Positions 1 through 46,695 of a stretch of 46,695 nt of DNA are shown here, in pieces. The translations under genes and the position numbers were made by a program. Positions within the stretch are counted from its first letter, which is position 1; each line of letters starts with the position of its first letter. Source of the DNA: Alphaproteobacteria bacterium (GTDB taxonomy: Bacteria > Pseudomonadota > Alphaproteobacteria > UBA9219 > RGZA01). The stretch spans positions 1 to 46,695 of the forward strand of contig JANRLI010000020.1 of the NCBI GenBank assembly GCA_033762625.1, in the 5' to 3' direction. The notes below the pieces were generated by a model that had not been told where the DNA came from, did no database searches, and saw only the letters and a list, made by a program, of their open reading frames with translations.

Positions 1-244
1 ATATAGCCCAATAAAACTAATCGTCCTTATCATAAACTATGGGCTTCAATTATTAACAAGATGTAAATAGGTTAGTGAATCAAGGGCTTCGGCGCAAATC
101 AACGTGTAAAAAATACATAATTTTCTTGCCTGTGCATCATGCGAATGCCATAGCTAATTACCACCTTGATTTGCCACGCCTTGATTCTAAAGCCTTTTCA
201 GTTTGTTTTCCTAAATCCCAGTTAAAAATTTGATGAGGAACCTC

Positions 245-1297
245 ATGTCTAACCGTTTAAAACTTCGCCCGATACTCGTGATATTCAGTATCGTTTTTTT
301 GGCAAGTCTGACTGCATGTGGTTCTGGATACCGCAATATCACGCTTGATACATCGCCGCGTGAAGTGGCAGCTGTGCGCAGCATCGCACTTGCATCAGTT
401 ACCGCGCGCCCCAGTGAAACACATGAAATGTTGCCATTGGCACGCGGTCATGTTGTTCGCGCACTGACCAAGTTCGAGAATGAAATTTTCGAATACCTGC
501 TGCTTAAAGGCTTTAATGTTGTAAACCCTGCGGTCAGCCGCGTGGCGTATACTCGCGAAACCGATTATGAAGATTTGTACATCGCCAATAGCCCTGAAAT
601 TCTAACCAATCTGCAAAGCGGCGCGGAATTCAAATTCCTTGCGAATAACATGAAGAAGCTGACGATGGTGCATACGCAGAAGCCAGCCGGCACCTTTACA
701 TCAAACGAGCATACGCCATCCCAATATAATTTGATGCCTTCGCTTAACCGTACACCAACCATTAATCAGGATCAGCAGGATATCGTAAGCAGTGCAAACA
801 CTCGCGTATTCCCGCAGCTTGAATTCGGTACGAATTTGTCAACGCCATCTATGACTGTTTTGGGCGGCGGCGATGATAATCGCTGGGCAACACAACCAAT
901 GCGCCGCGCAATCGGCGAAATCACCCACCGTATCGGCGCAGATGCCTATTTGTTGGTTGATGCGCATATGCGTTTATCACCGCGTGAAGAAGGTCCGATT
1001 TTGGCAGGTATGATTGGCGGCGGTACCCGTACCGTGGTGGTCGAAGGCACGACCATGTTGGTACGCAATGACGGCGCTATTCTTGCCGTTGAAACTTTCC
1101 GCGCAGACAGCGATGACCATATTAGTGGTGCAGAAGGTTCAGGTTCACGCCCACGCACATTCTCCGGCCTTGCACGGTTTGAGGGTAATTGGGGCAATCT
1201 GAATGATATGACGATGCAGGCCGTACGTAATGCTGCCTATCAAATTGCTGACAGACTGGTCAGCTATAAAGGCAAATACGCTGATGGCGATGATTAA
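245..1297 (+). CDS. Orphan outer-envelope lipoprotein, unknown function
   Basis: I do not recognise this family. The protein (350 residues from the ATG at 245) starts with a positively charged, hydrophobic signal peptide ending in the lipobox LTAC, so Cys25 should be lipidated and the mature protein anchored in the envelope. The ATG at 245 is preferred over the TTG at 230 and ATG at 233 because GAGGAA lies just before it. The body alternates predicted strands and helices, with a low-complexity Thr/Asn/Gln-rich middle (about residues 135-195) and a C-terminal half (IGADAYLLVDAHMRL, then a GGGTRTVVVEG stretch) loosely reminiscent of CsgG/FlgT-type lipoproteins; that resemblance is only an impression. 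It ends 18 bases before tatA and could be co-transcribed with the Tat genes. Confidence 0.75.
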   Translation: MSNRLKLRPILVIFSIVFLASLTACGSGYRNITLDTSPREVAAVRSIALASVTARPSETHEMLPLARGHVVRALTKFENEIFEYLLLKGFNVVNPAVSRVAYTRETDYEDLYIANSPEILTNLQSGAEFKFLANNMKKLTMVHTQKPAGTFTSNEHTPSQYNLMPSLNRTPTINQDQQDIVSSANTRVFPQLEFGTNLSTPSMTVLGGGDDNRWATQPMRRAIGEITHRIGADAYLLVDAHMRLSPREEGPILAGMIGGGTRTVVVEGTTMLVRNDGAILAVETFRADSDDHISGAEGSGSRPRTFSGLARFEGNWGNLNDMTMQAVRNAAYQIADRLVSYKGKYADGDD

Positions 1298-1315
1298 TTA
1301 GGAAAAGGCAATTTT

Positions 1316-1489
1316 ATGGGTCTTAGCTTCTGGCATTTGCTGATTGTTCTTGCGGTTATCCTGATCGTTTTTGGGGCAGGTAAGTTGCCCAATGTAATGG
1401 GTGATCTGGGCAAGGGTATCCGCAGCTTTAAAGAAGGCCTTGAAGGCAAGGACGGGGAAAACAAAAAACTTCCCGACGATAAAAAATAA
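1316..1489 (+). CDS. tatA: Sec-independent protein translocase subunit TatA
   Basis: A 57-residue protein. It has one N-terminal membrane helix (about residues 5-20), then the family hallmark FGAGKLP, an amphipathic helix (GDLGKGIRSFKEGLEG) and a short charged tail, which is the TatA/E plan. TatA oligomers form the variable pore through which folded twin-arginine substrates cross the inner membrane. It is short but within the range for the family. It is followed 18 bases later by tatB and then tatC, giving the usual A-B-C order. The short reading frame is easy to miss, but position, motif and order make it secure. A GGAAAAGG ribosome-binding site lies at about 1301-1308. Confidence 0.93.
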   Translation: MGLSFWHLLIVLAVILIVFGAGKLPNVMGDLGKGIRSFKEGLEGKDGENKKLPDDKK

Positions 1490-1507
1490 AATAATCCGGA
1501 TACTGTT

Positions 1508-1849
1508 ATGCTTGGACTTGCCTGGCCAGAATTATTGTTGATTGGCGCAGTCGCGGTAATTGCGATAGGGCCAAAAGATATTCCCCCCTTGATGCGTCAG
1601 GTGGGGGCGTGGTCACGCAAAGCGCGGCTGATGATGTATGATTTTCAAAAGCATTGGGATGATTTGCCCAATCAGGTCGATTTGGCATCCATGCAGCAGG
1701 AAGCCGACGATATTCAAAAAAAGGCTTTTGAAAAATACGGCGTCGATATTACCAAGGCCGAAGTGCAAAAGATTGAACCGGATGCTGATCAGCAGGAAGA
1801 CGAAGCGCATATTGCGGCGGCCAACGATAAAGCGAAGCCTGCACCATGA
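1508..1849 (+). CDS. tatB: Sec-independent protein translocase subunit TatB
   Basis: A 113-residue protein with the TatB N-terminus: LAWPELLLIGAVAVIAIGPKD, with the conserved membrane-proximal Glu (PE) and the GP hinge, followed by a long amphipathic helix (residues about 25-75) and an acidic, Ala/Lys-rich tail. TatB and TatC together form the receptor that binds twin-arginine signal peptides. The region after the hinge keeps PPLMRQVG where TatA has KLP, which separates the two paralogues. The stop codon overlaps the start of tatC by four bases (ATGA), implying translational coupling. Confidence 0.92.
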   Translation: MLGLAWPELLLIGAVAVIAIGPKDIPPLMRQVGAWSRKARLMMYDFQKHWDDLPNQVDLASMQQEADDIQKKAFEKYGVDITKAEVQKIEPDADQQEDEAHIAAANDKAKPAP

Positions 1850-2658
1850 CCGATTTGCCGCCAGAGCCAAGCAACGAAAAGAAAGATGAAATGCCGTTGC
1901 TGGCGCATCTGGTTGAATTGCGCAACCGTTTGGTGTGGTGCACGGCAGCGTTATTTATTGGCATTGTCGCCTGTTATTTCGTTTCGCAAGACATCTACAG
2001 TTTTCTGGTTGCGCCGCTGGCTGATGCCATGAAAGCGCAGGGCGCTGAAATGCCGCGCCGTCTGATTTATACGAACCTGACGGAAGCCTTTTTTACCTAT
2101 ATGGGCGTTGCCGTATGGGCGGGTTTTTTTATTACCGCGCCATTCATCCTAATTCAAATCTGGCGATTTATGGCGCCGGGACTATATGCGAATGAAAAAA
2201 ACATTATACGTCCTTATTTATTTCTGACGCCGTTTTTGTTTTATGCTGGCGCTGCGGCAGCCTATTATTTTGTATTTCCAGCCGCATGGCATTTTTTCCT
2301 CAGCTTTGAAAACAGCAGCGGCGCGGCGGGGCTACCCATTCAACTGGAAGCGCGGGTGGGGGACTATCTCAGCCTTGCGATGTCAATGATTTTAGCTTTT
2401 GGTTTTGCCTTCGAATTGCCGCTTGCGCTTATCCTGCTGGTGCATCTGGGCATATTGGGGGCTGAGCAATTGAAGAAATTCCGCCGTTTTGCCATTGTGA
2501 TTAACTTTATCATTGCTGCGGTTTTAACGCCGCCAGACGTGATTAGTCAGCTCTCCCTAGCCATACCGCTTTGCCTGCTTTATGAAGTAGCCATAGTGAT
2601 TGCAGGCATGATTGATAAAAAGAAGGCGGCGCAAAGCCGTGAAATAGCTAAGGTTTAA
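1846..2658 (+). CDS. tatC: Sec-independent protein translocase subunit TatC
   Basis: A 270-residue polytopic protein with six predicted membrane helices. The cytoplasmic N-terminus carries the conserved [13 protein letters not shown] signature that, with the first loop (LTEAFFTYM), forms the twin-arginine signal-peptide binding site. The helices end near residue 255, followed by a Lys-rich cytoplasmic tail. TatC is the core receptor of the Tat machinery. It overlaps tatB by four bases and is followed after two bases by serS, so tatABC-serS look like one transcript. In alphaproteobacteria tatABC directly before serS is a familiar arrangement. Confidence 0.95.
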
Positions 2659-2660
2659 AA

Positions 2661-3998
2661 ATGCACGATATAAAACTCATTCGCGATAATCCAAAAATTC
2701 TGGATAACGGTTTGGAACGCCGCAATTTGCCGCACCAAGCTGCCGAAGTCATCAAACTGGACGCAGAGCGCCGCGTCATTCAAACGCAATTGCAGGAAAT
2801 GCTGGCAAGGCGTAACGAACTGTCCAAGCAAATTGGCTATATGAAGCGCAGCGGCGAAGATGCTACAGCTCTTACCGACGAAGTTGCAAAGCTTAAAACG
2901 CTTGTTCCTGAACTCGAAGATCAAGAGCTGGTGGCAGCAGAAAAAATTGATAAGTTGCTTTCCACATTGCCAAATGTGCCCGCAGATGATGTGCCATATG
3001 GCAAAGATGAAAAAGCTAATCTGGAACTGCGCAAAGTGGGCGAGCCCCGCCGCGTTAATTTTGCCAAGGAACATTATGACATTGGCGAAAAACTTAAATT
3101 AATGGATTTTGATAATGCCGCGAAAATGTCCGGCGCGCGTTTCACGATTTTAAAGGGGCAATTGGCGCAATTGGAACGGGCGCTGGGCAATTTCATGCTG
3201 GACGTGCATACACGCGATTTTGGCTATACCGAAATTTCTCCGCCGTTGATGGTACGTCCAGAAATGATGTTTGGTACAGGGCAATTCCCTAAATTTTCAG
3301 ATGATCAGTTTTCAACCTATGCAGGCTACGCTTCAATTCCCACGACTGTAGCAAAAAATTGGGCAAATGATGGTGATATCAGGGTTGCGCCGCCTCTCTG
3401 GCTTATTCCAACCGCAGAAGTGCCCCTCACCAACATTGTCTATGACAGCATTGTGGAAGCTGAAGCGTTGCCATATCGTTTTGTAGCACGCACACCGTGT
3501 TTTCGCGCAGAAGCGGGCGCAGCAGGGCGCGATACGCGTGGCATGATCCGCCAGCATCAATTCTATAAAGTTGAGTTGGTGAGCATCACGACGCCAGAAC
3601 AATCGAATGCCGAGCATGAGCGGATGACCGATGCAGCGGAAACGATTTTGAAGAAGCTGGAAATCCCATTCCGTACCGTGTTGCTATGCACCGGCGATAT
3701 GGGTTTTTCTGCCAAGAAAACCTATGACATTGAAGCATGGTTGCCCGGGCAAAATGCATACCGTGAAATTTCATCCTGTTCCAACTGCGGTGATTTTCAA
3801 GCGCGCCGTATGAAGGCACGATTCCGCGCCAAGGGTGATAAAAATACGCAGTTTTTACATACGCTAAATGGCTCGGGCGTTGCTGTGGGCCGGGCGCTGA
3901 TTGCGGTTCTTGAAAATTACCAGCAAGATGATGGAAGTGTTTTGATTCCATCTGCCTTGAAACCTTATATGGGCGGCGTGGAAAAGATTACTGTGTAA
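2661..3998 (+). CDS. serS: Seryl-tRNA synthetase
   Basis: A 445-residue class II synthetase that charges tRNA-Ser (and tRNA-Sec where present) with serine. The first ~110 residues form the long helical hairpin (tRNA-binding coiled coil, rich in Glu/Lys/Leu). The catalytic domain shows motif 2 ([21 protein letters not shown]) and motif 3 ([18 protein letters not shown]), plus the TAEVPLTN loop that recognises serine. Length is normal for a bacterial enzyme. The ATG at 2661 follows the tatC stop by only two bases. Downstream comes an NlpD-like peptidase, as in many alphaproteobacteria, although the surE and pcm genes often found in between are absent here. Confidence 0.97.
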
Positions 3999-4026
3999 AA
4001 TCTCCACCGCTTAACCGCAAGGCCAA

Positions 4027-5265
4027 ATGCTTCGCCTCACTTTTATACATGTCTTGATGATTGCCTTGCTCGGCTTGTCGGCATGCGCGAGTGGCCCGCG
4101 CAATACAACCCCGTCATCATCGGTTTCAATCAAACCCGGAAGAACAGTCAGCGTACAGCAAGGCGAAACGCTGTATAGCTTTGCGCGGCGTAACAAGGTT
4201 TCGATGCGTGAGCTGATTGATTTAAATCGTCTGCAAGCGCCGTATCAGTTGACGTCAGGTACCACACTGCGGCTGCCAGCTTCTGATAGTGATCTGCCAT
4301 CGGTTGAATTGGGGCCCATTGCTGCCGAGAATGAGAAGGAATACAAGAAAAAGCATTCCGGTAAACCAAGAACCACTTATACCCAAGTCGCGCCAGACCC
4401 GATTACACCACAGCGTGCAGATGAATTGGCAGATGATACGCCCTATGCGCCGCGTTTAAATGGCCAACAATCAGCCTTGCAGGATGCAGCCAACCAGCAA
4501 TTTGATGCGCCGCCCTCACAGCAATATGCCGCGCGAACACCAACCAGCGCATTGAATTTGCAGCCCATGGTATTTGACAGAAAAAATAATCACTTGGCAA
4601 ATATGCCGAGACCAAGCACACCTGTGAATGTCGCTGTACCTGAAAAAACATTACCCCAGAAAACAGCAGATGAAAAACCGGTAACGCCGAAGGTGTCAGC
4701 GAGCAAATATGTACCACGTGATAAGCATGGCAAAGTAAAACAAGACCCGAATGAGGAGGGCAGCGAGCCATTGCCGCAACCCAAAGCTGCCGTTGTACCG
4801 CCACAATTGAAAGCACCAGAAGCAAAGAAGGTGGAAGTACCCCAAGATGATAGCGGCATGCATAGCCGCATTGAAAAGGGCGTGGAGCCCAAGAATTTCA
4901 TCTGGCCAGTGAATGGCACGATTATTTCAACCTTTGGCCCTAAATCAAATGGTCTAAATAATGATGGTATAAACATTGCTGTGCCACGCGGAACCCCCGT
5001 GGTGGCAGCCGATGGCGGCACCGTTGCCTATGCAGGCAGCGATATCCCGGGTTATGGCAACGTGGTTTTGGTGCGCCACCCTACAGGGCTTATGACCACT
5101 TATGCGCATTTAGACCGCATGTTTGTGCAGCAGGATATTGTGGTGGCCAAGGGCGATTTATTGGGCAGTGTAGGAACAACCGGCGGGGTTGATACGCCGC
5201 AACTGCATTTCGAAATCCGCCGCAATAAAGAAGCGCTGGATCCGTCAAAATATCTCTACAAATAG
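4027..5265 (+). CDS. NlpD-like lipoprotein with LysM and degenerate M23 (LytM) domains
   Basis: A 412-residue envelope lipoprotein. The signal peptide ends in LSAC (Cys20). A LysM peptidoglycan-binding domain follows (about residues 39-85: VQQGETLYSFARRNKVSMRE). A long Pro/Lys/Ala-rich linker (to ~285) leads to a C-terminal M23/LytM domain (about 290-410). Active LytM enzymes bind zinc through HxxxD and HxH. Here the first site reads NDGIN and the second QLH, so three of four ligands are lost, while YAHLD and LHFEIR remain recognisable. By analogy with NlpD, EnvC and DipM the domain is more likely an activator of cell-wall amidases during division than a hydrolase; that role is inferred. The stop abuts the convergent DUF815 gene. 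Confidence 0.88.
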   Translation: MLRLTFIHVLMIALLGLSACASGPRNTTPSSSVSIKPGRTVSVQQGETLYSFARRNKVSMRELIDLNRLQAPYQLTSGTTLRLPASDSDLPSVELGPIAAENEKEYKKKHSGKPRTTYTQVAPDPITPQRADELADDTPYAPRLNGQQSALQDAANQQFDAPPSQQYAARTPTSALNLQPMVFDRKNNHLANMPRPSTPVNVAVPEKTLPQKTADEKPVTPKVSASKYVPRDKHGKVKQDPNEEGSEPLPQPKAAVVPPQLKAPEAKKVEVPQDDSGMHSRIEKGVEPKNFIWPVNGTIISTFGPKSNGLNNDGINIAVPRGTPVVAADGGTVAYAGSDIPGYGNVVLVRHPTGLMTTYAHLDRMFVQQDIVVAKGDLLGSVGTTGGVDTPQLHFEIRRNKEALDPSKYLYK

Positions 5266-6138
5266 TTATAGCGGAATCTTAATTCCGGCTTTACCCGCAG
5301 CATCCTGAATAAATTGCCAAGCCACGCGGCCGGAACGCGCGCCGCGTGTGACTGACCATTCAATGGCTGCGGCGTGTAACGCCTCGCGCGATTGCGGCAG
5401 TTTAAGCCAATCGGCATAGCCATCAATAATCGCAAAAAAGGTCTGCTGGTCGCAGGGATGAAAGCCCAGCCACAGGCCAAAACGGTCAGACAGCGATACT
5501 TTTTCTTCAACGGCTTCGTATGGATTAATAGCAGTTGAACGCTCATTCTCAATCATATCGCGCGGCATTAAATGGCGGCGGTTTGATGTTGCGTAGATAA
5601 TGACGTTATCGGGGCGGCCTTCAAGTCCGCCCTCCAGCACAGCTTTTAATGATTTATAGCTGCTTTCATTTTCAGAGAATGACAAATCATCACAGAATAA
5701 AACAAAACGGCGTTTATCGCCGCGCAGCAACCGCAGCAACACGGGCAGGGTTGGAATATCCTCCCGGTGAATTTCAATCAGTGCGATAGAGTTAGGAATG
5801 TGTTTTAAAACATCTGCATGAATAGCTTTGATGAGAGAGCTTTTGCCCATACCGCGCGCACCCCACAACAACGCATTATTAGCGGACAAGCCCTTGGCGA
5901 ACTGCATCGTATTGTTCAAGAGGATTTCTTTTTGTAAATCGACACCCTGTATCAGCTTTAAGTCCACGCGCGAAACGCTTGATAATGCTTCTAATTGTTG
6001 CGTTTCACTTTGCCAGATACACGCATCACCTTTGGGAATATGCTTGGCTTGCGGCGCGGGCGGCTTCATGCGCTCCAGCGCTTCCGCAATACGGGCAAGA
6101 AGGGGCATTATTTCCTTATTGGGTGCTTCTTTATCCAT
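5266..6138 (-). CDS. DUF815-family P-loop AAA ATPase
   Basis: A 290-residue ATPase of the DUF815 family (PF05673). Walker A is GARGMGKSS (about residues 93-101), Walker B is FVLFCDDLSF (about 145-154), and a sensor-like YATSNRRHL stretch follows. The family is widespread in alphaproteobacteria, commonly close to nlpD-like genes, but its biochemical role is not established to my knowledge. The start codon overlaps the end of the upstream dehydratase gene by eight bases, so it is the third gene of a minus-strand operon after the WbpL- and WbpM-like genes. The stop codon directly abuts the stop of the M23 lipoprotein on the other strand. Confidence 0.9.
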   Translation of the reverse strand: MDKEAPNKEIMPLLARIAEALERMKPPAPQAKHIPKGDACIWQSETQQLEALSSVSRVDLKLIQGVDLQKEILLNNTMQFAKGLSANNALLWGARGMGKSSLIKAIHADVLKHIPNSIALIEIHREDIPTLPVLLRLLRGDKRRFVLFCDDLSFSENESSYKSLKAVLEGGLEGRPDNVIIYATSNRRHLMPRDMIENERSTAINPYEAVEEKVSLSDRFGLWLGFHPCDQQTFFAIIDGYADWLKLPQSREALHAAAIEWSVTRGARSGRVAWQFIQDAAGKAGIKIPL

Positions 6139-8050
6139 GCGCAGTTTTCTTTTGCGGCTCAGACTGCGCGCCTGTAAATTCCGGCACTAAATTGACAATC
6201 GCGCTGCGCAACACATGCTCATCCGTAGTGGCATCTTGGGCTTTGGTAGCGAGCGATGTGATGAAGCTATTCACATCATTAAATGGTTTTGGCGCAGCCG
6301 CGGCCAGATGAACACCATCCGCGCCAGACGGCGTCAGCTTTTCGCTGTCAGAAAATAATTCTTCGTACAACTTTTCACCTGGGCGCAAACCGGTATATAC
6401 AATTTTGATGTCTTCATCGGGTTTTAGTCCGGCAAGGCGTATCATCTGCTTTGCCAAATCGGCGATTTTCATGGGGTTGCCCATATCGAGCACCATGATT
6501 TTGCCGCGCTCCGTAATGCCGGTAGCCGCGTGTGCAGATGCCTGTAATACAAGTTCGACCGCTTCGCGCACGGTCATGAAATAGCGCGTAATATCAGGGT
6601 GCGTAACGGTAAGGGGCCCGCCCTTTGCCAATTGCGCCTGAAAGCGCGGAACAACCGAACCTGTAGAGCCCAGCACATTTCCAAATCGCACAGTCAGGAA
6701 ACGTGTCTTGCCGGAATTGTCGTGGTCAAAGGCCTGACAATAATGTTCGGCGATACGTTTGCTTGCACCCATCACATTGGCTGGGCGTACGGCTTTATCG
6801 GTTGAAATCAGCACCATCACATCGCTGTTATATTGTGCGGCCGCATCGGCAACATTCTTGGTGCCTAATACGTTGGTCAGTAATGTTTCACGCACATTGG
6901 CTTCTGCCATGGGCACATGCTTTAGTGCAGCAGCATGAAATACGATATTCGGTTTAAAGGTTGAGAAAATCTGGTTGATGCGTTGCGCATCGCGCACATC
7001 CGCAATCTGCGCATGAATGTTGAGCATTGGGAATGCCTCGCGCAGTTCCAGTTCAATTGCGTATAAATTAAATTCGCTGTTATCGACCAATATCAATTCA
7101 CTGGGCTTTAATGCGGCGATTTGGCGGCTTAATTCGCTGCCTATGGTGCCGCCAGAACCTGTGACCAATGCGCGTTTATGTTGCACAAAGGTAGTCATCG
7201 CGTTCCTGTCCAGTACGGTTTCTGCGCGGCCCAGTAAATCTTCCAGCGCAATCGGGCGGACATTCGAAAGCGAGCCGGCGTTTTCATGAAGCTCGGTAAT
7301 AGATGGAAGGCGCGACAGCGTGAGGCCGAGGGCCTGCGCTTCGGAAAGGAATTGTTCAAAACCTGGGCTGCGCCCAGCAACCTTGCTGATAATCAAACGG
7401 GCAGGGGCAAGGTTCTTGGCCTTCAAATCATTCACAACGCGCTTGAGGTCAGCCATATTGCCAAGAATGGAAACCGAGTGGATTTCACGGCCGGTGCGCG
7501 TGCCCTTTTCATCGAGCACACCCACGACATGATAAGGGGAAGCGCGGTCAGCAATTGCGCTTTGAATAAACAGCACTGCTTCATCGCTTGCGCCAACCAC
7601 CAGCACATTGGTGCGGTCTTGATGATTAGCATTCCAGAAACGGTCTAGGCGTCCTTCGCGCAGCAAACGCACAAACAGGCGCGAGCCGCTCATAAACGCA
7701 ACGAGTACGAACCAAACAATACCCGCAACCGAACGTGGCATACCATCCAGACGGGTGAGCAGGAATGAAACAGGAAGAAAGATCGCAACGGCAAATGTCA
7801 CGGCGCGCAGGATATTTCCCAAATCCCGAACAGATGTGTAACGCCATACGCCCCGGTAAACGCCGGTAATCGCAAATGCAAATATGCTGCTGGAAACGAA
7901 GAGCAGCATTTGAAGCAACCACGGTTCCGCAGGAATTTCGAACAGCCCGCCGCCAAGACGCAGGTACATGGCCACTGCAAATGTAAATGCAGCCATGAAT
8001 ACATCATGCACAAATGAAAATATGACGCGGTTGAAACGGGGCAATACCAT
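6131..8050 (-). CDS. WbpM/CapD-type membrane nucleotide-sugar 4,6-dehydratase
   Basis: A 639-residue polysaccharide-biosynthesis enzyme of the large membrane-bound FlaA1/WbpM/CapD class. Four predicted membrane helices occupy the first ~125 residues. A first nucleotide-binding fold (VLVVGASDEA) follows, then the catalytic SDR domain with the NAD(P)-binding TGSGGTIG at about residue 297. The active site reads STDKA then NVMGASKR. The Met in place of the usual catalytic Tyr is typical of the WbpM subgroup, which converts UDP-GlcNAc to a 4-keto-6-deoxy sugar. The product would feed synthesis of a dideoxy-amino sugar for lipid-linked glycan. The start overlaps the WbpL-like stop by one base (TAATG), matching the known functional pairing of such enzymes. 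The exact substrate cannot be read from sequence. Confidence 0.92.
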   Translation of the reverse strand: MVLPRFNRVIFSFVHDVFMAAFTFAVAMYLRLGGGLFEIPAEPWLLQMLLFVSSSIFAFAITGVYRGVWRYTSVRDLGNILRAVTFAVAIFLPVSFLLTRLDGMPRSVAGIVWFVLVAFMSGSRLFVRLLREGRLDRFWNANHQDRTNVLVVGASDEAVLFIQSAIADRASPYHVVGVLDEKGTRTGREIHSVSILGNMADLKRVVNDLKAKNLAPARLIISKVAGRSPGFEQFLSEAQALGLTLSRLPSITELHENAGSLSNVRPIALEDLLGRAETVLDRNAMTTFVQHKRALVTGSGGTIGSELSRQIAALKPSELILVDNSEFNLYAIELELREAFPMLNIHAQIADVRDAQRINQIFSTFKPNIVFHAAALKHVPMAEANVRETLLTNVLGTKNVADAAAQYNSDVMVLISTDKAVRPANVMGASKRIAEHYCQAFDHDNSGKTRFLTVRFGNVLGSTGSVVPRFQAQLAKGGPLTVTHPDITRYFMTVREAVELVLQASAHAATGITERGKIMVLDMGNPMKIADLAKQMIRLAGLKPDEDIKIVYTGLRPGEKLYEELFSDSEKLTPSGADGVHLAAAAPKPFNDVNSFITSLATKAQDATTDEHVLRSAIVNLVPEFTGAQSEPQKKTAHG

Positions 8051-9087
8051 TACTCGCTTAAATTGCCAGAGTTTAAAATACTAAGACGTTTTAGATACCA
8101 CAACAGCCCCAAGACAAGCAAAGGGGCCAATAAAAGCACCCAACTATTAATGGTGAGCGCGGTGATGGACAGCGCCAAAAGCCCAGCATTTGTTGCGATA
8201 ATTGCCCTTACCACTGGAACGGGGCTGCCAGCGCCCAATGCAGCTTGTTGGTAATAATGCTCGCGGTGTGCTTGCCAAAATTTCTGTTTTTTGAGAATGC
8301 GGCGGATAAGAGTGAGGCTTGCATCAAACGCATAATAAAGAGGTAAAGCGAGGGCAATTCCCAAATAGCCTTGGCTTGCCAGCAGCATCATTAAATAGCC
8401 AAGTAGAAAGCCAAGCGGAATGCTGCCCACATCACCCATAAATAATTTGGCGGGATGCCAATTCCAAATCAGAAAGCCAATTGCTGCACCGGTTAATGCA
8501 CTGGCGATAATGAACCCGATTTCTGGAATGCTTCCGGCTAACAAACCAGCAACAATAAAACCGATACTTACATGCATGGTTTGGGCACCCGTAATGCCAT
8601 CAATCCCATCCATGAAGTTCGTAAGATTAACAAACCATAGCCAAGCAAAACCAGCAACCACGCGGTCCAACCACAAAGGCAGTGCGCCCTGAAACACCAG
8701 ATCGGTAACCGGAAGGGACGCAAGCCCCAATCCAACGGCAAGCAAGTGCACCATGAAGCGTTCACGTGCGGGCAATGATTTTTTATCATCCAGCCATGAA
8801 ACGATAATCAGCCCTGCGACGGCTAATAACAGAAAAAGATGTTCGGCAAATTGGCCAGAATATATTTCATAAATAATCCAAACCGGTAATACAGTTAGCC
8901 ACAGCGCAATTCCGCCACCGCGTGGTACGGGCGCGGTGTGCATGCTTCGTTCATTTGGGTTATCAAGAATAGATGCTGCCAGTAAACGGTTACGCACCAT
9001 GCCGCATATAAACCATGAAATGACGGCCGTTAAAATAATGATCAGCGGTATGATAAACATGGCGCTGATATTACACAGGGCATCCAT
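8050..9087 (-). CDS. WbpL/WecA-like undecaprenyl-phosphate sugar-1-phosphate transferase
   Basis: A polytopic protein of the MraY/WecA/WbpL family, with about ten membrane helices. Family motifs in order are PRGGGIALW near the N-terminus, SWLDDKKSLPARER (the Asp-Asp motif), NFMDGIDGITG, FMGDVGSIPLGF and HREHYYQ. These enzymes move a sugar-1-phosphate (often a HexNAc or FucNAc) from UDP onto undecaprenyl phosphate at the inner face of the membrane, starting O-antigen or capsule assembly. The frame could open at the TTG at 9096, but the ATG at 9087 (345 residues) or 9060 is more likely; none has a strong ribosome-binding site. It leads an operon with the WbpM-like dehydratase and DUF815 ATPase, and diverges from a GT2 gene 45 bases away. 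Confidence 0.9.
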   Translation of the reverse strand: MDALCNISAMFIIPLIIILTAVISWFICGMVRNRLLAASILDNPNERSMHTAPVPRGGGIALWLTVLPVWIIYEIYSGQFAEHLFLLLAVAGLIIVSWLDDKKSLPARERFMVHLLAVGLGLASLPVTDLVFQGALPLWLDRVVAGFAWLWFVNLTNFMDGIDGITGAQTMHVSIGFIVAGLLAGSIPEIGFIIASALTGAAIGFLIWNWHPAKLFMGDVGSIPLGFLLGYLMMLLASQGYLGIALALPLYYAFDASLTLIRRILKKQKFWQAHREHYYQQAALGAGSPVPVVRAIIATNAGLLALSITALTINSWVLLLAPLLVLGLLWYLKRLSILNSGNLSE

Positions 9088-9132
9088 GAAACTCAATTGA
9101 CAGCCTATGCATAGCGGGTTAGGCCTTTGCGC

Positions 9133-10005
9133 ATGAGTAATTCAACAAAAACAAGCGTTATAACGGTTTCGTACCACACCGGCGCAGTGCTGTTCGACAT
9201 GATTGCATCTGTTCTGGCGCAAGACGGGCTTGCCGAACTGGTTATCGTCAATAATGGGAATCCCGCAGATGTGGTCCAAAAGCTGGAAAGTATGGCGGCG
9301 CAAAATCCGCGCCTGAAATTTGTAAGCGGTCAGGGCAATGTCGGCTTTGCCAAAGGCAATAACCTTGGCGCAAAAGTTGCAACGGGTGATTACATATTCC
9401 TTCTCAATCCTGACTCGGTTTTGCAGGCAGGCGATTTGGATACATTGATGGCACAATCGCAAAACCTGCCACGCCCACATTTGATTGGCCCGCGTATTTT
9501 GGATGCCGATGGTAAGGAACAAAGCGGAAGCCGCCGCGATGTACTCACCCCTTGGCGAGCAACCGTAGAAGCGCTCATGCTTTATAAATTATTTCCTAAA
9601 AGCCAAGTCTTTCGCCGCTGGAAATGGCATGAAGCAACCCTGCCCAAGGATATTGAAGAAGTGCCTGCGATTAGCGGTGCGGCGATGTTTTTGCCAAAGG
9701 ATGATTTCTGGCTGGTTGGCGGTCTGGATGAAGGCTATTTCCTGCATGTGGAGGATGTCGATTTTTGCTTCAATTTGAAAAAAGCAGGCGCAAAAATATT
9801 CTTCATGCCGCAATTATCGGTAAAACATATTGGCGCAACCAGTGATGTGCCATCCTTAGTGGTTGAAAAGCACAAGGCCATTAGTATGGTCCGCTATTTT
9901 CATAAGAATTTTTCAGGTTCAACATTCCCGCCGATGCTTTGGCTTTTGAACATCGCAATTTGGGCGCGGTATTATTTAATGGTACTTCGCAGGAAACTTG
10001 CTTAG
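9133..10005 (+). CDS. Family 2 glycosyltransferase (WbbL/rhamnosyltransferase-like)
   Basis: A 290-residue GT-A fold enzyme. Visible features are the N-terminal strand VITVSYHTG, ELVIVNNGN, the NVGFAKGNNLG signature, the metal-binding region FLLNPDSVL (a DxD variant), and AISGAAMFLPKDDFWLVGGLDEGYFLHVEDVDFCF, which matches the acceptor/catalytic part of WbbL-type rhamnosyltransferases. A short hydrophobic patch near the C-terminus could touch the membrane. It would add a sugar to a lipid-linked glycan in the cytoplasm; donor and acceptor are unknown. The ATG at 9133 is preferred over a TTG at 9127. The stop codon overlaps the stop of the convergent SDR gene. Confidence 0.88.
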   Translation: MSNSTKTSVITVSYHTGAVLFDMIASVLAQDGLAELVIVNNGNPADVVQKLESMAAQNPRLKFVSGQGNVGFAKGNNLGAKVATGDYIFLLNPDSVLQAGDLDTLMAQSQNLPRPHLIGPRILDADGKEQSGSRRDVLTPWRATVEALMLYKLFPKSQVFRRWKWHEATLPKDIEEVPAISGAAMFLPKDDFWLVGGLDEGYFLHVEDVDFCFNLKKAGAKIFFMPQLSVKHIGATSDVPSLVVEKHKAISMVRYFHKNFSGSTFPPMLWLLNIAIWARYYLMVLRRKLA

Positions 10006-10871
10006 TCCATATCCTTTGGAAATTCAGGCTTAAAATCGCGCGCATTCAGTTTCAGAATAGATAACGCATCCGTGCCGTCATAGGCCAAATCCTGGTTCAT
10101 ACGCTCAAACAGACTGGGGCTAAGGTTCGTTAATCCCATCATGCGTACCACCCGCAACAGGTTTTTAAGGAAATAGGTCGGGAATGAAAAAATTCGGATG
10201 GGCCGGCCCAGCGCTTCGGCCACGCGGCGTATCATCGTAAAGTACGTGATGGTCTCGCCGCCGGTAACATTGATGGATTTATTAAATGCAGCTTTGTTAC
10301 CGATGCTATTGACTACGGCTTGCGCAACATCTTGCGCGTGAATGGGTTGGCGAAGGCCCATGGCTTCTCCCGATACCATGAAGAAGCCAAAGCGTTTAAT
10401 CATGCGTGCGATAAAGGTAATGTTTTGGTCATTCACGCAATCATAAATCAGAGTAGGGCGCAAAATGGTGTAAGGAATACGGAATGTTTCACTGTTGACG
10501 CGTACAACTTCTTCGGCAGCACTGATTTTTCTAACCAGTTCTTTTTCTTCCTTATCAAGACTTTTGGATTTGCCAAACAAACTGGTAGAGCTGAGGGTGA
10601 TTAACTGGGAAGCACCCAAAAATTGTGGCATGACAGGGCCAAGTAACCATATCGGCCACAGGCTGATGATGACTGCGCGGTCATGCAAGTGCCATGAAGC
10701 ATCCTGCACTTCATTGGTGGGCAACCATGCAAAATTAAGGCCTGTATCAGTCTTTTTGCGGCTTACGACGTAGCCGCGATATCCTTGTTCTGCCAATAAC
10801 GGCAAAAGGTAATTTCCAACAAGGCTACCGCCGCCTAAGACTAGGACTTGCTGTTTACTGTCGTTTTCCAT
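10002..10871 (-). CDS. NAD(P)-binding SDR-like epimerase/dehydratase
   Basis: A 289-residue protein with an N-terminal Rossmann fold (VLVLGGGSLVGNYLLP, a GxGxxxG-like variant), an LSSTSLFG strand in the position of the catalytic Ser/Thr, and the ILRPTLIYD and HAQDVAQAV strands usual for extended or atypical SDRs of the NmrA/NDUFA9 sort. The usual catalytic YxxxK is not apparent: the sequence after SSTS is LFGKSKS. It may therefore bind the nucleotide without classical epimerase chemistry. Its place beside glycan genes suggests a role in nucleotide-sugar metabolism, but this is only context. It diverges from ilvD, 40 bases away. Confidence 0.8.
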   Translation of the reverse strand: MENDSKQQVLVLGGGSLVGNYLLPLLAEQGYRGYVVSRKKTDTGLNFAWLPTNEVQDASWHLHDRAVIISLWPIWLLGPVMPQFLGASQLITLSSTSLFGKSKSLDKEEKELVRKISAAEEVVRVNSETFRIPYTILRPTLIYDCVNDQNITFIARMIKRFGFFMVSGEAMGLRQPIHAQDVAQAVVNSIGNKAAFNKSINVTGGETITYFTMIRRVAEALGRPIRIFSFPTYFLKNLLRVVRMMGLTNLSPSLFERMNQDLAYDGTDALSILKLNARDFKPEFPKDMD

Positions 10872-10911
10872 TAAAAGAACCCTATATTAAGAATCCTAAG
10901 GAGACTATCAG

Positions 10912-12627
10912 GTGAAGTGGGATAAAAGCAAATTGCCAAGCCGTCATGTCAGCGTCGGGCCAGAACGTGCGCCGCATCGCTCATACTACTACGCCATGGG
11001 CATGACGGAGGAGGAAATCAACCAACCCTTTGTTGGCGTTGCAACCTGTTGGAATGAAGCTGCTCCATGCAATATCTCCCTGTCACGTCAGGCACAATCT
11101 GTCAAAAAGGGCGTGAAGGAAGGTTTTGGTACGCCGCGCGAATTCACCACCATCACCGTGACCGATGGTATTGCGATGGGTCATGAAGGGATGAAGTCAT
11201 CCTTAGCCAGCCGTGACCTGATTGCAGATTCGGTCGAGTTGACGATGCGCGGACATTGCTATGACGCGATGGTTGGGTTGGCGGGCTGCGATAAATCGTT
11301 ACCCGGTTTGATGATGGCCATGGTGCGTTTGAACGTGCCATCCGTGTTCATGTATGGCGGTTCGATTTTGCCGGGTAAATTCCGCGGGCAAGACGTAACC
11401 GTTCAAAACGTATTTGAAGCCGTAGGCGCCCATGCCGCAGGTAAAATGAGTGATGAAGATCTGCATGAGTTAGAATGCGTTGCATGCCCCTCTGCGGGTT
11501 CATGTGGCGGTCAATTTACCGCAAACACTATGGCCTGTGTTTCCGAAGCAATCGGTTTGGCATTACCGGGGTCTGCTGGCGCGCCAGCGCCCTATGAATC
11601 CCGTGATGAATATGCGGCAGCATCGGGTAAAGCTGTCATGGAGCTAATTAAGAAAAACATTCGCCCGCGCGATATTGTAACGCGCAAAGCTTTGGAAAAT
11701 GCTGCGGTCATCGCATCTGCTTCGGGTGGTTCAACTAATGCGGCGCTTCACTTGCCAGCGATTGCGCATGAATGCGGTATTGATTTCGATTTGCATGCCG
11801 TTGCCGAAGTATTCAAACGCACGCCGTATATTGCCGATATGAAACCGGGCGGCAAATATGTCGCCAAAGATATGTTTGAAGCGGGCGGCGTTCAAATGCT
11901 GATGAAGGCATTGCTGGATGGCGGTTATCTGCACGGCGATTGCATGACAGTAACGGGTAAAACGATTGCTGAAAATCTCAAAGACGTTGTATTTCGTACG
12001 GACCAAGACGTTATTCGCACCACCAAGAACCCCATTACGCCAACGGGCGGCGTGGTTGGTCTGCGCGGTAATCTTGCGCCGCAAGGCGCCATTGTGAAGG
12101 TGGCGGGTATGAAGAACCAAGTGTTCACCGGACCAGCCCGCGTGTTTGATTGCGAAGAAGATGCTTTTGCTGCGGTTGAAGCCCGCACCTATAAGGAAGG
12201 CGAAGTTATCGTTATCCGCTATGTCGGTCCACGTGGCGGCCCCGGCATGCCGGAAATGCTTTCCACTACTGCTGCGCTGTATGGACAAGGCGTTGGCGAT
12301 AAGGTTGCTTTGATTACCGATGGACGCTTCTCTGGCGCAACACGTGGCTTCTGCGTAGGCCATGTTGGCCCCGAAGCTGCTGTGGGCGGGCCGATTGGCT
12401 TGATCAAGGATGGCGATATCATTGAAATGGATGCCATTAAAGGCATTTTGAATGTGAAGTTGTCGGACGAAGAATTGGCAAAGCGCCGCAAGGAATGGAA
12501 GCCACGCACCAATAATTTCCAAGCGGGTGCATTGTGGAAATACGCACAGCAAGTTGGCGATGCGGAAAAGGGTGCGGTAACGCATCCGGGCGCAAAAGCC
12601 GAAACGCATGTGTATGGGGATATTTGA
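10912..12627 (+). CDS. ilvD: Dihydroxy-acid dehydratase
   Basis: A 571-residue enzyme of the IlvD/Edd family that dehydrates 2,3-dihydroxy-isovalerate and 2,3-dihydroxy-3-methylvalerate to the 2-oxo acids that precede valine, leucine and isoleucine. The Cys residues that bind the Fe-S cluster lie in [19 protein letters not shown] and [12 protein letters not shown]. The C-terminal half shows GGPGMPEML and [12 protein letters not shown], also diagnostic. It starts with GTG at 10912, eight bases after a strong AAGGAGA ribosome-binding site. No other ilv gene is in the window, so it sits alone among glycan genes. Its stop directly abuts the stop of the convergent glycosyltransferase. Confidence 0.97.
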
Positions 12628-14787
12628 TTATTCTTCGCGGTAAGCGGTTATGGATTTGATCCGGCCCTTGGTACCGGGCTGTAAATCAACGGCAATACCC
12701 GCGATTTCAGGCCGATAATACACCGGCAATTCCAGTAGGTATGTATTGCCTGCCGGCATGGCACGGGCAATGCTATAACGCTCCAGTGTGTTTTCATTCT
12801 GGATAAGATGAACGCCGATTTGCCCTTGGGTAATCTCCGCTTCAATTACAACTAAAAATTCGGATGGCAGGGTGTTGTCTTGCGCCAGCACAACATAGGC
12901 TGCAACGCCGCTGTTTTGCGCGTTGGCATTAATGGTGGCGGCGAGAGTGGTTTCGTTATCAAGTGTGCAGCCCTGCTGGAAAACCGTATTGGCTTTCATA
13001 TAGGGGAAGGGCATGGGCTTCAGGCGCTTGCGGTCAAAACGGCAATCGCGCAGGCGGTCAGTAATCACGTCGCCTTCAATTGTCCGGTCTGTTTCATAGC
13101 GGAAGGCTCGGGCACGATGTCCTGTTGCCACAATGCTATCCCATAACGTGTTTGGAACGCCCGTATGCGAATTGGCCCGCCAATAGCGCAGCATAAGTTT
13201 TGTTTGTTCCAGCGTGCTCAAGCGCTCTACCGCATAGGGTTCGCTGGCGCGGGTTAGAACCGTTGTTGCAAAGCTTTGAATGGGTGTTGCGCGGGCCAAC
13301 ACATCCATCATTAGCGCCTTTTCATCCCCTGCTGCCGGAGGTGTTTTTAAAAGCGCATCGTCGATCACGCTGCGCGGCGCGAGGTAGCCCGATGGTGTGA
13401 TAAGTTCAAGGCAGGTCATGAAATCTTTTTCTTTTAAATCCAGTTGGTGGCTTACGCCGCGCATCTCGTCATTTTTTATCCACGCGGTATCGGGTGCGGG
13501 CGTTAAGTGCTCTGTGACTAATGCGCTATGCACAAAATGATCTGGCTTGGAAAGTTCCAGCGCGCGGCGCAAATGCTGCGGAAACCATTCATCGCATTCG
13601 CGTAGCACCGCAAAATAATCGCCTTTTACATAGCGCAGCCCATCCCAAAGACTACCGCCATCCACTTGAAAAACAGCGGCTTTGTGCTTGAAAACAAAGG
13701 GTTTTGTTTTAATTAGGATGATTTGCGTGCGCTTATGTTCTTGCGCTGCCACCGAATTAATAGCCCGTTCCAGTTGCTGTGGCCGCGTGCCATCGCTTTT
13801 GATAATCACGCTGACCAATGGCGCATTACGCAGCTGTGCAGCAATTTTGCTTTGATGCTGCTTATGAAAATCCACCGTCTTTTTCAGCAATACTTCCAGC
13901 GCGAATTTTTCTTCAAATATTTTGCGTGAACGCGCGGCTTTTTCCAAAGCCTCCGCCGGATTTTTCATGATATGGGCATGAATGGCCTGAACCTGTTCAA
14001 ACAGTTGTTTGTTAGAGCGTTCCTGTTCAAAGTAATAAATGCTGTCGCCAAAATGTTTTTCAAGCCACGGCATGCGGCAGCTGATAATCACTGCGCCAAC
14101 TGATGCGATTTCAAACACACGATTGGAAATCACATCTTCCTGCAAATGGTGATCGCCCAGCAGGTTTAATCCCATGCCGTTTTTGCGGTAAACATCCTGC
14201 ACGGCTTTACCATCAAATGGCACAGAGCCTTTATATGATGGCAAATTATAATGCCCCCAGCTAGTGGTTGGCCCGTATATTTCGCCCTTATCCCATGCGC
14301 CAAATGATTTGAAGAAATCGATGCGGCGGCCATCCCAATTCGTCCCGAAATAGGGGAGCTTGGCATTGCCGCTGGTTAGCGCAGCCTTAATATCATCTTG
14401 GCTGGTTGATTGTTTAAGCGCAGTGCTGAAATACGTGCCGACATCTTCTTGCCGGCCAATTCCAACCATCGCCTGCTGTGCAAATTCTGCAAGGCTATCG
14501 GACAGTGATGTGTAGCCATCAAACGAGTAAAGATATTGAAGTAATTTCGGGTCGCGGAAATAAACCGTGCTGGGTTCATTCAAACACGCATAGGTTGGAA
14601 AGCCTGTCAGCTTTGCCTGAGTTCTGGAATTTACAATCACAAAATCGGGTTTTGCGTTTTCAACCTGCGCATTGTTAAAGCAGGGAACAACCTCAACGCC
14701 AATCCGTTCCCCCGCAAGCCGGATAGCCTGCGCGGCCTGCTCCTCGGCACTTGTGGCGGTCCAAACATTAAGAAAGGCTATGCGCAT
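12628..14787 (-). CDS. Large multidomain glycosyltransferase (CgeB-like GT-B + GT2-like + C-terminal beta domain)
   Basis: A 719-residue protein from the ATG at 14787 (MRIAFLNVW); an upstream start at 14850 would add a hydrophobic leader that I consider spurious. Residues ~1-340 resemble CgeB/DUF3880-type GT-B enzymes: NLLGDHHLQEDVISNRVFEIASVGA is the donor-binding part. Residues ~345-560 look like a GT2 domain (PLVSVIIKSDGTRPQQLERAINS, YVKGDYFAVLRECDEWFPQHLRRAL); the usual DxD aspartates are partly replaced (RECDEW). The last ~120 residues are beta-rich and may bind carbohydrate. It probably extends a surface glycan; substrates are unknown. It stands alone on the minus strand between ilvD and the diiron gene. 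Confidence 0.8.
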   Translation of the reverse strand: MRIAFLNVWTATSAEEQAAQAIRLAGERIGVEVVPCFNNAQVENAKPDFVIVNSRTQAKLTGFPTYACLNEPSTVYFRDPKLLQYLYSFDGYTSLSDSLAEFAQQAMVGIGRQEDVGTYFSTALKQSTSQDDIKAALTSGNAKLPYFGTNWDGRRIDFFKSFGAWDKGEIYGPTTSWGHYNLPSYKGSVPFDGKAVQDVYRKNGMGLNLLGDHHLQEDVISNRVFEIASVGAVIISCRMPWLEKHFGDSIYYFEQERSNKQLFEQVQAIHAHIMKNPAEALEKAARSRKIFEEKFALEVLLKKTVDFHKQHQSKIAAQLRNAPLVSVIIKSDGTRPQQLERAINSVAAQEHKRTQIILIKTKPFVFKHKAAVFQVDGGSLWDGLRYVKGDYFAVLRECDEWFPQHLRRALELSKPDHFVHSALVTEHLTPAPDTAWIKNDEMRGVSHQLDLKEKDFMTCLELITPSGYLAPRSVIDDALLKTPPAAGDEKALMMDVLARATPIQSFATTVLTRASEPYAVERLSTLEQTKLMLRYWRANSHTGVPNTLWDSIVATGHRARAFRYETDRTIEGDVITDRLRDCRFDRKRLKPMPFPYMKANTVFQQGCTLDNETTLAATINANAQNSGVAAYVVLAQDNTLPSEFLVVIEAEITQGQIGVHLIQNENTLERYSIARAMPAGNTYLLELPVYYRPEIAGIAVDLQPGTKGRIKSITAYREE

Positions 14788-14958
14788 GAAATGTGGCGGG
14801 CCTGTTAACAGGGTTAGGATGAATGCGAAAAGACTCAAGCAGATATTCAAAAACAGAACACTTAATCGCTTGTTTTACAAGAGAAATTAATACCCCCAAT
14901 TGACAATGCTGCACTGCCCAATGTAAGAAAGCGAACCCAATTATACGAGAGGTGCCTT

Positions 14959-15867
14959 TTGAATCTCGCTGATACACCTATCGCTTCACAAGAAGCGCCA
15001 AAAGCTAGAAAGAACTGGTCGCTGGATGATGTTCCATGGGCGCATTTCAATTCGTCGCTCGTTTGTCCCGAAATCCTCAAAGTTGTGAAAGCGGCGGCAT
15101 TGGTTGAATACAATGCGCATGATTACGCAACTTATCTTTCCAATATTTTTGCGGGAGATGAAGAATTCCTGAAAGATATCCAGCAATGGGCCGTTGAAGA
15201 AATCCAGCATGGCGAAGCATTAGGCCGTTGGGCTGAAATGGCTGACCCGACATTTAACTTCAAAGAAAGCTTCAAAGCGTTCGTCAAGGGCTACCGTATT
15301 GACCTGACCGCGAAGGAATCCATCCGTGGTTCACGCTCAGGGGAGCTCATTTCCCGTTGCATCGTTGAAACCGGCACCAGTTCCTATTACACCGCATTGG
15401 CTGATGCCGTGAATGAACCTGTTCTTAAATACATCTGTCAATCGATTGCCGGCGATGAACTGCGCCATTACAAATTCTTCTATAACCATCTTAAGCGTTA
15501 TCTGGAAGTTGAAAAACTTTCACCCATGCAACGCTTGAAAATTGGGTTATCACGCATCCAAGAATCCGAAGATGATGAATTATCATTTGCATATTATTCC
15601 GCGAACTTTACAGGTATGTCGAAGAACCGCGCGGCGAATGACAATGGCGGCGTTGTATATAACCGCCAACAATTCACCGAAGAATATACCGTGCGTGCCT
15701 ACAGCAAATATCGTGCCCATCATATGAACCGCGTGGTATCAATGGTGCTGAAAGCCTGTGGTCTTGATACCCAAGGCTTTGTTGCAAAGGCTGCAGCAAA
15801 ACTTGCGTGGTTCAGCCTGGCGTCACGTATCCGTAAGGCCAAAAAAGCCACCAAGCTCGCGGCTTAA
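14959..15867 (+). CDS. Ferritin-like diiron-carboxylate protein
   Basis: A 302-residue, mostly helical protein carrying a complete four-helix diiron ligand set: Glu50 (VEYNAHD), Glu81 and His84 (EEIQH), Glu137 (IVETG) and Glu167 with His170 (DELRH). This ligand pattern is that of the ferritin-like superfamily that includes acyl-ACP desaturases, AurF-type N-oxygenases and rubrerythrins. An oxygen-activating or iron-binding role is likely, the substrate unknown. The C-terminus ends in a basic, amphipathic stretch (SRIRKAKKATK) that might contact membrane or acyl carrier. The start is TTG at 14959, supported by GAGAGGTG seven to thirteen bases upstream; no in-frame ATG fits. No ferredoxin gene is adjacent. 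Confidence 0.8.
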   Translation: MNLADTPIASQEAPKARKNWSLDDVPWAHFNSSLVCPEILKVVKAAALVEYNAHDYATYLSNIFAGDEEFLKDIQQWAVEEIQHGEALGRWAEMADPTFNFKESFKAFVKGYRIDLTAKESIRGSRSGELISRCIVETGTSSYYTALADAVNEPVLKYICQSIAGDELRHYKFFYNHLKRYLEVEKLSPMQRLKIGLSRIQESEDDELSFAYYSANFTGMSKNRAANDNGGVVYNRQQFTEEYTVRAYSKYRAHHMNRVVSMVLKACGLDTQGFVAKAAAKLAWFSLASRIRKAKKATKLAA

Positions 15868-15941
15868 TTAAAAAAACTTCACTTTTATTGGGTTGCAGTG
15901 CATCATATTGCAATTGCACGCCTACTATTTGGAAAGTTTTC

Positions 15942-17528
15942 ATGTCAGAACCAGCCTTAAAGCCCCAAGAAACCAATAACGCGCCCGTTACTGCAACGCA
16001 GCGCATGGCAAACCTTGTCTCACTTGCCAAGCGCCGTGGCTTTGTATTTCCGGCGTCAGAAATTTATGGCGGTTTGAACGGTTTCTGGGATTTTGGGCCT
16101 TTAGGTATCGCGCTTAAAAACAATATCCGCGATACGTGGTGGCGCGATATGGTCGAATGCCCGCCGATTGGTCCTGATGGTAAACCGCTTTCGATTGTTG
16201 GTTTAGATAGCTCGATTATTCAAAACCCTAAAACATGGGTGGCATCGGGCCACGTTGCGGGCTTTGCCGACTTGATGACGGATTGCCGCGAAACCAAGGG
16301 TCGTTACCGCGCTGACCATGTTATTTGCCTTGATGTGCTTTATCAAAAAGGCGGTCAAACCAAAACATTTGGTGGCTGGCTAAGCACGCTCGATGGAGAC
16401 GAAGCCGAAGCTAACCTTCTAAAAAAAGCAAAGAAGTTGGTTCAAAAAGCAGGTGGCGGCGATATTGTGCCGTTTGATATCTCAAAGGCCATCCCGCTAA
16501 CGGAGCTTACGGAAAAGCAGCGCGAAAGTGTCATCGGCCCCGATGCGGAAAACCCAGGTACATTAACCGAGCTACGCAAGTTTAACCTGATGTTTGAAAC
16601 CTACACAGGTGTGTTTCAAAACGAAGATAGCAAAGCGTACCTCCGCCCTGAAACTGCGCAGGGTATTTTTCTGAATTACAAAAACGTGCTGGATTCATCG
16701 CGCGTGAAAGTTCCGTTTGGCATTGCGCAAATCGGAAAAGCATTCCGCAACGAAGTAACGCCGCGTAATTTCATTTTCAGAACCCGTGAATTCGAACAAA
16801 TGGAAATGGAATTCTTCTGCCCGCCTGAAGAATCCCGCACATGGTATGATTTCTGGGTGCAAACCCGCCTGAAATGGTGGGAAGAACGTATTGGGCTTAC
16901 CAAAGCTAAGCTGCAACGCCGCGAACATGCGAGCGATGAATTATCTCATTATTCTACTGCCTGCGCTGACGTTGAATATAAATATCCGTTCTCTGAACCA
17001 AAATTCGGCGAGCTGGAAGGTATCGCGCATCGCGGCAATTTCGATTTAACGCAGCATTCGCAACATTCCAAAACCAACCTCGATTACTTTGATCAGGAAA
17101 ATAACAAAAAGTACCTGCCGCACGTGATTGAACCTGCCAGCGGATTAACGCGCGGGGTATTGGCTGTACTGTGCGACGCCTATGAATATGATGCGTCGCG
17201 CGCATCACCTGAATGGCTGCGCATTAAGCCAAGCCTTGCGCCAGTAAAGGCAGGTATCTTCCCCTTGGTGAACAAGGATGGTATGCCGGAAATGGCTGAA
17301 AAGCTGTATATGGATTTGCGCCAAAGTTTTACCTGCCAATACGATGCCAAGCAGTCGATTGGCAAGCGTTACGCCCGTATGGATGAAGCAGGCACGCCAT
17401 TCTGCTGCACAGTAGATGGTGATAGCTTGAAGGATAATACCGTTACTGTTCGCCACCGTGACACCGCGCAGCAGGAACGTGTTTCGGCGGATAAACTCAA
17501 AGCGTATTTGGCCGAGAAACTGGTTTAA
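15942..17528 (+). CDS. glyS: Glycyl-tRNA synthetase, single-chain (dimeric, eukaryote/archaeal-like) type
   Basis: A 528-residue class II synthetase of the one-subunit GlyRS type. The N-terminus (LVSLAKRRGFVFPASEIYGG) and GFWDFGPLG are motif 1 landmarks. SGHVAGFADLMTDC follows, then motif 2 (GKAFRNEVTPRNFIFRTREFEQMEMEFF), motif 3 (EPASGLTRGVLAVL) and a C-terminal anticodon-binding domain starting near LAPVKAGIFPLV. It attaches glycine to tRNA-Gly. Most alphaproteobacteria use the unrelated two-subunit GlyQ/GlyS instead, which makes this gene notable, especially next to ppdK. The ATG at 15942 is chosen because GGAAAG lies five bases upstream; the frame is open from 15888. Its stop overlaps the stop of the convergent Nudix gene. 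Confidence 0.94.
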   Translation: MSEPALKPQETNNAPVTATQRMANLVSLAKRRGFVFPASEIYGGLNGFWDFGPLGIALKNNIRDTWWRDMVECPPIGPDGKPLSIVGLDSSIIQNPKTWVASGHVAGFADLMTDCRETKGRYRADHVICLDVLYQKGGQTKTFGGWLSTLDGDEAEANLLKKAKKLVQKAGGGDIVPFDISKAIPLTELTEKQRESVIGPDAENPGTLTELRKFNLMFETYTGVFQNEDSKAYLRPETAQGIFLNYKNVLDSSRVKVPFGIAQIGKAFRNEVTPRNFIFRTREFEQMEMEFFCPPEESRTWYDFWVQTRLKWWEERIGLTKAKLQRREHASDELSHYSTACADVEYKYPFSEPKFGELEGIAHRGNFDLTQHSQHSKTNLDYFDQENNKKYLPHVIEPASGLTRGVLAVLCDAYEYDASRASPEWLRIKPSLAPVKAGIFPLVNKDGMPEMAEKLYMDLRQSFTCQYDAKQSIGKRYARMDEAGTPFCCTVDGDSLKDNTVTVRHRDTAQQERVSADKLKAYLAEKLV

Positions 17529-18583
17529 CGTCCATAAGCAGGCTTGGAAATTTTAGCGAGGCGCTCGCCAACGCTATCGATGAAATCAAGCGTTGCATGA
17601 CCTGTGCCGATTAAGGTTGGCGCGCTTTCGGCTTCATCAATAACCAAATTTAATAGCCGTATGGATTGGCCGTTAAGCAGCATACCATCCCCATTCAGCG
17701 TGCCATTTTCATATTCGGTTTTAAGATATTTGGCGACAGCATAAAACACATCCAACGGCACAAAGTAGGGAAAGCGTGATGCTTGCGCTGGATCACGTAG
17801 ATAATCCATGAAGCTATCAAATGGCAGAGTATGAAAATGCATAACTTCATCATTTGGCTGTGGAATATCATCCGGCTTCATCAACCATAAATAAACAGAT
17901 ATGTGACGGTTGAATATGGATTTGTCTTTTTGGCGCAAGGTATAAATGGTGCCAAGATAAAGCGGGCTATTTATTTTTCCATCGATGGTGACTTTAAGCT
18001 TTGTTTCCTGTCCCGTTTCGCTTTGCATATTTTCATCACGGGTTTTTTCGGCTTCCATTTTGCCGCCAATTGCGTTGTCCCATTCGCCAGCATAGGTTCC
18101 TTCACCGCGTTCACCGAATACGATATGCACTTGGCCATTAATAACTTTCAATGCAACGCAGTGGCAATTGAAGCGGGGAAACCCAAGGGCTTGCAAAGTC
18201 GCGCTATCACACACGGGTGTGTGATCCTTGATTTCGTTCCATGGCCTGTCATCCCACTCGCGGACAATCCGCGCATATTCAACCGGGTTATCCAGTGTTA
18301 TGGGTTTAATCCGGTTATGGGTGCGTAAGGTATCGGTGATGTGTTGTAATGCGTCCGTAACTTGTTGGGCTGTGGTATAGCCTTGGCCGATAATCAGCTG
18401 TCCGCCACGGCCAAAACTGAAAATACCCTTGGACATCAAATCATCATCACCCAGCAATAACTCAGCATTTTTGAGGTGAATTAGCCCCATCGTTCCGTTA
18501 TAGGGAACTTCGATTTCAAGGAATTGGTCATCCCTGTGGTGTCTGGTCTTTTCTAATATTTCTAAAAATAACTGGTAATCCAT
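17525..18583 (-). CDS. DUF4743-Nudix protein with a degenerate Nudix box
   Basis: A 352-residue protein built like DUF4743-Nudix hydrolases of the plant/fungal thiamine-pyrophosphate type. The N-terminal ~125 residues include GLIHLKNAELLL and the linker PWNEIKDHTPVC. The Nudix fold then starts around FNCHCVALKVINGQVHIVFGERGEG and runs into the WDNAIGGK strand. The box after GGK is shortened and reads DENMQSETG where REUxEExG is expected, so the metal-binding glutamates are largely missing. It may be inactive, bind a nucleotide, or use different residues. It lies convergent with glyS, four bases of stop codon overlapping, and upstream of nothing obvious on its own strand. Homology is inferred from motif layout only. 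Confidence 0.72.
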   Translation of the reverse strand: MDYQLFLEILEKTRHHRDDQFLEIEVPYNGTMGLIHLKNAELLLGDDDLMSKGIFSFGRGGQLIIGQGYTTAQQVTDALQHITDTLRTHNRIKPITLDNPVEYARIVREWDDRPWNEIKDHTPVCDSATLQALGFPRFNCHCVALKVINGQVHIVFGERGEGTYAGEWDNAIGGKMEAEKTRDENMQSETGQETKLKVTIDGKINSPLYLGTIYTLRQKDKSIFNRHISVYLWLMKPDDIPQPNDEVMHFHTLPFDSFMDYLRDPAQASRFPYFVPLDVFYAVAKYLKTEYENGTLNGDGMLLNGQSIRLLNLVIDEAESAPTLIGTGHATLDFIDSVGERLAKISKPAYGR

Positions 18584-18668
18584 GGCGTTAAATTAGTATT
18601 TAGCAATACTTTCAACAATTTAATTTCATTTAGGGGTGAAATTTACAAACGGCACTCCGTAAGCCCAT

Positions 18669-18696
18669 ATTTCCGTCTGTGGAAAACTCCGGAAAT
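18669..18696 (+). promoter_or_regulatory. Inverted repeat upstream of ppdK
   Basis: ATTTCCG at 18669-18675 is repeated in inverse as CGGAAAT at 18690-18696 around a 14-base loop, about 85 bases before the ppdK start. It could be a hairpin in the leader or an operator. Only the symmetry is seen; no regulator is implied. Confidence 0.3.
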
Positions 18697-18778
18697 AGAT
18701 TGATTCTGGGGGGCATTTTGTGCTCCTTATGCCTCCTTAATTCCATGTGTTTAATGAGACCTCCTGAGGGGATACTTT

Positions 18779-21466
18779 ATGGCTAATAAATGGGTTTACA
18801 GTTTCGGTGAAGGCAAGGCAGAAGGTCGTGCAGACATGAAAAACCTTCTGGGCGGGAAGGGCGCAAATTTGGCTGAAATGACCAATCTCGCGCTTCCAGT
18901 GCCGCCGGGGTTCACGATTACCACCGAAGCATGTGTCCATTATTACGCTAACGGTCGCAAGTATCCCGCAGAACTCAAAGCACAAGCGGATGAATCCTTG
19001 GCGCTGATTGAAAAGCGTATGGGCAAAAAATTCGGCGATGCGAAAAACCCGCTACTCGTTTCCGTTCGTTCCGGTGCGCGCGCATCCATGCCCGGCATGA
19101 TGGACACTGTTTTAAACCTTGGCCTCAACGACATTACGGTTGAAGGGTTGAAGGCACAAAGCGGTGATGAACGCTTTGCCTATGACAGCTACCGCCGCTT
19201 CATTCAGATGTATTCTGGCGTTGTACTGAATGTTGAATATCATCATTTTGAAGAAGTGATTGAAGATCAAAAGCACAAACGCGGCGTGAAGCTTGATACG
19301 GAATTAACTGCCGCTGACTGGCAGCAGGTTATTGAAGGCTACAAAAAAGTCGTATCTGCGCAAACCGGTAAGCCATTCCCGCAAGATGCGCAGGAACAGC
19401 TTTGGGGCGCGATTGCTGCCGTGTTCAATTCTTGGATGAACCAGCGCGCTGTTACGTACCGTAAGCTCCATAACATCCCTGCGGATTGGGGCACAGCTGT
19501 TAACGTGCAGTCCATGGTGTTCGGTAATATGGGCCAAGATTGCGCAACGGGTGTTGCATTTACCCGTAATCCTTCAACCGGCGAAAAGATTTTCTACGGC
19601 GAATATCTTGTGAATGCACAAGGTGAAGACGTAGTTGCCGGTATTCGTACCCCGCAATCCATCACTATTCAGGCAAAACAAGCCAGCGGTTCTGACCTTC
19701 CCGCGATGGAAGAAGTCATGCCAGCGGTTTATAAGCAATTCATCGCGGTATGTGAAAAATTGGAAAAGCATTACCGCGATATGCAGGACATTGAATTCAC
19801 CGTTGAAAAGGGTGTGCTGTTCATGCTGCAAACCCGCAACGCAAAGCGCACTGCAAAGGCGGCGTTGAAGGTTGCCGTGGATCTGGTTTCCGAAGGTTTG
19901 ATTGACCAAGCAACGGCCGTTCAGCGCGTTGAACCATCGGCGCTTGACCAGCTGCTTCATCCAACACTTGATCCCAAGGCGAAGCGCGAAGTGGTTGCAA
20001 AGGGGTTGCCAGCATCACCCGGTGCGGCATCGGGCCAAGTTGTATTCAATGCTGACAAGGCTGAAGAGCTTGCATCGAAGGGCGCGGCGGTTATTTTGTG
20101 CCGTATTGAAACCTCACCAGAAGACATTCATGGCATGCATGCCGCGAAGGGTATTTTAACGAGCCGTGGCGGCATGACCAGTCACGCAGCCGTGGTTGCC
20201 CGTGGTATGGGCCGCGCATGTGTTGCTGGCGCGGGTACTGTTCATATCGACTACAGCAAAGAAATTATGACCATCGGCAAGACAGTTATTAAAGCTGGTG
20301 ACGTTGTGACGATTGATGGCTCGACAGGCGAGCTGATGCTTGGCCAAGTGCCGACTGTTCAACCTGAATTATCGGGAGATTTTGCTACGCTCATGGGCTG
20401 GGCTGATAAGTACCGCCGCATGAAAATCCGCACCAATGCTGAAACTCCGCTTGATACGCGTACTGCGCGTAAGTTCGGCGCGGAAGGTATTGGTCTTTGC
20501 CGCACTGAACACATGTTCTTTGACGCGGAACGCATCATCGCCGTACGTGAAATGATTGTTGCTGATGATGAAGCAGGCCGCAGAGCTGCGCTGGCAAAGA
20601 TCGAGCCAATGCAGAAGAAGGATTTCGTTGAAATCTTCACCATCATGGCTGGGTTACCAGTAACCATTCGTTTGCTAGACCCGCCATTGCACGAATTCCT
20701 TCCAAAGTCTGAAAACGAAATGGAAGAAGTGGCAAAGGCAGCGGGGACCGATTTGGCCAAAATCAAGGTTCGCGCCCAACAATTGCATGAATCCAACCCC
20801 ATGTTAGGTCACCGTGGTTGCCGCCTTGGCATTACATACCCTGAAATCTATGAAATGCAGGCGCGCGCGATTTTCGAAGCCGCTTGCGAAGTTCAAAAGG
20901 CAGGTCAGACCGTATTGCCTGAAGTAATGTTGCCACTGATTTTCTCCAAGAAGGAATTCACAATTCTGAAGGAAGTAGTGGATGCCGAAGCTGAAAAAGC
21001 GCAAAAGAAATACGGTGTGAAGGTGAACTACCTTGTCGGCACCATGATTGAATTGCCACGCGCAGCATTAATGGCTGGCCAGATTGCTGAAGCCGCTGAA
21101 TTCTTCAGCTTCGGTACCAACGATCTGACCCAAACCACCCTTGGCATCAGCCGTGATGATGCAGGAAACTTCCTGCCTGATTACGCACGTCTTGGCGTTA
21201 TGGAACGTGACCCGTTCGCATCGCTTGACCAGCAGGGTGTCGGCGAACTTATTCGTATTGCCGTTGAACGAGGACGGCGTACCCGTGCTGGCTTGAAGCT
21301 TGGCATTTGCGGCGAACATGGCGGCGATCCAGACTCCATCGGCTTCTGCGAAGGTGCAGGGCTTGATTACGTTTCATGCTCCCCGTACCGCGTTCCGATT
21401 GCGCGCCTCGCTGCTGCGCAGGCGGCATTGCGTCAGCAAGCATTGGCTGCCAAAGCCGCGGAATAA
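18779..21466 (+). CDS. ppdK: Pyruvate phosphate dikinase
   Basis: An 895-residue PEP-utilising enzyme that interconverts pyruvate + ATP + phosphate and phosphoenolpyruvate + AMP + pyrophosphate. The N-terminal ATP-grasp part begins GGKGANLAEMTNLALPVPPGFT. The phosphohistidine swivel domain shows GGMTSHAAVVARGMG, with catalytic His at about residue 469. The C-terminal TIM barrel has IRTNAETPLDTRTARKFGAEGIGLCRTEHMF, FGTNDLTQTTLG and GICGEHGGDP with the active-site Cys at about 844. Length matches bacterial PPDK. A GAGGGGATA ribosome-binding site precedes the ATG. The enzyme allows gluconeogenic or pyrophosphate-linked PEP formation. Neighbouring glyS is a familiar context for ppdK in alphaproteobacteria. 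Confidence 0.97.
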   Translation: MANKWVYSFGEGKAEGRADMKNLLGGKGANLAEMTNLALPVPPGFTITTEACVHYYANGRKYPAELKAQADESLALIEKRMGKKFGDAKNPLLVSVRSGARASMPGMMDTVLNLGLNDITVEGLKAQSGDERFAYDSYRRFIQMYSGVVLNVEYHHFEEVIEDQKHKRGVKLDTELTAADWQQVIEGYKKVVSAQTGKPFPQDAQEQLWGAIAAVFNSWMNQRAVTYRKLHNIPADWGTAVNVQSMVFGNMGQDCATGVAFTRNPSTGEKIFYGEYLVNAQGEDVVAGIRTPQSITIQAKQASGSDLPAMEEVMPAVYKQFIAVCEKLEKHYRDMQDIEFTVEKGVLFMLQTRNAKRTAKAALKVAVDLVSEGLIDQATAVQRVEPSALDQLLHPTLDPKAKREVVAKGLPASPGAASGQVVFNADKAEELASKGAAVILCRIETSPEDIHGMHAAKGILTSRGGMTSHAAVVARGMGRACVAGAGTVHIDYSKEIMTIGKTVIKAGDVVTIDGSTGELMLGQVPTVQPELSGDFATLMGWADKYRRMKIRTNAETPLDTRTARKFGAEGIGLCRTEHMFFDAERIIAVREMIVADDEAGRRAALAKIEPMQKKDFVEIFTIMAGLPVTIRLLDPPLHEFLPKSENEMEEVAKAAGTDLAKIKVRAQQLHESNPMLGHRGCRLGITYPEIYEMQARAIFEAACEVQKAGQTVLPEVMLPLIFSKKEFTILKEVVDAEAEKAQKKYGVKVNYLVGTMIELPRAALMAGQIAEAAEFFSFGTNDLTQTTLGISRDDAGNFLPDYARLGVMERDPFASLDQQGVGELIRIAVERGRRTRAGLKLGICGEHGGDPDSIGFCEGAGLDYVSCSPYRVPIARLAAAQAALRQQALAAKAAE

Positions 21467-21476
21467 GACTGCCATA

Positions 21477-21510
21477 GAAGCGCCTTAGCCCAGATGTAGA
21501 AGGGCGCTTC
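21477..21510 (+). terminator. Hairpin after ppdK, possible weak terminator
   Basis: GAAGCGCC (21477-21484) pairs with GGCGCTTC (21503-21510), extendable by two weaker pairs, about ten bases after the ppdK stop. The 3' side is followed by GATTATACCC rather than a run of T, so it may be an attenuating or stabilising hairpin instead of an intrinsic terminator. Confidence 0.45.
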
Positions 21511-21550
21511 GATTATACCCTTCGCCGAAGTAAATTTAAGGACCAGACCC

Positions 21551-23113
21551 ATGTCAGACCATGATAAGTTAAATCCTGAAATGAATTCAGAAGTTCCAGA
21601 CATCGTCCAAACCGCAGAAGCAGTAAAGCCAAAGCATAAGCCTATCACGCCCGTAGCAATGTTGTGGTTTTTGGCATTATTGGGCGTTGCATCGACGATT
21701 TTCTCGGTATGGGGTTTGTGGCGCATAACGGATTTATCCGTGCAATTCCAATCCAAAGATGACCGTTCATTGGTTCTGGCAGTTAATCTGAAAGAGGAAA
21801 TCGCATCCTTTTCCATGCTCACCTATGATTTTCTGCTGCAACAGGATTTCAACCGCATGATGCTTAAAGAGCGTCAATCCAACAAAACCCGCGAAGATAT
21901 TACGCAAAATCTTGGCAATCTGGCCATGCTCAGCACGTCGGGAACCGCTGGCACAGTGATCGAAGCCATTCGCTATAATATAACCAGCTTCCTTGCTGCA
22001 ACCGACAAAGCTTTGGAAACAGCAGTTGAAGATGGCAACGCAACCAAAGCGCGTGGAATTTTACAAGATGAAGTGGAACCAGCATTAAAAACTGCTCAGA
22101 ACTCTTTGAACGACCTTATTAATTCGCGTCAGCATTTCGGCGATGAACATTTCCAGTTTGTTCGCCAGCAATCGATTATGATTATTTTGCTGCTGGTTGG
22201 GCTTACCACCTTGGGCATGGCGATAATTGTTACGTTACGTTCGACTATTTTGCATAAATACGTTCAAAAAATCCGTAAACTGGAAATTGAAACCGAACAG
22301 GCGGCTTCCACCCGTGCACCCTCGGCTGATGAAGTGGCTGAAACCCGCAAACGTATTCTTGAAGCACGTTCGCTTTCTACCCTTGCGCTTATCAATCGCC
22401 TGAACCGCCTTCATAAAGACAGCGAAGAATTGAAGAAAGATATTCAGGTGTTGCAACGCCATGCCGATAGCGATATCAAGCAACCGCCACGCGTCGAAAT
22501 CAACCGTAGCGAAGTGGAAATACTGCAACATCAGGGCGAAAAAATTGCCATGTCATTGGGTCGCATTGGTCACATCAATGACCAGACCAAACACTTTGTA
22601 GATTCGATTGGTGAATTGATGCACGGGATGCAAGGCCTTGCCACCGATGGCAATGTGGTTGCATTAAACGTAACCATTGAATTGGCAAAACTGCAAGCCC
22701 ATCTCGGCGCACCCATTCCGGAAGAGAAAAATGCCAAGATTTCCGAACAAATTCGCGCACTGGCAACAACGGCGGCTAGCATTACCGGTAAGATGGCGAT
22801 GGTGTTGAGCCAGTTCCGTTATGCGCAGCAAGATTTTGAAAAACAATCAGCCGAATTGGCGCAAATTAAAAGCGGCAGCAGCGCTGCGCTTGACACCATC
22901 AAGAACAATCTGCACATCCAGCAACAACAAAACAGCCAGCTGTTTGATGAACGTACTGCTTTATTAAGCGAACTTCCAAAGCTGGTTGCCAAGGTTGCCG
23001 CGCTAGAAGAGCAAATCACCCAAATCCAGGCGATGACCGAAGAAGAAATCGACGAACTGGGCGATATGCCAACGGGCCGTCAATTCAAGATTATCTCTGG
23101 CGGCGCTTCCTGA
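21551..23113 (+). CDS. Chemoreceptor-like membrane protein with degenerate signalling tip
   Basis: A 520-residue protein with two membrane helices (about residues 34-56 and 210-230) enclosing a helical periplasmic domain of ~150 residues, resembling four-helix-bundle sensors. A long cytoplasmic coiled coil follows. Around residues 360-430 the sequence GNVVALNVTIELAKLQ then KISEQIRALATTAASI aligns with the methyl-accepting chemotaxis hairpin (consensus roughly TNLLALNAAIEAARAG then VADEVRKLAERT). The order and spacing are kept but several consensus residues are lost, and an eleven-residue insert replaces the GRGF segment. A second coiled coil ends the protein. No che gene lies nearby, so it may signal to a distant cluster or act as a structural scaffold. 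AAGGA precedes the ATG. Confidence 0.72.
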   Translation: MSDHDKLNPEMNSEVPDIVQTAEAVKPKHKPITPVAMLWFLALLGVASTIFSVWGLWRITDLSVQFQSKDDRSLVLAVNLKEEIASFSMLTYDFLLQQDFNRMMLKERQSNKTREDITQNLGNLAMLSTSGTAGTVIEAIRYNITSFLAATDKALETAVEDGNATKARGILQDEVEPALKTAQNSLNDLINSRQHFGDEHFQFVRQQSIMIILLLVGLTTLGMAIIVTLRSTILHKYVQKIRKLEIETEQAASTRAPSADEVAETRKRILEARSLSTLALINRLNRLHKDSEELKKDIQVLQRHADSDIKQPPRVEINRSEVEILQHQGEKIAMSLGRIGHINDQTKHFVDSIGELMHGMQGLATDGNVVALNVTIELAKLQAHLGAPIPEEKNAKISEQIRALATTAASITGKMAMVLSQFRYAQQDFEKQSAELAQIKSGSSAALDTIKNNLHIQQQQNSQLFDERTALLSELPKLVAKVAALEEQITQIQAMTEEEIDELGDMPTGRQFKIISGGAS

Positions 23114-23116
23114 TTT

Positions 23117-24121
23117 TTAAGCTTTGTCTTTTTTACGTGTTTTAAGCAGCGAAATCGCAATCCCGCTGAAAATGAGCGTAAGTACAACTGAAAGGCTTAT
23201 TTCCGTTGGCATATGGTAATGTAGCAGTTCAGCCGCCGTAATCTTTCCGCCAATAAATATCAGAATAAATGCAAGCGCCTTGGACAAGTATTCAAAGCGA
23301 TGCACCATGTCTTCAAGCAGGAAGAATAATGAACGCAGGCCAATAATCGCAAAGATATTGCTTGTATAAACGATATATGGGTCTTGGGTTACGGCGAACA
23401 CTGCTGGCACGCTATCCACTGCAAACACCAGATCGGCAATTTCAACAAGCACCAACGCAACAAAAAGCGGCGTGATAAAGGTCATGTTGCGTGACGGATT
23501 CTGCGGGTTAGGCAGACGCACGAAAAAACGCTCCTTATGCAATTCCTTGGTAATGGGCAGATGCTTTTGCATCCATTTCAGCGCAGGATTATCTGCAATT
23601 TCACTGTGTTCGTTTTGAACAAATAGCATTTTGAAGCCGGTAAATAGCAAGAAGATGCCGAATATCAGCAATATCCAGCTAAATTGGCTAATCAGCGCGG
23701 CGCCAGCACCGATCATAATGCCGCGTAATATCAGCACGCCAAGAATACCCCAGAACAATACGCGGTGACGGTACTGTGCAGGTATTCCTAGAGAAGAAAA
23801 AATCAGCGAGATAACAAAAATATTATCAATCGAAAGGCTCAACTCCATGGCATAGCCGGTGAAGAATTCCATCCCTGCCTTTGCACCCAAATCCGTCCAC
23901 GTGTCCCAGCCAAACAAGACGGCAAGTGAAATATAGATGAGGGTATTGATTAGGCTGCGCTTGACCGAAGGCGGGCCATCTTTCTTTTTGCTGAATAAGC
24001 CTAAATCGTAAGCCAGTATAGATACGATGGTGATTAAAAAATTCATCCACATCCATACCGGATGGCCCATCCAGTCGGTTTTCATCCATTCAGGCAGCAT
24101 TGCGATTAAATTAATATCCAT
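23117..24121 (-). CDS. TerC-family integral membrane protein (Alx-like)
   Basis: A 334-residue membrane protein with about eight helices. The TerC signature is clear: MELSLSIDNIFVISLIF and, in the second half, VALVLVEIADLVFAVDSVPAVFAVTQDPYIVYTSNIFAIIGLRSLFFL, with Asp residues inside helices that are thought to coordinate metal. Some TerC proteins export manganese or help load metal into secreted proteins. The substrate here is not readable. A manganese riboswitch often precedes such genes, but only 38 bases separate this start from the upstream gene, so none fits. It is the last gene of an ispB-unknown-terC minus-strand run, with TAGGAACC before its ATG. Confidence 0.93.
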   Translation of the reverse strand: MDINLIAMLPEWMKTDWMGHPVWMWMNFLITIVSILAYDLGLFSKKKDGPPSVKRSLINTLIYISLAVLFGWDTWTDLGAKAGMEFFTGYAMELSLSIDNIFVISLIFSSLGIPAQYRHRVLFWGILGVLILRGIMIGAGAALISQFSWILLIFGIFLLFTGFKMLFVQNEHSEIADNPALKWMQKHLPITKELHKERFFVRLPNPQNPSRNMTFITPLFVALVLVEIADLVFAVDSVPAVFAVTQDPYIVYTSNIFAIIGLRSLFFLLEDMVHRFEYLSKALAFILIFIGGKITAAELLHYHMPTEISLSVVLTLIFSGIAISLLKTRKKDKA

Positions 24122-24159
24122 AAAAGGTTCCTATATTTGAATTATGTAAAAAGTATTGT

Positions 24160-25341
24160 TTAACCAAGACGGGAAAGCAATGCTTGCGTTGTAGTTGGGG
24201 CATCCATTCCGGCCAGTGCAGCTGCAAATTGCTGGCCGCGGGCAGTCTTGATGAACCGCTTGATAGTGCTTTGATTGCAGGTATTAACTGCGTGCATCAG
24301 TAACTCCTCGCGCAAATCAACAAGCATGGGCTGGCTTTCAGAATCATCGCGCATTTTAATACAGAATGCCGCAAGCGAACGCGCCCCACCCGATGCATAT
24401 GGCGCCATATCCAGCATTAAAAGCCGTGCACCTGTTCCATTAAACGGGCAGGCATGCTTAAGCGTTTTGCCGTCATCGTCACGCGCAACTGAACCAAATG
24501 CACCTGATGAGATGGAATGGATAAGTCCGCGGCTAATATCTGCGGCGTCTGGTTTGTTGGATAAATCAAGTGTCGCCATACCAGGCAAAAGGAAGATCGG
24601 AAATAATGCCTTTACGCACACACGGCTCATCATATCGGCATATTGCCGGTAAGTTGCGAGCCAGTCTTTGGGATAGGTGTCACTCACATCCGCGGATGTG
24701 TCATAAAGCGCGGCAAACAATTGGGATGTTGTGAATTGCCATGCCCATAATCCCGCCCAAACTTCGGGATGCAAAACGCCGTAAAGATAAGATGCAATAA
24801 TGTCGTCCTGATCCCACGGTGATTTTGGGAAACCGCGCAGTTTGAAAACATCAATTTGGTCAGTGCGTTTGATTTTGGATTCAAAACTGCGTTTCAATTC
24901 TTTTTTATCCAGCCAGCCTTGATGAAATGGAAAGCGGGGCAGGGCATAAATAATGTTGTCATAGATGCTTTGGGCCTCGATGCTAAGGCCGCATAACGGC
25001 TTGTCCAGCGCGGCTGCATACCATGCTTTTGGCAATTCCGTATTGTCACCTAATACTGCATTAAACGCGTGGGTCAAGGCTTTGAAATGGTCATCGACAA
25101 ATGGGCGCAGCGGCCCATGATGTTTCTTTGGAAAATTACGAAAGGTGTGAACAAAAAAATCAATGCCCATGACTTCATAGGCCAGATTTTTTAACGGGCT
25201 TTCACCGATATGCGTACGCTTATCTTTTATGGCATACGAAAGCGATCTGTTGTGGGGTATGACTTCATCGCATGGTTTAAACGCACCGCTATCGAACGAT
25301 TGCTTGATGCATTGCTCAAGGGCGGTGCTTAATTCCCGCAT
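24160..25341 (-). CDS. Hypothetical protein in the ispB-terC operon
   Basis: A 393-residue soluble protein that I do not recognise. It has no signal peptide or membrane helix and is rich in aromatic residues and helices. Local landmarks are KNLAYEVMGIDFFVHTFRNFPKKHHG, LPRFPFHQGW, PKSPWDQDDIIASYLYGVLHPEVWAGLWAW and, near the C-terminus, HACPFNGTGARLLMLDMAPYASGG. The ATG lies three bases after the ispB stop and the gene ends 38 bases before terC, so it is almost certainly co-transcribed with both. A role in isoprenoid metabolism or metal handling would be guesswork. Codon use looks like that of its neighbours, which argues for a real gene. Confidence 0.8.
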   Translation of the reverse strand: MRELSTALEQCIKQSFDSGAFKPCDEVIPHNRSLSYAIKDKRTHIGESPLKNLAYEVMGIDFFVHTFRNFPKKHHGPLRPFVDDHFKALTHAFNAVLGDNTELPKAWYAAALDKPLCGLSIEAQSIYDNIIYALPRFPFHQGWLDKKELKRSFESKIKRTDQIDVFKLRGFPKSPWDQDDIIASYLYGVLHPEVWAGLWAWQFTTSQLFAALYDTSADVSDTYPKDWLATYRQYADMMSRVCVKALFPIFLLPGMATLDLSNKPDAADISRGLIHSISSGAFGSVARDDDGKTLKHACPFNGTGARLLMLDMAPYASGGARSLAAFCIKMRDDSESQPMLVDLREELLMHAVNTCNQSTIKRFIKTARGQQFAAALAGMDAPTTTQALLSRLG

Positions 25342-25344
25342 CGA

Positions 25345-26379
25345 TTAATATTCGCGTTCCAGCGTGAAATCTACAACTGATAACAAGGCCGATTTAATCG
25401 GGTGTTCGGGGAATAGGCCTAAAGCGTCGCGGGCAATCGCCGCATAATGGCGCGCGCGGTCAGCAGCATCTTTTAAGGCCTGACTTTTTACCAATAAATC
25501 GATGGCCTTTTCTAAATCGCCTTCATTCTGTTCCAGATCTTCCAATGTGCGGCGCCAGAAGAAACGCTCGGCTTCGCCGCCACGATTATAGGCGAGAATA
25601 ACGGGTAGGGTGATTTTGCCCTCGCGGAAATCATCGCCGATGGATTTGCCAAGGCGCGCTTGTTCAGCGGAATAATCTAGAACATCATCAATAATCTGGA
25701 ATGCAAGACCAAGGTTTAGCCCAAAGGTACGCAGCGCTTCTTCTTCCGGCGCGGGGCGTGCAGAAACAACTGCGCCGATGCGGCAGGCAGCTGCGAACAA
25801 TTCGGCTGTTTTTGCACGTATAACTTCCAGATAGGCTTGTTCGCTGGTGCGGATATCATTCGTGGTGGTGATTTGCAATACTTCGCCTTCGGCAATTACG
25901 GCGGAAGCATTTGAAAGGATGCGCAATACGTCCAGTGAACCGTCCTCGGTCATCAATTGAAATGCGCGACTGAACAGGAAATCGCCAACGAGCACCGTGG
26001 GCTTATTACCAAAGAGCGTGTTTGCCGCAGGCTCGCCGCGGCGCAGATTGCTGTCATCCACCACATCGTCATGCAGCAGGGTAGCGGTATGAATAAATTC
26101 AACGCAGGCTGCAAGCTTGCGGTGCCGTACCCCGTCATACCCGCACAAACGGGCAGAAGCGAGGGTAAGGACAGGACGCAACCGCTTGCCACCTGCTGCA
26201 ATTAAATGGCCCGCTAATTGTGGAATAAGCGCAACGGGCGATTGCATGCGCTGCATAATTACTTCGTTCACAGCCAAAAGGTCTTCTTGGACTAATGCCG
26301 TTAAATCACTTAACGCATCACTACGCGATTTACGTTTGGTATTTTCAACCGGCTTGGCGAATGAAACGACTGTTGACAT
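25345..26379 (-). CDS. ispB: Polyprenyl diphosphate synthase (octaprenyl type)
   Basis: A 344-residue trans-isoprenyl diphosphate synthase. The first Asp-rich motif is LLHDDVVDDSNLRRG, the second is FQIIDDVLDYS; both chelate Mg and bind the diphosphates. GGKRLRPVLTLASARL near the N-terminus is the substrate-binding start of the family. Length and motifs fit long-chain synthases (IspB) that make the ubiquinone side chain; chain length itself cannot be read with certainty. The reading frame is open to 26472, but the ATG at 26379 is the likelier start because the upstream extension would overlap the divergent trmN6 gene. It leads an operon with an unknown gene and terC. Confidence 0.9.
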   Translation of the reverse strand: MSTVVSFAKPVENTKRKSRSDALSDLTALVQEDLLAVNEVIMQRMQSPVALIPQLAGHLIAAGGKRLRPVLTLASARLCGYDGVRHRKLAACVEFIHTATLLHDDVVDDSNLRRGEPAANTLFGNKPTVLVGDFLFSRAFQLMTEDGSLDVLRILSNASAVIAEGEVLQITTTNDIRTSEQAYLEVIRAKTAELFAAACRIGAVVSARPAPEEEALRTFGLNLGLAFQIIDDVLDYSAEQARLGKSIGDDFREGKITLPVILAYNRGGEAERFFWRRTLEDLEQNEGDLEKAIDLLVKSQALKDAADRARHYAAIARDALGLFPEHPIKSALLSVVDFTLEREY

Positions 26380-26465
26380 GGTAAGAACTTTTGTTAAGTG
26401 AATGCTCAGAATACGCTTAAAGAATTCGAGGCGGTTCAACTTAACGCATCTGTTATTAAATTCAA

Positions 26466-27239
26466 ATGGCAAACGAAAATACCGATTTAACCGAAGATAA
26501 GCTATTGGGCGGGAAGGTTATTATTTTCCAGCCTAAAAAGGGATATCGCGTTGCTGTTGATAGCTGTTTGCTTGCAGCAGCAGTGCCTGCGAAGGCAGGT
26601 GATAGGGTGCTGGATTTGGGTGTGGGTACGGGCGCGGTCAGCTTGTGCATACGCGCTCGTGTACCGCAATGCAAAATCACCGGTATTGATAAAAATACGG
26701 GCTATCTGGAACTTGCTGCAAAATCAGTTACCAAAAATAATTGGGAGCGTTCGATTGATCTGCATTTTGGTGATGTATGCCGCCCGCCGCGCGTGATTGA
26801 ACCCGCAAGCTTTAATTATGTGGTGGCTAATCCACCGTATTTTGAAGAGGACGCCTATTTCAAATCACCCAACGCCGGAAAAAGCGAAGCTCATGCTACG
26901 CATGGCTCAAAACTGGAAAATTGGGTTTCTTGCGCGAAGACGTATCTAAAGCCTGAAGGATGCTTTCTTGTTATCTTTCCGAGCGATAAAGAAGAAGTTT
27001 TACTTGCCGCACTAAAAGCACATTTCAACGAAATTGCGGTCTTCAGGGTCTATTCAAGCGATGAAACCACCCCAATACGGGTGATTATGACCGCAAAGGC
27101 GTCGCAAACGGATGAAAAAACGGTTTTAGAGCTTGGAAAACTCTATATTCGGGACATAAAGGGCGATTATACGGCGCAAGCGCGAGGAATACTTTGGGAA
27201 GGAAATGCGCTACAGTTTGTTCGCCCGTTGGCTGCGTAA
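26466..27239 (+). CDS. trmN6: tRNA1(Val) (adenine37-N6)-methyltransferase-like protein
   Basis: A 257-residue class I SAM-dependent methyltransferase. The SAM motif is VLDLGVGTGAVSLCI (about residues 47-61) and the amino-methyltransferase signature NPPY occurs in VVANPPYFEED (about 122-132). The opening (TEDKLLGGKVIIFQPKKGYRVAVDSCLLAA) matches YfiC/TrmN6 proteins, which methylate A37 of tRNA1-Val. It is divergent from ispB, sharing an 86-base region that must hold both promoters. Related NPPY enzymes can methylate other RNA or protein targets, so substrate specificity is by similarity only. Confidence 0.85.
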   Translation: MANENTDLTEDKLLGGKVIIFQPKKGYRVAVDSCLLAAAVPAKAGDRVLDLGVGTGAVSLCIRARVPQCKITGIDKNTGYLELAAKSVTKNNWERSIDLHFGDVCRPPRVIEPASFNYVVANPPYFEEDAYFKSPNAGKSEAHATHGSKLENWVSCAKTYLKPEGCFLVIFPSDKEEVLLAALKAHFNEIAVFRVYSSDETTPIRVIMTAKASQTDEKTVLELGKLYIRDIKGDYTAQARGILWEGNALQFVRPLAA

Positions 27240-27570
27240 CGCTTCAAACAGCTGCTATGTGCGCATCCGGTTCGCCTGTCGATATGTAAATGCCGTCGAT
27301 AAACGATGATTTGCTCACTGTCCGTTAGTCTTCATCACTCAATCTTGCTGTGAGCCTAGTCTAACTGCATGAAAATAATCAGCTTTTTCGACTATCATGG
27401 CCTGGCTTCTAAATGTTTGACAAGGCTCAATAAATCCTTATGTTTGCGCCATTCCCAGAGAATGTGGATAAGGCTTTTACTGGCCATATCACGGTTCCGT
27501 CATAGCACGGGTAGGCCTATCGGGACAATATAATGCCCAATAATTGGGTCATAAAAACAAGGAATAGAGT
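27240..27570 (+). promoter_or_regulatory. Long leader/promoter region of rpsD
   Basis: These 331 bases hold no credible gene. TTGACA (27417-27422) followed after 16 bases by TATGTT (27439-27444) is a plausible sigma-70 promoter. A second -10 (TATAAT, 27529-27534) lies closer to the gene without a good -35. Directly after it the perfect inverted repeat CCCAATAATTGGG (27536-27548) lies about 20 bases before the rpsD start. S4 is a known translational autoregulator in other bacteria, so a leader hairpin is possible; that function is inferred. Confidence 0.45.
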
Positions 27571-28185
27571 ATGTCAAAACGCGCTACAGCTAAATTTAAG
27601 ATCAATCGCCGCCATGGTTGCAACCATTGGGGCCGTGCAAAATCCCCGCTCAACAAGCGTGATTACCGCCCAGGTCAACATGGCCAACGCCGCAACAAGC
27701 TGTCTGACTTTGGTCAACAGTTGATGGCAAAACAAAAGCTCAAAGGCTACTATGGCAACATCGGTGAACGTCAGTTCCGCCGCTATTATTTCGAAGCTAT
27801 TCGCCGCCGTGGTGACTCTTCTGAAAATCTTATCCAATTGCTCGAAAGCCGTTTGGACACCGTTGTGTACCGTATGAAGTTCGCAGCAAGCCCATTCGCT
27901 TCACGCCAGCTTATCAACCATGGTCACGTCAAAGTGAATGGCAAGCGCGTAAACATTGCTAGCTACGCTTTGAAGCAAGGTGATACTGTTGAATTGCGCG
28001 AAAAATCACGCCAATTGACCGTTGTGATGGAAGCAGCCGCAAGCCAAGAACGTGAAGTTCCAGAGTTCATGGCTGTTGATCACAAAGACATGAAGGGCAC
28101 GTTCACACGCGTTCCCGCAATGAGCGATGTGCCATATCCGGTACAAATGGAACCCGCACTCGTTATCGAATTCTATTCACGATAA
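27571..28185 (+). CDS. rpsD: 30S ribosomal protein S4
   Basis: A 204-residue primary 16S-rRNA-binding protein of the small subunit. The N-terminus ([16 protein letters not shown]) lacks the zinc-binding cysteines found in some bacteria and matches the alphaproteobacterial form, as do [16 protein letters not shown], and LKGYYG. The S4 RNA-binding domain is [22 protein letters not shown] (about residues 110-131), and the C-terminus is [15 protein letters not shown]. It stands alone, away from the alpha ribosomal operon, as is usual in alphaproteobacteria. A strong terminator follows. Confidence 0.98.
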
Positions 28186-28205
28186 TCGACTGCCAAGTGT
28201 TCAAG

Positions 28206-28236
28206 AAAAAGGCTCCGGAAACGGAGCCTTTTTTAT
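28206..28236. terminator. Bidirectional intrinsic terminator, rpsD / copper-chaperone gene
   Basis: A perfect seven-base-pair stem GGCTCCG / CGGAGCC (28211-28228, GAAA tetraloop) is flanked by five A on the left and six T on the right. It can end transcription of rpsD (+) and of the convergent gene that stops at 28241 (-). Confidence 0.92.
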
Positions 28237-28240
28237 TGGC

Positions 28241-28723
28241 TTAGTGACGCTTATCGCTGCCGGCTTTTTTATCGTGATGACCGTCATCGCACAGGCTTAT
28301 GTCACCAAGCTTTGTGAACAATAGCTGAGCTTTAACTTGGCCTGCATGTTCAAAGTTAAGCGTAATGGGGTGTTTTGCTCCGGGCTTGATGGCTTTTTTA
28401 ACGTCATTCAACCGCAAGTGAATGCCGTGCATTTTAAACTTCACTGCTTCATGGCTGGCGACTTCCAGCTTTTCCAGTTTTTCGTCTTCATTCACGATAT
28501 CGATGCTGCTGGCAATCGGGGATGAAGCGCTCAGCAGTACATCCTTTTCATCGCCGTTGTTGGTTATTGTCATATAGGCGTGGGTGGCTTCGCCCTTCAA
28601 GGTAACCTCATACGCATAGGGATGATAGATGGACAGGCCGCCAGCCTCGTATTCATGGGCATAAAGAGGATTAAGGGCAGGGTTAGTCAGAAATAGGGTA
28701 AACAAAACAATACGCAGTAGCAT
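28241..28723 (-). CDS. PCuAC-family (DUF461) periplasmic protein lacking usual copper ligands
   Basis: A 160-residue exported protein. After a signal peptide (LFTLFLTNPALNPLYA) the mature part has the PCu(A)C beta-barrel pattern: AYMTITNNGDEKDVLLSASSPIASSIDI and GIHLRLNDVKKAIKPG, then HPITLNFEHAGQV. Classical family members bind Cu(I) through His and Met in EIHEM and in HLMLM and deliver it to cytochrome oxidase. Here the first His-Met pair is absent (SIDIVNED) and HLM reads HLR. A short His/Asp/Lys-rich tail (CDDGHHDKK) could bind metal instead. The gene converges on rpsD with a shared terminator. Copper delivery is thus not assured. Confidence 0.82.
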   Translation of the reverse strand: MLLRIVLFTLFLTNPALNPLYAHEYEAGGLSIYHPYAYEVTLKGEATHAYMTITNNGDEKDVLLSASSPIASSIDIVNEDEKLEKLEVASHEAVKFKMHGIHLRLNDVKKAIKPGAKHPITLNFEHAGQVKAQLLFTKLGDISLCDDGHHDKKAGSDKRH

Positions 28724-29162
28724 CGGGTTCCTTTCGACTTGGGGGTGGCGTATCAGAACCTAAAATCAGCGCATTTAGCAAGGATCGGCTAGGAATCGTA
28801 ATTAGCTTGCCTAAGGAATGGACTCGGCATTTTTGTCACTCTGACAGCTAATTTTTTGATGGATTTTGTTCATTTACGCCGACGCTACTTTTTAAGCACC
28901 CTGTGGATAAAAAGCGTTTGGCTTCAAAGGAATAGCATTAAATGCTTAGAGTGTTTCGATAGAAAAAATATCAATCTTTTCAGATGGTTAACGCATGTAA
29001 CACGTCTGATGAAAGTAAAAAACAAATTGTTACTTTCTGTTATTAAATGATACTCTTTCCCTAACATTTGATATAAATTTTATTAACCGACTTGTTGGAA
29101 GTATAACAACTAAACAGATAACCCAAAGCTTCTAAACGGTCATTGGTGACGGGAATTAAAGA
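28724..29162 (+). promoter_or_regulatory. 439-base AT-rich intergenic region before the secreted protease
   Basis: No convincing gene is present; a 64-codon frame at 28856-29050 has no ribosome-binding site and an unlikely composition. The region lies between two diverging genes and must hold their promoters. A perfect 13-base operator-like palindrome TGTCA-CTC-TGACA lies at 28834-28846. The right half is strongly AT-rich. Confidence 0.4.
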
Positions 29163-29960
29163 ATGAAAAGCATTTTAAAATCAACAGTATTAGCCCTCGC
29201 AGCCACCCTGACCCTGATGTCAGGTTCTGCTTTTGCACAAATGTGCAATCCATACAGCAAGGCTGATGCGACCGATGTCTTCTCTGCGTCATCTGCTGCG
29301 GTAGTGGCTATTGAATCCACCAATGGTGGTAGCGAATTATACGGCTCGGGTTTTTTCTGGGATAACCAAGGCCATATTGTAACCAATGTTCACGTGCTTG
29401 GCCAAAATACAACCGTTATCCTTGCCAATGGTCAGCGCGTTACACCGGAAGTAGTGGGTGTTGACAACAATTTTGACGTCGCGATTTTGCATGTTCCAAC
29501 CAGTGGCGGTTTGATGCCGCATGGTAACAGCGGTGTGCTTCGCGTAGGCGAACAGGTTTATGCAATCGGCAATCCCTATGGTGTAGGTATCAGCCTTTCG
29601 CGCGGTATTGTGTCCGGATTAAATCGCAGCATTGAAACGACTGAACGTCGTAAACTTTCAAATCTGGTACAAACCGATGCTGCGCTTAACCCGGGTAATT
29701 CAGGTGGTCCGCTGATTGATCAACGTGGCTGCTTAATTGGTATGAATACAGCTATTTTATCGCCTAGCAGCACATCATCAGGCGTAGGTTTTGCAATGAC
29801 TGTCGAACAGCTTGCTAGGGTTGTTCCAAATATCATCGCTGGTCGCAGCAGCGGCATTGCGGCAGCAGTTACCAGCAGACAAATCGGTGTACAACCTGCT
29901 GCACAACCGGTTGGCGCGCAAGGTTATCGTTCACTGCGTGGAAACTACGCTGGCTTTTAA
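29163..29960 (+). CDS. Secreted trypsin-like (HtrA-type) serine protease without PDZ domain
   Basis: A 265-residue S1C-family protease. A cleavable signal peptide ends at SGSAFA (about residue 25). The catalytic triad is complete: His77 in VTNVHVLG, Asp105 in NNFDVAILHV and Ser180 in NPGNSGGPL. Cys28 and Cys190 could form a disulphide. DegP, DegQ and DegS all carry one or two PDZ domains after the protease; here only ~40 low-complexity residues remain after the fold (SSGIAAAVTSRQIG...). It is therefore a stand-alone protease acting in the periplasm or outside the cell, target unknown. It is alone in its transcription unit: a long AT-rich promoter region precedes it and a strong terminator follows. 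Confidence 0.9.
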   Translation: MKSILKSTVLALAATLTLMSGSAFAQMCNPYSKADATDVFSASSAAVVAIESTNGGSELYGSGFFWDNQGHIVTNVHVLGQNTTVILANGQRVTPEVVGVDNNFDVAILHVPTSGGLMPHGNSGVLRVGEQVYAIGNPYGVGISLSRGIVSGLNRSIETTERRKLSNLVQTDAALNPGNSGGPLIDQRGCLIGMNTAILSPSSTSSGVGFAMTVEQLARVVPNIIAGRSSGIAAAVTSRQIGVQPAAQPVGAQGYRSLRGNYAGF

Positions 29961-30026
29961 GGTTTAAGTTTTACCAGTTTCTTTTGTGACTCTAACCCGT
30001 CGTACCTCCAGGGTCACAATTTTCTA

Positions 30027-30061
30027 GCCCCCGTTCACGCAAGTGGCGGGGGCCTTTTTTT
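30027..30061 (+). terminator. Intrinsic terminator of the serine protease gene
   Basis: GCCCCCG (30027-30033) pairs with CGGGGGC (30047-30053), with an inner CAC/GTG pairing and GCAA loop, followed by C and seven T. Confidence 0.92.
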
Positions 30062-30087
30062 GCGTCAGAGAAATTTAAGTGCACAAT

Positions 30088-30117
30088 AAAAAACCCCGCC
30101 GGTCACTCCCGGCGGGG
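30088..30117 (-). terminator. Intrinsic terminator of the small secreted protein gene
   Basis: Read on the minus strand, CCCCGCCGG pairs with CCGGCGGGG across a six-base loop (stem limits 30094-30117) and is followed by six T (A at 30088-30093). It lies about 75 bases past the stop of the gene at 30192-30506. Confidence 0.9.
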
Positions 30118-30191
30118 CATATTTCCCATGATTTTTATATGAACTTTTTAAAGTTCTTATTTTTTATTCGTCGTACTTCCAGAACTAAACC

Positions 30192-30506
30192 TTAGCGTTG
30201 GTATGGTGAGTGTGCAAGGCCAAGGATATTGGAAGAGCCCTGAACTGGATGGGCTGTGTAATAACCAATTGAGGTTGCAAAGATGCGGCCGTTTGATGAA
30301 ACAGGCATCGCACCTTGACGTTGGCCTAGCAGACTTGCATGCACTGGAATATCAAATGAAACAGAAGCACCGTTGGTGATGCCTTTGTTTACAGCAATAA
30401 CGCCGTAAGCGTCTGGATTGTTGATGTAATCGCCGCGTGTATCAGCAAAAGCAGCGGTGCTGAATACAGTCATGGCTAATGTAGCAATCGTTAGTAACTT
30501 GTTCAT
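30192..30506 (-). CDS. Small secreted protein, unknown function
   Basis: A 104-residue protein from the ATG at 30506, which has AGGAG eight bases upstream; the frame is open to 30539. The signal peptide MNKLLTIATLAMTVFSTAAFA ends in AFA, so the mature protein of ~83 residues starts at DTRGDYINNPDAYG. It has no cysteines and is rich in Gly, Ser, Asn and Ala. The stretch GQRQGAMPVSSNGRIFATSIGYYTAHPVQGSSN suggests extended strands. I do not recognise a family. It has its own strong terminator, so it is transcribed alone; together with its good ribosome-binding site this suggests notable expression. Confidence 0.78.
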   Translation of the reverse strand: MNKLLTIATLAMTVFSTAAFADTRGDYINNPDAYGVIAVNKGITNGASVSFDIPVHASLLGQRQGAMPVSSNGRIFATSIGYYTAHPVQGSSNILGLAHSPYQR

Positions 30507-30683
30507 GGGGTAGCTCCTAAGTGGCGTGTTCTGATACAACCACTATCCCCCAACATCCTTTCCTGATGCTTAATTATCACGGTTAGCAAACGGTAAATTA
30601 ACCATAAAATGCAAGCATTTACAGCCCATTATTAAAGCTAATGGGATGCGGTAACACCATGGTTTGTTTGGAAAGTGGGGAGA

Positions 30684-31025
30684 TTAAGCAGCGTTTTCTT
30701 GAAACGGTACGCCCTTATCCTTGAAAAGTTTCTTTAATTCACCTGTGGAAAACATCTCGCGCACAATATCGCAACCGCCGATGAACTCGCCTTTGACGTA
30801 GAGTTGGGGGATGGTTGGCCAGTTGCTATAATCTTTAATGCCTTGGCGCAATTCTGCATCTTCCAGAATGTTGATGCCTTTAAAGGTCACGTTCATGTTC
30901 TTTAAAACCTGACAAACCGCACTGGAAAACCCACACATCGGAAAATCAGGCGAGCCTTTCATATAAAGCACGACGGCATTATCAGCGATATCCTTGGTAA
31001 TGCGGTCAACGATGGCTTGGCTCAT
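30684..31025 (-). CDS. grxD: Monothiol glutaredoxin (CGFS type)
   Basis: A 113-residue Grx4/Grx5-class protein. The active site is the CGFS motif (Cys31), followed by WPTIPQLYVKGEFIGGCDIVREM, which holds the cis-Pro and glutathione-binding GGxD elements. CGFS glutaredoxins bind and transfer [2Fe-2S] clusters as homodimers or with BolA proteins. A bolA gene lies 143 bases upstream on the same strand, the standard partner arrangement. The ATG at 31025 is preceded by AAGGGG. The frame could open at 31046, but that would place the ribosome-binding site inside the gene. Confidence 0.96.
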   Translation of the reverse strand: MSQAIVDRITKDIADNAVVLYMKGSPDFPMCGFSSAVCQVLKNMNVTFKGINILEDAELRQGIKDYSNWPTIPQLYVKGEFIGGCDIVREMFSTGELKKLFKDKGVPFQENAA

Positions 31026-31168
31026 TCTGATACCCCTTAAAATCATTGAGTTGGACAGCCTTTATATAATAAAGACGTAGGCGAAAGTAAATTGCTCATA
31101 TATCTGAGTATTAGGCTGCTAAAAGACTGTTTTTTGAAGATATTTTTCCTTCAGGTATGTATTTTTAA

Positions 31169-31402
31169 CTAGCTCGGAATGGATGTGTACAGCGCCAGCG
31201 CGTGCAATTCACCGCCCATTTTACCCTTTAATGCGGCATAGACCATTTGATGCTGTTGAACTCGTGACTTACCGATAAACGAAGCGCTTTCAACATAGGC
31301 AGCATAATGGTCACCATCACCGCGTAAATCCTCAATGCGCACTTTCGCGCCGGGTAACCCCTCGCGGATAAGTGCTTCAACTGCCTTTGCTTCCATTGCC
31401 AT
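31169..31402 (-). CDS. BolA-family protein (IbaG/BolA2-like)
   Basis: A 77-residue BolA-fold protein starting MAMEAKAVEALIREGLPGAKVRIEDLRGDGDHYAAYVESASF. The loop GDGDHYA is the [H/C] loop that helps bind a [2Fe-2S] cluster with a CGFS glutaredoxin, and SRVQQHQMVYAALKGKM is the conserved second half with the expected His. Together with grxD downstream it likely forms an Fe-S chaperone or sensor pair. The ATG at 31402 is chosen because the longer frame to 31429 would overlap the upstream gene's end at 31416. Confidence 0.92.
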   Translation of the reverse strand: MAMEAKAVEALIREGLPGAKVRIEDLRGDGDHYAAYVESASFIGKSRVQQHQMVYAALKGKMGGELHALALYTSIPS

Positions 31403-31415
31403 GATCGGGTTCTTT

Positions 31416-31913
31416 CTATTTTGATTCAAATGGATTGGCGGATGGCATTGCCTTCACGGGTTTGCCGTCCAATAGCAAACCATGTATAACAACAGCATCA
31501 TTATTCAAGGTCACAACAGCCATCAGACTATATGGCTTTTCGCGAACGGCTTTTTCTATCGTTGGCGCGGTTGTTTCATCAACATATAATTTTGTTGGCA
31601 TGGAAAGCGAACGCATTGTCGTCGTGTTTTTGCTATCAAGTAAGGCTTCGCACTGTTCGTTGCGTGCTTCTTCGCAGCTTTTATACTCAATCCCACTCGA
31701 TTTTAAACAGCCGCATTTGCCGGCAATCTGCTGAAGAACTGTTGAATTAATGCTGATATTGATATAATGGCCATACAGCAGGCTGCGCGGATCGTATCCT
31801 TGTACGGGCAATATGAAATGGGCCCCCATATTACCGACAAGGCCGTAACCAATCATCAAGATGAACGCGACGAATGGAAGCGCAAGAAAGGTGATTGTCA
31901 GTTTATGTCCCAT
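31416..31913 (-). CDS. GDYXXLXY-domain membrane-anchored protein
   Basis: A 165-residue protein with an N-terminal membrane anchor (about residues 5-27) and the pattern LPVQGYDPRSLLYGHYINISI, a match to the GDYXXLXY domain (consensus around DPRDLLRGDYVxLxY). Family function is unknown, but the domain is regularly encoded next to DUF2157 membrane proteins, as here: the two genes overlap by eleven bases. The part around KCGCLKSSGIEYKSCEEARNEQC has four cysteines, unusual for the family and compatible with periplasmic disulphides. It ends 13 bases before bolA, so the pair is likely transcribed with purL upstream and bolA downstream. Confidence 0.82.
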   Translation of the reverse strand: MGHKLTITFLALPFVAFILMIGYGLVGNMGAHFILPVQGYDPRSLLYGHYINISINSTVLQQIAGKCGCLKSSGIEYKSCEEARNEQCEALLDSKNTTTMRSLSMPTKLYVDETTAPTIEKAVREKPYSLMAVVTLNNDAVVIHGLLLDGKPVKAMPSANPFESK

Positions 31914-33045
31914 GCTGCGCCCTTAAATACTTTTGCACGCGGCGCGTGCCGTATCCCAATCCAATAAATAATAAGCCGCCAATGATCATACCGATGCCGG
32001 TTGATGCTAATGTGCCGAAAACCTCCAGATAAATGATGAATATGCGAAGGCTTATGACCCACACCACTTGATCCAATGCCTGCTGATTATCCATTAAATG
32101 GGCAACATATCCCAATACCAACCAGTAAGCGATGAAACTAACCGCACCCATCAACGGGATGGCGGGGTGAATAAAAAGGGCAGGGGTCAACATGGCGATG
32201 ACCGTTGCCCCATACAAAATAATAGAAGGTTTAAATTCCCATACCGTCTTATTCACGCGGCTTAAAACGGTGAGCAGTGCAAACACGCCAAAGGTCACCC
32301 ATACACTGGAGAGATTATCCCAATATTTTGCATAACTGGCTGCGTCGAAGTCGATACGCCATAAAATTTGGCTCATGCTGCCGCTTAGTACAAAACTTAA
32401 TATGGCGAGTAATCGCAGCGGTTTTGCAAATAAAGGAAATTGTTCATTTGCCCAACGCAAATTGCTAAACACAATATAAATAGACGAGACGATGGTAACA
32501 ATCATTCCACTCAGATTTGCGGATATCCGCTCGGATCCTAAATCAGCAAGCCATAACGCAAGCAGCGTATTCTGTGCAATCACACCAACAATCCATGCAT
32601 AGGCAACAAAGCGCGTAGTGGTGTATGCCAAGACAAGCGGGCTCGATATCAGCATCCATATCAAGATGGCAAAAAAGGGATGCGATTGGGTCTGAAATAC
32701 CTGCCCAATCAGTGCGACGAAGGTCAGGTTTGTGCCAAAAACAAGCAGCACATAGATATCACGTGCCCAGCCTTCTTGATTGCGATGTTTATAAAATCCA
32801 TAACCAAGTGCAACGCTAAGCAAAGCATGAGCACCAAGCTTTGCAGCATCGGGAATAGCATTCCAATTTGCGCCAATGACCGCAAGTATGCCGAGGATGA
32901 GGGATAGACCGCCCAGCATCATAATAATCCGGAAGTAATTACCTTCCTTCTTTTCGCCAGCCTTTTGTTCAAGCATTACTTTTGCTTGTTCTGATGTAAT
33001 CACACCTTGTTTTACCCATGCATCGATTTCTTTAGCTGACGTCAT
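31903..33045 (-). CDS. DUF2157 integral membrane protein
   Basis: A 380-residue protein. The N-terminal cytoplasmic stretch EIDAWVKQGVITSEQAKVMLEQ is the helical DUF2157 lead-in, followed by about ten membrane helices beginning FRIIMMLGGLSLILGILAVIGANWNAI, the core family signature. Function is unknown. It starts two bases after purL and overlaps the GDYXXLXY gene by eleven bases, so all three are translationally close. The DUF2157/GDYXXLXY pair is a recurring unit elsewhere; its placement between purL and bolA-grxD is probably an insertion into the standard alphaproteobacterial order, by my recollection of such loci. Confidence 0.85.
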   Translation of the reverse strand: MTSAKEIDAWVKQGVITSEQAKVMLEQKAGEKKEGNYFRIIMMLGGLSLILGILAVIGANWNAIPDAAKLGAHALLSVALGYGFYKHRNQEGWARDIYVLLVFGTNLTFVALIGQVFQTQSHPFFAILIWMLISSPLVLAYTTTRFVAYAWIVGVIAQNTLLALWLADLGSERISANLSGMIVTIVSSIYIVFSNLRWANEQFPLFAKPLRLLAILSFVLSGSMSQILWRIDFDAASYAKYWDNLSSVWVTFGVFALLTVLSRVNKTVWEFKPSIILYGATVIAMLTPALFIHPAIPLMGAVSFIAYWLVLGYVAHLMDNQQALDQVVWVISLRIFIIYLEVFGTLASTGIGMIIGGLLFIGLGYGTRRVQKYLRAQHGT

Positions 33046-33047
33046 GG

Positions 33048-35261
33048 CTATCCTTCCATCAATGCAGGCAATGTTCCTTCATGGGCTTTACGTAAATTTG
33101 CAACGGATATAATCGGTTTATCATCAAGCTTGATGTCAGGGCTGCCCATGAACCCAAGGAATTCCAGTTCCACACCGGCTTTTTTCGCCGCATCGAACAC
33201 GGATTGTTCGTGATATTGATGCGCGCGGATGGTGATGATGTAACGGCCTTGGTCTTCGCCAAACCAGTATGCTGGGGTGTTTTCTGCCTGTTCCAGCGCA
33301 ATGCCAACATTGGACGCAAGGCATACTTCCGCCAAAGCAACCAGCAAGCCGCCGTCGGATACATCATGGCAGCATGGAACGGTACCGGCATTAATCAGGG
33401 CGCGGACAAAATCACCATTCTTTTTCTCGGCTTCCAAATCGACGTGTGGAGCGGTTCCTATTTCCTTGCCGTGCAATTCACGAAGATATAACGACTGACC
33501 AATATGACCTTTCGTTTCACCAACTAATAATACAACATCGCCTTCGCGCGCTGCGTTGACCCGAGCGATTTTTGAAACATCTTCCACCATACCAACGCCC
33601 CCAATAACGGGCGTTGGAAGAATGCCCTCGCCCTTGGTTTCGTTGTATAGCGATACGTTACCAGAGATAACCGGGTAGGTAAGGGCGTTGCATGCGGCTG
33701 CAATCCCTTCTACACAGCCGGCGAATTGGCCCATGATGCGTGGTTTTTCGGGATTTCCAAAATTCATATTATCTGTAATAGCTAGGGGTTTGGCGCCAAC
33801 TGCCGTTAGATTACGCCATGTTTCGGCAACGGCTTGTTTGCCGCCTTCCACAGGGTCGGCAAAGCAATAACGCGGGGTGCAATCCACCGTCATAGCTAAC
33901 CCACGTTTTGAACCGTGCAAACGTACCACAGCAGCATCACCGCCTGTTGCAACGGTGTCAGCGCCGACTTGGCTATCATATTGTTCATAAACCCAGCGGC
34001 GAGAACATAAATCTGGGCATGCCAATAATGTTTCTAACGCTTTTCCAAGCGTCATATCAGCAGGAAGCGGGTAAGCATCGGCCTTTACTTCCGCTTGTTT
34101 TGGTGTGGGTTCATAGGGGCGATTATACTGCGGCGCGTTTTCAACTAATGGTTCAACCACGATATCGGCTTCAACTTTACCTTTGTGTTTCACAACCAAA
34201 CGGCCGGTATCGGTCAGCTTGCCAATGACCACGCAATCCAGATCCCATTTTTTGAAAATCGCAGCGGCCTTTTGTTCAGCGCCGGGTTTCAAAATCATCA
34301 GCATGCGTTCTTGGCTTTCTGAAATCATCATTTCATAAGCATTCATGCCGGTTTCGCGCTGTGGTACATCATCCAGAATTAGCTCCATGCCAAGGCCGCC
34401 CTTGGAAGCCATTTCAACGGAAGATGAAGTGAGGCCAGCCGCACCCATATCCTGAATAGCAACAATCGCATAGGTCGCCATCAATTCAAGGCATGCTTCA
34501 AGGAGAAGCTTTTCAGTAAATGGGTCACCCACCTGAACGGTTGGGCGTTGTGAATCAGCGTTATCATTAAACTCGGCGGAAGACATGCTCGCGCCTTTAA
34601 TACCATCGCGGCCAGTCTTTGAACCGACGTAGCAAACGGAATTACCTACGCCCGCAGCCTTCGCGTAGAAAATTTTATCTTGGTGGGCAACGCCAACGGT
34701 CATCGCATTCACAAGGCAATTACCGTTATAGCTGGGGTGAAAATTCACCTCGCCCGCAACCGTGGGAATACCCATGCAATTGCCATAACCGCCAATACCT
34801 GCAACCGTACCGCCGAGCAATTGCTTAGTTTTTGGATTTTTAATATCGCCGTAACGCAGCGCGTTCAGGTTTGCAATTGGCCGTGCGCCCATTGTGAATA
34901 CATCACGCAGAATACCGCCAACGCCCGTTGCTGCACCTTGATATGGTTCAATAAAGGATGGGTGATTATGGCTTTCAATCTTGAAAATCGCCGCCAGCTT
35001 CTCGCCGTTGGGGCCCAGGCCAATATCAATAACGCCTGCATTTTCGCCTGGACCACAAATTACGATATCACCTTTGGTTGGCAATTTACGTAAATGCACC
35101 TTGGATGATTTGTAAGAGCAATGTTCAGACCACATCGCAGAGAATATGCCCAGTTCGCACAAGGTTGGATTACGTCTTAATGTTTTAATCATCAATTCAA
35201 CTTCGTCGGGCTTCATTCCGTGCTCGGCGGCGGTTTTCGGAATATCAAAACTTGCTGACAT
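33048..35261 (-). CDS. purL: Phosphoribosylformylglycinamidine synthase, subunit PurL
   Basis: The small-type PurL (737 residues from the ATG at 35261), the synthetase subunit that turns FGAR + ATP + ammonia into FGAM in step four of purine synthesis, working with PurQ and PurS. Seen are the [15 protein letters not shown] signature near the N-terminus, [22 protein letters not shown] (catalytic and ATP-binding), and the second-half repeat [21 protein letters not shown] lies five bases before this ATG. An alternative start at 35300 overlaps the purQ stop by one base (TAATG) and would add 13 residues. Gene order purQ-purL fits the family. Confidence 0.97.
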
Positions 35262-35299
35262 TTGCTTCCCTTGAGTATTTTGGGCTAAATTCGTTTTCA

Positions 35300-35959
35300 T
35301 TATACGTTCTCTACAATTGATTTAAAAATGCCACTGCCATCCTCACTGCCCAGTACCGCGTCATTGGCGCGTTCAGGGTGAGGCATCAGGCCAAGAATGG
35401 TGCGTTCCTTGTTAAAAATTCCGGCAATATTCTGCACTGAACCATTCGGGTTATCGTTATAGCGCAGCGCGATTTGATTATTATCTTCCAGTGATTTTAG
35501 GGTGTCATGGTCAGCAAAATAATTGCCATCGCCATGCGCAACAGGAATGCGTAAGTTTGCACCCTTTTGGTAGGCTTTTGTGAACACGCTGTCATTATTC
35601 TCGACTTTTAATGAAACGGTTTTGCAGATGAATTTCAGTTTCTGATTACGCAGTAATACTCCCGGCAATAGCTGGGTTTCGCATAGAACCTGAAAGCCGT
35701 TGCAAATTCCCAGAACGCGCACACCTTTTTTTGCCGCTGCAATCACTTCGCCCATGATGGGTGAATGCGCTGCCATCGCGCCGGTGCGCAGATAATCGCC
35801 GTACGAGAACCCGCCGGGAATAACGATGATATCGGATTTGGGAAGCTGGCTGTCGCCATGCCAAACCATGGTTGGCTTTTTACCTGAAGCTTTTTCAAGT
35901 GCAACCGCAACATCGCGGTCGCAATTGGAACCTGGGAATACAATAACGGATGCGTGCAT
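35300..35959 (-). CDS. purQ: Phosphoribosylformylglycinamidine synthase, glutaminase subunit PurQ
   Basis: A 219-residue class I glutamine amidotransferase. It releases ammonia from glutamine for PurL. The nucleophile Cys86 is in [10 protein letters not shown], and the His-Glu pair is in [12 protein letters not shown] near the C-terminus. The N-terminus [14 protein letters not shown] is typical of the PurS-dependent PurQ. It lies upstream of purL, with which it is probably co-translated, and downstream of two envelope genes that separate it from purS. Confidence 0.97.
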
Positions 35960-36045
35960 AACGTCTCTGAATTAAGGAAAAAATGAGAGCTGTAAACTAA
36001 TGCGTTTTTTCGCAAATGTCACCCCCTGCGGGGCCCGCTGATGGC

Positions 36046-36636
36046 TTATTTTGCAATTATATCAAGCATTAAAATGGCTTCATCGTTAAAGGGGCTGTTC
36101 TCCCCGCCGCCAAGTGAAAAATCGCTACGTTTAATCGTGGCATGGATGGAGTAGCCAAGGGTCATGGCGCCATCGTCAAACACATCTCTGGTTTTGGATG
36201 TTCGGGCAAATTTATTTAACGTAGCATCAAAACTCACATCCTTGCGGATACCGCGGATAATGAGCTGACCTTTGACCGTTCCTTTTCCATCCGTAAATTT
36301 TGCTGGTTCGCTTTGAATGAAGGCAACTTCATCTTCTTTATCAATCGTCAGGGGCTTGCGTTCAAACCATTCCTGATAAAAGGCGGGGGATGACGAAACG
36401 AAGCCGCGCATCAATAAGGCAAATTTCAGACTGTCCAGTGTTTTTGTCGCATCGTCATAAAACATGCGTGCAATTCCGTTGGTAAACAGGCTGTAGGTTC
36501 TGGCAAAGCTGCTTTCTTCGCAGATAATCATCGCGCTTACCTGACCATCTGGCGCATTAAATACTTTTGCTTCAGCAAAAGATGGTGATGGGATTAAAAG
36601 CGGCAGAAGGAATAAAAGCGTGGCCAAAATTCTCAT
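36046..36636 (-). CDS. YceI-family periplasmic protein
   Basis: A 196-residue exported protein. A signal peptide (LLFLLPLLIPSPSFA) precedes a single lipocalin-like YceI domain: KGTVKGQLIIRGIRKDVSFDATLN and LGYSIHATIKRSDFSLG match the family's strands and its RSDFG-like motif. YceI proteins bind isoprenoids or other lipids in a barrel; their roles are poorly defined. The start at 36636 is weakly supported (no good ribosome-binding site; a GTG at 36645 is possible). It lies between a WXXGXW lipoprotein and purQ, inside the purine block, probably co-transcribed. Confidence 0.85.
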   Translation of the reverse strand: MRILATLLFLLPLLIPSPSFAEAKVFNAPDGQVSAMIICEESSFARTYSLFTNGIARMFYDDATKTLDSLKFALLMRGFVSSSPAFYQEWFERKPLTIDKEDEVAFIQSEPAKFTDGKGTVKGQLIIRGIRKDVSFDATLNKFARTSKTRDVFDDGAMTLGYSIHATIKRSDFSLGGGENSPFNDEAILMLDIIAK

Positions 36637-36666
36637 GTGCTTCACGCGCCAACCATTATCGTTATA

Positions 36667-37047
36667 TTATTCCCAAGCTCCAGGAACGAAGGCCCAACCA
36701 TACGTACGTTGCAGCCACATATCTTGGCGCCATGAAGCCGAGAAAGCGGGTTTATGCAGCCAATACCCAGGCAGCCAGCGGAACCCGCTGCCATCAACAT
36801 ATTCCCAATGGCCATTTCTCCATGTGTACTCATCAGGATTATTGCGTGGGGGATAACCTTTTTCTTCATAGCGGGGCGGGGGTGGTGCGCTTGGCGCCAT
36901 TTGTTCAAACGCAAAGCTTTCGTATTTTGCCTTTTCAACTTCATTAACCGGGTTTGCATTCGTGCTGGACGAAGCAAAGAGTTCATCTAAATACGCACAG
37001 CCCGAAAGGCTCAGCAGTAGTACAAATGCAAGTGCGAGGTTTTTCAT
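36667..37047 (-). CDS. WXXGXW-repeat lipoprotein
   Basis: A 126-residue lipoprotein: the signal peptide ends in LSGC, giving lipid-modified Cys17. A Pro-rich linker (SAPPPPRYEEKGYPP) leads to a C-terminal domain with three copies of an aromatic repeat: WRNGHW, WLPGYW and FVPGAW. This is the YXWXXGXW/BcpO-related repeat found in small envelope proteins. Function is not established. It starts 19 bases after purS and ends 31 bases before the YceI gene, so it is embedded in the purine operon. Length is typical for the family. Confidence 0.83.
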   Translation of the reverse strand: MKNLALAFVLLLSLSGCAYLDELFASSSTNANPVNEVEKAKYESFAFEQMAPSAPPPPRYEEKGYPPRNNPDEYTWRNGHWEYVDGSGFRWLPGYWLHKPAFSASWRQDMWLQRTYGWAFVPGAWE

Positions 37048-37066
37048 GAAAGGCCCTTGGTAGCGA

Positions 37067-37309
37067 TTAATCTTGAAACGTGATTTTATAATTCTCGATA
37101 ACTTGGTTGGTCAGAAGTTTCTCAGCCATTTGTTTCAAACTGGCCATCGCGTTGTCTTTGTTTGTTTCATTCAATTCGATTTCAATCAGCTTGCCTTGGC
37201 GTACTTCTTGAACCTGATTAAATCCCAGATGGTGTAAGGCCTGATTAATTGCTTTGCCCTGCGGATCCAGCACACCATTTTTCAACACAACATCAACACG
37301 CGCTTTCAT
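37067..37309 (-). CDS. purS: Phosphoribosylformylglycinamidine synthase, subunit PurS
   Basis: An 80-residue protein that bridges PurQ and PurL in the FGAM synthase complex. The sequence MKARVDVVLKNGVLDPQGKAI is the family signature, followed by HHLGFNQVQEVRQGKLIEIEL and a C-terminal strand ENYKITF. It lies 19 bases after purC and before the two inserted envelope genes. In most genomes with this system purS is directly followed by purQ. Confidence 0.96.
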   Translation of the reverse strand: MKARVDVVLKNGVLDPQGKAINQALHHLGFNQVQEVRQGKLIEIELNETNKDNAMASLKQMAEKLLTNQVIENYKITFQD

Positions 37310-37328
37310 AGTCTAAACTCACTTCTCT

Positions 37329-38102
37329 CTATTTAACAAAGGGGCTTACATTTTCGGATTCTGTCCCGCTTTCGCTGGATTTCTCGGGCAAGATGCCAAG
37401 ACGACGCGCGACTTCCTGATAGGCTTCTTCAACCTTGCCTAAATCCCGGCGGAAACGGTCTTTATCAAGTTTTTCATTGGTTTTTACATCCCACAGTCGG
37501 CAATTATCCGGGCTGATTTCATCGGCCAGCACAATACGCATTTCATCGCCTTCGAATAAACGGCCAAATTCCAGCTTGAAATCCACCAGTTTAAGGCCGA
37601 TGCCATAGAACAGACCCGAGAGATAATCGTTGCAACGAATGGACAATGTAACAATTTCCTCAAGTTCCTGAGGAGATGCCCAGCCAAAAGCTGTAATGTG
37701 TTCATCCGAAATCATTGGATCGCCCAGTGCGTCATTTTTATAATAAAATTCAACGATGGAGCGGGGCAGCTGTGTGCCTTCTTCAATACCAAAACGCTTG
37801 GCAAGCGAGCCAGCCGCAACATTACGGATAACAACTTCAACAGGAATAATCTCAACCTGTTTAACCAGTTGCTCGCGCATATTAAGGCGTTTGATGAAAT
37901 GGGTTGGAACGCCGATTTCGCCAAGCTTCACCATCAAATATTCGGTAATGCGGTTATTGATAACGCCCTTACCTTCAATTGTACCTTTTTTCAGATTATT
38001 AAATGCAGTGGCATCATCTTTAAAATACTGCACAACAGTACCGGGTTCCGGCCCTTCGAATATAACCTTTGCCTTGCCTTCATAAATACGGCGGCGTTTC
38101 AT
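37329..38102 (-). CDS. purC: Phosphoribosylaminoimidazole-succinocarboxamide synthase
   Basis: A 257-residue SAICAR synthetase that joins aspartate to CAIR with ATP in purine synthesis. The N-terminus [17 protein letters not shown] holds the ATP-binding [24 protein letters not shown] and the C-terminal [10 protein letters not shown] and [15 protein letters not shown] are diagnostic. The frame is open to 38141, but the ATG at 38102, with AGAAAGG ten bases upstream, gives the usual length. It is the first gene of the minus-strand purC-purS-...-purL run and is divergent to the DUF1476 gene, a familiar alphaproteobacterial pairing. Confidence 0.97.
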
Positions 38103-38325
38103 CTGGTCAAACCTTTCTAGCGATATTAACTTGTGCCACAATGCTTAATAAAAGCAATAACCATCGTGGGAATCTAGTCACACCTTGAATGCCTTAATAT
38201 TCAGACTCTGCAATTTTGTGTACTGATTAATTAACAGCGGCCTAAACACATACTATCCTAATTGTCGGGATTCTCATTTTTAAGAATTAACGTAAGCAAC
38301 ATTACAAAGTTTTGGGGAAGATTCA

Positions 38326-38637
38326 ATGACCACATTCGACGACCGTCAGAAAGCCTTTGAAGAAAAATTTGCGCATGATGAGGAATTAAGATTTAAGGCA
38401 AATGTTAAAGCAGCAAAATTGCTTGGTGAATGGGCCGCACAAGAAATCGGATTATCGAAGGAAGTTTATGTAAACGAACTCGTTAACATGGTCACATCAG
38501 GCAAGGATGAAGAAGAATTGCTTGATAAAGTGCACAAAGATGCCGTTAACAAAGGTAAGCAACTTTCAAAAGATGCGCTGTCAGAAAAGTTTTCTTCACT
38601 CCAGAATCAAGCCAGAGACTACGTAACTAACCATTAA
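38326..38637 (+). CDS. DUF1476 protein, F1Fo-ATPase inhibitor subunit zeta
   Basis: A 103-residue all-helical protein of PF07345 (DUF1476). The opening MTTFDDRQKAFEEKFAHDEELRFKANVKAAKLLGEWAA is the family hallmark. In Paracoccus the zeta protein inhibits ATP hydrolysis by binding the rotor of F1 with its N-terminal segment; homologues are nearly confined to alphaproteobacteria. That function is transferred by homology. It is transcribed away from purC, from which it is separated by 223 bases. Confidence 0.92.
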   Translation: MTTFDDRQKAFEEKFAHDEELRFKANVKAAKLLGEWAAQEIGLSKEVYVNELVNMVTSGKDEEELLDKVHKDAVNKGKQLSKDALSEKFSSLQNQARDYVTNH

Positions 38638-38763
38638 CACTTTGTGATTTAGCTTTTCATCCACAGCTTATTTCGTTGATTCCGAAAGTAATTCCTCTAT
38701 TGTAATGAAACTGCCTTTTGGGAACAATGCGGTGCTGCTTCTAACATATATAAGAAGGTAATC

Positions 38764-41613
38764 ATGATGCGTAATAAAAATTTAATAGCTTTTCTAGCAC
38801 TGGCGCTTTGCTTTTTTTCTGCAAATGCAATGGCAGACGGCACAGCCTCTTGCGGTGATATTACGCAAGTCAAATATATGCTTCAAAAATATGCCACAAA
38901 TGATCCTGGCAATTACTGCATTCGCGCAACGACGCTTGCTGAATCTTATCCATGTATGCGCGAAGAAGTTTTGCGCCAAGCCAATGTGGTTGCACGCCGC
39001 CAAGGACTTGCTGAAGTCGTTGTGGGTTGTCCTGTTGCTGCGGTTGCGCCTGTTGTGCAATATGCGCCGCCACCACCACAATATGTTCAGTATCAACCTG
39101 TTCAACAAGGTTACATTTATCAACAGCAGGCTGTAATCCCCCAAGCACAAACCTATGAAACAGTTGGCCCGGCCATCGTTCAAGGTTCACGCTACACTGG
39201 TGCGCATGCTGGCTTTTTCAGCGGCAGCTCATTGCTATGGGTTGGTTTGGGTCTTCTGGTTGCAGGCGGTACAGCCGCAGCGCTCATCACGGGCGGCGGC
39301 AGTAGCACAGATACCACCACGACAACAACTGTCACTGAATTCATCACCGATGAATACAGAGCCCAATACAGTTTAACCACCATGGACGCAGCAGCTGCTT
39401 ACCAACGCGGGTACACTGGATCTGGCATTCGTGTTGCTGTTCTCGATACTGGCCTTGATCTTAGCCATTCTGAATTCCAAGGCCGTTTCGTTTCTGGCGG
39501 CGGCTTCGATTTCGTGACGAATTCAGCTGGTCAGGCGACAACGCTTAATTCCCACGGTACGGAAGTTGCTGGTGTGATTGCAGCAAACCGCAATTTTGTC
39601 GGTATGCATGGCGTTGCTTATAACTCAACCATCGTTCCATTGCGTGTGTTTGACGCATCTGGCGGCGCGATTGCTTCGTTTGCTTCGGCAATTGATTATG
39701 CGCGCACAACCTCTGGCGCTATGATCTTAAACGGCAGCTACGGCCCGGATGATGCATGGCATAACAACTTTGAGCCTCTTGGCTACCAAGGTATTATCAC
39801 CACCCCAGAAATCGCTGAAGCAGATGCGTACAAAGCATACGTACAAGCTGGCGGTATCCTTGTATTCCCAGCAGGTAACGCATTCGCAATTGCCCCAGGC
39901 CTTGCGCGCAATCCAACCGGTCCGGGTTTCTTGCCATTTATCAAACCAGCTAACGCAAATATTGCTGCAAATACAACTGGTGCTTACCGCGATGAAAATG
40001 GCAACGTGATGGCATCTGCTGACTATTCGGCTTTACAACCGCAAACGATTGTTGTTGCTGGTGTAGATAGAAACAATACTATCTCTGCATTCTCCAATCG
40101 CTGCGGTGTTGCTGCGCAGTGGTGTATGGTTGCTCCTGACGAAAACATTTTTACCACCACAACAGGTGGCGGTTATGCGACGGTTTCAGGAACATCATTT
40201 GCTGCACCGCAAGTTTCAGGTGCCCTTGCAATTCTCAAGCAAGAATTCCCTAACCTGACCGCTGCACAGCTCGTTTCCCGCTTGCTCAATACCGCTACCG
40301 ATCTTGGTACGCCGGGTGTTGACGCAATCTATGGTCACGGGTTGCTTAACCTTGCTGCTGCTTCAAACCCAGTTGGCGTAACCGGCATTTCAACCACTGG
40401 CTTGCTTGGCGGTAACTACCACACTGTTGCAGACAGCCATCTGACCTATGGCCGCGCATTTGGTAGCGCGGTTGGCTCTGCATTTAACGGGGTAACCGTG
40501 CTTATGCTCGACAGCTATGACGCTGCGTTCAAGATGAGCCTTGGCAATCAGATTATTGCTAACTCTGCTTCATTCAACACACGTCAAGCTGTTTCAAAGT
40601 TCAACAATGCTGATGAACGCGAAGAATTGTCCTTTGGCGGTAAGACCAAGGTTGGCTTTATTACTGAAAGCAATCAGGACAACAGCCACTTCCTTGGCGA
40701 CAAGCCACGTGATGACAATGACAAAACCTCAAGCTTCAAGAGTTTTTCTTTGACGCAAACCATGTCAAGCTCGGAAGAAGGATCTGTTCACTATAAGGAT
40801 GCAATCGCACTTTCCTTGGGCTTTAGCGAGGCAGACCGCGACCGCGCTGATCGCGCAATCAATAAAGATGCAATGAACAACCCATACGCAGCATTTGCTG
40901 GCGATGGCTTTGCGTCCGTGTACAAGACGCAAGCGCTTGGCGGCACCATGAAGATTGCAGGCTTCTATGGTCACAGCGAAAGTGACGAAGAAGCAAACAA
41001 CTTCGGTACCCAAGCTGAATTGGGCTACAAGCTCGATAAAGATACCGACGCATTCATGTCATTCGGTACCTTGTTTGAAGAAAACCGTGTTCTAGGCAGT
41101 AAGGGTACTGGCGCCTTGGCATTTGGCAACGGCACCAGCACCATCTATGTGGGACTGGGCGGTAAGGCTGCTCTGACGAGTGACTTAACCCTGCGTGTCA
41201 ATGCGTATGGCGGTATGACAAATCCAAGCCTTAACCGTGACAACTCGCTTATTAAGGACTCAAGCGAAATCATCACCTCTGCATTCAATGCTGGTGTTGA
41301 TAAGATGAGCAGCTTCACCAAAGGCGACGTATTGGGCTTTGGCGTATCACAGCCATTACGTGTTGAAAGTGGCAGCATGCAGTTTGAACTGCCAAGCCAG
41401 TTGAACTCGACCTATACCGGTTTGCTGACCCAGCGCTTCACCCAAGACCTTTCCGCGCAAGGCCGCGAAATGGATATGGAAGTGAACTATGCAGTACCAG
41501 TAGGCAAGGGTGAATCCTTGGCTGCCGGCACCTTGTACCGTATGGATGCAGGCCATGTATCGGGCCGCAACGACTTCCTGGGCGTCATGCGCTACACGAA
41601 GAAGTTCCAGTAA
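38764..41613 (+). CDS. Large secreted subtilisin-like (S8) protease with autotransporter-like C-terminus
   Basis: A 949-residue protein. A signal peptide (FFSANAMA, about residue 24) precedes a short four-Cys region (residues ~28-90) and a Gln/Tyr/Pro-rich stretch. A strongly hydrophobic Gly/Ala/Leu segment (about 154-176) and a Thr run lead to the S8 catalytic domain with intact triad: Asp228 (VLDTGLD), His264 (SHGTEVAG) and Ser478 (GTSFAAPQVSG). The C-terminal ~400 residues resemble alphaproteobacterial S8 proteins that end in a barrel-like region (SQPLRVESGSMQFELPSQL, SAQGREMDMEVNYAVPVG, YRMDAGHVSGRNDFLGVMRYTKKF). It probably acts at the cell surface or beyond; whether a true translocator barrel exists is inferred. 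It stands alone, with a terminator. Confidence 0.88.
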   Translation: MMRNKNLIAFLALALCFFSANAMADGTASCGDITQVKYMLQKYATNDPGNYCIRATTLAESYPCMREEVLRQANVVARRQGLAEVVVGCPVAAVAPVVQYAPPPPQYVQYQPVQQGYIYQQQAVIPQAQTYETVGPAIVQGSRYTGAHAGFFSGSSLLWVGLGLLVAGGTAAALITGGGSSTDTTTTTTVTEFITDEYRAQYSLTTMDAAAAYQRGYTGSGIRVAVLDTGLDLSHSEFQGRFVSGGGFDFVTNSAGQATTLNSHGTEVAGVIAANRNFVGMHGVAYNSTIVPLRVFDASGGAIASFASAIDYARTTSGAMILNGSYGPDDAWHNNFEPLGYQGIITTPEIAEADAYKAYVQAGGILVFPAGNAFAIAPGLARNPTGPGFLPFIKPANANIAANTTGAYRDENGNVMASADYSALQPQTIVVAGVDRNNTISAFSNRCGVAAQWCMVAPDENIFTTTTGGGYATVSGTSFAAPQVSGALAILKQEFPNLTAAQLVSRLLNTATDLGTPGVDAIYGHGLLNLAAASNPVGVTGISTTGLLGGNYHTVADSHLTYGRAFGSAVGSAFNGVTVLMLDSYDAAFKMSLGNQIIANSASFNTRQAVSKFNNADEREELSFGGKTKVGFITESNQDNSHFLGDKPRDDNDKTSSFKSFSLTQTMSSSEEGSVHYKDAIALSLGFSEADRDRADRAINKDAMNNPYAAFAGDGFASVYKTQALGGTMKIAGFYGHSESDEEANNFGTQAELGYKLDKDTDAFMSFGTLFEENRVLGSKGTGALAFGNGTSTIYVGLGGKAALTSDLTLRVNAYGGMTNPSLNRDNSLIKDSSEIITSAFNAGVDKMSSFTKGDVLGFGVSQPLRVESGSMQFELPSQLNSTYTGLLTQRFTQDLSAQGREMDMEVNYAVPVGKGESLAAGTLYRMDAGHVSGRNDFLGVMRYTKKFQ

Positions 41614-41631
41614 GTATATAAATCATCAAAT

Positions 41632-41662
41632 AAAAAAGGCGGGCAATGTCCCGCCTTTTTTT
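41632..41662. terminator. Bidirectional terminator, subtilase / 41680 gene
   Basis: GGCGGG (41638-41643) pairs with CCCGCC (41650-41655), flanked by six A on the left and seven T on the right. It lies between the subtilase stop (+) and the convergent gene ending at 41680 (-) and can serve both. Confidence 0.9.
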
Positions 41663-41679
41663 ATGCCTTCAACATATGC

Positions 41680-42732
41680 CTAGGTATGCCGACGCATAGC
41701 CCATGCGGTCGTGCTGGTCGTTACAACCGCTGGCGCTGTTGTATGGGGCAGGGGAACAGTTTGCACCTGTGTGCGCGTGATTGATGCATAACTTGTCTGC
41801 TGGACATTCAGTTGTTGCGCCAAATTCGCATAGCGGGGGTTGCCTGTATCAAACATCACCGGATTAAGTTGATAAATATACCCTAGCGTATTTGCCGCAA
41901 TCGCCTTGTTTTGGGCAAATATCCGCGCTGCGGAGCTTGCAGTATTTTGAATGCCAAGTCCGTTTCCAGTATCTCTACGCGTATCACCGCCCATCATAAC
42001 CGCAATTCGGGCATTTAAACGCGCACGGAAGGATTCATCACTACCGGCAATGCAGCCCCATGTATTGTGTTCACTATGATGCTCCACAATTCCGGTTTGC
42101 GCCGGAACGCCGTAAGTCTGTCTTTGCGTATAATGGATGGATGTCGATTTACCGCCATCAGCAAATTCCCAGCCGCGTGGGTTACGGCTTAATGGGCCAG
42201 CGCTGGCTAATCCTGTTTGACCCCAATTCATTTCCGCTGCATCTAATACGCCGCGTGTGCCAAGGGCTGTGCGGCCTTGCTGGGTGCTCATCAGCTTGAT
42301 AGTGGACATGGCAGCAACCACGCCGTTATTACCGCCGCCGGTCTGCCCGCCCCAAATGCCAAGCAATGAATTGGTGCCATCAGGGTTACGTTTAATCATC
42401 GCGCTGATATAAGTCGCATGGGTTGCTTCACGGCTTCCGGAATCTCGTGGAACGATACGGCCTTTTTCATCAATCGTAATGCAGACTTCTGCATGGCCTT
42501 TGGATTTCAGAACGGCATCCAATTCCTGCGGCAGGCGCGAGAATAAATTTGCGTATTCGGCAGGGCTGCGTCCATTTGGAAGTCTTGAATTATCAACGAG
42601 GCGCGGGTTGGTTGGTAGTGTAGTATTGACTGTAATATAATTCGGCCCGCGATATCCGCCGACCAGAAATTGCGATCGCGGTGCAATGTAATTGCGATAC
42701 TGGTTCGTTAAACCATCTGTATGGTTGGCCAT
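41680..42732 (-). CDS. Hypothetical protein with a His...WGC motif
   Basis: A 350-residue protein with no evident signal peptide or membrane helix. I do not recognise the family. Segments of interest are LGIWGGQTGGGNNGVVAAMSTIKLMS, then STSIHYTQRQTYGVP and EHHSEHNTWGCIAGSDESFRARL. The latter loosely recalls the His/Cys active site of YkuD- or DUF2778-type enzymes (HG...S.GCI), but spacing and flanking residues are not convincing. The C-terminal ~45 residues are Thr/Gln/Val/Pro-rich. It begins after an AT-rich region with no strong ribosome-binding site and shares a bidirectional terminator with the subtilase. Confidence 0.7.
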   Translation of the reverse strand: MANHTDGLTNQYRNYIAPRSQFLVGGYRGPNYITVNTTLPTNPRLVDNSRLPNGRSPAEYANLFSRLPQELDAVLKSKGHAEVCITIDEKGRIVPRDSGSREATHATYISAMIKRNPDGTNSLLGIWGGQTGGGNNGVVAAMSTIKLMSTQQGRTALGTRGVLDAAEMNWGQTGLASAGPLSRNPRGWEFADGGKSTSIHYTQRQTYGVPAQTGIVEHHSEHNTWGCIAGSDESFRARLNARIAVMMGGDTRRDTGNGLGIQNTASSAARIFAQNKAIAANTLGYIYQLNPVMFDTGNPRYANLAQQLNVQQTSYASITRTQVQTVPLPHTTAPAVVTTSTTAWAMRRHT

Positions 42733-42844
42733 ATAAATGCCAGTTATAAAATTTTTAAAAATATAAAAACTATCTCAAATTTTATACAATTATGGATAAG
42801 GAAGATTTAATACTTATGGTTAACAAGCAAATTTATCAGTCGTT

Positions 42845-44146
42845 TTAATGACATCCGGCGGTGCAGCCTTCTTTGCTTTTTGATTTATCGCAAGCCAGCA
42901 TCGCGCAACTTTTCTTATCGTAACTACCGGATAATACACCCTCATTGCAGCTTCGGGTTTCGGGAATGCAGCTGTCCCCGCATTGAACATGGGGTGTGGC
43001 ATAAGCCGTAACGCTTTCTCCTGAATCGATAGCCCCGCCCCAAGGAAGGCCGCAGCTGACAGGATTGCGGTCAGCTGAACAAGACACCGTAAGTCTCGGG
43101 GAATGCACGGTTTTACACCGCCATTCATAGGTATCGGCCGTCACGGCCATTTTGCCAACGCGCGTCCAATTTAACGCACATAAATTGAACGGGTGAGGGC
43201 GCCTTGAATAGGTGCGGCCTGCGGCTGGGCCGCAACCATCGCCATTCACATAGTTTGCGGAACATGATGCGATAATCCCGTTATTTTCGCCTATACAATC
43301 CCAGTTAAAGCGCGTTGCAGATTGGCTTACCTCCGTCGGTGTGCCCATTTCGCATAAGTTACTTAATGGCGGTTCGGCGAATAAACCACCATCTGCCTTG
43401 CCGCACAGGCCATCGCGTTGAATGATTGCTTGGCAACTAGTATCTTTGCCGCCATTCAATCCTTTGCATTGCCAATTCCATGTTTCGCTTTGGCTAACGT
43501 GGCCAGCGGTTCCTGCGTTGCATAAATTAGATGTCGGCGCAGTTGCAGCAGGTAAGGTAGAAGCTTCGCCGCAAGCGCCGTTGACAGGGCAGGTTCCCGT
43601 ACTACTGGTCAGTGTCCAGACCCCACATTTTGTCGTCGCAATACAGGTGTAGTTCAAAATCTTGGTGGCCTTGGATGTAAAGGTTACCTGAGCGCCATTA
43701 CGGCCACGTGGAAAGGTCTGGCCCATGCTGCACGGGTCCGTAATCGTGCCTGCTTCGCACCCATACGTCATGCGTACTTTGTTATGCAGATTTCCATCGC
43801 GTTGTGTTGTGTTCTTAAACGCCAACCATTCCTGCGATGTTCGGACGGGGATAAATAATGCCTTGTTATTAGGGTCAAGATTATCGATATAAACGCATTT
43901 GTCGAACGTACCATCCGAATAAAACAGGTTGAGCATATCGGTTCCCTTACCGGTACATGACAGCGTCGCATTTTTTCCAGAGATGCCAAGCTCATCCGGA
44001 TTAAGCCCGTTATTTTTGCATGAGCCTTGCAGCGGTATTTCAGAACCCGATACCAGCGTTGCTTCAGGTGATAATTGTGCATAGGAGTTCGTAGGCACGA
44101 ATATTGCCGCGCATAACAATACAACCATGGCAACACAATACTTCAT
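42845..44146 (-). CDS. Secreted cysteine-rich repeat protein
   Basis: A 433-residue exported protein with signal peptide ending at NSYA. After an N-terminal domain (residues ~24-180, several Cys) come repeats of a known extracellular type, roughly G-x-CG...SNLC..GT...VSQS..W.W.C.G.NGG...SC.A: GACGEASTLPAAT, GLCGKADGGLFAE, GDGCGPAAGRTYS, and a diverged fourth copy VSCGLPWGGAIDS. Each repeat holds four or more Cys, likely in disulphides. The last ~60 residues (VQCGDSCIPETRSCNEGVLSGSYDKKSC) are also Cys-rich. Such repeats occur in surface or secreted proteins of varied bacteria; function is unknown. The gene lies nine bases after the 44156-44812 gene and is likely coupled to it. Confidence 0.8.
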   Translation of the reverse strand: MKYCVAMVVLLCAAIFVPTNSYAQLSPEATLVSGSEIPLQGSCKNNGLNPDELGISGKNATLSCTGKGTDMLNLFYSDGTFDKCVYIDNLDPNNKALFIPVRTSQEWLAFKNTTQRDGNLHNKVRMTYGCEAGTITDPCSMGQTFPRGRNGAQVTFTSKATKILNYTCIATTKCGVWTLTSSTGTCPVNGACGEASTLPAATAPTSNLCNAGTAGHVSQSETWNWQCKGLNGGKDTSCQAIIQRDGLCGKADGGLFAEPPLSNLCEMGTPTEVSQSATRFNWDCIGENNGIIASCSANYVNGDGCGPAAGRTYSRRPHPFNLCALNWTRVGKMAVTADTYEWRCKTVHSPRLTVSCSADRNPVSCGLPWGGAIDSGESVTAYATPHVQCGDSCIPETRSCNEGVLSGSYDKKSCAMLACDKSKSKEGCTAGCH

Positions 44147-44155
44147 TCAGGCTCG

Positions 44156-44812
44156 CTAGATTGCTTTATTCAATAATCCTGAACGAAAGTCAGTTGAATT
44201 GAAATAAGCAGATTGCTTATAGGCGGATGTGGCTCTGCCAATGGCGGTTGGCGGCACTTCATCGCCGTCAGCTTGGGGCGTGGAAAAGCCCTGTTTGGTT
44301 AATAATGGTGCGGAAACGCCCACTGCATAGCGCCGACCATCAGGGCCTGTGTTGTAAATCAGGGAGGTGAGGAGCGCATTGCCATCCCCATCGTTTAAAA
44401 CTGTTGTATCCGACCGCACCGCTTCATTGCGTGCGCGCAGTTGGTCAACTTGTGATTGTTCTAGCCGTGACAATAAATCATCCGGCTTGATGAATTGCGC
44501 TGATGTATTTTCCGATTTTGGTTGCGGCTGTTTTTCTGCTTTCGGCTTTGCCTGCGCCTGCTGTTGCTGCAGTTGCGTTACCGCAGCGTCCGACAAAAAC
44601 GATTTCTTAGGTGTGTTATTGTTGGAGCTATTGGGGAGTTTATAGGCAGGAACTTCTTCTTCTGTACGCACAATATATGCGACTAAATTTTTTCCGTTCT
44701 CATCGCGGCCAAGGGGTGTCGTCGCCACAACTTCGCCAGGCTTTAAATCACCTGAATTTGTGACGTTCGGATACAGCAATGGTGAACGTGTTCCAACGGG
44801 AAACGTGCTCAT
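44156..44812 (-). CDS. Hypothetical Gln/Pro-rich protein
   Basis: A 218-residue protein without a signal peptide. A Gln/Lys/Pro-rich low-complexity middle (AAVTQLQQQQAQAKPKAE) is followed by an ordered stretch, LTSLIYNTGPDGRRYAVGVSAPL. The GPDGRRYAVG core recalls the tail of SprA-like proteins (GPDGKxYAVGGEV), but the metalloprotease HExxH part is missing, so any relation is weak. It is nine bases before the secreted Cys-repeat gene, suggesting one operon. No clear ribosome-binding site precedes the ATG at 44812. Confidence 0.68.
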   Translation of the reverse strand: MSTFPVGTRSPLLYPNVTNSGDLKPGEVVATTPLGRDENGKNLVAYIVRTEEEVPAYKLPNSSNNNTPKKSFLSDAAVTQLQQQQAQAKPKAEKQPQPKSENTSAQFIKPDDLLSRLEQSQVDQLRARNEAVRSDTTVLNDGDGNALLTSLIYNTGPDGRRYAVGVSAPLLTKQGFSTPQADGDEVPPTAIGRATSAYKQSAYFNSTDFRSGLLNKAI

Positions 44813-44928
44813 TCCATTAGTTTTTAAGCTTTGTGTTACTTAAAAGTTAATAAAAGGATTGTTAATTCTTGTGTTGCCCTAATGCTGCTAACGCGAGAAG
44901 CGTGCCAAGTTTTGAGGGGTGACTTTCC

Positions 44929-46221
44929 CTAGGCAAAAACGCGAGAAAAGATTGTATCAACCTGCGCGGAATAAGCCTTTTCGTCAAACAACGAATCAAT
45001 CTGCTGCGTAGTTAGCGACATCATGATATCTGCATCTTTCAAGAGAATATCTTTGAGCTGCCCACCATGTTCCCAAATCTGCATGGCGCTTGCCTGAACT
45101 TTCTTATACGCATCTTCACGGCTAATACCGGCTTGGGTAAGGGCAAGTAACACGCGCTGCGAGAAATGAATACCGCCAAGGCTATCCAAATTCTTGCGCA
45201 TGTTCTCTGGGCACACAATCAAATCACGCATCATACCGGTTAACCGGGCAAGGGCGAAATCAAGTGCAATGGTTGCGTCTGGTGCAAACACACGTTCAAC
45301 AGCGGAATGTGAAATATCACGTTCATGCCATAACGCCACGTTTTCCATTGCCGGATTAACTGCCGCACGCACAATACGTGCAAGTCCTGTAAGGTTTTCC
45401 GACAATACCGGGTTTTTCTTATGTGGCATGGCGGATGAACCTTTTTGCCCTTTGGCAAAAAATTCCTGCGCTTCGCGCACTTCGGTGCGTTGCAAATGCC
45501 GTACTTCAATGGCCAGATTTTCAATCGAACCAGCAATGACGCCCAAGGTCGCAAAGAACATGGCGTGGCGGTCACGCGGGATGACTTGTGTTGAAACAGG
45601 TTCAACCGATAAACCCATTTTTTCAGCCACATATTTTTCTACAAACGGATCAATGGTCGCAAATGTTCCAACGGCGCCAGAAATCGCGCACGTCGCAACA
45701 TCATTGCGGGCTGCCACAAGGCGTTCGCGGTTGCGCTTAAATGCTGCGTAATGCCCCGCCAGTTTCAAACCGAATGTTGTTGGCTCGGCATGAATGCCGT
45801 GGCTGCGGCCAATGGTCATCGTATATTTATGTTCCATCGCACGCTTTTTCAGCGCATCCAGTAAATCATCCAAATCTTTTATCAGCAAATCTGCGGCTTG
45901 CTTCAATTGGAACGACAAGGTGGTGTCCAGTACATCGCTGGATGTCATGCCTTGGTGCACAAAGCGCGCATGCTCGCCGATTGATTCAGCTAGATTGGTA
46001 AGAAACGCCAACACATCATGCTTGGTTTCTTTCTCAATTTCGTCAATGCGCGCCGCGTTGAATTTACCCTTGGCCCACACTGCTGCGGCTGACTCCTTGG
46101 GGATTACACCAAGTTGTGCTTGAGCATCACAGGCATGTGCTTCAATTTCGAACCAAATACGGAACTTGTTATCCGGCTCCCAAATTTGGGTCATTTCCGG
46201 ACGGGAATATCGTGGTATCAT
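44929..46221 (-). CDS. purB: Adenylosuccinate lyase
   Basis: A 430-residue fumarase/aspartase-superfamily lyase that acts twice in purine synthesis: SAICAR to AICAR + fumarate, and adenylosuccinate to AMP + fumarate. The signature GSSAMPHKKNP is present, with the catalytic Ser in the SSAMPHK loop and TSSDVLDTTL and GRSHGIHAEPTTFG as further active-site blocks. The start MIPRYSRPEMTQIW is usual for bacterial PurB. It is on the same strand as purC-purS-purQ-purL but separated from them by unrelated genes; in compact alphaproteobacterial loci it lies next to DUF1476-purC. Confidence 0.97.
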   Translation of the reverse strand: MIPRYSRPEMTQIWEPDNKFRIWFEIEAHACDAQAQLGVIPKESAAAVWAKGKFNAARIDEIEKETKHDVLAFLTNLAESIGEHARFVHQGMTSSDVLDTTLSFQLKQAADLLIKDLDDLLDALKKRAMEHKYTMTIGRSHGIHAEPTTFGLKLAGHYAAFKRNRERLVAARNDVATCAISGAVGTFATIDPFVEKYVAEKMGLSVEPVSTQVIPRDRHAMFFATLGVIAGSIENLAIEVRHLQRTEVREAQEFFAKGQKGSSAMPHKKNPVLSENLTGLARIVRAAVNPAMENVALWHERDISHSAVERVFAPDATIALDFALARLTGMMRDLIVCPENMRKNLDSLGGIHFSQRVLLALTQAGISREDAYKKVQASAMQIWEHGGQLKDILLKDADIMMSLTTQQIDSLFDEKAYSAQVDTIFSRVFA

Positions 46222-46245
46222 GGCTTATCTCAAGGGTAGCTTACA

Positions 46246-46695
46246 TTAAGGGTAACGCTGACGGGTTTCCGCTGGTGATGTACCGCCATCGCCAAAGGTC
46301 TCATCCATTGGCCCTTTATACGGATATTCGTCTGGATAGCTAGGGAGATTATCAATGGTAACGGCACATTGTACGCCGCCAGGGGTATTTAACCGGCCGC
46401 TGCACGCCGAAGGCTCCCAGCCGCGCCAACGCATACATTCAATTAAAACGCCATTCGGTGATGTGGAGCAGCCTATCGCTCCGTCAACGCGCATAGCGGA
46501 TGTTTCCGCAAGGCGGCCTTGGTCGGGAACCAAGGTTGCCATTTCCTGATGCGGCACGGTAATAGGGTAATTTGCGCATTTGCATTGCGCCAAATCGTAA
46601 TTCAGTTTTTGCGCAGCCTGTCCACTTGCTAGAAAAACATTGGGATTACTGATAGGGCGCCAGAAATTCAAAACCGCAGGTTGTGGGGGTGGTTT
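46246..46695 (-). CDS. Cysteine-rich hypothetical protein, 5' end truncated by window edge
   Basis: The frame is open to the right edge; at least 149 residues, stop at 46246. The visible part starts KPPPQPAVLNFWRP, so the N-terminus (probably a signal peptide or lipobox and a Pro-rich linker) lies outside the window. Landmarks are YDLAQCKCANYP, GCSTSPNGVLIECMRWRGWEPSACSG and a Pro/Tyr-rich tail. Five to six Cys suggest an exported, disulphide-bonded protein. I do not recognise a family. It ends 24 bases upstream of purB. Confidence 0.65.
   Translation of the reverse strand, partial: KPPPQPAVLNFWRPISNPNVFLASGQAAQKLNYDLAQCKCANYPITVPHQEMATLVPDQGRLAETSAMRVDGAIGCSTSPNGVLIECMRWRGWEPSACSGRLNTPGGVQCAVTIDNLPSYPDEYPYKGPMDETFGDGGTSPAETRQRYP

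Follow-up and report, generated by a model that had tools for sequence, protein, structure and literature searches.

How many sugars are transferred by an enzyme in which two different glycosyltransferase folds follow each other in one chain? The question is raised by a gene of an Alphaproteobacteria bacterium (GCA_033762625.1, contig JANRLI010000020.1), located in a stretch of 46,695 nucleotides that was analyzed as a whole and is called the window below. The preliminary description of this DNA proposed that the protein adds two sugars in turn, and at the same time suspected that its second fold is no longer catalytic. Counting glycosyltransferase domains does predict two sugars here, and yet one is the likely number. 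The second enzyme domain lacks key active-site residues, and the protein thus probably transfers one sugar rather than two. We put at about two in three (0.66) the probability that it is a one-sugar GT-B enzyme that retains a pseudo-GT2 domain and carries a lineage-specific tail. The features of the gene are the following.

12628..14787, minus strand: whole gene, 719 amino acids plus stop (ATG at 14787, stop at 12628-12630)
13858..14787, minus strand: residues 1-310, CgeB-like GT-B glycosyltransferase (PF13524 and alignments)
13228..13824, minus strand: residues 322-520, GT2/GT-A-like domain with a degenerate active site, or pseudo-GT2 (profile comparison)
13696..13713, minus strand: residues 359-364 (IKTKPF), place of the GT2 DDGS-type motif (alignments)
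13585..13602, minus strand: residues 396-401 (RECDEW), at the GT2 metal site, DxDD (profile alignment)
13321..13326, minus strand: residues 488-489 (DE), position of the xED catalytic base (profile alignment)
13018..13227, minus strand: residues 521-590, partly helical in a weak model and, as a guess, a linker (low-confidence model)
12631..13017, minus strand: residues 591-719, C-terminal domain, weakly predicted to be beta-rich (low-confidence model)

The coordinates of the gene were borne out, and we add the strand, which was missing from the preliminary description. Frame 1 of the plus strand has many stops between 12628 and 14787, while the reverse complement is a single open reading frame of 719 residues followed by a stop. 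An alternative TTG start 63 bases upstream would give 740 residues. We preferred the ATG because the three full-length orthologues have the start MRIAFLNVW in common with the window protein. They come from 59 searched genomes (own included), five of which have a match: the genome of the window, where the protein is the single match in 2.23 Mb (window contig included), then G002, G001, and G003, with respectively 90%, 72%, and 48% identity over the full length, and G014, with 29% identity over residues 138-359 only. The same-family genome G004 (89% complete) has no match to the window protein. The three orthologues, like the window protein, keep all three parts. The division into a GT-B part, a GT2-like part, and a separate tail is supported, except for the beta-rich nature of the tail, which is unconfirmed.

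The N-terminal half is a recognizable glycosyltransferase. PF13524 (Glyco_trans_1_2) matches residues 167-292 with an E-value of 2e-07 and 31.5 bits, above the cut-off of 25; the name CgeB-like is that of the preliminary description, the family assignment being made here by PF13524 and not by comparison with CgeB itself. The same model is above cut-off in all nine further homologues and in four of four more. The family cut-off is thus passed here as in other PF13524 glycosyltransferases, with the difference that in the window protein the module is joined to two others. In an alignment of 10 homologues (A4), the residues Y146, G148, N150, W151, F191-D192-G193, H214, R223, F225, and E226 are invariant. 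H214, R223, and E226 may be donor-side residues, and these motifs suggest that the GT-B half is the active one. In a wider alignment, E226 is replaced by Q in G538, and the N-W and FDG motifs differ in stand-alone proteins. The latter have only this module, in open frames of 365 to 411 residues (G140, G143, G246, and G251), which indicates that the GT-B module is able to exist alone. Two such copies adjoin each other in G246 and in G143, whose genomes have 1.4-1.5 Mb (loci L022, L023, L027, and L028), and by eye their N-terminal stretch is hydrophobic.

The descent of the middle domain is visible mostly in profile comparisons. The profile of the four orthologues (the window protein and the three others) matched active GT2s of the same and related genomes with an hhalign probability of 94.9 and an E-value of 4.3e-08 (columns 2-95). 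For the set of active GT2s, 25 loci were tried on the plus strand and 14 passed the length filter; L069 was on the wrong strand, and the comparison rests on 13 loci and the GT2 of the window itself. Without L069, and with the window protein alone in place of the profile, the match to the active GT2s had a probability of 68.8 and an E-value of 4.5e-05, the reversed control giving 0.2. The A3 profile matched the GT2 of a fusion protein of genome G815 with a probability of 95.8 and an E-value of 7.9e-09 over 175 columns, reaching the base helix (reversed control: 0.3), and the family profile A1 matched the GT2 PglI (9jma) in the PDB with an E-value of 2e-04. When the profile is widened with G815 and with a similar protein of G670, its GT2 stretch finds further proteins in the class, and all 15 loci obtained in this way scored with a GT2 model at 6.5e-07 or better.

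One could argue that this resemblance arose by chance in a middle region unrelated to GT-A. The single-sequence match to PF00535 is indeed below cut-off (E 0.025, 15 bits for a cut-off of 23.3), a single-sequence HMM gives a weak likeness to GT2 (7.8 bits, and -1.5 for the reversed sequence), and the full-length AlphaFold model, built from three sequences and hence a shallow alignment, has a pLDDT of 33.5. However, the two strong profile matches to GT2s with their near-zero reversed controls, together with the residue-by-residue alignment with the site of G815, make a chance resemblance scarcely credible.

What is left of the active site argues for its loss. As the preliminary description had expected, the profile alignment sets RECDEW on the DSDDEW of an active GT2, and there is no strict DxD anywhere in the 719 residues that could serve as an intact metal site elsewhere. 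The metal site reads LRECDEW in three of the four orthologues and LDEACEW in G003. The xED position is occupied by DE in G002 as in the window protein, by ED in G001, and by AA in G003, and none of the five residues formed by this position and its neighbours is invariant among the four. With the equivalents of both DxD and xED changed, the suspected loss of catalysis in the GT2 part gains support, and the proposal of two sugars in turn fares badly for the window protein, the more so as the xED position varies among close orthologues. Two fusions in the same order of GT domains differ in this respect: the protein of G815 has YFAVLDDDDFWLPDH (LDDDDFW) and TAEDTVL, and that of G670 has LDDDDSYSPDH and ALEDYVL, so that DxD and xED are intact in both. 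For these proteins the two-sugar reading may hold, as far as their motifs can tell. We also considered the missing DDGS-type motif as a sign of inactivity and discarded it, since G815 (VRYKD) and G670 (VNHNH) lack it too. This lowers the support for our reading, because the motif is absent even where DxD and xED remain, and for the same reason the GT2 activity of G815 and G670 is not certain.

The domain has nevertheless been kept. The dN/dS values, which are rough since dS is 0.64-1.39 relative to G002 and close to saturation or past it in the other comparisons, are in the comparison with G002 0.052 (GT-B part), 0.081 (residues 322-520), 0.131 (residues 322-430), 0.043 (residues 431-590), and 0.069 (C-terminal part); with G001 they are respectively 0.044, 0.120, and 0.159 for the first three, and 0.187 for the C-terminal part, the value for residues 431-590 not being computable. 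Every part of the protein is subject to purifying selection, which in both comparisons is stricter on the GT-B part than on the GT2 core. The stretch EWFPQH (residues 400-405) is identical in the four orthologues and may be a packing or binding surface. The most likely account is that the active site of the GT2 was lost while the domain was retained under purifying selection.

Two other readings of this retention have to be weighed. The GT2-like half might work without the standard metal site, perhaps via E397 and E400, in which case the enzyme would still transfer two sugars. All four orthologues have both residues, purifying selection acts on the domain, and GT-A enzymes that lost DxD can be active and metal-independent, as reported for GT14 and prokaryotic GT6 (PMC7185993). 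However, besides the loss of DxD, a base position that varies between DE, ED, and AA among close orthologues is not expected of an active inverting GT2, and we regard this reading as improbable. The other one overlaps with ours and is a sharper form of it: the pseudo-GT2 would keep an acceptor cleft and, as a glycan-binding or allosteric domain, position the acceptor for the GT-B. The invariance of EWFPQH, SDG, KTxPF, and LWxGL among the four orthologues speaks for it, as does the existence of other lineages that keep a GT2-like domain without DxD. Yet the conservation of the pocket does not differ significantly from that of the remaining domain (15 of 35 positions invariant against 55 of 164, p 0.33). 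That the pocket is not the less conserved of the two counts against our own reading, and that it is not the more conserved leaves the idea of a repurposed GT2 pocket unsupported, and the corresponding region of AzoRam and G301 is not recognizable as GT2. In this specific form the reading is possible but rather doubtful.

According to the reading that we prefer, the protein would be a glycosyltransferase, probably soluble since no membrane segment stood out, in which the N-terminal CgeB-like GT-B module transfers a single sugar, as its motifs suggest. The middle module would derive from a GT2 (GT-A) enzyme once fused to the GT-B and, now without metal-site and base residues, would survive as a folded and presumably inactive pseudo-enzyme. 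Its role would most likely be the packing of the GT-B or dimerisation, or else the holding of the acceptor. The C-terminal domain would be a lineage-specific add-on, perhaps binding the acceptor or a glycan.

The relatives with the same architecture give an idea of how often the site was lost. The protein of G815 has 31% identity with the window protein over residues 2-415, and the tree of the GT-B part places it as sister to the window clade with support 100/99. It is below the Pfam cut-offs (PF13524: 20.8 for 25; PF00535: 18.5 for 23.3), and G670 is above cut-off for both families. As the sites of G815 and G670 are intact, the simplest account is an ancestral GT2 with a normal metal site and base. 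Among the 16 fusion proteins examined (15 and G815), 2 have a DxD at the aligned place. The orthologue profile with reversed controls identifies the middle regions of G206b, G296, AzoTSA2s, and AzoArg as GT2-like (probabilities of 68.9-90.6); for Neotab (80.0) and G014 (68.4) the likeness appears only once G815 and G670 have been added to the profile, and with such controls there is no support for a GT2 in the middle of AzoRam, Niveis, G301, or G538. In a subclade formed by Niveis, AzoRam, and G301 (L008, L010, and L020), the middle is thus unrecognizable, and in the related AzoTSA2s, AzoArg, and G206b it can be recognized. A step-by-step erosion of the GT2 region is possible there.

On the best tree, three changes of the label "lost" are required, and the starred branches force two. 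This labelling counts 14 rows as lost, including AzoRam, Niveis, G301, G538, Neotab, and G014; since the GT2 likeness of some of them is unsupported or depends on the widened profile, repeated loss is likely rather than shown. The comparison of motifs thus suggests that the GT2 site was likely lost several times independently in the fusion family. In the wider alignment and tree, which for G246 and G143 used the longest open frame per locus, the rows G246b and G143b are the neighbouring stand-alone copy, and the rows G246a, G143a, and G251, which are another gene without the motif, were left out; the outgroup alone is affected.

Proteins with a GT-B and a GT-A domain in one chain are known among the exostosins EXT1, EXT2, and EXTL3 (GT47 GT-B and GT64 GT-A). 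In EXTL3, a human heparan enzyme, the GT47 half showed no binding of UDP and was proposed to be inactivated but retained, and the question of why a dead glycosyltransferase domain should be kept has been raised for it (PMC9178029). EXT2 might possess one activity only (PMC9675754). The likeness to the window protein is limited to architecture: the dead half is the GT-B in EXTL3 and would be the GT-A here, the exostosins are animal enzymes of other GT families, and the window protein has an extra C-terminal domain. Neither exostosin nor GT64 is among the four families found in the window protein by a Pfam scan up to E 1. We thus regard EXTL3 as the nearest analogue in architecture and not as a relative, and the bacterial fusion with its apparently dead GT-A half as a variant of an already known type, GT-B plus GT-A with one half dead.

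Pseudo-enzymes of this kind also exist as separate polypeptides. PMC7185993 places COSMC, a GT31 GT-A protein without DxD and xED that is a scaffold and a chaperone, among the dead scaffolds that GT-A proteins without DxD can become when they are not active metal-independent enzymes. COSMC resembles the GT2 part of the window protein in the loss of both motifs and differs from it in being a polypeptide of its own and of another family. In plants, IRX9 with its putative catalytic residues changed still complements its mutant (PMC4132061). No paper on this bacterial fusion was among the matches listed in a literature with partial coverage. We tentatively suggest, at clearly less than even odds, that there is a bacterial family of GT-B plus GT-A proteins in which the GT-A died repeatedly and independently and was kept for a new job (acceptor gripping, dimer scaffold, or allosteric control), mirroring EXTL3. 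Within one architecture, sister proteins either have or lack an intact GT2 site, which constitutes a natural experiment on the retention of dead domains.

The tail is supported as a separate domain, as had been proposed. Its last 130 residues are nearly all-beta in an AlphaFold prediction from three sequences (a shallow alignment), with a pLDDT of 43.7, which is too low to confirm the beta-rich nature or to name a fold. Of the 129 positions of residues 591-719, 41 are invariant among the four orthologues. The tail has no match in the PDB up to E 10 and no Pfam model of its own. Among the 59 genomes (own included), it is restricted to the window protein and its three orthologues, and among 385 genomes of the class it was found in the window's own and G002, with weak matches in G335 and G145. 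We attribute the latter to chance; by eye, these proteins resemble a PpiD-type foldase and a EutA-type protein. The long tail of G815 looks similar by eye but has an hhalign probability of 0.7. In a comparison of the tail profile with 100 shuffles each, the score of the G815 tail, whose match is in another register, was reached by one shuffle, and that of a single stretch of the Neotabrizicola tail by three; homology is claimed for neither. For the other four tails tested the number was at least 24, and for the GT-B control it was 72. The proteins P0005-P0007 of Azospirillum and Niveispirillum have a different end, with a segment that by eye is like a nucleotide-binding fold, and the Neotabrizicola fusion ends with several apparent beta repeats, also by eye. 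As other fusions end differently, the tail is seemingly an exchangeable module.

The profile of GT-B and GT2 found 9 of the 385 genomes of the class (own included), four of which (G140, G143, G246, and G251) have the stand-alone GT-B only, and 4 of 398 genomes of the phylum (own included). Homologues are also carried by plasmids of Azospirillum, Niveispirillum, and Neotabrizicola (five records). A viral origin was considered and rejected: phage records gave no match at E 1e-5, and none of 15 stretches of viral contigs that fitted a pattern encodes relatives.

In the window, the stop of the fusion gene abuts, tail to tail, that of ilvD (10912-12627, plus strand), and a desaturase/ferritin-like open reading frame at 14959 is divergent from it. 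A small group of surface-glycan starter genes lies nearby (6131-10871).

6131-8050: nucleotide-sugar 4,6-dehydratase type protein with an N-terminal CoA_binding_3 domain
8050-9096: WecA-like sugar-phosphate transferase
9127-10005: GT2 (PF00535, E 9.8e-16)
10002-10871: epimerase-like protein

This neighbouring GT2 has NPD (LLNPDS) in the usual place of DxD and is thus a clear GT2 that is off the strict motif. In G002, the fusion gene is flanked by the same neighbours as in the window. In G003 it is elsewhere, adjoining the genes of the ribosomal proteins L13 and S9, with an O-antigen ligase-like gene and a GT4 at about 10-12 kb. Given these different surroundings, the fusion gene is tied to no single operon. 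Genes of GDP-deoxysugar enzymes occur near the fusion homologues at L074 and L007 (by eye) and at L011 (annotated gmd), a hint that a GDP-sugar could be the donor. Two other genes of the window are worth a mention. An open reading frame of 352 residues beside the gene of glycine--tRNA ligase (17525-18583) has no Pfam match up to E 1 and a sub-threshold MutT-like match in NCBIfam (E 0.017). Finally, a protein of 949 residues (38764-41613), with no other Pfam match at E 0.001, has one subtilase domain (PF00082) at residues 219-526.
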